Shown here in pieces: positions 1 to 33,857 of a stretch of 33,857 nucleotides of DNA (position 1 is the first letter of the stretch; each line of letters opens with the position of its first letter). The translations under genes were made by a program, and so were the position numbers. Source of the DNA: a virus; the IMG/VR virus record IMGVR_UViG_3300027983_001643, positions 1-33,857 of that record; one strand, 5' to 3'. The notes beneath the pieces were generated by a model, which had not been told where the DNA came from, did not search any database, and worked only from the letters and a program-made list of their open reading frames with translations.

Positions 1-22
1 ATGTAGTATCGTGTAATAAAAA

Positions 23-265
23 CTATCTATCACTTTCTATTTTTAAGTCAACGACTGATACTAGTCCGGTAAAATCTATTGAGTTGTGATCTACTTTCCA
101 CACATGGACACCTTGGCCGTGGATTTCTTCGTACGTTTCACATCCGCCTATGAAAAAATATATATCCTCCGGTGGTATTCCACATACTAAAAGACTATCA
201 ACTAAACGTGAGTATGTTTTTTCGTGAAAATTGATGTGTGAACTAATAGCAAACTTTGTTTTCAT
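23..265 (-). CDS. N-terminal part of a glycosyltransferase-like protein, ending at an in-frame TAG
   Basis: The frame starts at 265 (ATGA overlap with the kinase gene upstream) and runs 80 codons to TAG at 23-25. After the TAG the frame stays open to the window edge and reads FLLHDTT. That continuation looks like the natural sequel of ESDR, and a Trp (TGG) at the TAG position would fit. The early segment (SSHINFHEKTYSRLVDSLL) resembles the start of proteins found in glycosyltransferase clusters, and the gene sits at the end of such a cluster. The family assignment is inference from context. The TAG may be a nonsense mutation or may be read through. Confidence 0.5.
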   Translation of the reverse strand: MKTKFAISSHINFHEKTYSRLVDSLLVCGIPPEDIYFFIGGCETYEEIHGQGVHVWKVDHNSIDFTGLVSVVDLKIESDR

Positions 266-987
266 AACGTAACCACTCCCCGGTGCTGCACGACCTTTCT
301 TGCGCAGTTGTTTGCAAACTCTATAGCCTTGTCTATATTACCCGTTTCCAAATATTTAACTACCATAGCAGCCATAAAGGTGTCACCAGCACCAGAAGCA
401 TCTTTTACTTCTACTTGTTCTACCGGAAAAAATCGGCCGTCAAATTCTGCGCCTCGCGAACCCATGGTGTGAATAATTTTAGATTTGAGATAATTGGTCA
501 AGGTTGGGAGGGAGTTGGTATATTCCGTGTTGTTGATTTTAATAAACTTGGCGTTATCAGCCCAACGACCCAATATCTTCTTTGTGTCCAAGAACACCGT
601 TAAATGAGTGGAACAGATGGTTTGGATGTCTCGTTCAGTTAAAAATCCTTTGTTGTAGTCGGATATGATAATAGCATCATAGTTGAAATCTATATCGGTC
701 AAAAGTATTGGTGTCGCTACATTTTCACTATCAATACGCAAAAACATATGATTGCTTTCTCGGTGAACGTAGCGGGATTTTGTGATACTCTCCCAATTAT
801 CATTGGTTAATAAATCACACTCAACCCCAAACGACTGTATATTCTTTTGGACGTTCTTTGACATACCGCCATTTTCCACAGAATCTTTTATTTTTAGAAT
901 AGGCACGGGAACTTCTGGACAGAATCGGTCCACTCCACAGTATACAAAACTGTCTTTACAACTATCTCCTATAACCAATATTTTCAT
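262..987 (-). CDS. PfkB-family sugar kinase, HldE/RfaE N-domain-like
   Basis: This 241-residue protein looks like a ribokinase/PfkB-fold kinase. It has an N-terminal MKILVIGD strand, a CPEVPVPILK stretch like the heptose-kinase domain of HldE, DYNKG at 110-114, and the signature DASGAGD at 196-202, whose last Asp is the expected catalytic base. It is shorter than the HldE kinase domain (about 310 residues), so the lid may be reduced. Known relatives phosphorylate D-glycero-D-manno-heptose 7-phosphate at C1 in the cytoplasm. That substrate is inferred here. Its start overlaps the stop of the E1-like gene (987), so the two are probably translationally coupled within the glycan operon. Confidence 0.8.
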   Translation of the reverse strand: MKILVIGDSCKDSFVYCGVDRFCPEVPVPILKIKDSVENGGMSKNVQKNIQSFGVECDLLTNDNWESITKSRYVHRESNHMFLRIDSENVATPILLTDIDFNYDAIIISDYNKGFLTERDIQTICSTHLTVFLDTKKILGRWADNAKFIKINNTEYTNSLPTLTNYLKSKIIHTMGSRGAEFDGRFFPVEQVEVKDASGAGDTFMAAMVVKYLETGNIDKAIEFANNCARKVVQHRGVVTL

Positions 988-2174
988 CAGTATTTACTTT
1001 TATGTTCGACTATCAGCGATGGCCTATTGGAAAGTATGGCGGAGGTATACGCTTGTAGTAGCTCCCCACCCGTATTGGGAACATATACCGGGAAGTCAAC
1101 CATCGACTTAAATGCATTAGTAAAATCCTGCGAATGGGTTGGCCCGGCATAAAATGGTCCACCGTCGGCTACAATACTCCTAATAATTACGGGAGCGGTG
1201 AATTCCCCATGTGAAACCCGTTCAATGTGATTCACGTGATTCACAATGGCGTCAGCAGCACACAGCATGAAGTCGTGTCTTTCTAAATAAACTACTGGCC
1301 GAAATCCTTCAAATGACATACCAATAGCAAGTCCCATCATAAGATTTTCAGCGACGGGAGTTTCTATTTTTTTAGAATCTGGTACATTTTTTAACGCTCC
1401 CATCGCGTTACCAAACTTAACACAATATCCAATATGGATTCCGTTGTTCTCTGAAATCAAATCCATAGCATTGGTCGCAGCTTGCGAAAAACTGATATTC
1501 ATCGTGGATATACTATCATTTGACGGTAGAGTTTCTATCGGTAATGGTGGGAATAAAGACTCATTTGTTGGTAATACCGATTTACTAAAATCTAGTTTCC
1601 CCTCGGATCGAATGTGTGGCCATGTTGCGGTGTAGTGATAACGCTTCACACATTTGGGTAGAATCGGTGGAGTGTCTGTGCCCCAACGCTCTTTTCGTGA
1701 AGCTTCAACAGCAACTCCATTGTCTTCCACAATAAATGTACAAGGTAAGTCCCAACCTTCAACATACCTCGCCGCTTCAAAAAAGTGACCAGAGTCCTCG
1801 GTGCCGTCGCCGATGAAACAATATACATGTTGCTTAGATTCCTTACGCTTCAAGGCCCAAGCGACACCAACAGCAATAGCTACGTTCCCACCGATAATAC
1901 AAGAACTAAAAAAATTCTTCTTGCGGTCAAATAGATACATACTTCGACCTTCGCAGATACGGTCCTCTACAACCTGCGGGTCCATCCCTTTGAGCAGTGC
2001 GTGATAGTGGCTTCGGTGTGTTCCAAAAACATAATCGTCCTCGTTAATGTCCTTAAAAATATCTAGTAGTTGGTCCTCATTTCCACCAGACAGGTGGAAT
2101 GTTACACGGAGGTTTCTTTCTACATAAAGTTCAGCTATACGATTGCTGAAGTCGATTAATTGTTGTTTATTCAT
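987..2174 (-). CDS. Fused thiamine-diphosphate E1 alpha/beta (transketolase-like) enzyme
   Basis: The protein has 395 residues from the ATG at 2174, which overlaps the upstream stop as ATGA; I prefer this start to an upstream in-frame one. The N-terminal half is an E1-alpha/TPP domain with GDG at 122-124 and Asn at 152 forming the diphosphate/metal motif. The C-terminal half (about 220-395) is the E1-beta pyrimidine-binding domain, with ETPVAEN (Glu276) as the cofactor-activating Glu. The third, C-terminal domain of ordinary E1-beta or transketolase is missing. Such enzymes move or decarboxylate 2- or 3-carbon units of keto acids or sugars. Next to a heptose-type kinase it probably makes or trims an unusual sugar; the substrate is unknown. 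Confidence 0.8.
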   Translation of the reverse strand: MNKQQLIDFSNRIAELYVERNLRVTFHLSGGNEDQLLDIFKDINEDDYVFGTHRSHYHALLKGMDPQVVEDRICEGRSMYLFDRKKNFFSSCIIGGNVAIAVGVAWALKRKESKQHVYCFIGDGTEDSGHFFEAARYVEGWDLPCTFIVEDNGVAVEASRKERWGTDTPPILPKCVKRYHYTATWPHIRSEGKLDFSKSVLPTNESLFPPLPIETLPSNDSISTMNISFSQAATNAMDLISENNGIHIGYCVKFGNAMGALKNVPDSKKIETPVAENLMMGLAIGMSFEGFRPVVYLERHDFMLCAADAIVNHVNHIERVSHGEFTAPVIIRSIVADGGPFYAGPTHSQDFTNAFKSMVDFPVYVPNTGGELLQAYTSAILSNRPSLIVEHKSKY

Positions 2175-2797
2175 GGTTGATAATTTTTGACAAACTCTAT
2201 ATTGGTGTTCAAATCGTGGCTCATGGTCCAGCCTAACGCCGGACAACTGAATCTACCCGTTGACCACGTGGGCCATCTCGCCATAAAACTGTCGGTTTTC
2301 GTTGTGATTTTCATACTTTGTAGAAGATGAGCCATGTATAATTCCATACGTTGAACATATTTTTCCGGATAATCATCAGCAGCCATTCCTTCAAAAACAT
2401 TACCGTGGGTAGTATCGACGAAGAATATATCTGTCGAAATATCATCTTTATGAGAGTCCCACCATATCCCACCATAACCGTGTTTGTTACTTTCCATCTT
2501 ATTAAAGATTTCAATCATCTTGTCTTCATTTAGTAACCATGAATCCACACCAATTTTAATCCAACGTTTGCACCCGTTTGTTTTTAACTGGTTATACCCC
2601 GCCACAATACAGTCATAATCACCCTTCGCGTGTCCTCTGTTTAATATTTTAATTGTTGCATCAAATGTTTCGTCGGTGCCGGTGTATACCAACGCAACGT
2701 TGGCTTTGATTTGCTTGTATGATTTTAGAATCTTTTCTAAATATGGCCAGTACTCCTCCCGGTTGTAACAGGTGACTATAAAATTTATTTCCATCAT
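2171..2797 (-). CDS. Glycosyltransferase-like protein (GT-A type N-terminus)
   Basis: This protein has 208 residues. It opens with INFIVTCYNREEYWPYLEKIL, the beta strand and nucleotide-sugar loop typical of GT-A/GT2-like enzymes. A DSW sequence (about residue 76) lies where DxD would be expected, so the metal motif is not canonical. It may use a different acidic pair or be an inactive relative. It lies between a methyltransferase and the E1-like enzyme and overlaps the latter's start by four bases. The family is inferred from the N-terminal pattern and context. Confidence 0.55.
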   Translation of the reverse strand: MMEINFIVTCYNREEYWPYLEKILKSYKQIKANVALVYTGTDETFDATIKILNRGHAKGDYDCIVAGYNQLKTNGCKRWIKIGVDSWLLNEDKMIEIFNKMESNKHGYGGIWWDSHKDDISTDIFFVDTTHGNVFEGMAADDYPEKYVQRMELYMAHLLQSMKITTKTDSFMARWPTWSTGRFSCPALGWTMSHDLNTNIEFVKNYQP

Positions 2798-2802
2798 AAA
2801 GT

Positions 2803-3456
2803 TTAGAGAGAGTTGATAATTTCCACGTACTGATTCACACTAATCACATTCATTAGCGCAGCTCTGTTTGCGTCGAGGTATTGATAGTTGTCGTCGCCGC
2901 CTTGCCAGAGTGATTGACTTCGGTTTGGTAGAATAACGCCGACTCCCCAATCCGTGTCAACGGTATACATCAAAAGGTCTGATCGGGTTCGTCGGAAGTG
3001 AGCAAATGCTGACCATGCGTTTCCAGTCCAAAATGCTTGGTTGTCCCCGAATAGCTTTTTTGTAGGACCATTCGGCCGTAAATTGAAGTCACTTGGGTCA
3101 AAGTCCACCACGTCTTGTTGTGCCTCATTAAGAGGTAGACAGTCGTGCATAAACACGATCCCGTTTGGAGTTAGATGTTTGAGGGCATTTTCCACGTCCT
3201 TAATAACTTGCTCCTTAACGTGTAGACCATCGACAAACACTATATCGTATTTTTTATCCCCAACATGTTTTTCAAAAAACTCATTGGAGGATATATTGTA
3301 TGTGGGGGAACCTCTACCGTCATTAGCCGGATCCATTGACTCTTTAAATCCAATGTTAATTTTTTTAAAATTGTTCCCAAATTCGTGTCCAATTTCCAAA
3401 TAGGATTTAGCACCAATTTTATGCGCGGCGGTGTTGATTAGTTGGTCTTTATTCAT
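2803..3456 (-). CDS. Class I SAM-dependent methyltransferase
   Basis: The 217 residues contain a Rossmann-type SAM site: YLEIGHEFGNN at about 19-29 (motif I) and YDIVFVDGLH at 70-79 followed by a helix and LTPNGIVFMHDC. This matches the Methyltransf_24-like architecture found in sugar clusters, where it O- or N-methylates a sugar or terminal residue. The start at 3456 overlaps the end of the alcohol dehydrogenase gene. Acceptor specificity cannot be read from the sequence. Confidence 0.8.
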   Translation of the reverse strand: MNKDQLINTAAHKIGAKSYLEIGHEFGNNFKKINIGFKESMDPANDGRGSPTYNISSNEFFEKHVGDKKYDIVFVDGLHVKEQVIKDVENALKHLTPNGIVFMHDCLPLNEAQQDVVDFDPSDFNLRPNGPTKKLFGDNQAFWTGNAWSAFAHFRRTRSDLLMYTVDTDWGVGVILPNRSQSLWQGGDDNYQYLDANRAALMNVISVNQYVEIINSL

Positions 3457-4495
3457 ATTGATTGCATTTGATTATTATTCTTCCACTCTTACCCGAGCGC
3501 AGACATTCGATAGCATCGTTGATGGAGCTCAAATCAAATCTATGAGTTATAAGCTTATCTATTTGTATCAGTCCGGCTGAAAACAGTTTTACATACCGCG
3601 GTATATCTCGTTGTGGATTTGTCTGACCGCCTTGGGTGGCTTTGATTGTCTTGCCTGTTCCGGAAAACATATGATTACCATTTAAAATTTGAATAGTGTC
3701 ATTTCCTGGCTTTGGGTGTCCGACCATAATGAATCGACCTGAATCAGACAGTAGTTCGAGACCGGTGTCGATAACTTTTGGGTGGCCAGTTGTATCTATG
3801 ATAACGTTTATACCGCTCTTACTTATTTGATTTCGAACGGTTGGTACTATGCCATCGCCGATTTTAATATAATGTGTGCATCCCATTTCTCGAGCAACCA
3901 CACCTTTCTCATCGGTCATATCTACTCCGACGATGGGATATGCGCCAACGAGTTTAGCACCTTGGATGAGATTCAATCCAACTCCACCACAGCCTAAAAT
4001 CATGACACTTTCTCCCAACTTTACTTCCGCGTCGTTATTAATAGTCCCAAGAGCTGTTGTTAAACTACAACCCAATAGAGCACAGATTTCTGGACTAGTA
4101 TCGACTGGGACCACGGTTAATCTATTTTCAGACGCTATCGAATACTCACTCAACGTTGTTACTTTACCACTTTGAATTGTTTTGTCACCATATACGTATC
4201 GGGGAAAGTCGCTTTCGATTCCATCCGACTTCATCCAATGCATTACTACTTTATCTCCCGGCTTTACTTTCGTGACACCCGGACCAATCTCCTTTACAAT
4301 ACCACACCCTTCATGACCCAATAAATGTGGCAGAAACTTGGCATTGTTTTTATGACCAGAAATTTCCATTAGCTGGGAGCCGCATAATCCGCTAGCTAGT
4401 ATTTTAACCAACACCTGGCCGATTCCTAGATCAGTCGTGTGGACTTCTGCTATTTCCAGTGGAGAATTTAATTTTGTTAGTACTACGGCTTTCAT
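3449..4495 (-). CDS. Zinc-dependent medium-chain alcohol/sorbitol-type dehydrogenase
   Basis: The 348-residue protein has a GroES-like N-terminal domain with catalytic-zinc ligands Cys38 and His61-Glu62 (GHEGCG), a further Cys143 in LLGCSLTTALG, and an NAD(P) Rossmann fold with GCGGVG at 168-173. The four-cysteine structural zinc loop of many MDR enzymes is absent. The family oxidises alcohols or reduces carbonyls, and here it probably acts on a sugar or sugar-derived intermediate. The ends overlap both neighbours by a few bases, as in a tight operon. Confidence 0.85.
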   Translation of the reverse strand: MKAVVLTKLNSPLEIAEVHTTDLGIGQVLVKILASGLCGSQLMEISGHKNNAKFLPHLLGHEGCGIVKEIGPGVTKVKPGDKVVMHWMKSDGIESDFPRYVYGDKTIQSGKVTTLSEYSIASENRLTVVPVDTSPEICALLGCSLTTALGTINNDAEVKLGESVMILGCGGVGLNLIQGAKLVGAYPIVGVDMTDEKGVVAREMGCTHYIKIGDGIVPTVRNQISKSGINVIIDTTGHPKVIDTGLELLSDSGRFIMVGHPKPGNDTIQILNGNHMFSGTGKTIKATQGGQTNPQRDIPRYVKLFSAGLIQIDKLITHRFDLSSINDAIECLRSGKSGRIIIKCNQYE

Positions 4496-5190
4496 GTTAA
4501 AATGTACTTGTGTTCGGGGTATCCTTCATTCGGATATGACAGATTTCTAAATGCCGGCTTATCCCCAAGTTGATACTCAGCAGTTGTTTTGTATATTGTT
4601 GTTCCTTTATTACATAAATCCATCAATATGGTAAAACCGCCGCCATTTGTCCAAACCTCTTTTGCTTTTGCCGCCAAATTGATGTTCAATTCTACGTCTG
4701 CGGTGTGGCTCAATTCCACACAGTCTGCTGGAATAACGTTTCTCAATGATCCGACATTATCCCGCCATGGGGCTGTCTCAATCCACACACTATCGTGGTG
4801 TGGAACATCAATATCCCGATACTTGATACAAAATTCTTTATCGAAATCTAAATTATATCTATCAGCATAAAATTTGGAAACATAGACTCTTGGGCGTTCC
4901 CATATACCAAAATTACAGTATTCGCCTTGGAAGCCGTAGTCTGCTGGATTCCAGAATGGTCTCCACGGCGGATTCACGAACGAAACATCTTTTGTGAAAT
5001 CTTGGTATCTTAGCAAATTTTCCAATTTCTTATAGTGAAGAACCCTTTCAACAGGGCAGTTAACACCGTTTGCCTCTGGAAACACCCAGTGTATTTTCTC
5101 TCCTCGATTCTTATAGTACCACGACGCTACCGCCCAAGTGAATAAAAAATCTCCCATATTTGAATGACTTGTAAATATCATATTATCCAT
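4492..5190 (-). CDS. Probable glycosyltransferase, GT-B/GT9-like
   Basis: From the ATG at 5190 the protein has 232 residues and begins MDNMIFTSHSNMGDFLF. A later ATG at 5181 is also possible; an upstream in-frame start would run deep into the preceding gene. The GD-F-FTWAVASWYYKN start and a late VWTNGGGFTILMDLCNKG segment recall the start and donor-site loop of heptosyltransferase-like GT9 enzymes, though the similarity is weak. Its position among sugar genes supports a transfer role. Activity and sugar are unknown. Confidence 0.5.
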   Translation of the reverse strand: MDNMIFTSHSNMGDFLFTWAVASWYYKNRGEKIHWVFPEANGVNCPVERVLHYKKLENLLRYQDFTKDVSFVNPPWRPFWNPADYGFQGEYCNFGIWERPRVYVSKFYADRYNLDFDKEFCIKYRDIDVPHHDSVWIETAPWRDNVGSLRNVIPADCVELSHTADVELNINLAAKAKEVWTNGGGFTILMDLCNKGTTIYKTTAEYQLGDKPAFRNLSYPNEGYPEHKYILT

Positions 5191-5860
5191 TTCCCATGTT
5201 TGCTGCTCTTGACCAATTCTTATTATAGAATTCGTTTTGTGCGTTTTGCCGTTCAATTGTTTTATCGTGGATGATAGCCAAGTTAACATCAAGCGGCAAA
5301 TCGGTTGCTATATTAGCTCCGATTATAACTTCATGTAATGCCTTCGTCCAACGGATATTCTCATTATTTTTATAAATGCGAGATTGAAAGTCTGGCCAGT
5401 TGATAATTGGTAAATCGGGAAACGCATCAAATCCAATTACTCTCCAACCCCACCTTTTTGCATCAGCCTCTTCAAGCCCCCTAACAATATTAACTCGGGG
5501 AACTCGAAAGAGTTCTACCGCTGAGTTGGCTTCGACGAGGGCTGATAGATTTAGTAATAAAATGTCCGCTAAATATTCGTCTGCATCGAGTTGAACAATA
5601 TAATCACCCGAACATTGTCGCGACCCATAGGTTTTGTGCTCTCCAAAATGACCATGTAAAGGGTGCTGGACTACTTTCGTGAAAGGATTTTCGCCGGCAG
5701 CTTTTAATATCTCTTGTGTTTCTGGATTGTCTGAGGAATCATCCAAAATAACAACCTCATCATCGGTTTCATTTACGATGATGTGATTTTCAATCTGAGC
5801 TAGTAATTTTTTAAGATCGGTTGTCTCATTGTGGACTGTTATCAGAAAGCTTAGTTTCAT
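5183..5860 (-). CDS. Glycosyltransferase family 2 protein
   Basis: A 225-residue GT-A enzyme. It has LSFLITVHNETTDLKKLL at the N-terminus, EVVILDDSSD at 35-44 for the nucleotide, and the metal-binding DAD at 92-94 (QLDADEYL). It ends soon after the catalytic half and lacks the long C-terminal extension of many GT2 proteins. It is translationally coupled to the GT4 gene upstream (ATGA at 5857-5860). It probably transfers a sugar from a nucleotide donor to the phage glycan; the acceptor is unknown. Confidence 0.85.
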   Translation of the reverse strand: MKLSFLITVHNETTDLKKLLAQIENHIIVNETDDEVVILDDSSDNPETQEILKAAGENPFTKVVQHPLHGHFGEHKTYGSRQCSGDYIVQLDADEYLADILLLNLSALVEANSAVELFRVPRVNIVRGLEEADAKRWGWRVIGFDAFPDLPIINWPDFQSRIYKNNENIRWTKALHEVIIGANIATDLPLDVNLAIIHDKTIERQNAQNEFYNKNWSRAANMGNG

Positions 5861-7155
5861 TCTGGTTTTTTAATTTCAATTTTTTTGAATTTTGGTAGTA
5901 CAATTTGAACCTTCTGTTCAAAGGTTGGTAGGTTTTTTGAAATGATATCCACCAACACTTTATTACCACCCTCTAGAGTAAATTTTTCAGAGTTTTCAGC
6001 TCGAAGTTTTTCTGCGTTTGGAATATAGTTTATGTAATTTTGAAATACATCGTCCAAGCGGCCAGCAGCAATACTGTAGTTAACATTAAACCATTGAGCT
6101 TCTTTTATTATCCATTCATTGATAGCTGATGAAGGTACGGGTCCAAGTGCACCCGGAAGTAATACGGCTAAATTGCTTGGAAGAAAATCTAGCTGCCCAG
6201 ACCATCCCGCTGCAATGACGGGCTTTCCACTTAAAGACGCTTCTAGCAGAGGTCTGCCAAACCCCTCACCATGGGTAAAACTTACATGTGCTTTTACTTT
6301 TGGGTGATTATAAAGTCGGTTCATTTCTTCAAGACTCAAATCGCCGTGTATCAAATATACGTTGGGGAGAGTTCCTTCAAGTCCGTGACGAGCCTTGTTA
6401 ATCTTCTTCAACAAATCATCTTTGTCAATCTGGGAAAAATTTGCACCGGACGATTTAAGAATAAGCGCCGGAGCATTTTTCTTATTCTTAAATACTTCAG
6501 AAAATATTTTAACTAACATTCCAATATCCTTACGGTCAGCGCCCAATTCACCTTGTAGCCAATGGCCGACACATAAAAAACAAAATGTTTCGGATATTTT
6601 TTCAATAGCGGCATCGAGAACTTTATTAGGTTTTTGAGTTTTCTTGAATATTTCAGTGTTTACACCTTCGAAGGCGACCTCAATTGGCTTACTAACAGCA
6701 ATTCTTTCACTCTTTCCGTCAGGATGGGTACGGGTAAAAGAAGCAGCGGTGAAAACATCTTTCGAAAACTTCGATGGTACAATGTTTAAATCCATGCGGT
6801 TCAAACCTTCCAACCACTCAAGCCGCGGGACAGTTGTTTCAATTCCGGCAGTGATACCAATGTTATAGTGGCCAGCCGGTTTAAATTCATTGGGGATAGA
6901 AACTTGAACAAACAATTCGGGCTTTTGACGAATGTTTTCTGTTAGAAGAGCAGAACGAATGATCGCATTATTTGGATCTTCATCGCTGTCTAAGGCGGAA
7001 TTCGGGCAGCCACCCCATTTCATAGGATTGATTTTAACATCAAATTTTCCCCACTTAATTAAGGCGATTGCAATTTGACGACAATGATCCCCATAACCTG
7101 CTCGACTTTGAATCGGTCCTTGTAACACACACGTTGGTTTTATTTCTACATTCAT
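5857..7155 (-). CDS. Glycosyltransferase family 4 (GT-B fold)
   Basis: This 432-residue protein has a GT-B layout. The N-terminal acceptor domain starts with a glycine-rich loop (QSRAGYGDHCRQIA). The C-terminal domain carries HGEGFGRPLLEASLSGKPVIA near residue 300, the standard GT4 nucleotide-sugar motif with its E-x7-E-like acidic pair. Retaining glycosyl transfer from a UDP- or GDP-sugar is the known family activity. It is the second of two large GT4 enzymes in the cluster (the other is at 8330-9838). An endonuclease gene lies between them. Confidence 0.85.
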   Translation of the reverse strand: MNVEIKPTCVLQGPIQSRAGYGDHCRQIAIALIKWGKFDVKINPMKWGGCPNSALDSDEDPNNAIIRSALLTENIRQKPELFVQVSIPNEFKPAGHYNIGITAGIETTVPRLEWLEGLNRMDLNIVPSKFSKDVFTAASFTRTHPDGKSERIAVSKPIEVAFEGVNTEIFKKTQKPNKVLDAAIEKISETFCFLCVGHWLQGELGADRKDIGMLVKIFSEVFKNKKNAPALILKSSGANFSQIDKDDLLKKINKARHGLEGTLPNVYLIHGDLSLEEMNRLYNHPKVKAHVSFTHGEGFGRPLLEASLSGKPVIAAGWSGQLDFLPSNLAVLLPGALGPVPSSAINEWIIKEAQWFNVNYSIAAGRLDDVFQNYINYIPNAEKLRAENSEKFTLEGGNKVLVDIISKNLPTFEQKVQIVLPKFKKIEIKKPE

Positions 7156-7946
7156 AGGTCTAAATTCTTTTCGGTTATAATGTTATACTTCATTTTATTT
7201 GTCAAACAATATTTTTTCGCAGCTTTAGTTTTTGCTAAAATTTTAGGAAGAGTAGTTTGTTTTTTTGGTTTTACTTCATGTAATTCAATTCCGTTTACGA
7301 GAAAGTCGGGAACATAATATCGATTGGTTCTTGTTGTTGGGTCGAGATATTGAATTCGAATTCCATGTTTCTTAGTCCATTCAACACCTTTAGAGTCCAT
7401 GATTTCCATGTATTTTTTTTCATAAGAACTTTCGTAAAATTCTTTGGTTCCATCCAATTTTGTATACCACCCTTTTCTAAAACGAAATTGATTTTTAAGA
7501 GTTCCATTGGCGAGCATTTTTGAGATGGTATTTGAAACTTTCTGACCAAGAGCCTTGTAGTCTGTCTTGCGTTTAGACAAATCAATTTCTCCGCGGTCAT
7601 ACATACCTTGGATGATTTTTGAATTCTTAATTGATAGTTTGGCGAGCCTTTTATCGGTCTTTTTTGATTTTCCTTTCGCCCAAGGAATTCCAAAGTTTTT
7701 TCCATTTCCTGGACAAGCCAATTGAGGATGAGTTTCTTTTGTAAAACCTTTATTCCAAGGACCATTTTCTTTATTGTGTTTACAAAATCCATTTTTAGCA
7801 TTTTTTATTCTCTCAGCTTTTCTTTCCGAATCTACATTACTACATTTTCTGGAGCAGTATCGAGCAGTTTTTTCTCTATACTTACTAACATAGAAGACGG
7901 AGCCGCAGACAGCACAGTATTTTTCAATTTGTTCTTTTTTTCGCAT
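7152..7946 (-). CDS. Homing-type endonuclease with zinc finger, NUMOD-like repeats and PD-(D/E)xK core
   Basis: The 264 residues start with a four-Cys zinc finger (CAVCGSVF...RYCSRKCSN). A basic middle region follows, with NUMOD3-like GPWNKGFTKETHPQ and GIPWAKGKSKKT segments. The C-terminal nuclease core is YVPDFLVNGIELHEVKPKK, where D, E and K form a PD-(D/E)xK-like site. Such free-standing genes cut a cognate allele and spread by gene conversion. It is inserted in the glycan operon, overlaps the small RHH gene at its start and ends in ATGA with the GT4 gene. A good ribosome-binding site (AAGGAG) lies 8 bases before the start. Confidence 0.75.
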   Translation of the reverse strand: MRKKEQIEKYCAVCGSVFYVSKYREKTARYCSRKCSNVDSERKAERIKNAKNGFCKHNKENGPWNKGFTKETHPQLACPGNGKNFGIPWAKGKSKKTDKRLAKLSIKNSKIIQGMYDRGEIDLSKRKTDYKALGQKVSNTISKMLANGTLKNQFRFRKGWYTKLDGTKEFYESSYEKKYMEIMDSKGVEWTKKHGIRIQYLDPTTRTNRYYVPDFLVNGIELHEVKPKKQTTLPKILAKTKAAKKYCLTNKMKYNIITEKNLDL

Positions 7947-8076
7947 TTTCTATCTCCTTTAGTAATACAACCTCCGCCCAACCAGATATTTTTAAATTAT
8001 TGTCCTTACAATATTTCTTAATAACCTCATACGATGCCGAAGCTATCGGAAGAGTTTTTTTGGCTAGTGTGGTCAT
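7924..8076 (-). CDS. Small ribbon-helix-helix-like protein (50 aa)
   Basis: A 50-residue frame starts at 8076. The sequence TLPIASASYEVIKKYCKDNNLKISGW followed by AEVVLLKEIE fits the beta strand plus two helices of ribbon-helix-helix DNA-binding proteins. It overlaps the first 23 bases of the endonuclease gene, and its last codons carry that gene's ribosome-binding site. It may repress its own operon or the endonuclease. Function is inferred from the fold pattern only. Confidence 0.55.
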   Translation of the reverse strand: MTTLAKKTLPIASASYEVIKKYCKDNNLKISGWAEVVLLKEIENAKKRTN

Positions 8077-8101
8077 ATCAATAAGTATATGATAGAATGT
8101 T

Positions 8102-8134
8102 CAAAAGTGTATTTTATTGTATTATTTTACACTT
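8102..8134 (-). terminator. Weak hairpin terminator after the small coiled-coil gene
   Basis: On the minus strand AAGTGTA pairs with TACACTT around an AT-rich loop and is followed by a short T run. It lies directly after the stop at 8134. The hairpin is short, so it may only attenuate. Confidence 0.35.
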
Positions 8135-8325
8135 CAAGGTGTAGTTCCCGCGGTATTTTGGTCTTCTTGCTCACCAATGATAGCTTCCATTTCAGACTTA
8201 ACATCGTTGATACGATCCTTAAAGTCGGCCATTGTACTACGTTTTTCTTTTTCGATTTCACGGAGCCGTTTAGCCAGCTCGTAGATTTTTGTTTTCGCTT
8301 CGTCTCTTGTTAGTGCTTTTGCCAT
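8134..8325 (-). CDS. Small charged coiled-coil protein
   Basis: This 63-residue protein is nearly all helix-forming, rich in Lys, Glu and Arg, with heptad-like spacing (IYELAKRLREIEKEKRSTM...IND-VKSEMEAI) and a Gln/Thr-rich tail. I do not recognise a family. It follows the GT4 gene within four bases, so it is part of that transcript. A structural or adaptor role is possible but unsupported. Confidence 0.6.
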   Translation of the reverse strand: MAKALTRDEAKTKIYELAKRLREIEKEKRSTMADFKDRINDVKSEMEAIIGEQEDQNTAGTTP

Positions 8326-8329
8326 AATT

Positions 8330-9838
8330 TTATGATTTGAATTTCTCTAATACCTTTTCCTTGTCAATTTTTGGTATAGTAATACCGAGTGAGTTATTTG
8401 GCATCGTATGCCCGACGTATTCATCGTGTCGGTGAATATTAAATTTTTCGCGCCCAAGCCAATTTGCCATCATACTGTCCAACCCTTCAATCATTGTTGA
8501 ACACATGTTTTTAGAATTCAATCCACCAGAACCATTAACGTATTCATGCCCGAGTGCACCATATTCAACTCGTTTTTCAGCGCCAATGGTGTACCAGTAC
8601 ATCATTGCTTCGGCGGCATCTTCCCATTTACAATAGTCAGCAAAAATATATGGTGTTGGGATAGAACCCTGTAACATACGAGCTCCTGGATATATAGGTG
8701 TGACCCACTTACCGTGTTTTTTCAACTTTCCGTCGTGGTTACTCCCCCATTCATTAGAAAATTCTACAACATTACCATCGCCATCTGTGAAACCACACTG
8801 ATCCTGTAGTCCACCCGTAGCGCTAACGATGATTGGTGTTCCTGCCATCAAACTCTCGGCTGTTCCAAGCCCAAATCCTTCATTGTCTGATAAATTGATG
8901 GTGACATCCGCCAAGTTATACACGGTATTCATATCGGCTGGCGACATTTTTCCAGAGCTAAAAATTACATCATACTGCGGGCAAAGAGCCTCTTTACAAG
9001 ACAATAAATCTGTGCCAGCCTCTTCCACGGGATTAGTGTGGAGAAGTAATACACATTTAGCAGCCTCCTGAGGAGTTAGTGAGTCACAGAATGTTCGATA
9101 AGCCAAAAATATTGAAGATGTTTGCTTTCTTCGAATGTTCCTGTTATTGTAGAGAATAACGTAGTTGTAATCCTTTCGGAATAAAACTTTTTTCATTTGA
9201 GCAATTTTCTCAGCCTCTTCAGCGGTAGAAAATGGATAAAATGTTTTAGGATTGATACCATGTGGAACGTATGTGACTCTTGTTGGATTGTTCAACGCTT
9301 TGGGACCAAGTACATTCTCAACGATATTTTTTGTTTGTCTACTAATACAGCCTATCCAATCACAGCTCATATAAAACGAACGATTATACATTGGATATGG
9401 TAGGTCGTCCCAGATGGAATAGAATCCAATTGGGATAGTCTGGCGTAGTTCTCTCTCCATAGCGTACAGCCAACCCCAGAATCTTGGGTCGGTGAAGTGT
9501 AATAGAGCGTCTGGTTTTTCCATAGCCATAACCTGACCCAAAACATCAGCATTTCCATATCCGTCCGCTGGATATAATCGTACATAAGGATCTGGATTGC
9601 CGGTGTCCTTCTTTACAGACTCATCCAAATTCATAATCTTTCCTTTTTCGGGATGATTAACAGAACCGGCGATTTGAACCCAATTGTACTTGTGAGAGGT
9701 TCCCATGACAAATTCTCTTGCCATCGTAGCTATGCCAGAATGCATTCTCAAATCATCACATAGTAAAATGATTTTCTTACGATCTTTTTGTGGGATATAA
9801 CCCTCAATTGGTATTGTTGTTAATTCAGTTGGTTCCAT
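8330..9838 (-). CDS. Glycosyltransferase family 4 (large, 502 aa)
   Basis: This is a GT-B enzyme of 502 residues. The N-terminal domain starts IILLCDDLRMHSGIATMAREF, and the C-terminal donor domain carries NLSDNEGFGLGTAESLMAGTP at about 320-340, followed by GGLQDQ. Proteins of this size and pattern are common in large T4-like phages. It is the first gene of the glycan operon. A TATACT box lies 6 bases before the ATG, so the message may have almost no leader. Confidence 0.85.
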   Translation of the reverse strand: MEPTELTTIPIEGYIPQKDRKKIILLCDDLRMHSGIATMAREFVMGTSHKYNWVQIAGSVNHPEKGKIMNLDESVKKDTGNPDPYVRLYPADGYGNADVLGQVMAMEKPDALLHFTDPRFWGWLYAMERELRQTIPIGFYSIWDDLPYPMYNRSFYMSCDWIGCISRQTKNIVENVLGPKALNNPTRVTYVPHGINPKTFYPFSTAEEAEKIAQMKKVLFRKDYNYVILYNNRNIRRKQTSSIFLAYRTFCDSLTPQEAAKCVLLLHTNPVEEAGTDLLSCKEALCPQYDVIFSSGKMSPADMNTVYNLADVTINLSDNEGFGLGTAESLMAGTPIIVSATGGLQDQCGFTDGDGNVVEFSNEWGSNHDGKLKKHGKWVTPIYPGARMLQGSIPTPYIFADYCKWEDAAEAMMYWYTIGAEKRVEYGALGHEYVNGSGGLNSKNMCSTMIEGLDSMMANWLGREKFNIHRHDEYVGHTMPNNSLGITIPKIDKEKVLEKFKS

Positions 9839-9844
9839 GTGGCC

Positions 9845-9873
9845 AGTATAAGGTTAAGGTGTTTTGTGCAATT
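9845..9873 (-). promoter_or_regulatory. Candidate promoter directly before the GT4 start
   Basis: On the minus strand TTGCAC and TATACT are separated by about 15 bases, and the ATG at 9838 follows six bases after the -10-like box. The spacing is short for a sigma70 promoter, so confidence is low. Confidence 0.35.
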
Positions 9874-9878
9874 GTTAA

Positions 9879-10088
9879 TTAGAATGATGATCCGCTGATC
9901 TGCAAATCAGTCGTCTTATCAACCGTATATCGAAATGTTTCGTCGGATGTGTAAAGATACACACACCGATTTACTAATTTCTGAAGTGACATTCCGTTAC
10001 CTACTGATAGGTGTTTGAATGCGTCATACTTATCTTTGAACAAATGCACCGAAGTAAAGCTGGTTTGGTAAATTCCTTTTAGTTTCAT
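9879..10088 (-). CDS. Small Arc/RHH-like DNA-binding protein (69 aa)
   Basis: This 69-residue protein contains QTSFTSVHLFKDKYDAFKHL and GMSLQKLVNRCVYLYT, a strand-helix-helix pattern like Arc/MetJ-type repressors. It is preceded by AGGAAAATT before the ATG, a reasonable ribosome-binding site. It lies alone upstream of the glycan operon and could regulate it. The family call rests on pattern only. Confidence 0.55.
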   Translation of the reverse strand: MKLKGIYQTSFTSVHLFKDKYDAFKHLSVGNGMSLQKLVNRCVYLYTSDETFRYTVDKTTDLQISGSSF

Positions 10089-10156
10089 AATTTTCCTACT
10101 TTGATTGTTTAACTTACCCCAATATATATAGATGTATTGTGGAATTTATGATTATT

Positions 10157-11086
10157 CTACTTCTTATATTTACAAATTTTTAAAATTTTTGTAGTATCCT
10201 TTTTCCAAATTTTCCAATCGAATTCCCACACGTAGTTAATATTGTAACCCAAATCTATCAATCTTGAAAATTTTTGTAGAGTTTTTTTATACAAATCTCC
10301 AAATGTGGTATTACTATTTAAACATATTGGTTTATTAGGATCTTTGATTTTTGGATTTCCGTGCCAATGGTCTCCTAAAAACTCCCACACCGTGTTAGTT
10401 GATTTGTCATATCCGTCGGCTTGATATTTGGTTCCACTGATTCGATACTGACGACATTCTTCTGGAATGCCAATTATATCTAAAAATTGAATTTCTGTTT
10501 TGGATATTTTTCTGTTGCATTTTTGGCACCCACAACCTAACAAATGATCTTTGGCTTTTTGTTTAAACTTTCCATGTATTTGACAGACTATGGTAATTTT
10601 ATCTTGGTTGCCGGTGTAGTCAGATAAAGAGTAATCATAACGGTTTCCGTGTCGATTTTTCGCTTTTGCAATAAACTCATCGGTCGTGTATCTCATCTTA
10701 TCACGTTTACATTCGGGGCACCCACAACCTAGCCTAAAATGATCTTTCGGACATTGAAAAAATGATCCGTGAATTTTACACAATATCTCAACTTTACTAT
10801 TATCTCTGAGATATTGAACCTTGGTGTAGTCATATTTACTTCCGTGGACGCTGACGCAGTTGTCGATAAATTCAACGGTTGTCTTTTTTTGATGGGCATT
10901 ACAAAATCTGCACCCAGCTCCACTGAGGTGACGTTCGACAGTTTGGGAAAAAATACCGTGTCTTTTACATTTGATATTTACTTTTTTCCTTCCACCAGTG
11001 CACCTTACACCCGAATAATCATAAGTTCCTTCATGAATTTTATCAGCCCTTTTGATGAACTCAACAGTTGTTATTTTTGCTGGCAT
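10157..11086 (-). CDS. Homing-type endonuclease with three zinc-binding DUF723-like repeats
   Basis: I chose the ATG at 11086 (MPAKITTVEFIKRAD); an upstream ATG at 11149 would add 21 unrelated residues. The 309 residues show three repeats of the form TTxEFIxxAxxxHGxxYDYS...CxxHGxFxQ...GCGCxxC, each with a CxxH and CxxC pair that could bind zinc and read DNA. The C-terminal part (YQADGYDKSTNTVWEFLGDHWHG) resembles the VSR/PD-(D/E)xK nuclease core of phage homing endonucleases. It ends in TAG, unlike the core genes. It lies alone, flanked by AT-rich promoter-like DNA. Confidence 0.75.
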   Translation of the reverse strand: MPAKITTVEFIKRADKIHEGTYDYSGVRCTGGRKKVNIKCKRHGIFSQTVERHLSGAGCRFCNAHQKKTTVEFIDNCVSVHGSKYDYTKVQYLRDNSKVEILCKIHGSFFQCPKDHFRLGCGCPECKRDKMRYTTDEFIAKAKNRHGNRYDYSLSDYTGNQDKITIVCQIHGKFKQKAKDHLLGCGCQKCNRKISKTEIQFLDIIGIPEECRQYRISGTKYQADGYDKSTNTVWEFLGDHWHGNPKIKDPNKPICLNSNTTFGDLYKKTLQKFSRLIDLGYNINYVWEFDWKIWKKDTTKILKICKYKK

Positions 11087-11209
11087 AATATCTATCCATC
11101 CTTTCAACGTTGATTCTTTTGTTGTGTAATTTTCGATATTTCGCCACACGTTTTCGAGTTTGTTCTCGAAGTTCTTCCACCGTCCTATATAATTTTTTTC
11201 TTCCCACGT

Positions 11210-11221
11210 TTATAAATATAT
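11210..11221 (-). promoter_or_regulatory. TATATTTATA promoter-like element
   Basis: The minus strand reads ATATATTTATAA about 125 bases before the endonuclease start at 11086. It is one of about ten copies in the window placed before genes. Confidence 0.4.
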
Positions 11222-11308
11222 CGTTACGACATAAATCGTTACATTAATACAATTATACACATAATTTTACAACATTTCTTCCATTTTAGGTTTCTTATAT
11301 GAAATAAT

Positions 11309-11320
11309 CTATATTTATAG
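11309..11320 (+). promoter_or_regulatory. TATATTTATA promoter-like element
   Basis: CTATATTTATAG lies 36 bases before the plus-strand gene at 11356, in the same orientation relative to the gene as the minus-strand copies. The surrounding 11222-11355 segment is AT-rich and holds no gene, only two nearby copies of ATCGTTAC. Confidence 0.45.
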
Positions 11321-11355
11321 TTAGCGTGTCATGGTGACAATCTAAATTAAATTTT

Positions 11356-11694
11356 ATGAAGAGAAAATTATTCGAAAATATCGACGGTAATCAATTTAAA
11401 TTAACTGAAAATTCTGTCCAAAATACCATTGATGACATCGAAGGTCAAAAAGACATGTACAATCGTTTTGAGATTGATTACTCTCGTGGCCTAACTTTTT
11501 CTAATAACCTCCTCGCCCTATATGGTATTGGCAAGCGTGGACCAGTCTGGCTTACAAGTTTTGAAGATGTGGGCGAACCTCTAAGTAGAGAAGAGATTGC
11601 ACAGATACTCAATCAAACAGGCCTAGCTAGACTTGTAAAAGAAATCCCAGCCGATTACGATAATTCACAAGGCTTTCAGGGAACACACGCTTAA
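11356..11694 (+). CDS. Hypothetical protein (112 aa)
   Basis: The 112 residues start MKRKLFENIDGNQFKLTENS and show no family I recognise. It has no membrane segment or cysteine motif. It is a single plus-strand gene facing the Cas4-like gene, and the stops are six bases apart. The MK-K-LF-N-NQFKL start is of a type seen in structural and hypothetical proteins of large phages. Confidence 0.6.
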   Translation: MKRKLFENIDGNQFKLTENSVQNTIDDIEGQKDMYNRFEIDYSRGLTFSNNLLALYGIGKRGPVWLTSFEDVGEPLSREEIAQILNQTGLARLVKEIPADYDNSQGFQGTHA

Positions 11695-11700
11695 TAGCGG

Positions 11701-12714
11701 TTATCCTTCCTTACCGTCGCAGTATTTTGTCTTGCCATCTGGCGTTAGCATGGTTGCGAAAGCGCAATATTTACAATTCTTCTTGGCTTTGCCAGGATTT
11801 TTCATAAATGTATGGTCTTTATTATACTCACCATATGCATCAAAGCACTCATTGATGAACTCCAAAAAAGACGTTTCGACTTGTTTCATGCTCATTTTAC
11901 CATCCGGCGGAGCAATTCGTTGAATCCGTTGTTGTGGAAAGGCCACGTCCTCATATAGTTTTCGTTTGAGAACGACAAACTCAACATCGATATCTGTCAT
12001 TGGTGTCTTATAGACTTGATGGTAAAATCTCTTATATAAAAGAAGTTGGTCAATCTTAGTGCGGTCAGCCTTCTGATATTTGTTCCAACCAAATGTAGAT
12101 GTTTTAAAATCTAAAATACGAATCTTTCCAGTTCCTTTCTCACGGAGAACGATGTCCAGAAACCCTTTATAAGTAATCAACCCGTTTCGAATAGGAATGT
12201 TCAAAGGAAGTTCGACACCAATCACTTCAAATTTTTTCGACGGAAAATGTTTTGTCCGAATCGAATGGGACACGAAGTATTCCATGATATTCTTACCATC
12301 GATTCTAAATTCTTCAACGCCATCGGGTTCAAACTTGGTAGGTGTTTCGACGTATTTAACTTTTTCGAAATTTGCTACTTCACGAGCCGATGTCTTTTCC
12401 TTTGTCTCCTTTTCTCGCACAATAGCAATTTCCTTATCATACTCTGTATTGAACAATGCGACTGAATCTAACGCTTCTGCTTCGATTGCACCTTGTCCAT
12501 AGAGTACTTCTAGGAACTTCTGGAGCGAAGTGTGAACAGCCTTACCAAAAGCGGTATTTAAGGTTTCATCAAATTTTGTAAGTTTATCTATATACGATAG
12601 CTTCCACTGTTGAGGACATTTCAACCAAATAGAGTATTGACTGAAACTTACCGACTTATTTTTCTTTTCGACAGTCGGCGCTATTGTGGGTGTATTTATA
12701 GATGTATCTTCCAT
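11701..12714 (-). CDS. Cas4/RecB-like PD-(D/E)xK nuclease with iron-sulfur cysteines
   Basis: The 337-residue protein has the RecB-type nuclease layout: His61, Glu168, Asp187 in YKGFLDIVLR and Asp202-x-Lys204 in ILDFKTS. Cysteines lie at 33 (LKCPQQW) and 314, 317 and 332 (CKYC...YC), the spacing of a 4Fe-4S cluster as in Cas4/AddB-type exonucleases. It probably processes DNA ends in phage recombination or replication. There are no CRISPR genes nearby, so an adaptation role is unsupported. Confidence 0.8.
   Translation of the reverse strand: MEDTSINTPTIAPTVEKKNKSVSFSQYSIWLKCPQQWKLSYIDKLTKFDETLNTAFGKAVHTSLQKFLEVLYGQGAIEAEALDSVALFNTEYDKEIAIVREKETKEKTSAREVANFEKVKYVETPTKFEPDGVEEFRIDGKNIMEYFVSHSIRTKHFPSKKFEVIGVELPLNIPIRNGLITYKGFLDIVLREKGTGKIRILDFKTSTFGWNKYQKADRTKIDQLLLYKRFYHQVYKTPMTDIDVEFVVLKRKLYEDVAFPQQRIQRIAPPDGKMSMKQVETSFLEFINECFDAYGEYNKDHTFMKNPGKAKKNCKYCAFATMLTPDGKTKYCDGKEG
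12692..12702 (+). promoter_or_regulatory. TATTTATAG element inside the start of the Cas4-like gene
   Basis: GTATTTATAGA on the plus strand lies about 95 bases before the plus-strand operon start at 12797 and overlaps the first codons of the opposite gene. It could be a promoter for the plus operon. Confidence 0.25.
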
Positions 12715-12721
12715 TTAGACA

Positions 12722-12750
12722 ATTAGACCATAAAATAGTCGAAATGTCAA
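12722..12750 (-). promoter_or_regulatory. Sigma70-like promoter of the Cas4-like gene
   Basis: On the minus strand a perfect TTGACA (-35) and TCTAAT (-10) are separated by 17 bases. The ATG at 12714 lies seven bases past the -10 box, which puts the predicted transcript start at or next to the start codon. Confidence 0.65.
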
Positions 12751-12796
12751 CACAGAAGAAGCTGGTTTGACGACATTTAACTATACTTATTATTAT

Positions 12797-13165
12797 ATGA
12801 CATTTGAACTTTTAACACTTATCGTTGGAGGAGCATCCGCTCTACTTTCCGCCATAGTCAGCTACTTGGTTGGAAAACGAAGAGCTCAAACGGGGGAATT
12901 TGCTTCAATAGTTCGTGCCAACGAACAGTTTCGTTCAGAAATTAGGAATGAGTTGGCCGATGCTCGACACACAATCGAAGAACTACGATTAGCAATGAAG
13001 GACAAGGATAAAGAAATTATAGATTTGCAGGCTGCTATGAGCGACTTACGAGCTGAAGTTGTTGAAAAGGATAGAAAAATTAGTGATCTTAAGATTAGTT
13101 TAATGAAAAAGGATATTAAGGTTGCTGAGTTGGCCGAGCGGGTTACGTTGTTGGATAGAAAATAA
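12797..13165 (+). CDS. Membrane-anchored coiled-coil protein
   Basis: From the ATG at 12797 there are 122 residues; a TTG ten codons earlier is less likely because it falls in the promoter region. The N-terminus FELLTLIVGGASALLSAIVSYLV is one membrane segment, followed by KRR (cytoplasmic side) and then about 90 residues of heptad coiled coil (RNELADARHTIEELRLAMKDK...). It opens a four-gene operon with a PAS protein and a receiver domain; its stop TAA shares a base with the next ATG. It may be the membrane scaffold of that sensory set. Confidence 0.7.
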   Translation: MTFELLTLIVGGASALLSAIVSYLVGKRRAQTGEFASIVRANEQFRSEIRNELADARHTIEELRLAMKDKDKEIIDLQAAMSDLRAEVVEKDRKISDLKISLMKKDIKVAELAERVTLLDRK

Positions 13166-13614
13166 TGAAAAACTTTTTACAGGATGCGGGAGAAAAACTT
13201 AAGCGTCTGTGTTTGGGTAAGGTTGAGTGCGATGTAGAAAATGGACGGCTCGAAGTTATTACTGAAAAGGAATTAATTAAGAGTATAAAGGCGAGCACCT
13301 CGCCCGCGATGGTTGTGTCGTATGATACTAAGAACCCATTCATACTTACCACAAATAAGCCACTCCGTAAACTCATGGGGTATTCCGAGAAAGAGCTAAA
13401 GGGTCAGTCTGTGGAGATTTTTTTCGGTAAAAATTCTAAAGGAGAAGTCGTGCGCCAGTTAAAAGAAAATCTTGAAAAAAATGATTATTGGCAAGGTGTT
13501 GTCACAAACTATACAAAGAGTGGAAAAGAAATTTTAATCAATCTTTTAATTTTTACAGTACTAGTTGACGGAAATCATTATTACGTAGTCTATAAAAGAA
13601 GGAATTTATCGTGA
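13165..13614 (+). CDS. PAS-domain sensor protein
   Basis: This protein has 149 residues. From about residue 45 there is a PAS fold: PFILTTNKPLRKLMGYSEKE followed by LKGQSVEIFFG and then the WQGVVTNYTKSGKEI segment with the ILINLLIFTVLVDGNHYYVV beta sheet, as in PAS/PAC units. No histidine-kinase or other output domain follows, and the protein stops at the end of the PAS core. It is coupled to the receiver gene (GTGA overlap at 13611-13614). A stand-alone PAS protein could sense a ligand or pair with a host kinase. Confidence 0.8.
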   Translation: MKNFLQDAGEKLKRLCLGKVECDVENGRLEVITEKELIKSIKASTSPAMVVSYDTKNPFILTTNKPLRKLMGYSEKELKGQSVEIFFGKNSKGEVVRQLKENLEKNDYWQGVVTNYTKSGKEILINLLIFTVLVDGNHYYVVYKRRNLS

Positions 13615-13982
13615 ACGTTTTATACGTCGAAGATGATGAATATATTTCAGCTCTAGCTAAAATTTTTTTCGTAGAGCTTAATCATGTGGTGATACTGTGT
13701 GATTCAGTTAAATCAGCCAAATGTATATTGAAAAAGAATCGGATTGATCTTATTTTATTGGACTTGACATTGTTGGATGAAAGTGGAATCACGTTACTCA
13801 AATATTTGGATGAAAATAAAAATAAAACACCCGCGATTGTAATATCAGGACACCTTAATACTTATAAAGACAAACTACAACAGTACATTGAAAAAAATAT
13901 TGTTTTGGCAACTTATTCTAAACCAACATCTTTTAAGGGGATTGTATCTGATATAAACACACTGCTATACGCTAAACGATGA
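13611..13982 (+). CDS. Stand-alone response-regulator receiver (CheY-like)
   Basis: The 123 residues start at a GTG with AAGGAA upstream. They have all the receiver residues: acidic Glu7-Asp8-Asp9, phospho-acceptor Asp51 (LILLDLTLLDESG), Ser79 (AIVISGH) and Lys104-Pro105 (TYSKP). There is no DNA-binding or enzymatic output domain. It lies between a PAS protein and an acidic hypothetical protein in one operon. No histidine kinase is encoded here, so any phosphate must come from a host kinase or a phage gene elsewhere. Confidence 0.85.
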   Translation: MNVLYVEDDEYISALAKIFFVELNHVVILCDSVKSAKCILKKNRIDLILLDLTLLDESGITLLKYLDENKNKTPAIVISGHLNTYKDKLQQYIEKNIVLATYSKPTSFKGIVSDINTLLYAKR

Positions 13983-14425
13983 ACCCAAATCAATTCAGTC
14001 ACATGCTGCAGAAAAAAGGTATCTTGAAAAACTTTTCTATTGCTAAGGTAGTTCCTACATCGGTTGTTGAAAAAATAAAAGAAAAGGTTCGAGGAAAAAC
14101 TAAGACTGACGCTGAGTTTGATGCAATGCTTGAAGAAGAGATGAAAATCATGGGCAACATGCATGATAAGGCCAACCCTATTCCGGGCATCATTTATAAC
14201 GATACGGCTTACAACGAAAAAATTGTTAAGATGACAATTGATCATTCTAAAAAATTAAAAACATGTAATTTCACAAAAGATGAAATGTGTATTTACATAA
14301 TGTCACTAACTTCAGAGATGGGTCTAACACGCCACGATTTTAACAATTTGGACTTTAGGCAGCCGGATGAAGATGAAGATGACGATGAAGATGACGATGA
14401 AGATGAAGTGGAAGACGCTCATTGA
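13979..14425 (+). CDS. Hypothetical protein with very acidic tail
   Basis: The 148 residues start MNPNQFSHMLQKKGILKNF and end with about 20 consecutive Asp/Glu-rich residues (PDEDEDDDEDDDEDEVEDAH). The start overlaps the receiver stop by four bases, making it the last gene of the plus operon. The tail could mimic DNA or bind a basic partner. No family is recognised. It overlaps the end of the opposite kinase gene by seven bases. Confidence 0.65.
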   Translation: MNPNQFSHMLQKKGILKNFSIAKVVPTSVVEKIKEKVRGKTKTDAEFDAMLEEEMKIMGNMHDKANPIPGIIYNDTAYNEKIVKMTIDHSKKLKTCNFTKDEMCIYIMSLTSEMGLTRHDFNNLDFRQPDEDEDDDEDDDEDEVEDAH

Positions 14426-15036
14426 ATCAGTCCAGTGATCTCAACAAATTTAGAGACGTGTTCTGATAAATATTCGGACCTTAGCAAATCTTCACTGTTA
14501 ATATGTTCCCACTCTACAGAGTAAGATGCTAGCGCTCTAACTTTTGGATCATTTACAGTTTCATGGTCATTGGCTGGTTGAACAAACTGTCTGTTTTCAA
14601 TACCCGATTCCATACTGGAGTTTTTAAAACGAGCCACGTGAACAACCAAACCACCCAACTCATGAACCCATTGAATTTCGTCTTTGGGATAGTGGGCGTA
14701 GCGAATATCGGTGATGATAGCGAAATCTGTGTCAATCTTTTCTAATTTTTCTTGGACGATGTTAATCCAGTAAGTTCCATTTGTTCTTTTCCGCTGAGCA
14801 TCTCCATACCATACGAGAAAAGGTCTAATCAAATTCTTTTCTTCTGTAATTTGAGTATAGGCGGAGAACCCAAAATATTTTTTACAAAACTCATCACAGT
14901 CGCCCTTGAGTGCATCAGCTAAAGCAAACTTAACCACAGATTTATTTTTTTTTGTGAGTTGCTTCATTAATATAGAAGCGAATGTATCTTTTCCTGCCCT
15001 AGCTACCCCAGAAATTCCAATTATTTTTTTTACCAT
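14419..15036 (-). CDS. Deoxynucleoside monophosphate kinase
   Basis: From the ATG at 15036 the protein has 205 residues with a P-loop GVARAGKDTF near residue 10, a FALADALKGDCDEF substrate segment and DIRYAHYPKDEIQWV, a pattern like phage dNMP kinases (T4 gp1 type). These convert dNMPs to dNDPs for DNA synthesis. A TTG two codons upstream is not needed, because the promoter places transcription start at the ATG. It works with the dCMP deaminase and clamp-loader subunit nearby. Confidence 0.8.
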   Translation of the reverse strand: MVKKIIGISGVARAGKDTFASILMKQLTKKNKSVVKFALADALKGDCDEFCKKYFGFSAYTQITEEKNLIRPFLVWYGDAQRKRTNGTYWINIVQEKLEKIDTDFAIITDIRYAHYPKDEIQWVHELGGLVVHVARFKNSSMESGIENRQFVQPANDHETVNDPKVRALASYSVEWEHINSEDLLRSEYLSEHVSKFVEITGLIQ

Positions 15037-15043
15037 GCACAAC

Positions 15044-15072
15044 AGAATAGTAACTGTTTACTTTTCTGTCAA
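15044..15072 (-). promoter_or_regulatory. Sigma70-like promoter of the dNMP kinase gene
   Basis: On the minus strand TTGACA and TATTCT are 17 bases apart. The ATG at 15036 starts eight bases past the -10 box, so the transcript would begin at or next to the start codon. Confidence 0.6.
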
Positions 15073-15542
15073 TTTGAAATAAGTTTTTTCATTTCTTTTT
15101 CGGTGTATCCGTACAAAGAAACAATGGACTTTATTTGTTCTACCGTCATCATGTCAAGATACTCTGTGACGTGCCTTCTACTCTCCAGAAAATGATTTGC
15201 TACCAAATCAACCAGCTCTTTAGAATACTTATCCTCTTTCTTTCCCTTGATGAATGGAAAAAACGCTTTACGTTTAGGCGTAACCGCAGTACATAGATGA
15301 TAAAATAATTTTGGTGGGAGTTCCCAATATTTTTGAATCTCATTGACCGATTCTATAATTTGAGTGTCCATACTGAGCGCTCGAAGTATCATATACGTGC
15401 TCCATGTTTTTTTATCAGACTCCGATAAATTATCAAAATACGTTGGGCTCTGTACCTCTCTGATATGGTTGATATGGTCGAATAGACCCTTGGCTTTTGG
15501 TCCAATGTTATTCTTTTCTTTAACTACTCTCTTTTTAGCCAT
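15069..15542 (-). CDS. T4 gp62-like sliding-clamp loader small subunit
   Basis: The 157 residues include LFDHINHIREVQSPTYFDNL, KKTWSTYMILRALSMDTQII and LPPKLFYHLCTAVTPKRKAFFPF, a pattern shared with the small clamp-loader subunit of T4-like phages. It forms a complex with an AAA+ partner (gp44 type) that loads the DNA polymerase clamp. The AAA+ partner is not in this window. Its end overlaps the promoter of the next gene. Confidence 0.7.
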   Translation of the reverse strand: MAKKRVVKEKNNIGPKAKGLFDHINHIREVQSPTYFDNLSESDKKTWSTYMILRALSMDTQIIESVNEIQKYWELPPKLFYHLCTAVTPKRKAFFPFIKGKKEDKYSKELVDLVANHFLESRRHVTEYLDMMTVEQIKSIVSLYGYTEKEMKKLISN

Positions 15543-15568
15543 GTTACGATTTAAATAAATGATATCCG

Positions 15569-15733
15569 TTATGGCCGGCAGCTGATATTATCCGGATGTA
15601 GTAATGCTATATCCTTCTTCGTCGGAATATACTCTTTTGATATCCACTTTTCCAACCAAGTCTTATAATCTTCGAGAGAAGTTAAGCCGAAATGTTCAGT
15701 AATTATTTTTTTGATTTTATTATATTTTTTCAT
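15569..15733 (-). CDS. Small hypothetical protein (54 aa)
   Basis: The frame starts at 15733, overlapping the upstream stop as ATGA, and ends TAA at 15569. The sequence MKKYNKIKKIITEHFGLTSL continues with EDYKTWLEKWISKEYIPTKKD. It is soluble, and no family is recognised. The overlap and codon pattern support a real gene. Confidence 0.6.
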   Translation of the reverse strand: MKKYNKIKKIITEHFGLTSLEDYKTWLEKWISKEYIPTKKDIALLHPDNISCRP

Positions 15734-15969
15734 TTGGATTCTAAAATTACTACCTTCTTATCATAAGGAACAAAAATGGTAAGGCCAAGACTATTCTTCG
15801 CATTTACCCAAGCACCATTGATATTCTTAGTCGTGGCAATTTTTGTATACTCTAAACCAATAGAGTCGGAGCGTGGACGGCCAGTATAAAACTTTTTTCC
15901 ATTGTCGAGGGATGAAAACTCAGTATTTTTAAATACTCGTTCATCGTAATTGATTGAATTTAATGTCAT
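15730..15969 (-). CDS. Small hypothetical protein (79 aa)
   Basis: The 79 residues start MTLNSINYDERVFKNTEFSS. ATGA overlaps occur at both ends, which supports expression from a single transcript. No motif or membrane segment is recognised; the later part (TIFVPYDKKVVILESK) looks like beta strand. Confidence 0.65.
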   Translation of the reverse strand: MTLNSINYDERVFKNTEFSSLDNGKKFYTGRPRSDSIGLEYTKIATTKNINGAWVNAKNSLGLTIFVPYDKKVVILESK

Positions 15970-16376
15970 GATTTTGTATCGGGCTTATCTTTCGGCGGAC
16001 GTCTCATTTTTACTTCCGGCTCTGCCCATGCTTCCGGTGAGTACTTTCGACTATTGGAGACTGTTTGAGAGTGTTCTACACGGTGTATCTTTTTAGAACC
16101 AGCGGACAGTTTATCCCGCACCTTTTTAACTACCGAATTCATTGATTTTAAATCTTTATCGTGAGCGTGTAGCGCTTTGATATTATAAGAAACTTGGTCA
16201 GCCACAGGCTTTACCTTTTTATCGATTTCTTCTAAAATTTTTTCCGCCAAAGAGACATCTCTATTACGAAAGTATATAATCACTACAAAAATAACGCCGA
16301 TGTTTACCCATGCGTTTTCAAACAATAGTAGAAACGGTAGGAGACTTATAAATAAAAATGGAAATGAAAATCGCAT
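15966..16376 (-). CDS. Small membrane protein with cytoplasmic tail
   Basis: I chose the ATG at 16376, right after the terminator of the HNH gene; the upstream in-frame ATG lies inside that terminator. The 136 residues begin with two hydrophobic segments (FSFPFLFISLLPFLLLF and NIGVIFVVIIYF), then a charged, helix-rich tail of about 100 residues ending in a proline/lysine-rich stretch. Function unknown. Confidence 0.6.
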   Translation of the reverse strand: MRFSFPFLFISLLPFLLLFENAWVNIGVIFVVIIYFRNRDVSLAEKILEEIDKKVKPVADQVSYNIKALHAHDKDLKSMNSVVKKVRDKLSAGSKKIHRVEHSQTVSNSRKYSPEAWAEPEVKMRRPPKDKPDTKS

Positions 16377-16377
16377 A

Positions 16378-16413
16378 AAAAAGAGGATGTCTGAACATAC
16401 CAAACATCCTCTG
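16378..16413 (-). terminator. Rho-independent terminator after the HNH gene
   Basis: AGAGGATGT pairs with ACATCCTCT on the minus strand, followed by six T. It follows the stop at 16424 by about ten bases. Confidence 0.75.
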
Positions 16414-16423
16414 CGTGGTCAAG

Positions 16424-17080
16424 TTAATTCTTATGACCTCTAACTTCGGTCACGTGGACCATATAATTAACCCAGCTTGGATGGTGAGCAACTGTTTGCG
16501 TAGCACTCAAAGGCGTTCCTTTCGGAGCCGTTGGCTTTCGGAGCAGTCTTAGACCAGCCTGTTGCGGAGTTCTGTCAGCCTTCTCAGAATTGATTTTCAC
16601 ACGAGACCACACCATGTTTTCGAAGGTGCTTTTTCCACCTTGGGCCACAGGAACTACGTGGTCGATGTTACCTTCTTTCCAAGTCAGCAAATCTCCTGAG
16701 TATTGGCAGATGCCACCGTCACGGCGGCGGATTGCCTCTTTGGTCGGCTTTGGCGTGATCATTGGCATCTTAGAATAGCTTGGTTGTAGAAGGATCCGTG
16801 GAGCACGAATTGACTTACTACCCGTGTGAACAACCAAATCGTATGAACGAATTGGAAGATTCACCCAAGCATCCCAACTCACAGGGCAAGAATAAACTTC
16901 GGTGGACCAATCCACATTTCCATCAGCATCTACAACAAACTCTTGGTCAAAAGCCAGAGCTGGTGGGTTATTGCCTTTGAGTCCGCCGTTCATAGCGACG
17001 AAAGCCTCCTTGACGTTTTTTGGCGTGATGGGTTGCCAATTAGCGTTTAGGACCAATACAGGTTGATTTAGAACATCCAT
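16424..17080 (-). CDS. HNH endonuclease family protein
   Basis: The 218-residue protein carries an HNH motif in its middle: GNIDHVVPVAQGGKSTFENM with Asp140-His141 and Asn155, then a WSRVKINSEKADRT segment. The N-terminal part (MDVLNQPVLVLNANWQPI) is of a type shared by many phage and bacterial HNH proteins rather than typical homing enzymes. The usual two CxxC zinc pairs are absent; one Cys (125) precedes the motif. It has its own terminator and so may be a separate transcription unit. Confidence 0.75.
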   Translation of the reverse strand: MDVLNQPVLVLNANWQPITPKNVKEAFVAMNGGLKGNNPPALAFDQEFVVDADGNVDWSTEVYSCPVSWDAWVNLPIRSYDLVVHTGSKSIRAPRILLQPSYSKMPMITPKPTKEAIRRRDGGICQYSGDLLTWKEGNIDHVVPVAQGGKSTFENMVWSRVKINSEKADRTPQQAGLRLLRKPTAPKGTPLSATQTVAHHPSWVNYMVHVTEVRGHKN

Positions 17081-17102
17081 TGTTGTAGTAATTTATATCA
17101 CT

Positions 17103-17128
17103 TTGACACTTTTTTTAAGAAGTGTCAA
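17103..17128. repeat. Inverted repeat upstream of the HNH gene
   Basis: TTGACACTT and AAGTGTCAA form a 9-bp palindrome with a short AT spacer, 23 bases before the HNH start. It could be an operator or a weak terminator. The minus-strand half also holds a TTGACA. Confidence 0.4.
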
Positions 17129-17202
17129 GAAATAGTTTTGTTTTTGTGTTGAATTTTAACTAGCTGATTGCCAGTCTGTAGAGTAGCTACACCTACTCTA
17201 AA

Positions 17203-17213
17203 CAATAAATATA
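17203..17213 (-). promoter_or_regulatory. TATATTTATT promoter-like element
   Basis: The minus strand reads GTATATTTATT about 125 bases before the HNH start. Between it and the gene (17129-17202) I see no gene. Confidence 0.25.
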
Positions 17214-17251
17214 CACAAATTTGCGTTTCCGTCAATAATCCATCCCACATT

Positions 17252-17788
17252 TTAACTCTTCCAATTGGAAGCAGTCGTGAGTTGTGGATTCTTTTCATAA
17301 ATATACTTTTTAGTGGTATCAAGTAAGGCCAACACTTTATCAATGTTGGGAACCGCCGTCATGGTGATGCCGGGGACATAACCAAGCATCTGTTGACAGA
17401 GTTTTTCCTCGGTATCATCATGCATGACTGTGTGGTTGCCATCGGTGGCAGTGATTATTTTAATTCCCTTTTGGAGAATGATACGCAGGCAGTTGTGGCA
17501 TGGACGACCCGTAACATACATGGTGGCACCAACCAAGTCCTGAGAACTGCCGTTGTATGCAATGACACAATTTTCCTCGGCATGCAGAATATGTGCGTAT
17601 TTAGCAGGACGTTCAAGTGGAACTTGAGTATCGTCGGCCCCTTTGATTGGGCCATTATATCCTGTGCTTAAAATACGCTTGTCGGCCGAAACCAACACCG
17701 CACCACATTTTGTAGATGGGTCAGGTGAGCGTTGGGCCACTAGATAGCACATGGTCAAGAAGTAATCGTCGTAACTTATTTTATCCAT
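17252..17788 (-). CDS. dCMP deaminase
   Basis: This 178-residue deoxycytidylate deaminase has zinc site His69-Ala-Glu71 (ILHAEEN) and Pro96-Cys97-x2-Cys100 (GRPCHNC), with Glu71 as the proton shuttle. An AQRSPDPSTKCGAVLVSAD segment at about 18-36 binds the nucleotide. It makes dUMP for thymidylate synthesis. Phage versions are common near nucleotide kinases, as here. Confidence 0.9.
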   Translation of the reverse strand: MDKISYDDYFLTMCYLVAQRSPDPSTKCGAVLVSADKRILSTGYNGPIKGADDTQVPLERPAKYAHILHAEENCVIAYNGSSQDLVGATMYVTGRPCHNCLRIILQKGIKIITATDGNHTVMHDDTEEKLCQQMLGYVPGITMTAVPNIDKVLALLDTTKKYIYEKNPQLTTASNWKS

Positions 17789-17799
17789 AAAATGAAAGA

Positions 17800-17827
17800 C
17801 CCTGTGATTTTTAGGCCATCAGGGTCG
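17800..17827 (-). terminator. Hairpin terminator after the small basic gene
   Basis: GACCCTG pairs with CAGGGTC on the minus strand, followed by TTTCATTTT. It lies about 30 bases after the stop at 17856, just before the dCMP deaminase start. Confidence 0.6.
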
Positions 17828-17855
17828 ATTGAAACTAAAAGTTCAGCCGGAAATA

Positions 17856-18068
17856 TTAGGCGAGAACCTTGCGAAGAGCTACGATAGCCTTACCATCAAG
17901 TTGAACGCGTGAACGTTCACCGGTCTGAGGATTGACCCCGGAAAGGTTCAGGTGGCTCGATTGACTCTTTACGCCAGCTACTGGTCGTGAAAAATAAATC
18001 TCGTAGTTCGTATTCTTGATGAAGGTAGAAACCTTCTTACCGTTGTGTGTTGTCTTTGTCTTTGTCAT
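17856..18068 (-). CDS. Small basic hypothetical protein
   Basis: From the ATG at 18068 the protein has 70 residues (MTKTKTTHNGKKVSTFIKNT...). An ATG at 18095 (MGKFKPNKHM) is an alternative; upstream ATGs lie before the expected transcript start. It is basic, with a SRPVAGVKSQSSHLNLSG core and an RVQLDGKAIVALRKVL helix. It might bind nucleic acid. No family is recognised. Confidence 0.6.
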   Translation of the reverse strand: MTKTKTTHNGKKVSTFIKNTNYEIYFSRPVAGVKSQSSHLNLSGVNPQTGERSRVQLDGKAIVALRKVLA

Positions 18069-18114
18069 ATGTTTGTTTGGTTTAAACTTCCCCATTTGAG
18101 GATTTAAGAACATC

Positions 18115-18143
18115 AGTATGTATTTCGTGAGTCGATTTGTCAA
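18115..18143 (-). promoter_or_regulatory. Sigma70-like promoter of the small basic gene
   Basis: On the minus strand TTGACA and CATACT are 17 bases apart; transcription would start near 18108, before the ATGs at 18095 and 18068. Confidence 0.5.
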
Positions 18144-18168
18144 CACTGTTTTGACTATAAGAAAGCAT

Positions 18169-18199
18169 AAAAAATCTCACCTTTTATAGTGAGATTTAA
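18169..18199 (-). terminator. Rho-independent terminator of the tmRNA transcript
   Basis: AAATCTCAC pairs with GTGAGATTT on the minus strand, followed by a T run. It closes the unit holding the tmRNA and the small tRNA-like hairpin. Confidence 0.75.
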
Positions 18200-18203
18200 T
18201 ATT

Positions 18204-18254
18204 TGGTGGAGCCGACGGGATTTGATATATTACCGATTTCTTTTCGACTCCACT
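18204..18254 (-). ncRNA. tRNA-like minihelix ending in CCA
   Basis: The minus strand holds a 51-base element. GTGGAGTCGA pairs with TCGGCTCCAC (10 bp, one G-T) around a 28-base loop, and it ends with an encoded CCA. The 3' side, AAATCCCGTCGGCTCCACCA, is exactly what the last part of a tRNA looks like, but there is no D or anticodon arm. It lies between the tmRNA and its terminator. It may be a decayed tRNA or a CCA-ended minihelix that attracts tRNA-processing enzymes. Function is unknown. Confidence 0.5.
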
Positions 18255-18345
18255 ACTTGTAGATATGAAAACAACAACTGTAAAATGTGAATGCTCTTGG
18301 CGTTACTCAAACGCAACCAACGTGAAGGTGGCATTCTCTGCGTTC

Positions 18346-18744
18346 TGGACCTGGCGGGAGTCGAACCCGCGTGTTTTAAGATTTGCCCATTAGACATTTA
18401 CAAGCATAGTACCGTAGATACAATCGTAATTAGCTGTACGCTTTACGAAGGTTAAGAATCTTGTAACTTTCTCCCCCATTACCGACTCTCATATCTCATA
18501 GGGAACATATCAGCAGATGTTTGACGTTTATTCTACTCTATCTGCGTTGAATAGATAAACGGGCTACCCTTAGGCAGCGACAGCGTAAGCGCTGTTCACG
18601 TTCTTACGAACGAGGGACAGAACTGTGAGCTTTGCTAGATTTCTCTTTGCATTTATGTTTTTGTAATCAGGATTATGCAGGATGTTTACCACCTGCGCTT
18701 GCGTTCTAAGTTCAACTCATAAAGTCGAATCCAAGAACAGGCCC
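18346..18744 (-). ncRNA. ssrA: Phage-encoded tmRNA
   Basis: The one-piece tmRNA is about 399 bases long. The 5' end GGGCCTG pairs with CAGGTCC at the 3' end (7 bp, one G-T). The hallmark GGATTCGAC lies at 18732-18724, and the T arm GCGGG-TTCGACT-CCCGC closes the tRNA-like domain. CCA is not encoded. An internal frame from GCA at 18650 to TAA at 18570 encodes a tag of up to 26 residues ending NSAYAVAA, which matches the degradation-signal type of ssrA tags. tmRNA with SmpB frees stalled ribosomes and tags the product for proteolysis. No smpB gene is visible here, so the host protein is probably used. Confidence 0.92.
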
Positions 18745-18947
18745 ATAAAAAGAAAGTGTGTGGGCTGGTAGCGATTGCCAGCTTCGATGCTATTTATCGG
18801 ATAGCATATCCTATCCCTACGTGTTCGGCTATTTTAAACAAGAATAAAATCTTGATGCCTACTTTGTATCGAGGGACTGACCATTTTTTCATGAAATACG
18901 GTCTTTTAATATCCACACATTTCTAAAATTGTTTATCAAAGAACTAT
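18745..18947 (-). other. Gene-free leader upstream of the tmRNA
   Basis: No ORF or recognisable RNA. The minus strand has short hairpins (GCTGG/CCAGC, and ATGCTA/TAGCAT) between the TATATTTATA element and the tmRNA, so it may be a structured precursor that is trimmed off. Confidence 0.3.
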
Positions 18948-18960
18948 CTATAAATATATA
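18948..18960 (-). promoter_or_regulatory. TATATTTATAG promoter-like element before the tmRNA unit
   Basis: The minus strand reads TATATATTTATAG about 205 bases before the tmRNA 5' end. It matches the copies placed before protein genes. Confidence 0.4.
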
Positions 18961-18992
18961 CCATTATTCTAATATGTCAACAAATTTGATCA

Positions 18993-19021
18993 AAAAAGAG
19001 GAGGGTTATTTCAACCCTCCC
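18993..19021 (-). terminator. Strong rho-independent terminator
   Basis: GGAGGGTT pairs with AACCCTCC on the minus strand, followed by CTCTTTTTT. It follows the small Cys-rich gene. Confidence 0.8.
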
Positions 19022-19037
19022 CGTTTTGTTTTCTATT

Positions 19038-19169
19038 TTATTTTTTGCTACACTTGCAATTGTAATCACACTTGCAATCACAACTGAAGTCATATCCTTG
19101 GTATGTCATGAGTCCAATAGCGGCCACAACAAACCAAGAAACTAGCATGGTCAATATATCAGTGATCAT
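19038..19169 (-). CDS. Cys-rich small membrane protein (43 aa)
   Basis: The start is at 19169 with AAGGAT six bases upstream; the stop TAA is at 19038. One membrane segment (ILTMLVSWFVVAAIGLM) is followed by a short tail, CDCKCDYNCKCSKK, with five alternating cysteines that could bind metal or form disulfides. A promoter-like element upstream and a strong terminator downstream frame it as its own transcription unit, which supports expression despite the size. Function unknown. Confidence 0.65.
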   Translation of the reverse strand: MITDILTMLVSWFVVAAIGLMTYQGYDFSCDCKCDYNCKCSKK

Positions 19170-19223
19170 GTTATCCTTACTTTAGAGTCCTAGACCCGTG
19201 GGTTGAAGAACTATTAAGAACAA

Positions 19224-19235
19224 CTATAAATATAC
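19224..19235 (-). promoter_or_regulatory. TATATTTATAG promoter-like element
   Basis: The minus strand reads GTATATTTATAG 55 bases before the 43-residue gene. No other gene separates them. 19236-19358 holds no convincing gene, only a palindrome at 19335-19357. Confidence 0.45.
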
Positions 19236-19334
19236 ACTACTTTGGGTATCAGTCAACTATTATTTACTTAAAATAAGTGCCCGATTGTCGTCAGTTTTCT
19301 TTTCAATATCCTGCATCAATTTACCGGCTGTTCA

Positions 19335-19357
19335 TTTTTGACAAAAATCTTGTCAAA
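19335..19357. repeat. Perfect palindrome after the 218-residue gene
   Basis: TTTTGACAA and TTGTCAAAA form a 9-bp stem with a five-base loop directly after the stop at 19359. There is no separate T run, so it may be a terminator or a protein site. Confidence 0.45.
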
Positions 19358-19358
19358 A

Positions 19359-20015
19359 TTACTCTTTGTGAGTTGAAAAACCAACCTTCTTTAGAAAGTC
19401 GCGGGTGATTACTTCTTTACGATCAACGAACGATGGGTTTGTTTTAAAATATTCAGTCAATAGTTCTAACATATCAGACTTTGAAGCGTTTCCCTCAGAC
19501 AGGCCGATTTTTTTACAAATTCCAACAAGTTCGTCGGCGGGGTCCAATCTAATAGCCTCTAGCAATTTCTTTTTTTCCAGTATCGCTTTACGGTCATTCT
19601 TTTTTTCAATTTTCTTCACCGTCTTATGTTCTGTCACAACTTCTTTTTTAATCTCTTTTTGTATAGGCTGAGCCACGACTACTTCAAGTATTGGCTTATC
19701 AGAAATTGTCTGCTCTTGGACTACCACTTTCATGGAAGTGTGTTCTTCCACGATAAAATCTGACTCCCAAGGTTTGAAATAGATATCTTCTACAATAATT
19801 TCCAAATACATCTTACCAGTGGTATTTTCGTCCAAGATACCCTTCAATTTTTTAATGGGGATTGAACATTTTTGATTTTCGATTGCCCCTTTAAACACCA
19901 AGTTCAAATCTCCCGATTCCACTATGAGTCTTGCGGTTGAATTTTTTAATGACGCATTTTTAACTGAAACGTCAGCGGTGAAATGTTCGTTTTTATCTGT
20001 GAAGAGTTTGTACAT
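19359..20015 (-). CDS. Hypothetical protein with beta-rich N-terminus and helical C-terminus
   Basis: The 218 residues fall into three parts: a beta-strand-rich first 95 residues, a charged linker (about 105-150, EIKKEVVTEHKTVKKIEKK) and a helical end (ELVGICKKIGLSEGNASKSD). The pattern is of a type seen in large T4-like phages, but I cannot name the family. It lies two bases after the next upstream gene. Confidence 0.6.
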   Translation of the reverse strand: MYKLFTDKNEHFTADVSVKNASLKNSTARLIVESGDLNLVFKGAIENQKCSIPIKKLKGILDENTTGKMYLEIIVEDIYFKPWESDFIVEEHTSMKVVVQEQTISDKPILEVVVAQPIQKEIKKEVVTEHKTVKKIEKKNDRKAILEKKKLLEAIRLDPADELVGICKKIGLSEGNASKSDMLELLTEYFKTNPSFVDRKEVITRDFLKKVGFSTHKE

Positions 20016-20016
20016 A

Positions 20017-20349
20017 TTATTCGGTTGGTTGGATTGTCACTTCAATTGGAGCGAGCATTGTATCTTGTGAAATTGTCATTCTATCTAATGTAAAGTGTAT
20101 GTCGTCAACTTGGTCAGCACCCTTTGTTTGAACAAAATGTACCCAACCGATTATACAAGTGAGTTCGATTTTCTTTTTCTTCTTCTTTTGGTTGATTGCC
20201 CAGGCATTCCAAAGAGTCTGATTCTGAGACGGGTCAAGTGCGCCATTTCCGTCTGTAGGTGCATCTTCATACCAAGCCTCACTCCACAACTGAGACGCGG
20301 ATTTCCAAATAGACGTTATTGATTTCCATGGAATGTAGATGCGACTCAT
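20017..20349 (-). CDS. Hypothetical protein (110 aa)
   Basis: The 110 residues begin MSRIYIPWKSITSIWKSASQ, with many Trp residues in the first half, then a KKKKKK run and a beta-rich end. It could be a small structural or tail-associated protein. No family is recognised. A TATATTTATA element sits 6-17 bases before the ATG with no ribosome-binding site, suggesting a leaderless message. Confidence 0.6.
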   Translation of the reverse strand: MSRIYIPWKSITSIWKSASQLWSEAWYEDAPTDGNGALDPSQNQTLWNAWAINQKKKKKKIELTCIIGWVHFVQTKGADQVDDIHFTLDRMTISQDTMLAPIEVTIQPTE

Positions 20350-20354
20350 AGGTT

Positions 20355-20366
20355 CTTATAAATATA
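20355..20366 (-). promoter_or_regulatory. TATATTTATAAG element abutting a start codon
   Basis: The minus strand reads TATATTTATAAG, ending six bases before the ATG at 20349. Confidence 0.5.
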
Positions 20367-20420
20367 ATCTCATTCGTAAAATACGTTTTTTTGTTTATAT
20401 ACGTGTTTGGCGAAAGGCAT

Positions 20421-20451
20421 AAAAAAAGAGCGAAGAATTCAATCTTCGCTC
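20421..20451 (-). terminator. Strong rho-independent terminator ending the RNA island
   Basis: GAGCGAAGA pairs with TCTTCGCTC on the minus strand, followed by seven T. It separates the tRNA region from the genes below 20350. Confidence 0.85.
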
Positions 20452-20505
20452 CCACTTTCCTAATTTTACGATGTATGGTTTTTAGCTAACCTAGCTTGGT
20501 TCTTA

Positions 20506-20654
20506 ACCATATCCTCTTTAATACAACTATCAAGCGGTGAGGCGTTCGGAAGAGTAGCAGAGCAATCTGCGAGGGATACGAAGTCTATGAAACGCGGAAA
20601 ATCCTCTGTCACAGACAGAGAAGCCGTCCCTTCTTTAGAGGGACGGTAATTCAC
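20506..20654 (+). mobile_element. Solo right end of an IS605-type TnpB element, with tnpB 3' remnant
   Basis: The right-end hairpin 20620-20654 (GAAGCCGTCCC...GGGACGGTAATTCAC) matches the ends at 30341-30375 and 33731-33765. Just upstream, in the tnpB frame, the DNA reads TKSMKRGKSS...EAVPSLEGR and then TAA, like the C-terminus of the complete TnpB (SMKRKKSN...ADSSLEGR). No left end or catalytic domain is attached. Because IS605 guide RNAs come from this part, it may be a solo guide-RNA (omega RNA) unit or just a remnant. Confidence 0.6.
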
Positions 20655-20701
20655 GTGATATTTTTCTTCTAGTAATTTTAGTTGACCAGTTGGAAACATG
20701 T

Positions 20702-20774
20702 TGGGTGCAGGAGAAAGAGTCGAACTTCATCTCCACATTATGAGCGTGGCGTGCTACCATTACACCATCCTGCA
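20702..20774 (-). tRNA. tRNA with CAT anticodon (Met/fMet/Ile2)
   Basis: The acceptor TGCAGGA/TCCTGCA is complete with encoded CCA. The anticodon loop is CTCATAA and the T loop TTCGACT. One of three CAT tRNAs in the island. The first base pair U1-A72 is unusual. Confidence 0.85.
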
Positions 20775-20776
20775 GA

Positions 20777-20848
20777 TGGAGCGGTTTTCTCGGAATGACC
20801 GGATCCTATGGACTGGAGGCCCACCGTGCTACAATACACTAAAACCGC
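20777..20848 (-). tRNA. tRNA-like, probably Gly(TCC), with degenerate T arm
   Basis: The acceptor GCGGTTT/AAACCGC, discriminator T and encoded CCA fit tRNA-Gly. The best anticodon-arm fold gives TCC, but position 33 is C and the T arm (CGG TCATT CCG) is short. A Trp(CCA) reading is a weaker alternative. It may be decaying. Confidence 0.5.
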
Positions 20849-21179
20849 ATATTTGAAGTTAATCCACCCTTTTAACTTGGGGGTGTCGCAATGTCTGATG
20901 GTTTGGACAGTCTTTTCCAAATCCTGCGTTCTCGCTAAATTACTTTCCTTTTGGCCAGAATGATCGATTCTGTAAGCCTACCGGGTTTTCACGACATAAT
21001 CTTGAACTGAACTAACTTCAAAGTGTTAAAGAACATCACCAACTATACACACTATCAGTTGGTTGTCAAACATTTCTTTTTAGAATTGGGGAAATTAATT
21101 GGGACAGGATTTACATTTACTAGGTCATGATTCCTTGGTATAAGACCTAAATACCGATCATTGTAGCGGTTATCCCAAA
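20849..21179 (-). other. Gap with one uncertain tRNA-like fold
   Basis: No protein gene is visible. At 21100-21177 the minus strand can pair TGGGATA with TGTCCCA (7 bp), but the T arm is not canonical and the anticodon arm has two rival folds. The rest (20849-21099) shows only a short T-arm-like hairpin (CAGAA/TTCTG) near 20960. Confidence 0.35.
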
Positions 21180-21270
21180 TGGCGGAAGACTGAGCAATCG
21201 AAGCCCACTCGGCTTTCACCGAGCAATCTGTTTTCGAAACAGTTCCAAGACCCTGCTTGGTTAATCTTCC
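21180..21270 (-). tRNA. tRNA-Ser(CGA)
   Basis: Acceptor GGAAGAT/GTCTTCC, discriminator G, encoded CCA, anticodon loop TTCGAAA and a long variable arm (GCTCGG...CCGAGT). It reads UCG. Confidence 0.93.
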
Positions 21271-21321
21271 AATGCGGAGAATCATCCGTCGGAGGATGGC
21301 CTTCCCTCCTTAGAATGAGCC

Positions 21322-21471
21322 TCACCGATAATATCTTTCATCATCAACCTCATTCGCTTGTACTATTTTTTTTAACTCTGAGAACATGTCCAAGTCATTT
21401 TCACAAAAAATTCCTTTTTTATATACCGTGTTCCAATCAATTTCACATAGAATCAGGGCTAACGCATTCAT
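21322..21471 (-). CDS. Small ORF downstream of a transposon-end scar (49 aa)
   Basis: A 49-residue frame starts inside the inserted left-end hairpin (ATGAATGCG) and ends TGA at 21322, reading LALILCEIDWNTVYKKGIF. Its C-terminal part looks like real protein. The start is supplied by the insertion, so it is probably the rear half of a gene disrupted at 21465-21500. Confidence 0.4.
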   Translation of the reverse strand: MNALALILCEIDWNTVYKKGIFCENDLDMFSELKKIVQANEVDDERYYR

Positions 21472-21507
21472 CCCACCGACTAAAGATCGGTGGGCTTTCT
21501 GCTAACG
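21458..21507 (-). mobile_element. 36-base IS605 left-end insertion flanked by 7-bp direct repeats
   Basis: GCTAACG occurs at 21458-21464 and 21501-21507. Between them, 35 of the 36 bases are identical in reverse complement to the left end of the complete TnpB element at 28985-29019 (hairpin CCCACCGA...TCGGTGGG). No tnpB or right end is attached. Confidence 0.75.
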
Positions 21508-21572
21508 GAGTCGTAAAGAGCATTTGATTTTTCTCCAAATATTTGTTTTAATAATTTTTCTTCGTCATTCAT
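21480..21572 (-). pseudogene. Front fragment of a small gene cut by the left-end insertion (30 aa)
   Basis: A frame from 21572 reads MNDEEKLLKQIFGEKSNALY and then DSVSRKPTDL to a TAG supplied by the inserted hairpin. It starts two bases after the tRNA-Arg 3' end. With 21322-21471 it probably formed one gene, but simple removal of the 43-base unit does not restore the frame. Confidence 0.45.
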
Positions 21573-21574
21573 AG

Positions 21575-21649
21575 TGGTAGACCCGCTGGGAATCGAACCC
21601 AGAACTTTGCGTTCGAAGCGCAAGGTGATATCCGTTTCACCACAGGTCC
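21575..21649 (-). tRNA. tRNA-Arg(TCG)
   Basis: Acceptor GGACCTG/CGGGTCT, discriminator A, encoded CCA, anticodon arm TTGCG-CTTCGAA-CGCAA, T arm CTGGG-TTCGATT-CCCAG. It reads CGA. Confidence 0.93.
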
Positions 21650-21651
21650 AC

Positions 21652-21682
21652 AAAAAATCCCACACCTTTTGGTATGGGATTT
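21652..21682 (-). terminator. Terminator after the proline-rich membrane gene
   Basis: AAATCCCA pairs with TGGGATTT on the minus strand, followed by TTTTTT. It lies between the gene at 21706-22020 and tRNA-Arg. Confidence 0.75.
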
Positions 21683-21705
21683 GAGAATTAAACTTGAATA
21701 GTCAA

Positions 21706-22020
21706 TTACAGTTTGTTGATGATACCATAATTACCGTCGATTGGCATACCGTCTTGTGCGATGATGCGGATTGAAGGAGGTGTGATGATATCAGTGACTT
21801 GCTGACCAGCTGCGTTATAATAGGTGACATCACCTTGGACTCCGCCCGGTGAGAACACGTCATAAACTGATGTGCCGCCCGTCGGTGTTGGTGCTGGACC
21901 CGGAGGAACGAATGGACCCGGTGTTGGTGTTGTTGCTTCTGCCTTTTTCATGTTCTTCCAGATGAAGAATGCAACTGCTCCTACTACTAATAGGCCGATG
22001 ACTGTTTGTACGATTTCCAT
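21706..22020 (-). CDS. Small membrane protein with Pro/Thr-rich linker
   Basis: This protein has 104 residues: one membrane segment (VIGLLVVGAVAFFIW), a KNMKK stop-transfer, a Pro/Thr/Gly-rich linker (ATTPTPGPFVPPGPAPTPTG) and a beta-rich end. The layout recalls small anchored structural or envelope-linked phage proteins. It is framed by a terminator and tRNAs. Function unknown. Confidence 0.7.
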   Translation of the reverse strand: MEIVQTVIGLLVVGAVAFFIWKNMKKAEATTPTPGPFVPPGPAPTPTGGTSVYDVFSPGGVQGDVTYYNAAGQQVTDIITPPSIRIIAQDGMPIDGNYGIINKL

Positions 22021-22078
22021 AATGTTTGGTGGGTTAAATTTGAGTTGTCTCTAAGTCTATATATATCACCGAAAAACA

Positions 22079-22265
22079 TTAAAGACGTGAAAAATTGAGT
22101 TTTTTGTTATAAACAAAACACTCAATTGGCGAATACCCATCTGGGTCAGTTGTTTCATTACATGGCCACATAATAGTCATGGTTGAAAATTTTTCATACA
22201 ATTTATAGTCTTGTCTATGCTTATCGGTTATTTTTATTGTCTTGCGTTTAGTTGTGTCATATTTT
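22079..22265 (-). other. Possible coding remnant
   Basis: An open minus frame reads YDTTKRKTIKITDKHRQDYK and later PDGYSPIECFVYNKKLNFSRL before TAA, but it has no proper start. A TAGGAG site before an out-of-frame ATG suggests a frameshifted small gene. Confidence 0.3.
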
Positions 22266-22289
22266 CTTACTCCTAGTTTGTGGGTTAAA

Positions 22290-22365
22290 TGGTGGGAAAC
22301 CACGGATTCGAACCGTGAACCTTCTCGGTGTAAACGAGCTGCGCTAACCGTTGCGCCAGTCTCCC
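22290..22365 (-). tRNA. tRNA-Val(TAC)
   Basis: Acceptor GGGAGAC/GTTTCCC, encoded CCA, anticodon loop TTTACAC, T arm CACGG-TTCGAAT-CCGTG. Confidence 0.9.
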
Positions 22366-22436
22366 ATAAAATGACCTCAGCCCAAACGGGTTGAGGGGCT
22401 TGGATGAGGTCTTTCGACACCCTTCCAAGGGATGCG

Positions 22437-22521
22437 TGGTAGGCATGAAGGGACTCAAACCCATATAGGATAGAAGATTTTGAGTCGGACGGTTGTACCA
22501 ACTTGCCTTATCCACATGCCC
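22437..22521 (-). tRNA. tRNA-Leu(CAA)-like
   Basis: Acceptor GGGCATG/CATGCCT (one G-T), encoded CCA, 85 bases, and a T arm with loop TTTGAGT. The anticodon loop reads CTCAAAA (CAA), but the anticodon stem pairs at only about two positions, so identity and function are uncertain. Confidence 0.6.
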
Positions 22522-22526
22522 AGAAG

Positions 22527-22612
22527 TGGTCCTCACAGCCGGAGTCGAACCGGCACGGTATATTTACCAAAGGTTTTTAAGACCTCTGCGGCTACCATTA
22601 CGCCATGTGAGG
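22527..22612 (-). tRNA. tRNA-Leu(TAA)
   Basis: Acceptor CCTCACA/TGTGAGG, discriminator A, encoded CCA, anticodon loop CTTAAAA, variable arm and T loop TTCGACT. It reads UUA. Confidence 0.9.
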
Positions 22613-22692
22613 AGATTGTTTGTTAGATTTTCAGCGAGACTGGATGATGTGCCACACAAGCATCAATGATTATCATCGAATAATCCGGTCGC

Positions 22693-22757
22693 AACTGTCA
22701 CACCAACCTTTATTTAACTTGGCCACTTGTTGCTTTCTGCGATTGGTGTGAGCAGTT
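22693..22757. repeat. Long inverted repeat in a gene-free stretch
   Basis: AACTG-T-CACACCAA faces TTGGTGTG-AG-CAGTT across about 36 bases, giving roughly 13 bp with a bulge. The rest of 22613-22815 shows no gene or recognisable tRNA. Confidence 0.5.
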
Positions 22758-22815
22758 TTCATTGTTATTCATGTTTTATCAGTACCTCAATGCCAGTTAT
22801 CAGGCGAGCGTATAG

Positions 22816-22891
22816 TGGAGCCTTGTGTCAGAATCGAACTGGCCACCGTGTTCTTACCAAGAACCTGTTCCGCCATCAGAACTTACAAGGC
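22816..22891 (-). tRNA. tRNA-Thr(GGT)
   Basis: Acceptor GCCTTGT/ACAAGGC, discriminator T, encoded CCA, anticodon loop TTGGTAA, T loop TTCGATT. Confidence 0.88.
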
Positions 22892-22906
22892 ATATCTATT
22901 ATAAAT

Positions 22907-22981
22907 TGGAAGTGAGTGCGGCGTTTGAATCCGCTATCTTGGCTTATGAAACCAGAGTTTTACCACATAAACTAACCCACC
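22907..22981 (-). tRNA. tRNA with CAT anticodon (Met/fMet/Ile2)
   Basis: Acceptor GGTGGGT/ACTCACT with two G-T pairs, encoded CCA, anticodon loop TTCATAA on a stem with one mismatch, T loop TTCAAAC. Its 5' ten bases overlap the stop end of the endonuclease gene. Confidence 0.8.
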
Positions 22982-23283
22982 ATAAATTTGTTAAATTCGG
23001 ATTCTACAAACTTTCGATTGAATTTTCTATAATCATCAATTACGTACGCAGCATAACCCGCTTTCAATATTTCCGAAATTTTAATTTTGTCTCTGTTCTT
23101 TACCTGCTTTACACTATGTTTTCTCATTAATTTTTTTCGATGCCAATTCCCATTCCACAGAATCACGACTTTTATTTCTTCTCGTTTAATTGTGGTTGAA
23201 AAAGAACGAGCACATTCACAAGAGCAAAATCTTCCACTACCATATTTTCCATCGTGTTGATTATTACATTTTTCACACTTCAT
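22972..23283 (-). CDS. Short homing-endonuclease-like protein with N-terminal zinc finger
   Basis: From the ATG at 23283 there are 103 residues; an earlier in-frame start adds a stretch unlike the family. The N-terminus is a four-Cys finger of homing-endonuclease type (CEKCNNQHDGKYGSGRFCSCEC). The C-terminus (ILKAGYAAYVIDDYRKFNRKFVESEF) resembles a tail seen in phage HNH proteins. The catalytic HNH part between them is missing, so it is either a minimal relative or an internal deletion. It ends in TAG within the tRNA-Met 5' end. Confidence 0.65.
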   Translation of the reverse strand: MKCEKCNNQHDGKYGSGRFCSCECARSFSTTIKREEIKVVILWNGNWHRKKLMRKHSVKQVKNRDKIKISEILKAGYAAYVIDDYRKFNRKFVESEFNKFMVG

Positions 23284-23342
23284 GTATATGAGTATATTCG
23301 AACTAACGATTTCTTTCAAACGAAACCTTAATATTTAAAATG

Positions 23343-23679
23343 TTTTCAAAATATGCTATAGCCGCTGTTCTGTCCAGAGCCTTTCAGCTCCTGACCTTAC
23401 ATTTCTCTACGGAATAAATTCCGTTCTTCCTTTTTCAAGAAGAGGCCCCGACCTTCCTATATTAACGTATAACTCACATACTCTAGGATTTTTAGGTTAC
23501 TGCGGATTTGTGGTAATAACGAACCGCTTGAGGATTGAGATCCATAGACCCTTCTGATTTGGACTCAGACACTATGACTGTCATCGATTCAGCATTGCTC
23601 TTCCAGCATCGAGTTAAGCAGCAGCGAACTTCCTCGAGGTTTTACTTTCGCCCCGCGTAAGGTCACATACTCTGAAAAT
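23343..23679 (-). ncRNA. rnpB: Bacterial-type RNase P RNA encoded by the phage
   Basis: The RNA is about 337 bases. The P1 helix pairs TTTTCAGAGTATG at the 5' end with CATATTTTGAAAA at the 3' end (13 bp). P2 pairs GACCTTAC (23664-23657) with GTAAGGTC (23400-23393) perfectly. P3 is CGGGG/CCTCG. Conserved region I appears as GAGGAAGTTCGCTGC (23635-23621) and region V as ACAGAACAGCGGCTATAG (23373-23356). P4 pairs CGCTG with CAGCG, where bacteria usually have CGGG/CCCG, a compensated change. A GGTCGGGG loop resembles the CCA-binding L15. Its role would be cutting 5' leaders off the phage tRNAs. The 5' end abuts the CCA of the preceding tRNA. No rnpA is visible, so the host protein is presumably borrowed. 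Confidence 0.88.
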
Positions 23680-23771
23680 TGGTAGACATGGAGGGACTTG
23701 AACCCACACTCGGCACCTATCGGGTGCGCCTAGTTTATAAAACTAGCGGTGCTACATTACACCACATGTCC
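23680..23771 (-). tRNA. tRNA with TAT anticodon and long variable arm
   Basis: Acceptor GGACATG/CATGTCT, encoded CCA, anticodon arm CTAGT-TTTATAA-ACTAG (TAT, reading AUA), T loop TTCAAGT. The variable arm GCACC-CGAT-AGGTGC is of the class II type normally found only in Leu, Ser and Tyr tRNAs. Amino-acid identity is therefore uncertain. Confidence 0.8.
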
Positions 23772-23839
23772 GTAAATTTATATGTCAAATAACAAGAGTT
23801 CATAATGAACTGTCGTTTATAAAATGTCAACAACTAAAT

Positions 23840-23915
23840 TGGCTGCCTCGGAAGGACTCGAACCTTCAGTCCACTCTTTCAGAGAGAGTTGCGATAACCA
23901 TTACGCTACAAGGCA
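23840..23915 (-). tRNA. tRNA-Gln(CTG)
   Basis: Acceptor TGCCTTG/CGAGGCA, discriminator G, encoded CCA, anticodon arm ACTCT-CTCTGAA-AGAGT, T arm GAAGG-TTCGAGT-CCTTC. U1 and G73 fit Gln. Confidence 0.92.
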
Positions 23916-23920
23916 ATATC

Positions 23921-24031
23921 ACACAGACCGCAGTCTTCGTCCCCGAGTTTACCAGCGATTGCATGTACGCTTGGCTCTTAACCGGGCCTCTAGGTTTACG
24001 ACCACCAGATGCAACTCTGTTTGGCCTGTGT
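23921..24031. ncRNA. Candidate structured RNA closed by a 9-bp stem
   Basis: The 111-base block begins ACACAGACC and ends GGCCTGTGT (9 bp, one G-T). Internal pairs include GAGTT/AACTC and TTGCAT/ATGCAA. It fills the space between tRNA-Gln and the HNH gene. I do not recognise the family; it may be transcribed with the tRNAs. Confidence 0.4.
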
Positions 24032-24083
24032 AAATTATTATGTGCTAACACATGTTAGGCTAACATGAGATATAGTTATATGT

Positions 24084-24488
24084 ATGAAAAATTGTCTCAT
24101 ATGTGGTAAAGAAATCCAAAATCGGCGCAAATACTGTTCCGCAGTTTGTCAGGGAACACACCGAAAACAGATTAGTATAGAGCAGTGGAAATAGGGGCTA
24201 AACCCCGGCCATCGAGGTGTCGCGCTAGTACTAAATCCCGTCGTTCGGGACTACGTATTAGAAAAATTTGATAACAGATGTTCTAAATGTGGTTGGGGTG
24301 AGCGACATCCCGTTTCAAATAGACCGTGTTTAGAAATCGACCACGTTGATGGTGACGCGTCCAATTCACAAGAAAGTAACCTGACTGCGCTTTGTCCAAA
24401 TTGTCATTCCCTGACGTCCACACATCGTGGATTTAACAAAACAAAGGGGAAACGATATAGGAAATATTCAGTAAAAAATGGAGCCTAG
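24084..24488 (+). CDS. HNH homing endonuclease interrupted by one in-frame TAG
   Basis: On the plus strand, against the tRNAs, a frame runs from ATG 24084 to TAG 24486-24488 with a single TAG at 24192-24194. Before it lies a zinc finger (CLICGKE...KYCSAVCQ). After it, in the same frame, come CSKCGWGE, LEIDHVDGDASNSQESNL and LCPNCHSLTSTHRG, a complete HNH/zinc core. The frame is otherwise intact across 134 codons, so this is either a recent nonsense mutation or a codon that is read through. Its end lies in the antisense of the tRNA-Thr(CGT) 3' end. Confidence 0.7.
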
Positions 24489-24563
24489 TGTGGGACTCGA
24501 ACCCACGGAGAATTTCTTCGCCGCTTTACGAAAGCGGTGCTGTTGCCACTGAGCCAACTAGGC
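24479..24563 (-). tRNA. tRNA-Thr(CGT)
   Basis: Acceptor GCCTAGT/ACTAGGC, discriminator T, encoded CCA, anticodon arm CCGCT-TTCGTAA-AGCGG, T arm GTGGG-TTCGAGT-CCCAC. The variable region is longer than usual for Thr (about 13 bases). Confidence 0.88.
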
Positions 24564-24623
24564 ATGTTTTATGAAAAGTAATTTTTAATATGACGTTCAC
24601 CCATATGAACTTCGACGGCAAAT

Positions 24624-24699
24624 TGGTGGCTCCTGTGGGATTCAAACCCACAACCAAAGGATTATGAGTCCTCTGCTCTGATCGTTGAGCTAAAGAGCC
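24624..24699 (-). tRNA. tRNA with CAT anticodon, elongator-Met type
   Basis: Acceptor GGCTCTT/AGGAGCC, encoded CCA, D arm TAGCTCA...AGAGCA, anticodon arm AGGA-CTCATAA-TCCT, T arm GTGGG-TTTGAAT-CCCAC. It is the most canonical of the three CAT tRNAs. Confidence 0.93.
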
Positions 24700-24761
24700 G
24701 AATCCGATATTTTTATAGCACGTCGGTTTACACCCGATTTTCACGACTACGCGTGCTCAAG

Positions 24762-24837
24762 TGGTGGGACGGTCGGGATTCGAACCCAAAATATTGCTTT
24801 CGTAGAGCAAGGTGATATCCAATTTCACTACTGTCCC
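24762..24837 (-). tRNA. tRNA-Arg(ACG)
   Basis: Acceptor GGGACAG/CCGTCCC with one A-C mismatch, encoded CCA, anticodon arm TTGCT-CTACGAA-AGCAA, T loop TTCGAAT. It reads CGU. Confidence 0.9.
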
Positions 24838-24945
24838 AGTTTTTCTTATTTTTATAATGAGGACTCTCAACGTTTCCATTGATTCTGCCCGGTTTGAGCG
24901 TGACGCTCGTATATCCACATTGTAGGCAAGTTAATAAGAATAAAT
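24838..24945 (-). other. Possible remnant of a small zinc-ribbon gene
   Basis: The minus strand reads LTCLQCGYTSVTLKPGRING and then NVESPHYKNKK. This recalls a zinc ribbon whose second Cys pair (expected CPxC) has become SPHY. There is no start codon of its own in this stretch. Probably decayed. Confidence 0.3.
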
Positions 24946-25021
24946 TGGTCGCGGTTGCTGGACTTTCACCAACTTTCTCCATCATACAATGGTGGGCTTC
25001 GTCTACTTTAGCTTAACCACA
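24946..25021 (-). tRNA. tRNA-Thr(TGT)
   Basis: Acceptor TGTGGTT/AACCGCG (two T-G pairs), encoded CCA, anticodon loop ATTGTAT on a stem with one mismatch, T arm GTTGG-TGAAAGT-CCAGC. The T loop lacks the usual TTC. Its 5' end overlaps the mom-like gene's stop by about nine bases. Confidence 0.7.
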
Positions 25022-25684
25022 AAATTGTTTCCAAAGAGCTTCTGATATTGTTATCAGCTCTTGCAGTTCACTGTCGATTAAATTACGTTTAACCCACTTC
25101 TTCTGTGAAGTGGAGCCAACGGGATAAACCCATCGGTCTTTTCCTGTCATGGATACCAACTCTCCCTTTTCTTCAGGTTGAACTCGATTTGTTCTAATAA
25201 GCTTCCCATCAGCTCTTTTAAACATGCGAACCTTATCACCTCGACCTTGGTAAATTGCATTAGTTGCTTTATAAACCGTTCCTAGATGGTGGTCTGGGTC
25301 TGAATAAGATAAGATAACTTTAACGTTTGGAAACTTCTTCACTACAAAATCGTTTGCGTGTGATATTGAAAAACCGGCAAGATTCTTTCTATCCTCTTTT
25401 GGTAGAAGTGTTTCATCGTCTATGATGAAAAGTCGTTGTAATTCCAAGATATCTTTATTATCCACATTTACATCTGGTTTAAAAATTGATTTTTGAACTG
25501 AAGGCGCTGACGTCCTTCCGTAGATTACAACGCCGATTAAATTTTGGTTGTATAGTATTCCAACATAAGCCAATGAAACGGCTGGAAACGAACCCAAGTA
25601 GTGAGTCTGAATAAACTCACGAACTTTGGCTCTCGGAACTTCTTCAAAAGTTACCGACTGTGGGTTAAATGTTTCATTCATCAT
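25013..25684 (-). CDS. Mom-family DNA base modification protein
   Basis: The protein has 223 residues from the ATG at 25684 (a GTG lies one codon before). The sequence THYLGSFPAVSLAYVGILYN, then NLIGVVIYGRTSAPSVQKSIF, LELQRLFIIDDETLLPKEDR and NAIYQGRG, is the pattern of phage Mu Mom-like acetyltransferase-fold enzymes. These convert adenine in DNA to a carbamoylmethyl derivative that blocks host restriction. A TATTTATA element ends five bases before the start. It lies alone among tRNAs; no Com-type regulator is visible. Confidence 0.85.
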   Translation of the reverse strand: MMNETFNPQSVTFEEVPRAKVREFIQTHYLGSFPAVSLAYVGILYNQNLIGVVIYGRTSAPSVQKSIFKPDVNVDNKDILELQRLFIIDDETLLPKEDRKNLAGFSISHANDFVVKKFPNVKVILSYSDPDHHLGTVYKATNAIYQGRGDKVRMFKRADGKLIRTNRVQPEEKGELVSMTGKDRWVYPVGSTSQKKWVKRNLIDSELQELITISEALWKQFCG

Positions 25685-25688
25685 CACT

Positions 25689-25699
25689 CTATAAATATT
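25689..25699 (-). promoter_or_regulatory. ATATTTATAG element abutting the mom-like start
   Basis: The minus strand reads AATATTTATAG, ending four bases before the ATG at 25684. Like other copies, it leaves almost no leader. Confidence 0.5.
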
Positions 25700-25716
25700 A
25701 AATATAATAAAGAAAA

Positions 25717-25779
25717 TGGATCCCCCGCCCAGAATCGAACTGAGTTACCGTAGAATTTTTGCGCCAACAGGCCCGTAAA
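25717..25779 (-). tRNA. Truncated tRNA (3' half only)
   Basis: A good T arm (CTCAG-TTCGATT-CTGGG) and a CCA-ending acceptor strand (CGGGGGATCCA) are present, but the 63 bases before the next tRNA hold no matching 5' strand or clear anticodon arm. Probably a pseudo-tRNA. Confidence 0.35.
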
Positions 25780-25825
25780 TGGTGGACCGGGTGGGATTCG
25801 AACCCAACTTCTTCGGTGGCTAAAT
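25780..25825 (-). tRNA. tRNA 3' fragment with canonical T arm
   Basis: TTGGG-TTCGAAT-CCCAC followed by CCGGTCCACCA forms a perfect tRNA 3' end, but only 46 bases separate it from the upstream tRNA-Ala. No 5' half exists. Confidence 0.35.
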
Positions 25826-25903
25826 TGGTGGACCATATGGGTAATGCTCCCATCTGTATTTTCGCTGCCAGCGAAACAATCACTCTATGCAATTCCATGG
25901 CCC
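25826..25903 (-). tRNA. tRNA-Ala(GGC) with unusual T loop
   Basis: Acceptor GGGCCAT/ATGGTCC, encoded CCA, anticodon arm TTTCG-CTGGCAG-CGAAA, T stem ATGGG/CCCAT. The T loop is AGCATTA instead of TTCRANY. The G3-U70 identity pair of tRNA-Ala is present. Confidence 0.75.
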
Positions 25904-25999
25904 GTGTAATATTCTACAAAAGTATTCAATTTGGTCTCCATATTTTTGGATTTTTCTTCACTCGAAATACCCTATCAACTGAGTTACAAGCCCAAAAAA
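25904..25999 (-). other. tRNA-like fragment with D-arm sequence
   Basis: The minus strand holds GGGCTTGTAACTCAGTTGATAG, which fits a tRNA acceptor and D arm, but no canonical T arm follows. It overlaps the lipoprotein gene's 3' side. Confidence 0.3.
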
Positions 26000-26308
26000 T
26001 TATTCCTCGACTACCCTAAAATCTCTGGTGGCCGACCATGAGACAGTGGGAGGGTTGTTGCTTTTGTTTATGACAACAAACCCAATCGACCCGTGAAAGT
26101 AAGCCTTGGCATACACTATGTCGGTACGGGCAAACGACGATGCATAAAATTCGACCACGTTTCCGGCAAGGACGTATCCTTGCTCTGACAAGATTACACG
26201 AATCTCGCTTACGTCGTCGGAAGTAGCGAGTTGAGGTAAAGTCCAACCAACACAACCGACAAGAGCGGTGACTGATACAAGTAGCAACAGAGCGAATAGT
26301 TTTTTCAT
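26000..26308 (-). CDS. Lipoprotein (102 aa)
   Basis: This protein has 102 residues. The signal peptide MKKLFALLLLVSVTALVGC ends in a lipobox (LVGC), so Cys19 would be lipidated after export. The mature part is beta-rich (EIRVILSEQGYVLAGNVVEF). It would sit in the host envelope, perhaps changing surface properties or blocking superinfection. No family is recognised. Confidence 0.75.
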   Translation of the reverse strand: MKKLFALLLLVSVTALVGCVGWTLPQLATSDDVSEIRVILSEQGYVLAGNVVEFYASSFARTDIVYAKAYFHGSIGFVVINKSNNPPTVSWSATRDFRVVEE

Positions 26309-26358
26309 AGATTTTCATTCACTATGACATAAATTTGGTCGTTGTCAACATTATAAAG

Positions 26359-26448
26359 TGGCGGAAGACAAAGGTCTCGAACCCTAGCGGCTCATCACCG
26401 CCCACGTGTTTTCAAGACACGGTTTGCGCCCCGGCAAATTTATCTTCC
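26359..26448 (-). tRNA. tRNA-Ser(TGA)
   Basis: Acceptor GGAAGAT/GTCTTCC, discriminator G, encoded CCA, anticodon loop CTTGAAA, long variable arm (GCGGTGATGAGCCGC), T loop TTCGAGA. It reads UCA. Confidence 0.92.
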
Positions 26449-26454
26449 AAAAAG

Positions 26455-26547
26455 TGGCGGAAGACTGAGCAATCGAAGCCCACCCGGCTTTTTACACCGA
26501 GCCCATTGTTTAGCAAACAAGTTCAGCGCCTTGCTGATTAATCTTCC
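26455..26547 (-). tRNA. tRNA-Ser(GCT)
   Basis: Acceptor GGAAGAT/GTCTTCC, discriminator G, encoded CCA, anticodon loop TTGCTAA, long variable arm and T loop TTCGATT. It closely resembles tRNA-Ser(CGA) at 21180 outside the anticodon region, so the two are probably duplicates. Confidence 0.92.
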
Positions 26548-26711
26548 AAAATTCGGAACCCGTATCTTCCACGTTGGGCGGCCCCTCTGCGGCAACCACA
26601 AGATTGCTTGGCATACTCAACACACATTAACGTGGCACCATTTTGTGGAGGATTCTTATCTCTCATATGATGTCCGGGGTTCCGGGTACTAATTAGGCAC
26701 CCAAGTAAAAA
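26548..26711 (-). other. Gap with degenerate tRNA-like folds
   Basis: The minus strand can pair CCACGTT with AACGTGG over 70 bases (about 26565-26636) with a possible anticodon arm holding TTGTG, but the T arm is only GGG/CCC. A second half-formed fold lies near 26645-26700. No protein gene is seen. Confidence 0.35.
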
Positions 26712-26860
26712 TTGTCGAGGCGGGGAAATCGAATCCCGTATCTGATATCGTATTCAAGGCTTATAACTATGCTCGGCGGATTGACCCCTTATGAAGAAAG
26801 TTTCACGCGTATTTTCGTATTGCTATCATCAGCGTTTTTCCCACTAAACTACTACCTCAG
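26712..26860 (-). tRNA. tRNA interrupted by about 75 bases in the anticodon loop, or two fused remnants
   Basis: Acceptor CTGAGGT/GCCTCGA (six pairs), D stem GTTT/AAAC, anticodon stem CTGAT/ATCAG and T arm with loop TTCGATT can all form. The two halves of the anticodon stem are separated by about 80 bases instead of 7. The insert contains its own short hairpin (GTGAA/TTCAT). It does not look like a group I intron, so a rearranged pseudo-tRNA is likely. Confidence 0.4.
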
Positions 26861-26863
26861 AAA

Positions 26864-26954
26864 TGGCGGAAAACAGAGTACTCGAAACTCAAGCGGTGTT
26901 TAGCCGCTCCTACAACTTTCCAAGTTGCGGTCGCACCTCGCGACTTTGCTATCC
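26864..26954 (-). tRNA. tRNA-Ser(GGA)
   Basis: Acceptor GGATAGC/GTTTTCC with one mismatch and one G-T, discriminator G, encoded CCA, anticodon arm CAAC-TTGGAAA-GTTG, long variable arm (AGCGG...CCGCT), T loop TTCGAGT. It reads UCC. It overlaps the 3' end of an endonuclease remnant. Confidence 0.85.
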
Positions 26955-27277
26955 TCGTATAAACTAACAAAATTATTTCCGTGTTTCTTTTTTGCGTATT
27001 CAATGAACGGCGCGATTTCTTCTCGGCCCACGACCGACAATTTTTTTGGAAACCACGTCATTTTGGCCTCCTATTGTGGAGAATTGTACCCCTTAATTTC
27101 TAAATAATCAACATCATCCAATTCAAAATCTGGATAATATTTCAATCGCTTTCCTCCAAACTCATAATCAAAACCCGTTGTGTTTCGCTTGAATTTCGTA
27201 CCAGCGTCCAATGCATACATCACCCACGTGAGTTCCCAAGAACTATCACACCAATGTCCCTTATACCAACCGGACCA
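26900..27277 (-). pseudogene. Homing endonuclease remnant (VSR/PD-(D/E)xK type) with in-frame TAG
   Basis: In one minus frame the DNA reads GWYKGHWCDSSWELTWVMYA, then FELDDVDYLEIKGYNSPQ, a TAG at 27071-27073, then EAKMTWFPKKLSVVGREEIA and FIEYAKKKHGNNFVSLYEDS. This is the family's usual C-terminal half with its D...E-x-K site (YYPDFELDD...EIKGY). A TAA at 27278-27280 cuts it from the expected N-terminal part, and there is no proper start. The end lies inside tRNA-Ser(GGA). Probably a decayed gene; the TAG may be part of that decay. Confidence 0.6.
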
Positions 27278-27280
27278 TTA

Positions 27281-27461
27281 CACAGAGCTACCTTGATATG
27301 ACCTCGGACAAGTGCGTTTCTACTAGGGATTTTCGAAGTCCCAGCTTCCAGCGCCGACGCTAAAATTGTTTTCAGCACAGTGTGCGGCCTTGAACTTCTA
27401 CACCATGTGTAATCCCTACGAGATTGATGAGAGACATTGAACCTCTTCTTCTATGCTGAAA
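27281..27461 (-). other. Degenerate class II tRNA-like region
   Basis: The minus strand has a T-arm-like GGGAC-TTCGAAA-ATCCC and a variable-arm-like AGCG-TCGG-CGCT, but the acceptor and anticodon stems pair poorly. The sequence just upstream of the endonuclease remnant also lies here. Confidence 0.3.
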
Positions 27462-27746
27462 TTAGTTATCATCTACGTAGTCCATCTTGTGCTCATAGTT
27501 TTTAGTGATTTTTGTTTCTGTCTTATCCGACTTTTCTACTTCCATTTTATTTGATTGTATCATATCAATGCCACCTTGGACACCGGTGTAGATACCAACT
27601 AAAAACAGAATCGCGGTCATCATCTGAATGACCACAGTAGTCTCAGCGCTTTTAAAGACACTGACCAAAAATATAATGTTGAGATTGAGTAAAGCAATGC
27701 CCAAGGCGATTACCTTCTTACTATCACGAAGTCTTTGTTTTTTCAT
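27462..27746 (-). CDS. Small two-helix membrane protein, holin-like in layout
   Basis: The protein has 94 residues: a basic start MKKQRLRDSKK, two membrane segments (IALGIALLNLNIIFLVSVF and VVIQMMTAILFLVGIYTGV) and a charged tail of 35 residues. The size and layout suit a small holin, but other phage membrane proteins look the same. Its start overlaps the lipoprotein stop (ATGA), and a cysteine-peptidase-like gene lies upstream, so a lysis role is possible. Confidence 0.55.
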   Translation of the reverse strand: MKKQRLRDSKKVIALGIALLNLNIIFLVSVFKSAETTVVIQMMTAILFLVGIYTGVQGGIDMIQSNKMEVEKSDKTETKITKNYEHKMDYVDDN

Positions 27747-27868
27747 TGTGCGACATCCTCCACATAATCAGGGGTAGGAAATTCTGTGTCTGGCGTGAGC
27801 GGTGCCGTAACGCAACCACCGGCAAACATGAGCAAAAACAGGAGTAGGATTAATAGTTTCGATTTCAT
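27743..27868 (-). CDS. Small lipoprotein (41 aa)
   Basis: The 41-residue frame runs from 27868 to TGA at 27743. It has MKSKLLILLLFLLMFAGGC with a lipobox at Cys19, then a Pro/Thr-rich mature part of 22 residues (VTAPLTPDTEFPTPDYVEDV). Such very short Pro-rich lipoproteins resemble outer-membrane spanins. It starts four bases after the upstream stop and overlaps the next gene. Confidence 0.7.
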   Translation of the reverse strand: MKSKLLILLLFLLMFAGGCVTAPLTPDTEFPTPDYVEDVAQ

Positions 27869-27871
27869 ATT

Positions 27872-28288
27872 TTAAAAGTATATTAATGAAGCGCCGGACT
27901 TCTCACCATCAGTGAGTCTGACTTCATCACCGGTCTGTGGCTCAATTGCCGTCAATCCCTTTTCTGTAATGACCAGATTTATAACATGACCACCACCGTT
28001 CGCCTGATGATAAAAGAGCATACCGACTGCAATCCCTTGTTCCTCCCGCTCAGACTTGAAGTGACACATCTGAGCAAACACATAATACGTTGCGGCGAAA
28101 TTATCACAATCCCACTTGGCTTTCCATCGATTGAGATTGTGTTCGGTCAGCCAAGCGCGGTAAAATGTATAATATTTTCCGTTGAGGTAATTCGACGTAG
28201 GACGAGCATAAGTGGAATCACTAATGATTTTCTTCACCTTCTTGAATCCATTATCGTTCAGTACTTTTTCAATGTCTTCCAATGTCAT
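27872..28288 (-). CDS. Papain-like (NlpC/C39-like) cysteine-peptidase-like protein
   Basis: The 138 residues contain WKAKWDCDNFAATYYVFAQM with a Cys at the start of a helix, GGGHVINLVITEKG with a His, and AIEPQTGD with a Glu. Cys-His-Glu order and spacing fit papain-like or transglutaminase-like folds. It lacks a signal peptide. It could act on cell-wall peptides, consistent with the small membrane protein and lipoprotein next to it. The reading is from motif spacing only. Confidence 0.55.
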   Translation of the reverse strand: MTLEDIEKVLNDNGFKKVKKIISDSTYARPTSNYLNGKYYTFYRAWLTEHNLNRWKAKWDCDNFAATYYVFAQMCHFKSEREEQGIAVGMLFYHQANGGGHVINLVITEKGLTAIEPQTGDEVRLTDGEKSGASLIYF

Positions 28289-28289
28289 G

Positions 28290-28301
28290 TATATAAATAG
28301 T
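28290..28301 (-). promoter_or_regulatory. TATTTATA element abutting a start codon
   Basis: The minus strand reads ACTATTTATATA, ending one base before the ATG at 28288; TATTTA lies five bases before it. Confidence 0.45.
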
Positions 28302-28319
28302 GTATATACAACTTAAAAA

Positions 28320-28396
28320 TGGTAGTCCCACTCAGAGTCGAACTGAGATTATTCTTCGGTGTAGACGAAGTACCATGACCATTAGGAGATGGGACC
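28320..28396 (-). tRNA. tRNA-Val(TAC), second copy, with C at position 33
   Basis: Acceptor GGTCCCA/TGGGACT, encoded CCA, anticodon arm CTTCG-TCTACAC-CGAAG, T arm CTCAG-TTCGACT-CTGAG. The stem fixes TAC as anticodon, leaving C instead of the near-universal U33. Confidence 0.8.
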
Positions 28397-28402
28397 GTAA
28401 AT

Positions 28403-28478
28403 TGGTCAGAGTATTGGGATTCGAACCCAAACTAAAAGCGTCCGAGGCTAGTATGCTACCAGGTTACATTATACTCTG
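28403..28478 (-). tRNA. tRNA-Pro(CGG)
   Basis: Acceptor CAGAGTA/TACTCTG, encoded CCA, D arm with CCTGGTAGCAT as in Pro tRNAs, anticodon loop CTCGGAC, T arm TTGGG-TTCGAAT-CCCAA. The outer anticodon-stem pairs are mismatched. Confidence 0.78.
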
Positions 28479-28491
28479 TTGTATTCTAAAT

Positions 28492-28595
28492 GCTGGAGGC
28501 CACGGGTATTTCACCCTAGCGACTGGGTTAACAGTATTGAGTTTTAGTGCACGTATTCCTCAACTTATTAAACTACCCGCGACGTATCTCCAGCA
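28492..28595 (-). ncRNA. tRNA-like RNA closed by a perfect 9-bp stem
   Basis: ATGCTGGAG pairs with CTCCAGCAT. Inside are GGG-TGAAATA-CCC, like a short T arm, and ACTG-TTAACC-CAGT, like a variable arm. No clear anticodon arm or CCA is seen. Either a decayed class II tRNA or another small RNA. Confidence 0.4.
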
Positions 28596-28637
28596 TGTAT
28601 TTGCTGGTGTTCTTTACTTAAACTAGGCTTCCGTAAA

Positions 28638-28868
28638 TTAATTGTAGTTCCATTCATCGGTCATTCTTCTTACTGGTAGAACAATCTGATTGTCTTCGTC
28701 AATTCCGACCATAGCTTTTCTATGATTGGCTCTGCTATCGGAACGCATTCTTTCCAACCACTTACCTTTAGTGGGTTTGTACCAGTGTTTTTTATCAGCT
28801 GTTTGTTTCCACAATGGGGAACGTTCTGGATCATAATAGTAATCTTTTGTTCGCTCTGTTCTACTCAT
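28638..28868 (-). CDS. Hypothetical charged protein (76 aa)
   Basis: The 76 residues are hydrophilic, rich in Arg, Lys and aromatic residues (TKDYYYDPERSPLWKQTADK). No cysteines or membrane segment. No family is recognised. It lies between two tRNA genes in the same orientation. Confidence 0.55.
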   Translation of the reverse strand: MSRTERTKDYYYDPERSPLWKQTADKKHWYKPTKGKWLERMRSDSRANHRKAMVGIDEDNQIVLPVRRMTDEWNYN

Positions 28869-28887
28869 AGTTGTGTTGGGTTAAAAA

Positions 28888-28963
28888 TGGAGGGACGGGT
28901 GGGATTCGAACCCACGCACATCACTTTAACAAAGTGCCGATATGTCCACTGAGCTACCGACCC
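28888..28963 (-). tRNA. tRNA-Asn(GTT)
   Basis: Acceptor GGGTCGG/CCGTCCC with one T-T mismatch, encoded CCA, D arm TAGCTCAGTGG, anticodon arm CACT-TTGTTAA-AGTG, T arm GTGGG-TTCGAAT-CCCAC. Confidence 0.9.
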
Positions 28964-28984
28964 GTTTTTTACCGAAATGACACA

Positions 28985-30375
28985 AGAAAGCCCACCGATC
29001 TTTAGTCGGTGGGATGAATTGTGCTAAATTTGAATTATTATTCACTTTTCTACAAAAAAATTGAATGTTTTGTAAAGTCTATGCTATTTATCATAGTGGA
29101 CACAATAATCAAAGGATATAAGTTTAGAATTTATCCAACAAAAGAACAAGAAATTCTTTTGGAGAAGCATTTTGGTTGTTGTCGGTTTGTCTACAATTTG
29201 GGACTAGAATTAAAGAATAAGACTTATCAAGAAACCGGAAAATCTATAACTGCTACAAAATTAATGGAAATGGTCAAGGAACTTAAACACTCCAAATATT
29301 TGTTTTTAAGGGAAGTTAATTCACAATCCGTTCAACAATCACTGTGGGATTTGGATAGTGCATTTTCTAGATTTTTTAAGAAGATCGCTAAGTATCCAAA
29401 TTTCAAAAGTAAACATATATCTAAAAAATCGTTTCAAATTCCACAAGGATTTGATGTGGATTATTCAAAATCAAATATTTCAATTCCAAAGATCAAAGAA
29501 CCAATCAAGTGTATTTTTCACAGAAAAGTTGTTGGAGAAGTTGGATCAATTTTTATATCCAAGAATTCAAGGGGGAAATATTTTGCATCATTGAGAGTTG
29601 AAACTAAAATAAAGAAAAAAGATAAATCAATTCCAACATTGGAGAATTCAATTGGAATTGATCTTGGAATTTCAACATTTGTGACGGATTCAAACGGAAA
29701 CAAATATTCAAATCCAAAACTTCTAAAAAAATACGAAAAACTGTTGTCCAAGAAGCAACGAATTTTGTCAAAGAAAAAACTAGGGTCAAAAAAGAGAGAA
29801 TTGTGGAAGAAACGAGTTTCTAATATCCACGCAAAAATTTCTAATAGTAGAAAAGATTTTCATCATAAATTAAGTTCAAAGTTAGTTCGTGAGAACCAAA
29901 CGATCTGCCTCGAAGACTTATCTATAAAAAACATGATGAAAAATCGTAAGTTATCCAAATCAATTGGAGACGTTGGTTGGGGGCAATTCATTTCGTTCCT
30001 AACTTATAAATCCGATTGGTATGGAACCAATCTTCTGACAATTGGAAGATTTGAACCATCGTCAAAAATGTGTTCTTGCGGTAAGATCAATCAAAATCTA
30101 AAACTATCCGATAGAACGTGGAAATGTTCTTGTGGAAAAGTCCATGACCGAGATGTTCTGGCCGCTGGTAATATAAAGAAATTTGCTTTTGTCAATTTAT
30201 TGGCAAAAGATAAAATAGGACGGGAACCGTCCGAATCTAAGTCCGTGGAGAAATTGACCTCTGATGATCTTCGCAAGATGATTGTCAAGCCGAATTCAAT
30301 GAAGCGGAAAAAATCCAACGATACTATAAAAAGTTACGTTGAAGCCGACTCTTCTTTAGAGGGTCGGTAGTTCAC
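28985..30375 (+). mobile_element. Complete IS605/IS1341-type element carrying only tnpB
   Basis: The left end is a 35-base hairpin block at 28985-29019, identical to the scar at 21466-21500. The right end at 30341-30375 (GAAGCCGACTC...GAGGGTCGGTAGTTCAC) matches two other ends in the window. No tnpA transposase is present, so movement would need one in trans. It sits between tRNA-Asn and the gene at 30372-30968, whose last codons it touches. Confidence 0.85.
29081..30370 (+). CDS. tnpB: TnpB RNA-guided nuclease (RuvC-type)
   Basis: From the ATG at 29081 the protein has 429 residues; an earlier in-frame start adds 20 residues not typical of the family. It has KGYKFRIYPTKEQ at the N-terminus, RuvC residues Asp194 (GIDLGIS), Glu278 (CLEDLSI) and Asp358 (HDRDVLAAGNI), and a zinc finger with Cys331, 333, 349 and 351. 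All catalytic residues are intact, so it is probably active. TnpB uses a guide RNA made from the element's right end to cut DNA and so keeps the element in place. The C-terminus overlaps the right-end hairpin, and the gene ends TAG. Confidence 0.92.
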   Translation: MLFIIVDTIIKGYKFRIYPTKEQEILLEKHFGCCRFVYNLGLELKNKTYQETGKSITATKLMEMVKELKHSKYLFLREVNSQSVQQSLWDLDSAFSRFFKKIAKYPNFKSKHISKKSFQIPQGFDVDYSKSNISIPKIKEPIKCIFHRKVVGEVGSIFISKNSRGKYFASLRVETKIKKKDKSIPTLENSIGIDLGISTFVTDSNGNKYSNPKLLKKYEKLLSKKQRILSKKKLGSKKRELWKKRVSNIHAKISNSRKDFHHKLSSKLVRENQTICLEDLSIKNMMKNRKLSKSIGDVGWGQFISFLTYKSDWYGTNLLTIGRFEPSSKMCSCGKINQNLKLSDRTWKCSCGKVHDRDVLAAGNIKKFAFVNLLAKDKIGREPSESKSVEKLTSDDLRKMIVKPNSMKRKKSNDTIKSYVEADSSLEGR

Positions 30376-30968
30376 TTATCAGCAATCTTAAAGACGCGAT
30401 GTTTTACGAACTTGAACCACCAGTAGAAGGTTAGTCCAATACTCAACCACCAAATGTGTTTGGTGTTGGTGCGAACGAATGTTGGTTTGCAACCAATTCG
30501 GTAAGCATACCGAATTGGCTCACCGTCTTCGCGCCGCCAGTTAATAAACTTGTTGCCGGTGCAGCGACCAAAATTGTATGATGACCAGTTGCCAATTTCG
30601 ATGTCAACCGTCTTGCCGCCCTTGCCGTAAATCAACCAATCTTCCAAGGTATTATTTGATGTATCACCTTTTAGGGTTAATACGTAAGTGTCGCCAGCTT
30701 GCATGATAACAAATTTCGAAAAAGTGTTTCCTACACAGTCGTTGTTGATATCAACAACATCTTCTAAGCCGCCACGGATGATGACGAAATTCTCGAACTT
30801 CAATTTATTACGTTTCCAAAATTTACAAGTATCGGACCAATCCGGCTTGACAAATTTTCCATCTACAAATACACCCCAACCTTGAGCCACGGGGTCCAGC
30901 GTGACGTCGCTTACGTTTTCTTGTACTCCGTCGTATGATTTAAAGTTTCTATCGGTGCGTACGCTCAT
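30372..30968 (-). CDS. Hypothetical protein with C-terminal membrane segment
   Basis: I chose the ATG at 30968 (MSVRTDRNFKSYDG); an in-frame ATG at 30989 would lie in the promoter-like element. The 198 residues have a repetitive beta-rich middle (VVDINNDCVGNTFSKFVIMQ...NNTLEDWLIYG) like a short beta-helix, and a C-terminal hydrophobic segment (HIWWLSIGLTFYWWFKFV). It could be a membrane-anchored structural or surface protein. Function unknown. Its 3' end touches the TnpB element. Confidence 0.6.
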   Translation of the reverse strand: MSVRTDRNFKSYDGVQENVSDVTLDPVAQGWGVFVDGKFVKPDWSDTCKFWKRNKLKFENFVIIRGGLEDVVDINNDCVGNTFSKFVIMQAGDTYVLTLKGDTSNNTLEDWLIYGKGGKTVDIEIGNWSSYNFGRCTGNKFINWRREDGEPIRYAYRIGCKPTFVRTNTKHIWWLSIGLTFYWWFKFVKHRVFKIADK

Positions 30969-30972
30969 GATG

Positions 30973-30984
30973 CTTATAAATATA
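30973..30984 (-). promoter_or_regulatory. TATATTTATAAG element abutting a start codon
   Basis: The minus strand reads TATATTTATAAG, ending five bases before the ATG at 30968. A second TATTTATAG copy lies at 30996-31006. Confidence 0.5.
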
Positions 30985-31022
30985 AACACCAGTGACTATA
31001 AATAGACTTTTTCTAAATTAAC

Positions 31023-31104
31023 TGGTACCGACAACAGGACTCGAACCTGCATAAGCTTTCGTTTAACAAACGAATGTTCTGAAACCACAGAGTTACCAAG
31101 CCGT
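31023..31104 (-). tRNA. tRNA-Asn(GTT)-like with an unpaired acceptor stem
   Basis: Anticodon arm TTCGT-TTGTTAA-ACGAA, T arm GCAGG-TTCGAGT-CCTGT and encoded CCA are good. The 5' strand (ACGGCTT) does not pair with TGTCGGT at the 3' end. It is a second Asn copy that has probably lost function. Confidence 0.5.
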
Positions 31105-31112
31105 GAATAAAA

Positions 31113-31189
31113 TGGTGTGTCCAGAGGGATTCAAACCCCCACCTGACGCTTTAGGAAAGCGCCGCACTATTCTGTTGTGCTATGGACAC
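31113..31189 (-). tRNA. tRNA-Arg(CCT)
   Basis: Acceptor GTGTCCA/TGGACAC, encoded CCA, anticodon arm CGCT-TTCCTAA-AGCG, T arm GGGGG-TTTGAAT-CCCTC. It reads AGG and is the first tRNA of the island in transcription order. Confidence 0.9.
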
Positions 31190-31193
31190 ATGT

Positions 31194-31247
31194 CTATGAT
31201 TGCAACTCCAGTAGTTGCCAATTCAGTTGTTCTCTAGTCGATTTCAT
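31194..31247 (-). CDS. Last and shortest ORF of the QLxS repeat chain (17 aa)
   Basis: Starts MKSTREQL at 31247 by a 14-base overlap with the ORF above, and ends in TAG after 17 codons without repeats. Probably the worn end of the array. Confidence 0.3.
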   Translation of the reverse strand: MKSTREQLNWQLLELQS

Positions 31248-31371
31248 CTTTAAGTTGTAAATGCAGTTGTGAACTCAGTTGTGAATACAGTCGTGAACTC
31301 AGTTGTGAATGCAGTCGTGAACTCAGTCGTGAACACAGTTGTAAATACAGTTGTTCTTTAATCGGTTTCAT
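31234..31371 (-). CDS. QLxS repeat ORF, segment 6 (45 aa)
   Basis: Starts MKPIKEQLYLQL at 31371 and ends LKDEID with TAG. Nine tetrapeptide units. Overlaps neighbours by 14 bases on each side. Confidence 0.5.
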   Translation of the reverse strand: MKPIKEQLYLQLCSRLSSRLHSQLSSRLYSQLSSQLHLQLKDEID

Positions 31372-31567
31372 TATTGAGTTGTAAATGCAGTTGTGAATAC
31401 AGTCGTGAACTCAGTCGTGAACACAGTTGTGAATACAGTTGTGAATACAGTTGTGAATACAGTCGTGAATCCAGTTGTGAATCCAGTTGTGAATGCAGTT
31501 GTGAATACAGTTGTGAACCCAGTTGTGAATACAGTCGTGAATACAGTTGTTCTCTAGTCGATTTCAT
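31358..31567 (-). CDS. QLxS repeat ORF, segment 5 (69 aa)
   Basis: Starts MKSTREQLYSRL at 31567 and ends LNNETD with TAA. The body is tetrapeptides LxSQ or LxSR with x mostly Tyr, Gly, His or Asp. Start and stop lie in 14-base overlaps with the next segments, allowing termination-reinitiation. Confidence 0.5.
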   Translation of the reverse strand: MKSTREQLYSRLYSQLGSQLYSQLHSQLDSQLDSRLYSQLYSQLYSQLCSRLSSRLYSQLHLQLNNETD

Positions 31568-31895
31568 CTTTAAGTTGTAAATGCAGTTGTGAACTCAGTT
31601 GTGAACACAGTTGTGACCTCAGTTGTGCACTCAGTTGTGACCTCAGTTGTAAATACAGTGGTGACCACAATTGTGAACCCAGTTGTGAATACAGTTGTGA
31701 ACCCAGTTGTGAATACAGTTGTGAACCCAGTTGTAAACTCAGTTGTGAATACAGTTGTGAATCCAGTTGTGAACCCAGTTGTGAACCCAGTTGTAAACTC
31801 AGTTGTGAATACAGTTGTGAATCCAGTTGTGAACCCAGTTGTGAATGCAGTTGTGAATACAGTTGTAAATACAGTTGTTCTTTAATCGGTTTCAT
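31554..31895 (-). CDS. QLxS repeat ORF, segment 4 (113 aa)
   Basis: The longest member. It starts MKPIKEQLYLQLYSQLHSQL at 31895 and ends LKDEID with TAG after about 25 tetrapeptide units. Leu every fourth residue with polar Gln/Ser and variable aromatic or small residues suggests a regular solenoid or amphipathic helix. DUF6745 proteins carry such repeats inside their sequence. Confidence 0.55.
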   Translation of the reverse strand: MKPIKEQLYLQLYSQLHSQLGSQLDSQLYSQLSLQLGSQLGSQLDSQLYSQLSLQLGSQLYSQLGSQLYSQLGSQLWSPLYLQLRSQLSAQLRSQLCSQLSSQLHLQLKDEID

Positions 31896-32091
31896 TATTG
31901 AGTTGTAAATGCAGTTGTGAATACAGTCGTGAACTCAGTTGTAAACTCAGTCGTGAACCCAGTTGTGAATACAGTCGTGAATACAGTCGTGAACCCAGTT
32001 GTGAATGCAGTTGTGAATGCAGTTGTGAATACAGTTGTGAACCCAGTTGTGAATACAGTTGTAAATACAGTTGTTCTCTAGTCGATTTCAT
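31882..32091 (-). CDS. QLxS repeat ORF, segment 3 (69 aa)
   Basis: Starts MKSTREQLYLQL at 32091 and ends LNNETD with TAA. Very similar to segment 5, which points to duplication of a pair of segments. Confidence 0.5.
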   Translation of the reverse strand: MKSTREQLYLQLYSQLGSQLYSQLHSQLHSQLGSRLYSRLYSQLGSRLSLQLSSRLYSQLHLQLNNETD

Positions 32092-32299
32092 CTTTAAGTT
32101 GTAAATGCAGTTGTGAACTCAGTTGTGAATGCAGTTGTGACCTCAGTTGTGCACTCAGTTGTGACCTCAGTTGTAAATACAGTGGTGACCACAATTGTGA
32201 AGCCAGTTGTGAATGCAGTTGGGAATACAGTTGTGAATCCAGTCGTGAATCCAGTCGTGAATACAGTCGTGAATACAGTTGTTCTTTAATCGGTTTCAT
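32078..32299 (-). CDS. QLxS repeat ORF, segment 2 (73 aa)
   Basis: Starts MKPIKEQLYSRLYSRL at 32299 and ends LKDEID with TAG. Its last half (SQLWSPLYLQLRSQLSAQLR) matches segment 4, again as in a tandem duplication. Confidence 0.5.
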   Translation of the reverse strand: MKPIKEQLYSRLYSRLDSRLDSQLYSQLHSQLASQLWSPLYLQLRSQLSAQLRSQLHSQLSSQLHLQLKDEID

Positions 32300-32375
32300 T
32301 ATTGAGTTGTGAATACAGTTGTGAATCCAGTTGTGACCTCAATTGTGAATGCAGTTGTTCTCTAGTCGATTTCAC
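32286..32375 (-). CDS. QLxS repeat ORF, segment 1 (29 aa), coupled to the DUF6745-like gene
   Basis: A GTG at 32375 overlaps the TGA of the DUF6745-like gene (GTGA). The frame reads KSTREQLHSQLRSQL and ends LNNETD with TAA at 32286. It links the chain to the gene above by the same stop/start overlap. Confidence 0.45.
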   Translation of the reverse strand: MKSTREQLHSQLRSQLDSQLYSQLNNETD

Positions 32376-33277
32376 GCGAGACCGACGATGTCGAGTCTAC
32401 GTCCGCCAAAGCGCTCGTCGATAGCTTTGTCCAAAGTCGTCGCATCCGGCGATAGTGCTTCCATGTGCCAGATATCGGTCGTCTGGTTAAGCATCTTGAG
32501 GTATGGTTGATAGTCCAATCCGGGGAATAATGCTGTCATGTCCCAGAGTTCATACGCAGACTTGTGCCAGAATGGGAATTTGTCGGCGGGATAGTTTTTG
32601 TAGCTATCCTTCAACTTGCCTTGGTCAACCATCCGCTCTATACCAAATTTTCTTACAAATTCAGTTCGCACATCGGCATTTTTCTCAGTTTTGAAAAACT
32701 CCATGTCCAAATGTTCCGCGGCGGTCATTACCAACGTCTCTGGGACGTGAATGCCATTTAAATAAAATCCATTCCAACCATCGCTATACTCAAAGGCAGG
32801 ACCATTTTCACAATGTAATTCACCTTTATCATTTAATTGCAAAATTGTCGGGCGTTCAGAAACCAACACCACCCCGTCGAAGGGAGCCCACCAGTGAAGT
32901 CCACGAGATTCGCGCATCCAGAGACGCAACAAATCTGACTGTTCTTCAGCGTATTTTACACCAATGCGCTCGCCAAATGTATATAGTGCTTTCCAATACA
33001 CCCATTGTTGGCCAGAAAAATATTGGCCGACTGCCTCCAACTTATTAAACCCCAACACATCAATTTTATACTTAAAGCACGCTTTCGGGCTAGGGAAATA
33101 CAAAAACTTCGGAGCGGGAAGCAGCGGTGGGTCCAGACGTGAATAGAGGTCGGTTATAACCGCTTCACACTCTGCGTGGTCTATCGGTTCAATTGAGCGA
33201 CCAACCGCCAACATTTCGGCGTAAAAACTTGTTAGTTCGATTTCTTGTTCAGGAGTGAGTTTGTCTATAGTAGCCAT
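32372..33277 (-). CDS. DUF6745-like protein lacking its usual internal repeats
   Basis: The protein has 301 residues. The segment VVLVSERPTILQLNDKGELH, then CENGPAFEYSDGWNGFYLNG and IHVPE, is the core of DUF6745. Upstream, GQQWVYWKALYTFGERIGVK also fits the family. Members normally carry QLxSQLxS-type repeats between the N-terminal region and this core. Here the two parts join directly (KIDVLGFNKLEAVGQYF) and the repeats lie as separate ORFs just downstream. Function of the family is unknown. Confidence 0.7.
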   Translation of the reverse strand: MATIDKLTPEQEIELTSFYAEMLAVGRSIEPIDHAECEAVITDLYSRLDPPLLPAPKFLYFPSPKACFKYKIDVLGFNKLEAVGQYFSGQQWVYWKALYTFGERIGVKYAEEQSDLLRLWMRESRGLHWWAPFDGVVLVSERPTILQLNDKGELHCENGPAFEYSDGWNGFYLNGIHVPETLVMTAAEHLDMEFFKTEKNADVRTEFVRKFGIERMVDQGKLKDSYKNYPADKFPFWHKSAYELWDMTALFPGLDYQPYLKMLNQTTDIWHMEALSPDATTLDKAIDERFGGRRLDIVGLA

Positions 33278-33298
33278 GGTAATAATTGGTATTGATGA

Positions 33299-33637
33299 TT
33301 AGTCACGAACCTTTTCGAGACGTTTTGTAAATGGGTCATACTCTTGTTGTGTCCCAAACTCATAACTACCCGGTGGGATACTGATTTCGGTGTGTCGGTC
33401 AGCGACCACACAACGAACAACTGTAGTAACATTCGATTTCATGAATCGAACACCATCCTCATTTTCAAAAATCTTAATTCCGTCTACCATGTCGATAACA
33501 TGATGATTGCCAGTTGTTTCTGACGGGCATACGATGTATGCTTTGTCAGCGACGACGACTTCCTTAGAATGTGCCGGAATGTGGTCGATGGCAATAATCA
33601 TTGCTTCGCCATGTAGGATAACTTCATTTGTTTTCAT
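33299..33637 (-). CDS. Small partner protein of the DUF6745-like gene
   Basis: The 112 residues are beta-rich (VILHGEAMIIAIDHIPAHSK, ETTGNHHVIDMVDG) and end FTKRLEKVRD. It is of a type I have seen next to DUF6745-like genes; this is recall, not a search. It lies 21 bases upstream of the DUF6745-like gene on the same strand, so the two are probably cotranscribed. Function unknown. Confidence 0.6.
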   Translation of the reverse strand: MKTNEVILHGEAMIIAIDHIPAHSKEVVVADKAYIVCPSETTGNHHVIDMVDGIKIFENEDGVRFMKSNVTTVVRCVVADRHTEISIPPGSYEFGTQQEYDPFTKRLEKVRD

Positions 33638-33678
33638 AATTTTTATTAGTTAATCTAAGTGTTAACTTTGAAACCTCA

Positions 33679-33706
33679 CTATGAACGTTTTTTTACCAAA
33701 CGTCAA
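33679..33706 (-). promoter_or_regulatory. Sigma70-like promoter for the DUF6745 operon
   Basis: TTGACG and CATAGT lie 16 bases apart on the minus strand, about 40 bases before the ATG at 33637. The -10 match is partial. Confidence 0.4.
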
Positions 33707-33730
33707 GCATATAATTTGAGATTTGGTTAA

Positions 33731-33857
33731 GTGAAATACCGTCCCTCTAAAGAAGGGACGGCTTCAATGTAGAAACTTTCGTCTCATCATTGGATTTTTT
33801 CTGCTTCGCGGAAGCCGACTTGACGATCATCTTACGAATATCGTTAGAGGCCAGCTT
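33731..33857 (-). mobile_element. Right end of another TnpB element, cut by the window edge
   Basis: The right-end hairpin (33731-33765 as reverse complement GAAGCCGTCCC...GGGACGGTATTTCAC) matches those at 20620 and 30341. The element continues off the right edge of the window. Confidence 0.8.
33747..33857 (-). CDS. tnpB: TnpB C-terminus (partial)
   Basis: The frame entering from the window edge reads KLASNDIRKMIVKSASAKQ and KKSNDETKVSTLKPSLL to TAG at 33747. The complete TnpB has KLTSDDLRKMIVKPNSMKRK and KKSND at the same place. The last codons are frame-shifted relative to that copy, so the end differs (LKPSLL rather than SSLEGR). The catalytic part lies outside the window. Confidence 0.75.
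   Translation of the reverse strand, partial: KLASNDIRKMIVKSASAKQKKSNDETKVSTLKPSLL

Follow-up and report, generated by a model that had tools for sequence, protein, structure and literature searches.

On the minus strand of the DNA analysed here (the window, i.e., the whole stretch of 33,857 nucleotides), an RNA of the RNase P type was located, its 5' end lying just past the CCA of tRNA-Ile(UAU) and its P1' end at position 23343. Judged by sequence, this RNA is an RNase P RNA by homology, and not one of class A. The following features were assigned to the locus:

23680-23771, minus strand: tRNA-Ile(UAU), directly upstream of the RNA (ARAGORN; CCA encoded)
23343-23678, minus strand: RNase P RNA gene, whole from P1 to P1' (match to covariance model R1 at 23340-23696; nhmmer match)
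23665-23678, minus strand: P1 5' strand, 14 pairs including G-U with 23343-23356; covaries in the family
23657-23664, minus strand: P2 5' strand, 8 pairs with 23393-23400; six inner pairs general in the family
23635-23656, minus strand: P3 hairpin (window fold and P3 counts of the family)
23619-23635, minus strand: CR-I GAGGAAGUUCGCUGCUG, holding the P4 5' strand (23622-23630) and the bulged U
23618-23621, minus strand: P5 5' strand, pairing with 23500-23503; 88% of P5 cells paired in the family
23611-23616, minus strand: P6 5' strand of a probable pseudoknot, UAACUC with GAGUUA at 23470-23475
23504-23606, minus strand: reduced specificity domain, P11/P12 region (114 nt separating the P5 strands)
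23500-23503, minus strand: P5 3' strand, partner of 23618-23621
23484-23489, minus strand: P15 5' strand, after the A-rich J5/15 (covariance-model alignment)
23470-23475, minus strand: P6 3' strand GAGUUA, partner of 23611-23616
23455-23461, minus strand: P15 3' strand (covariance-model alignment)
23444-23453, minus strand: L15 GGU motif GGUCGGGGCC, GGU columns invariant in 52/52 aligned members
23409-23443, minus strand: two hairpins of the P16-P18 region (MFE fold)
23400-23408, minus strand: J18/2 (J18/2-like) AGAGAAAUG, AGANNAAUG invariant in 52/52 aligned members
23393-23400, minus strand: P2 3' strand, partner of 23657-23664
23374-23392, minus strand: hairpin between P2 and P4 (fold; by eye also in L031 and L037)
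23356-23373, minus strand: CR-V ACAGAACAGCGGCUAUAG, holding the P4 3' strand
23343-23356, minus strand: P1 3' strand, partner of 23665-23678

Within the RNA, P1, P2 and P3 follow each other in sequence, P2' precedes CR-V and P1' comes after it; P4 is formed, bulged U included, and where it departs from the bacterial P4 the changes are compensated. An earlier note on this DNA had described both universal segments in RNase P order, a P2 of 8 bp, P3 and P4, and a position adjoining the CCA end of a tRNA, all of which were recovered. Its P1 of 13 bp likewise exists as a helix but counts 14 pairs including G-U, and its cluster of about 24 tRNAs was not confirmed, as ARAGORN gives 16 tRNAs and one tmRNA for the window (with 13 tRNAs and the tmRNA passed by Rfam). 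CCA is encoded by 16/16 of these tRNAs; in bacterial RNase P RNA, the L15 GGU binds the tRNA 3' CCA. The invariance of J18/2 is in part built in, as the search patterns demanded GAKNAATG, and the hairpin at 23374-23392 is taken by us to occupy the position of P19. Among the program-listed ORFs of at least 60 aa none overlaps 23343-23678, and the free-energy fold of the window RNA by itself is not significant (z -1.67).

Aside from the RNA, the window tmRNA was located at 18346-18744 (minus strand) with the tag AKRNLAKLTVLSLVRKNVNSAYAVAA, and the window proteins include members of the dCMP deaminase and deoxynucleotide kinase families as well as a Mom-like DNA modification protein (25013-25687, minus strand). 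A TnpB/IS605 OrfB-like gene (29021-30370, plus strand) lies within the tRNA region, whose tRNAs are on the other strand, and degenerate repeats at 31358-32299, open on both strands, code for peptides of the SQLYSQLGSQL type.

The earlier note had called for a search with the Rfam RNase P models and had named two outcomes as refuting, i.e., the lack of a covariance-model match or a core so eroded that no relative folds the same way. The first of these came true, as no Rfam RNase P match to the window RNA was obtained at E<=10 (all families, 401 bases searched): RF00010 found no match anywhere in the 33,857-base virus record, and the bacterial class B, archaeal, nuclear and other Rfam RNase P families did not match the window RNA. 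The second was not met, given that relatives fold alike with compensatory change. A covariance model (R1) derived from 31 relatives, none of them of the window's group, finds 23340-23696 with 83 bits and E 8.5e-23 as its sole window match at E<=10, and an nhmmer sequence profile of 84 members, from which the window sequence, L031 and L037 were left out, recognises the window RNA with E 1.4e-24, its next match having E 1.8. R1 was built on 31 of 57 short members with its structure drawn on L107, which favours this structure over slid versions of it, and its E-values are rough because the calibration was short. The failure of Rfam was considered to reflect divergence and not refutation, since relatives fold alike with extensive compensatory change, other members match RF00010 and the relatives' model finds the window RNA. 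Thus the identity of 23343-23679 as RNase P RNA, as proposed before, is supported by R1, by nhmmer, by covariation and by the relatives that match RF00010.

Relatives were collected from IMG/VR with sequence patterns. An exact 18-base CR-I pattern led back to this very sequence in further contigs of the window's phage, none of them counted as independent, and to a single divergent homologue, present without differences in a 108 kb and a 112 kb contig; further relatives came from two patterns joining J18/2 and CR-V, also run on IMG/VR, and from blastn. At least 142 places carry J18/2 with CR-V, and 101 of them have CR-I upstream, giving at least 87 distinct RNAs of this architecture; the remaining 41/142 have no CR-I within 480 nt and may be truncated, variant or due to chance. 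Of the 87 distinct RNAs collected, GenBank phage records supplied two and IMG/VR the other 85, among them that of the window. The window RNA is 79% identical to L037, 74% to L031 and at most 61% to the other collected members. As a consequence of the pattern construction, the invariance of CR-I, CR-V and J18/2 is partly given beforehand, and the pattern also fixed C or U at the bulge and one side of the last P4 pair; the remaining variable P4 pairs, P2, P3, P5 and P15 were not selected by the patterns. The distance from P2 to CR-V ranges from 169 to 414 nt among the members (median 231; window 306; 175 nt in L128 and 223 nt in Stenotrophomonas phage DLP6), and from these short spans the specificity domain is inferred to be small in many of them. 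The span from P5 to P5 is a crude measure, amounting to 83 nt for L137 despite its canonical domain, and the total length was relied on instead. By eye, the RNAs of L014, L030, L016, L027 and L037 are enlarged by long inserts in P12 or P18, both variable regions, and the insert of L027 may be partly coding.

Searched with blastn against phage records, the RNAs of the window, L012, L039 and L107 gave no match, that of L083 gave two weak Staphylococcus phage matches (E 0.7), that of L052 matched only itself, that of L079 matched four records and that of L020 five, including DLP6 and LR756511, both of which are real. Two further matches of the L020 RNA were rejected as family members, MT835993 because its RNA is of the bacterial type, Lactobacillus phage 3-521 because R1 does not match it. 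A scan of genome contigs for ACCACAAATNNGCAGNAA returned at least 118 stretches; these were rejected as well, as none of the 118 matches listed holds a family RNA. This pattern has 15 fixed bases, so that by arithmetic hundreds of matches are expected by chance alone, and the scan served only as a source of bacterial controls.

Across the 87 RNAs, 345/348 variable cells of P4 are paired, the mean of 2000 shuffles being 222 and their maximum 247. Three of the eight P4 pairs are constant and four vary over 26 P4 types; one pair is U-G in 76 and C-G in 11 members. The bulged U is found in 87/87 members, the window among them, where the pattern had permitted C or U. P2 and P3 were scored on 85/87 RNAs with an anchor picked for best P2 pairing, and five inner variable pairs of P2 hold in 81-85/85 as compared to shuffle means of 37-62; the seventh and eighth positions are not general (30/85 and 67/85). 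For the structure as a whole, covariation amounts to 0.549 in a MAFFT alignment of 31 members with the structure drawn on one (0.177 shuffled, at most 0.173 slid) and to 0.772 as compared to 0.191 in a model-fitted alignment of 73 members. In the MAFFT alignment, P4, P2, P3 and P5 are 88-100% paired, followed by P16 (76%), P15 and P1 (72% each), P12 (70%) and P11 (63%); P2, P5, P15 and P1 covary in the family. P6, being 46% paired, finds no support at fixed columns of this alignment (in one fixed-column test of P6, P4 was counted over six pairs only); sequence by sequence, 61/87 RNAs possess at least five exact complementary bases as compared to at most 20 in 1000 shuffles, and the survey of P6 complementarity that gave UAACUC/GAGUUA for the window covered 83/87 RNAs. 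The compensatory changes point to selection on the structure.

The relation to accepted RNase P RNAs is revealed by other members of the family. RF00010 is significant at the RNA in 26/88 records, i.e., in 10/38 of a first and 16/50 of a second set (the latter at E 6.2e-10 or better; at E<=10, 19/50 have a match, the extra three being weak and elsewhere). These sets repeat some RNAs, with five records sharing the L011 RNA and two the L013 RNA, and in L007, L029 and L049 of the first set no CR-I was found in the DNA examined. Five records exceed the gathering score of 100 bits, namely L137 (247.5), L020 (191.1), L077 (168.3), L090 (165.2) and L136 (102), and link the family to bacterial RNase P. 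R1 in turn scores L020 with 93.1, L137 with 67.7, L136 with 63.2 and L090 with 29 bits (L077 was not among the 74 sources searched with R1), and it matched 73/74 sources; only L054 escaped it, a scaffold deposited in GenBank as 'Bacteriophage sp.' and carrying a bacterial-type RNA. Homology of the window RNA to accepted RNase P RNA thus runs through the intermediates L020, L136 and L137 and not through a direct match. In 16 whole bacterial genomes R1 found no rnpB at E<0.01, while RF00010 has matches in 15/16 of the same genomes; on 11 rnpB loci alone R1 responded weakly, the top score being 26.4 bits (E 1.8e-6) and the next two 16.2 and 14.2. The weak response of R1 to rnpB together with the shared intermediates renders the family homologous to, yet distinct from, bacterial rnpB.

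With bacterial class A (RF00010, rnpB) the family shares the order P1-P2-P3-P4-P5-...-P15-J18/2-P2'-P4'-P1', the bulged U in P4 and the L15 GGU, with a P6 pseudoknot probable from the sequence-by-sequence count though not borne out at fixed columns. It differs in CR-I, which reads GAGGAAGYUC in the phages and GAGGAAAGUCC in bacteria, and in CR-V (GGCUA and GGCUUA, respectively), and phage members often have a shorter specificity domain and are phage-borne in tRNA arrays. The family signature, GAGGAAG with GGCUA, has its GAGGAAG in 87/87 members, whereas GAGGAAAG with GGCUUA occurs in 9/9 readable bacterial rnpB loci (of 12); accordingly, the compensatory P4 changes claimed relative to bacteria are borne out, GAGGAAG[U/C]UC/GGCUA standing against GAGGAAAGUCC/GGCUUA in nine bacterial rnpB loci. 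The words ACAGA... and GGUAAGGGUG..., seen in the RF00010 consensus, are those of the canonical class A CR-II and CR-III; L137 keeps a canonical specificity domain with ACAGA and GGUAA words present, and in the 114 nt scanned between the P5 strands of the window RNA, which without any RF00010 match stays below the class A gathering score, both words are absent. The archaeal RNase P RNA (RF00373), which belongs to the same Rfam clan, matches the RNA of a 642 kb phage with 32.4 bits (E 8e-6), a score under the gathering value of 84, and does not match the window RNA. Type T (minimal) RNase P RNA of Pyrobaculum is an archaeal, cellular ribozyme in which the specificity domain is largely missing; the phage family resembles it in the reduced domain and differs in that type T is archaeal and cellular, with no Rfam match to the window RNA.

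The genomic setting is one of tRNA arrays. tRNAs lie near the RNA in 77/87 loci examined, 886/886 of them on the RNA's strand, and the nearest one is at most 100 nt away in 44/87 loci; a tmRNA was found in 15/87 loci, the window included. The assignment of the tRNA strands was verified separately. One array (L039) holds a GOLLD RNA (7888-8305) together with the RNase P RNA. A terminase family match was obtained in 23/50 records, and none in 27/50, among the latter a 62 kb contig (G001) that belongs to the window's phage.

The isolated Stenotrophomonas phage DLP6 (KU682439.2, L052) carries the RNA at 105,752-106,025 (R1, 157 bits) between AAY80_165 and tRNA-Arg, and RF00010 gives 54.7 bits at 105,774-106,022, under the cut-off. 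In the DLP6 record no RNA is annotated there and the R1 match overlaps the final 16 bases of AAY80_165; as far as its main text is available, the DLP6 paper leaves RNase P unmentioned (PMC5349666). A permuted tmRNA of DLP6 (L052 839-1182; RF04321 136.8 bits, ARAGORN tmRNA*) is likewise absent from the annotated features. Further R1 matches lie in the uncultured phages LR756511 (595 kb), LR745206 (635 kb), LR756502 (642 kb) and LR756501 (735 kb). Among 13 phage records tested with R1, four carry the RNA (DLP6, LR756511, LR756501 and LR756502); three of the 13 had been picked for their blastn matches, and of the other ten one has the RNA. Under stricter R1 filters it is absent from XacN1, S-CRM01, phage G, KpLz-2_45, RAS14, PS119XW, Mvi-JY20, vB_Mm5 and 3-521, several of which are rich in tRNAs. 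The earlier wording, that such a ribozyme would be unusual for a phage, understates the matter, as the family occurs in many large phages. Two of the huge phages also encode a candidate for the protein subunit:

LR756502.1, 525189-525473: RnpA-like protein
LR745206.1, 76462-76740: RnpA-like protein

The former matches PF00825 with 52 bits and TIGR00188 with 52.5 (cut-off 38.35), matches RnpA chains of the PDB (best E 3.9e-6) and has the stretch KKFKRAVDRNRVKRLMRE; the latter is 51.6% identical to it. With RNA and RnpA found in LR756502 as well as in LR745206, two phages carry both subunits. PF00825 was found in 0/38 records, the 33.9 kb window included, and in only 1/30 large records (LR756502), many records of both sets, and the window too, being fragments. 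Two more RnpA-like matches came from L296 (5001-5282), an IMG/VR contig of 24.9 kb in which R1 finds nothing, and, with a weak E of 7e-3, from MT836084.1 (2282-2572), entered in GenBank as 'Bacteriophage sp.'. Complete phages of 634, 636, 642 and 735 kb are given in the huge-phage paper, as far as its available text goes (PMC7162821).

Considering these data, the RNA of the window is very probably a divergent, working phage RNase P RNA that serves phage tRNAs, in this phage with the host RnpA, its activity being inferred. The suggested mechanism assumes that the RNA is transcribed together with the phage tRNAs, that in this phage it associates with the host RnpA protein, and that it would cleave 5' leaders off phage pre-tRNAs and probably also off pre-tmRNA, for which no activity data exist. 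In this way, it may add RNase P capacity or sustain phage tRNA maturation when the host enzyme is saturated or lost. The RNase P specificity domain binds the tRNA elbow; because this domain is reduced, substrate choice probably leans more on contact with the acceptor stem and CCA and on the protein. Phage T4 provides the parallel of phage pre-tRNAs being RNase P substrates, with the difference that T4 depends on the host enzyme whereas the window phage brings its own RNA (available parts of PMC11143913 and PMC9697503); the accessible text of the latter describes host RNase P RNA as relatively stable during T4 infection, so that a phage copy has not been shown to be needed. The theta ribozymes located next to phage tRNAs are likewise phage-borne ribozymes tied to tRNAs but HDV-like, and the part of the report available discusses the tRNA 3' side and leaves the 5' ends to RNase P (PMC10879173).

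Other explanations were weighed against a working ribozyme. P2/P3 and J18/2 are the protein-contact regions of RNase P RNA, and their conservation, taken with the reduced specificity domain and the lack of RnpA in most records, would also suit a decoy, i.e., a non-cutting mimic that would sequester the RnpA of the host and so inhibit maturation of the host's tRNAs. Such a decoy is unlikely, as the catalytic centre is kept (the bulged U of P4 in 87/87, CR-I/CR-V and L15 GGU), the RNA stands in line with the tRNAs and two phages also supply their own RnpA; the conserved catalytic elements, the in-line tRNA linkage, the CCA-encoding tRNAs alongside the L15 GGU and the RNA-RnpA pairs thus argue for catalysis. 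A non-functional bacterial rnpB, either vestigial or captured only recently, could account for the divergence and the lost recognition by Rfam, yet it was judged quite improbable, since the compensatory changes show selection on structure and GAGGAAG in all 87 members, as compared to GAGGAAAG in all nine readable bacterial loci, speaks for long phage residence.

That the contigs are bacterial contamination or misbinned is a concern raised by the metagenomic origin of IMG/VR contigs, by the bacterial-type RNA of the L054 scaffold and by the records lacking a terminase match. This was considered highly improbable in the light of the terminase matches in the 23 other records, the tRNA arrays, the presence of the RNA in the isolated phage DLP6 and in uncultured phage records of 595-735 kb, and CR-I and CR-V sequences unlike the bacterial ones. 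The absence of an Rfam RNase P match to the window RNA itself might finally be read as a different structured RNA sharing the motifs by chance, a reading to which we attach next to no weight, as it is contradicted by L020, L137 and L136, each of which is scored by both R1 and RF00010.

Nearly all cells possess RNase P, and descriptions of phage tRNA maturation have involved the enzyme of the host. No report in which a phage-encoded RNase P RNA was recognised was found in the literature searched; a prior description cannot be excluded, because supplements, preprint servers and most subscription journals lay outside this search. In the portions of their main texts available, the huge-phage paper (PMC7162821) and a jumbo-phage review (PMC13282480) leave RNase P unmentioned. 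Taken together, it is likely that large phages possess an RNase P branch of their own, namely a class of virus-borne, often minimal RNAs (median 231 nt from P2 to CR-V, 169 nt in the shortest) by which phage tRNAs are matured without reliance on host rnpB, and in the phages of 635 and 642 kb a complete RNase P made up of RNA and RnpA; these two would then be the first RNase P enzymes known from viruses. A family of phage RNase P RNAs, in some cases accompanied by RnpA, would extend the virus-encoded repertoire by a ribozyme central to tRNA processing and would suggest how tRNA-rich phages mature their tRNA arrays. It would further offer naturally reduced RNase P RNAs, e.g., those of L128 and DLP6, and as DLP6 is an isolated phage, the question is experimentally accessible at once.
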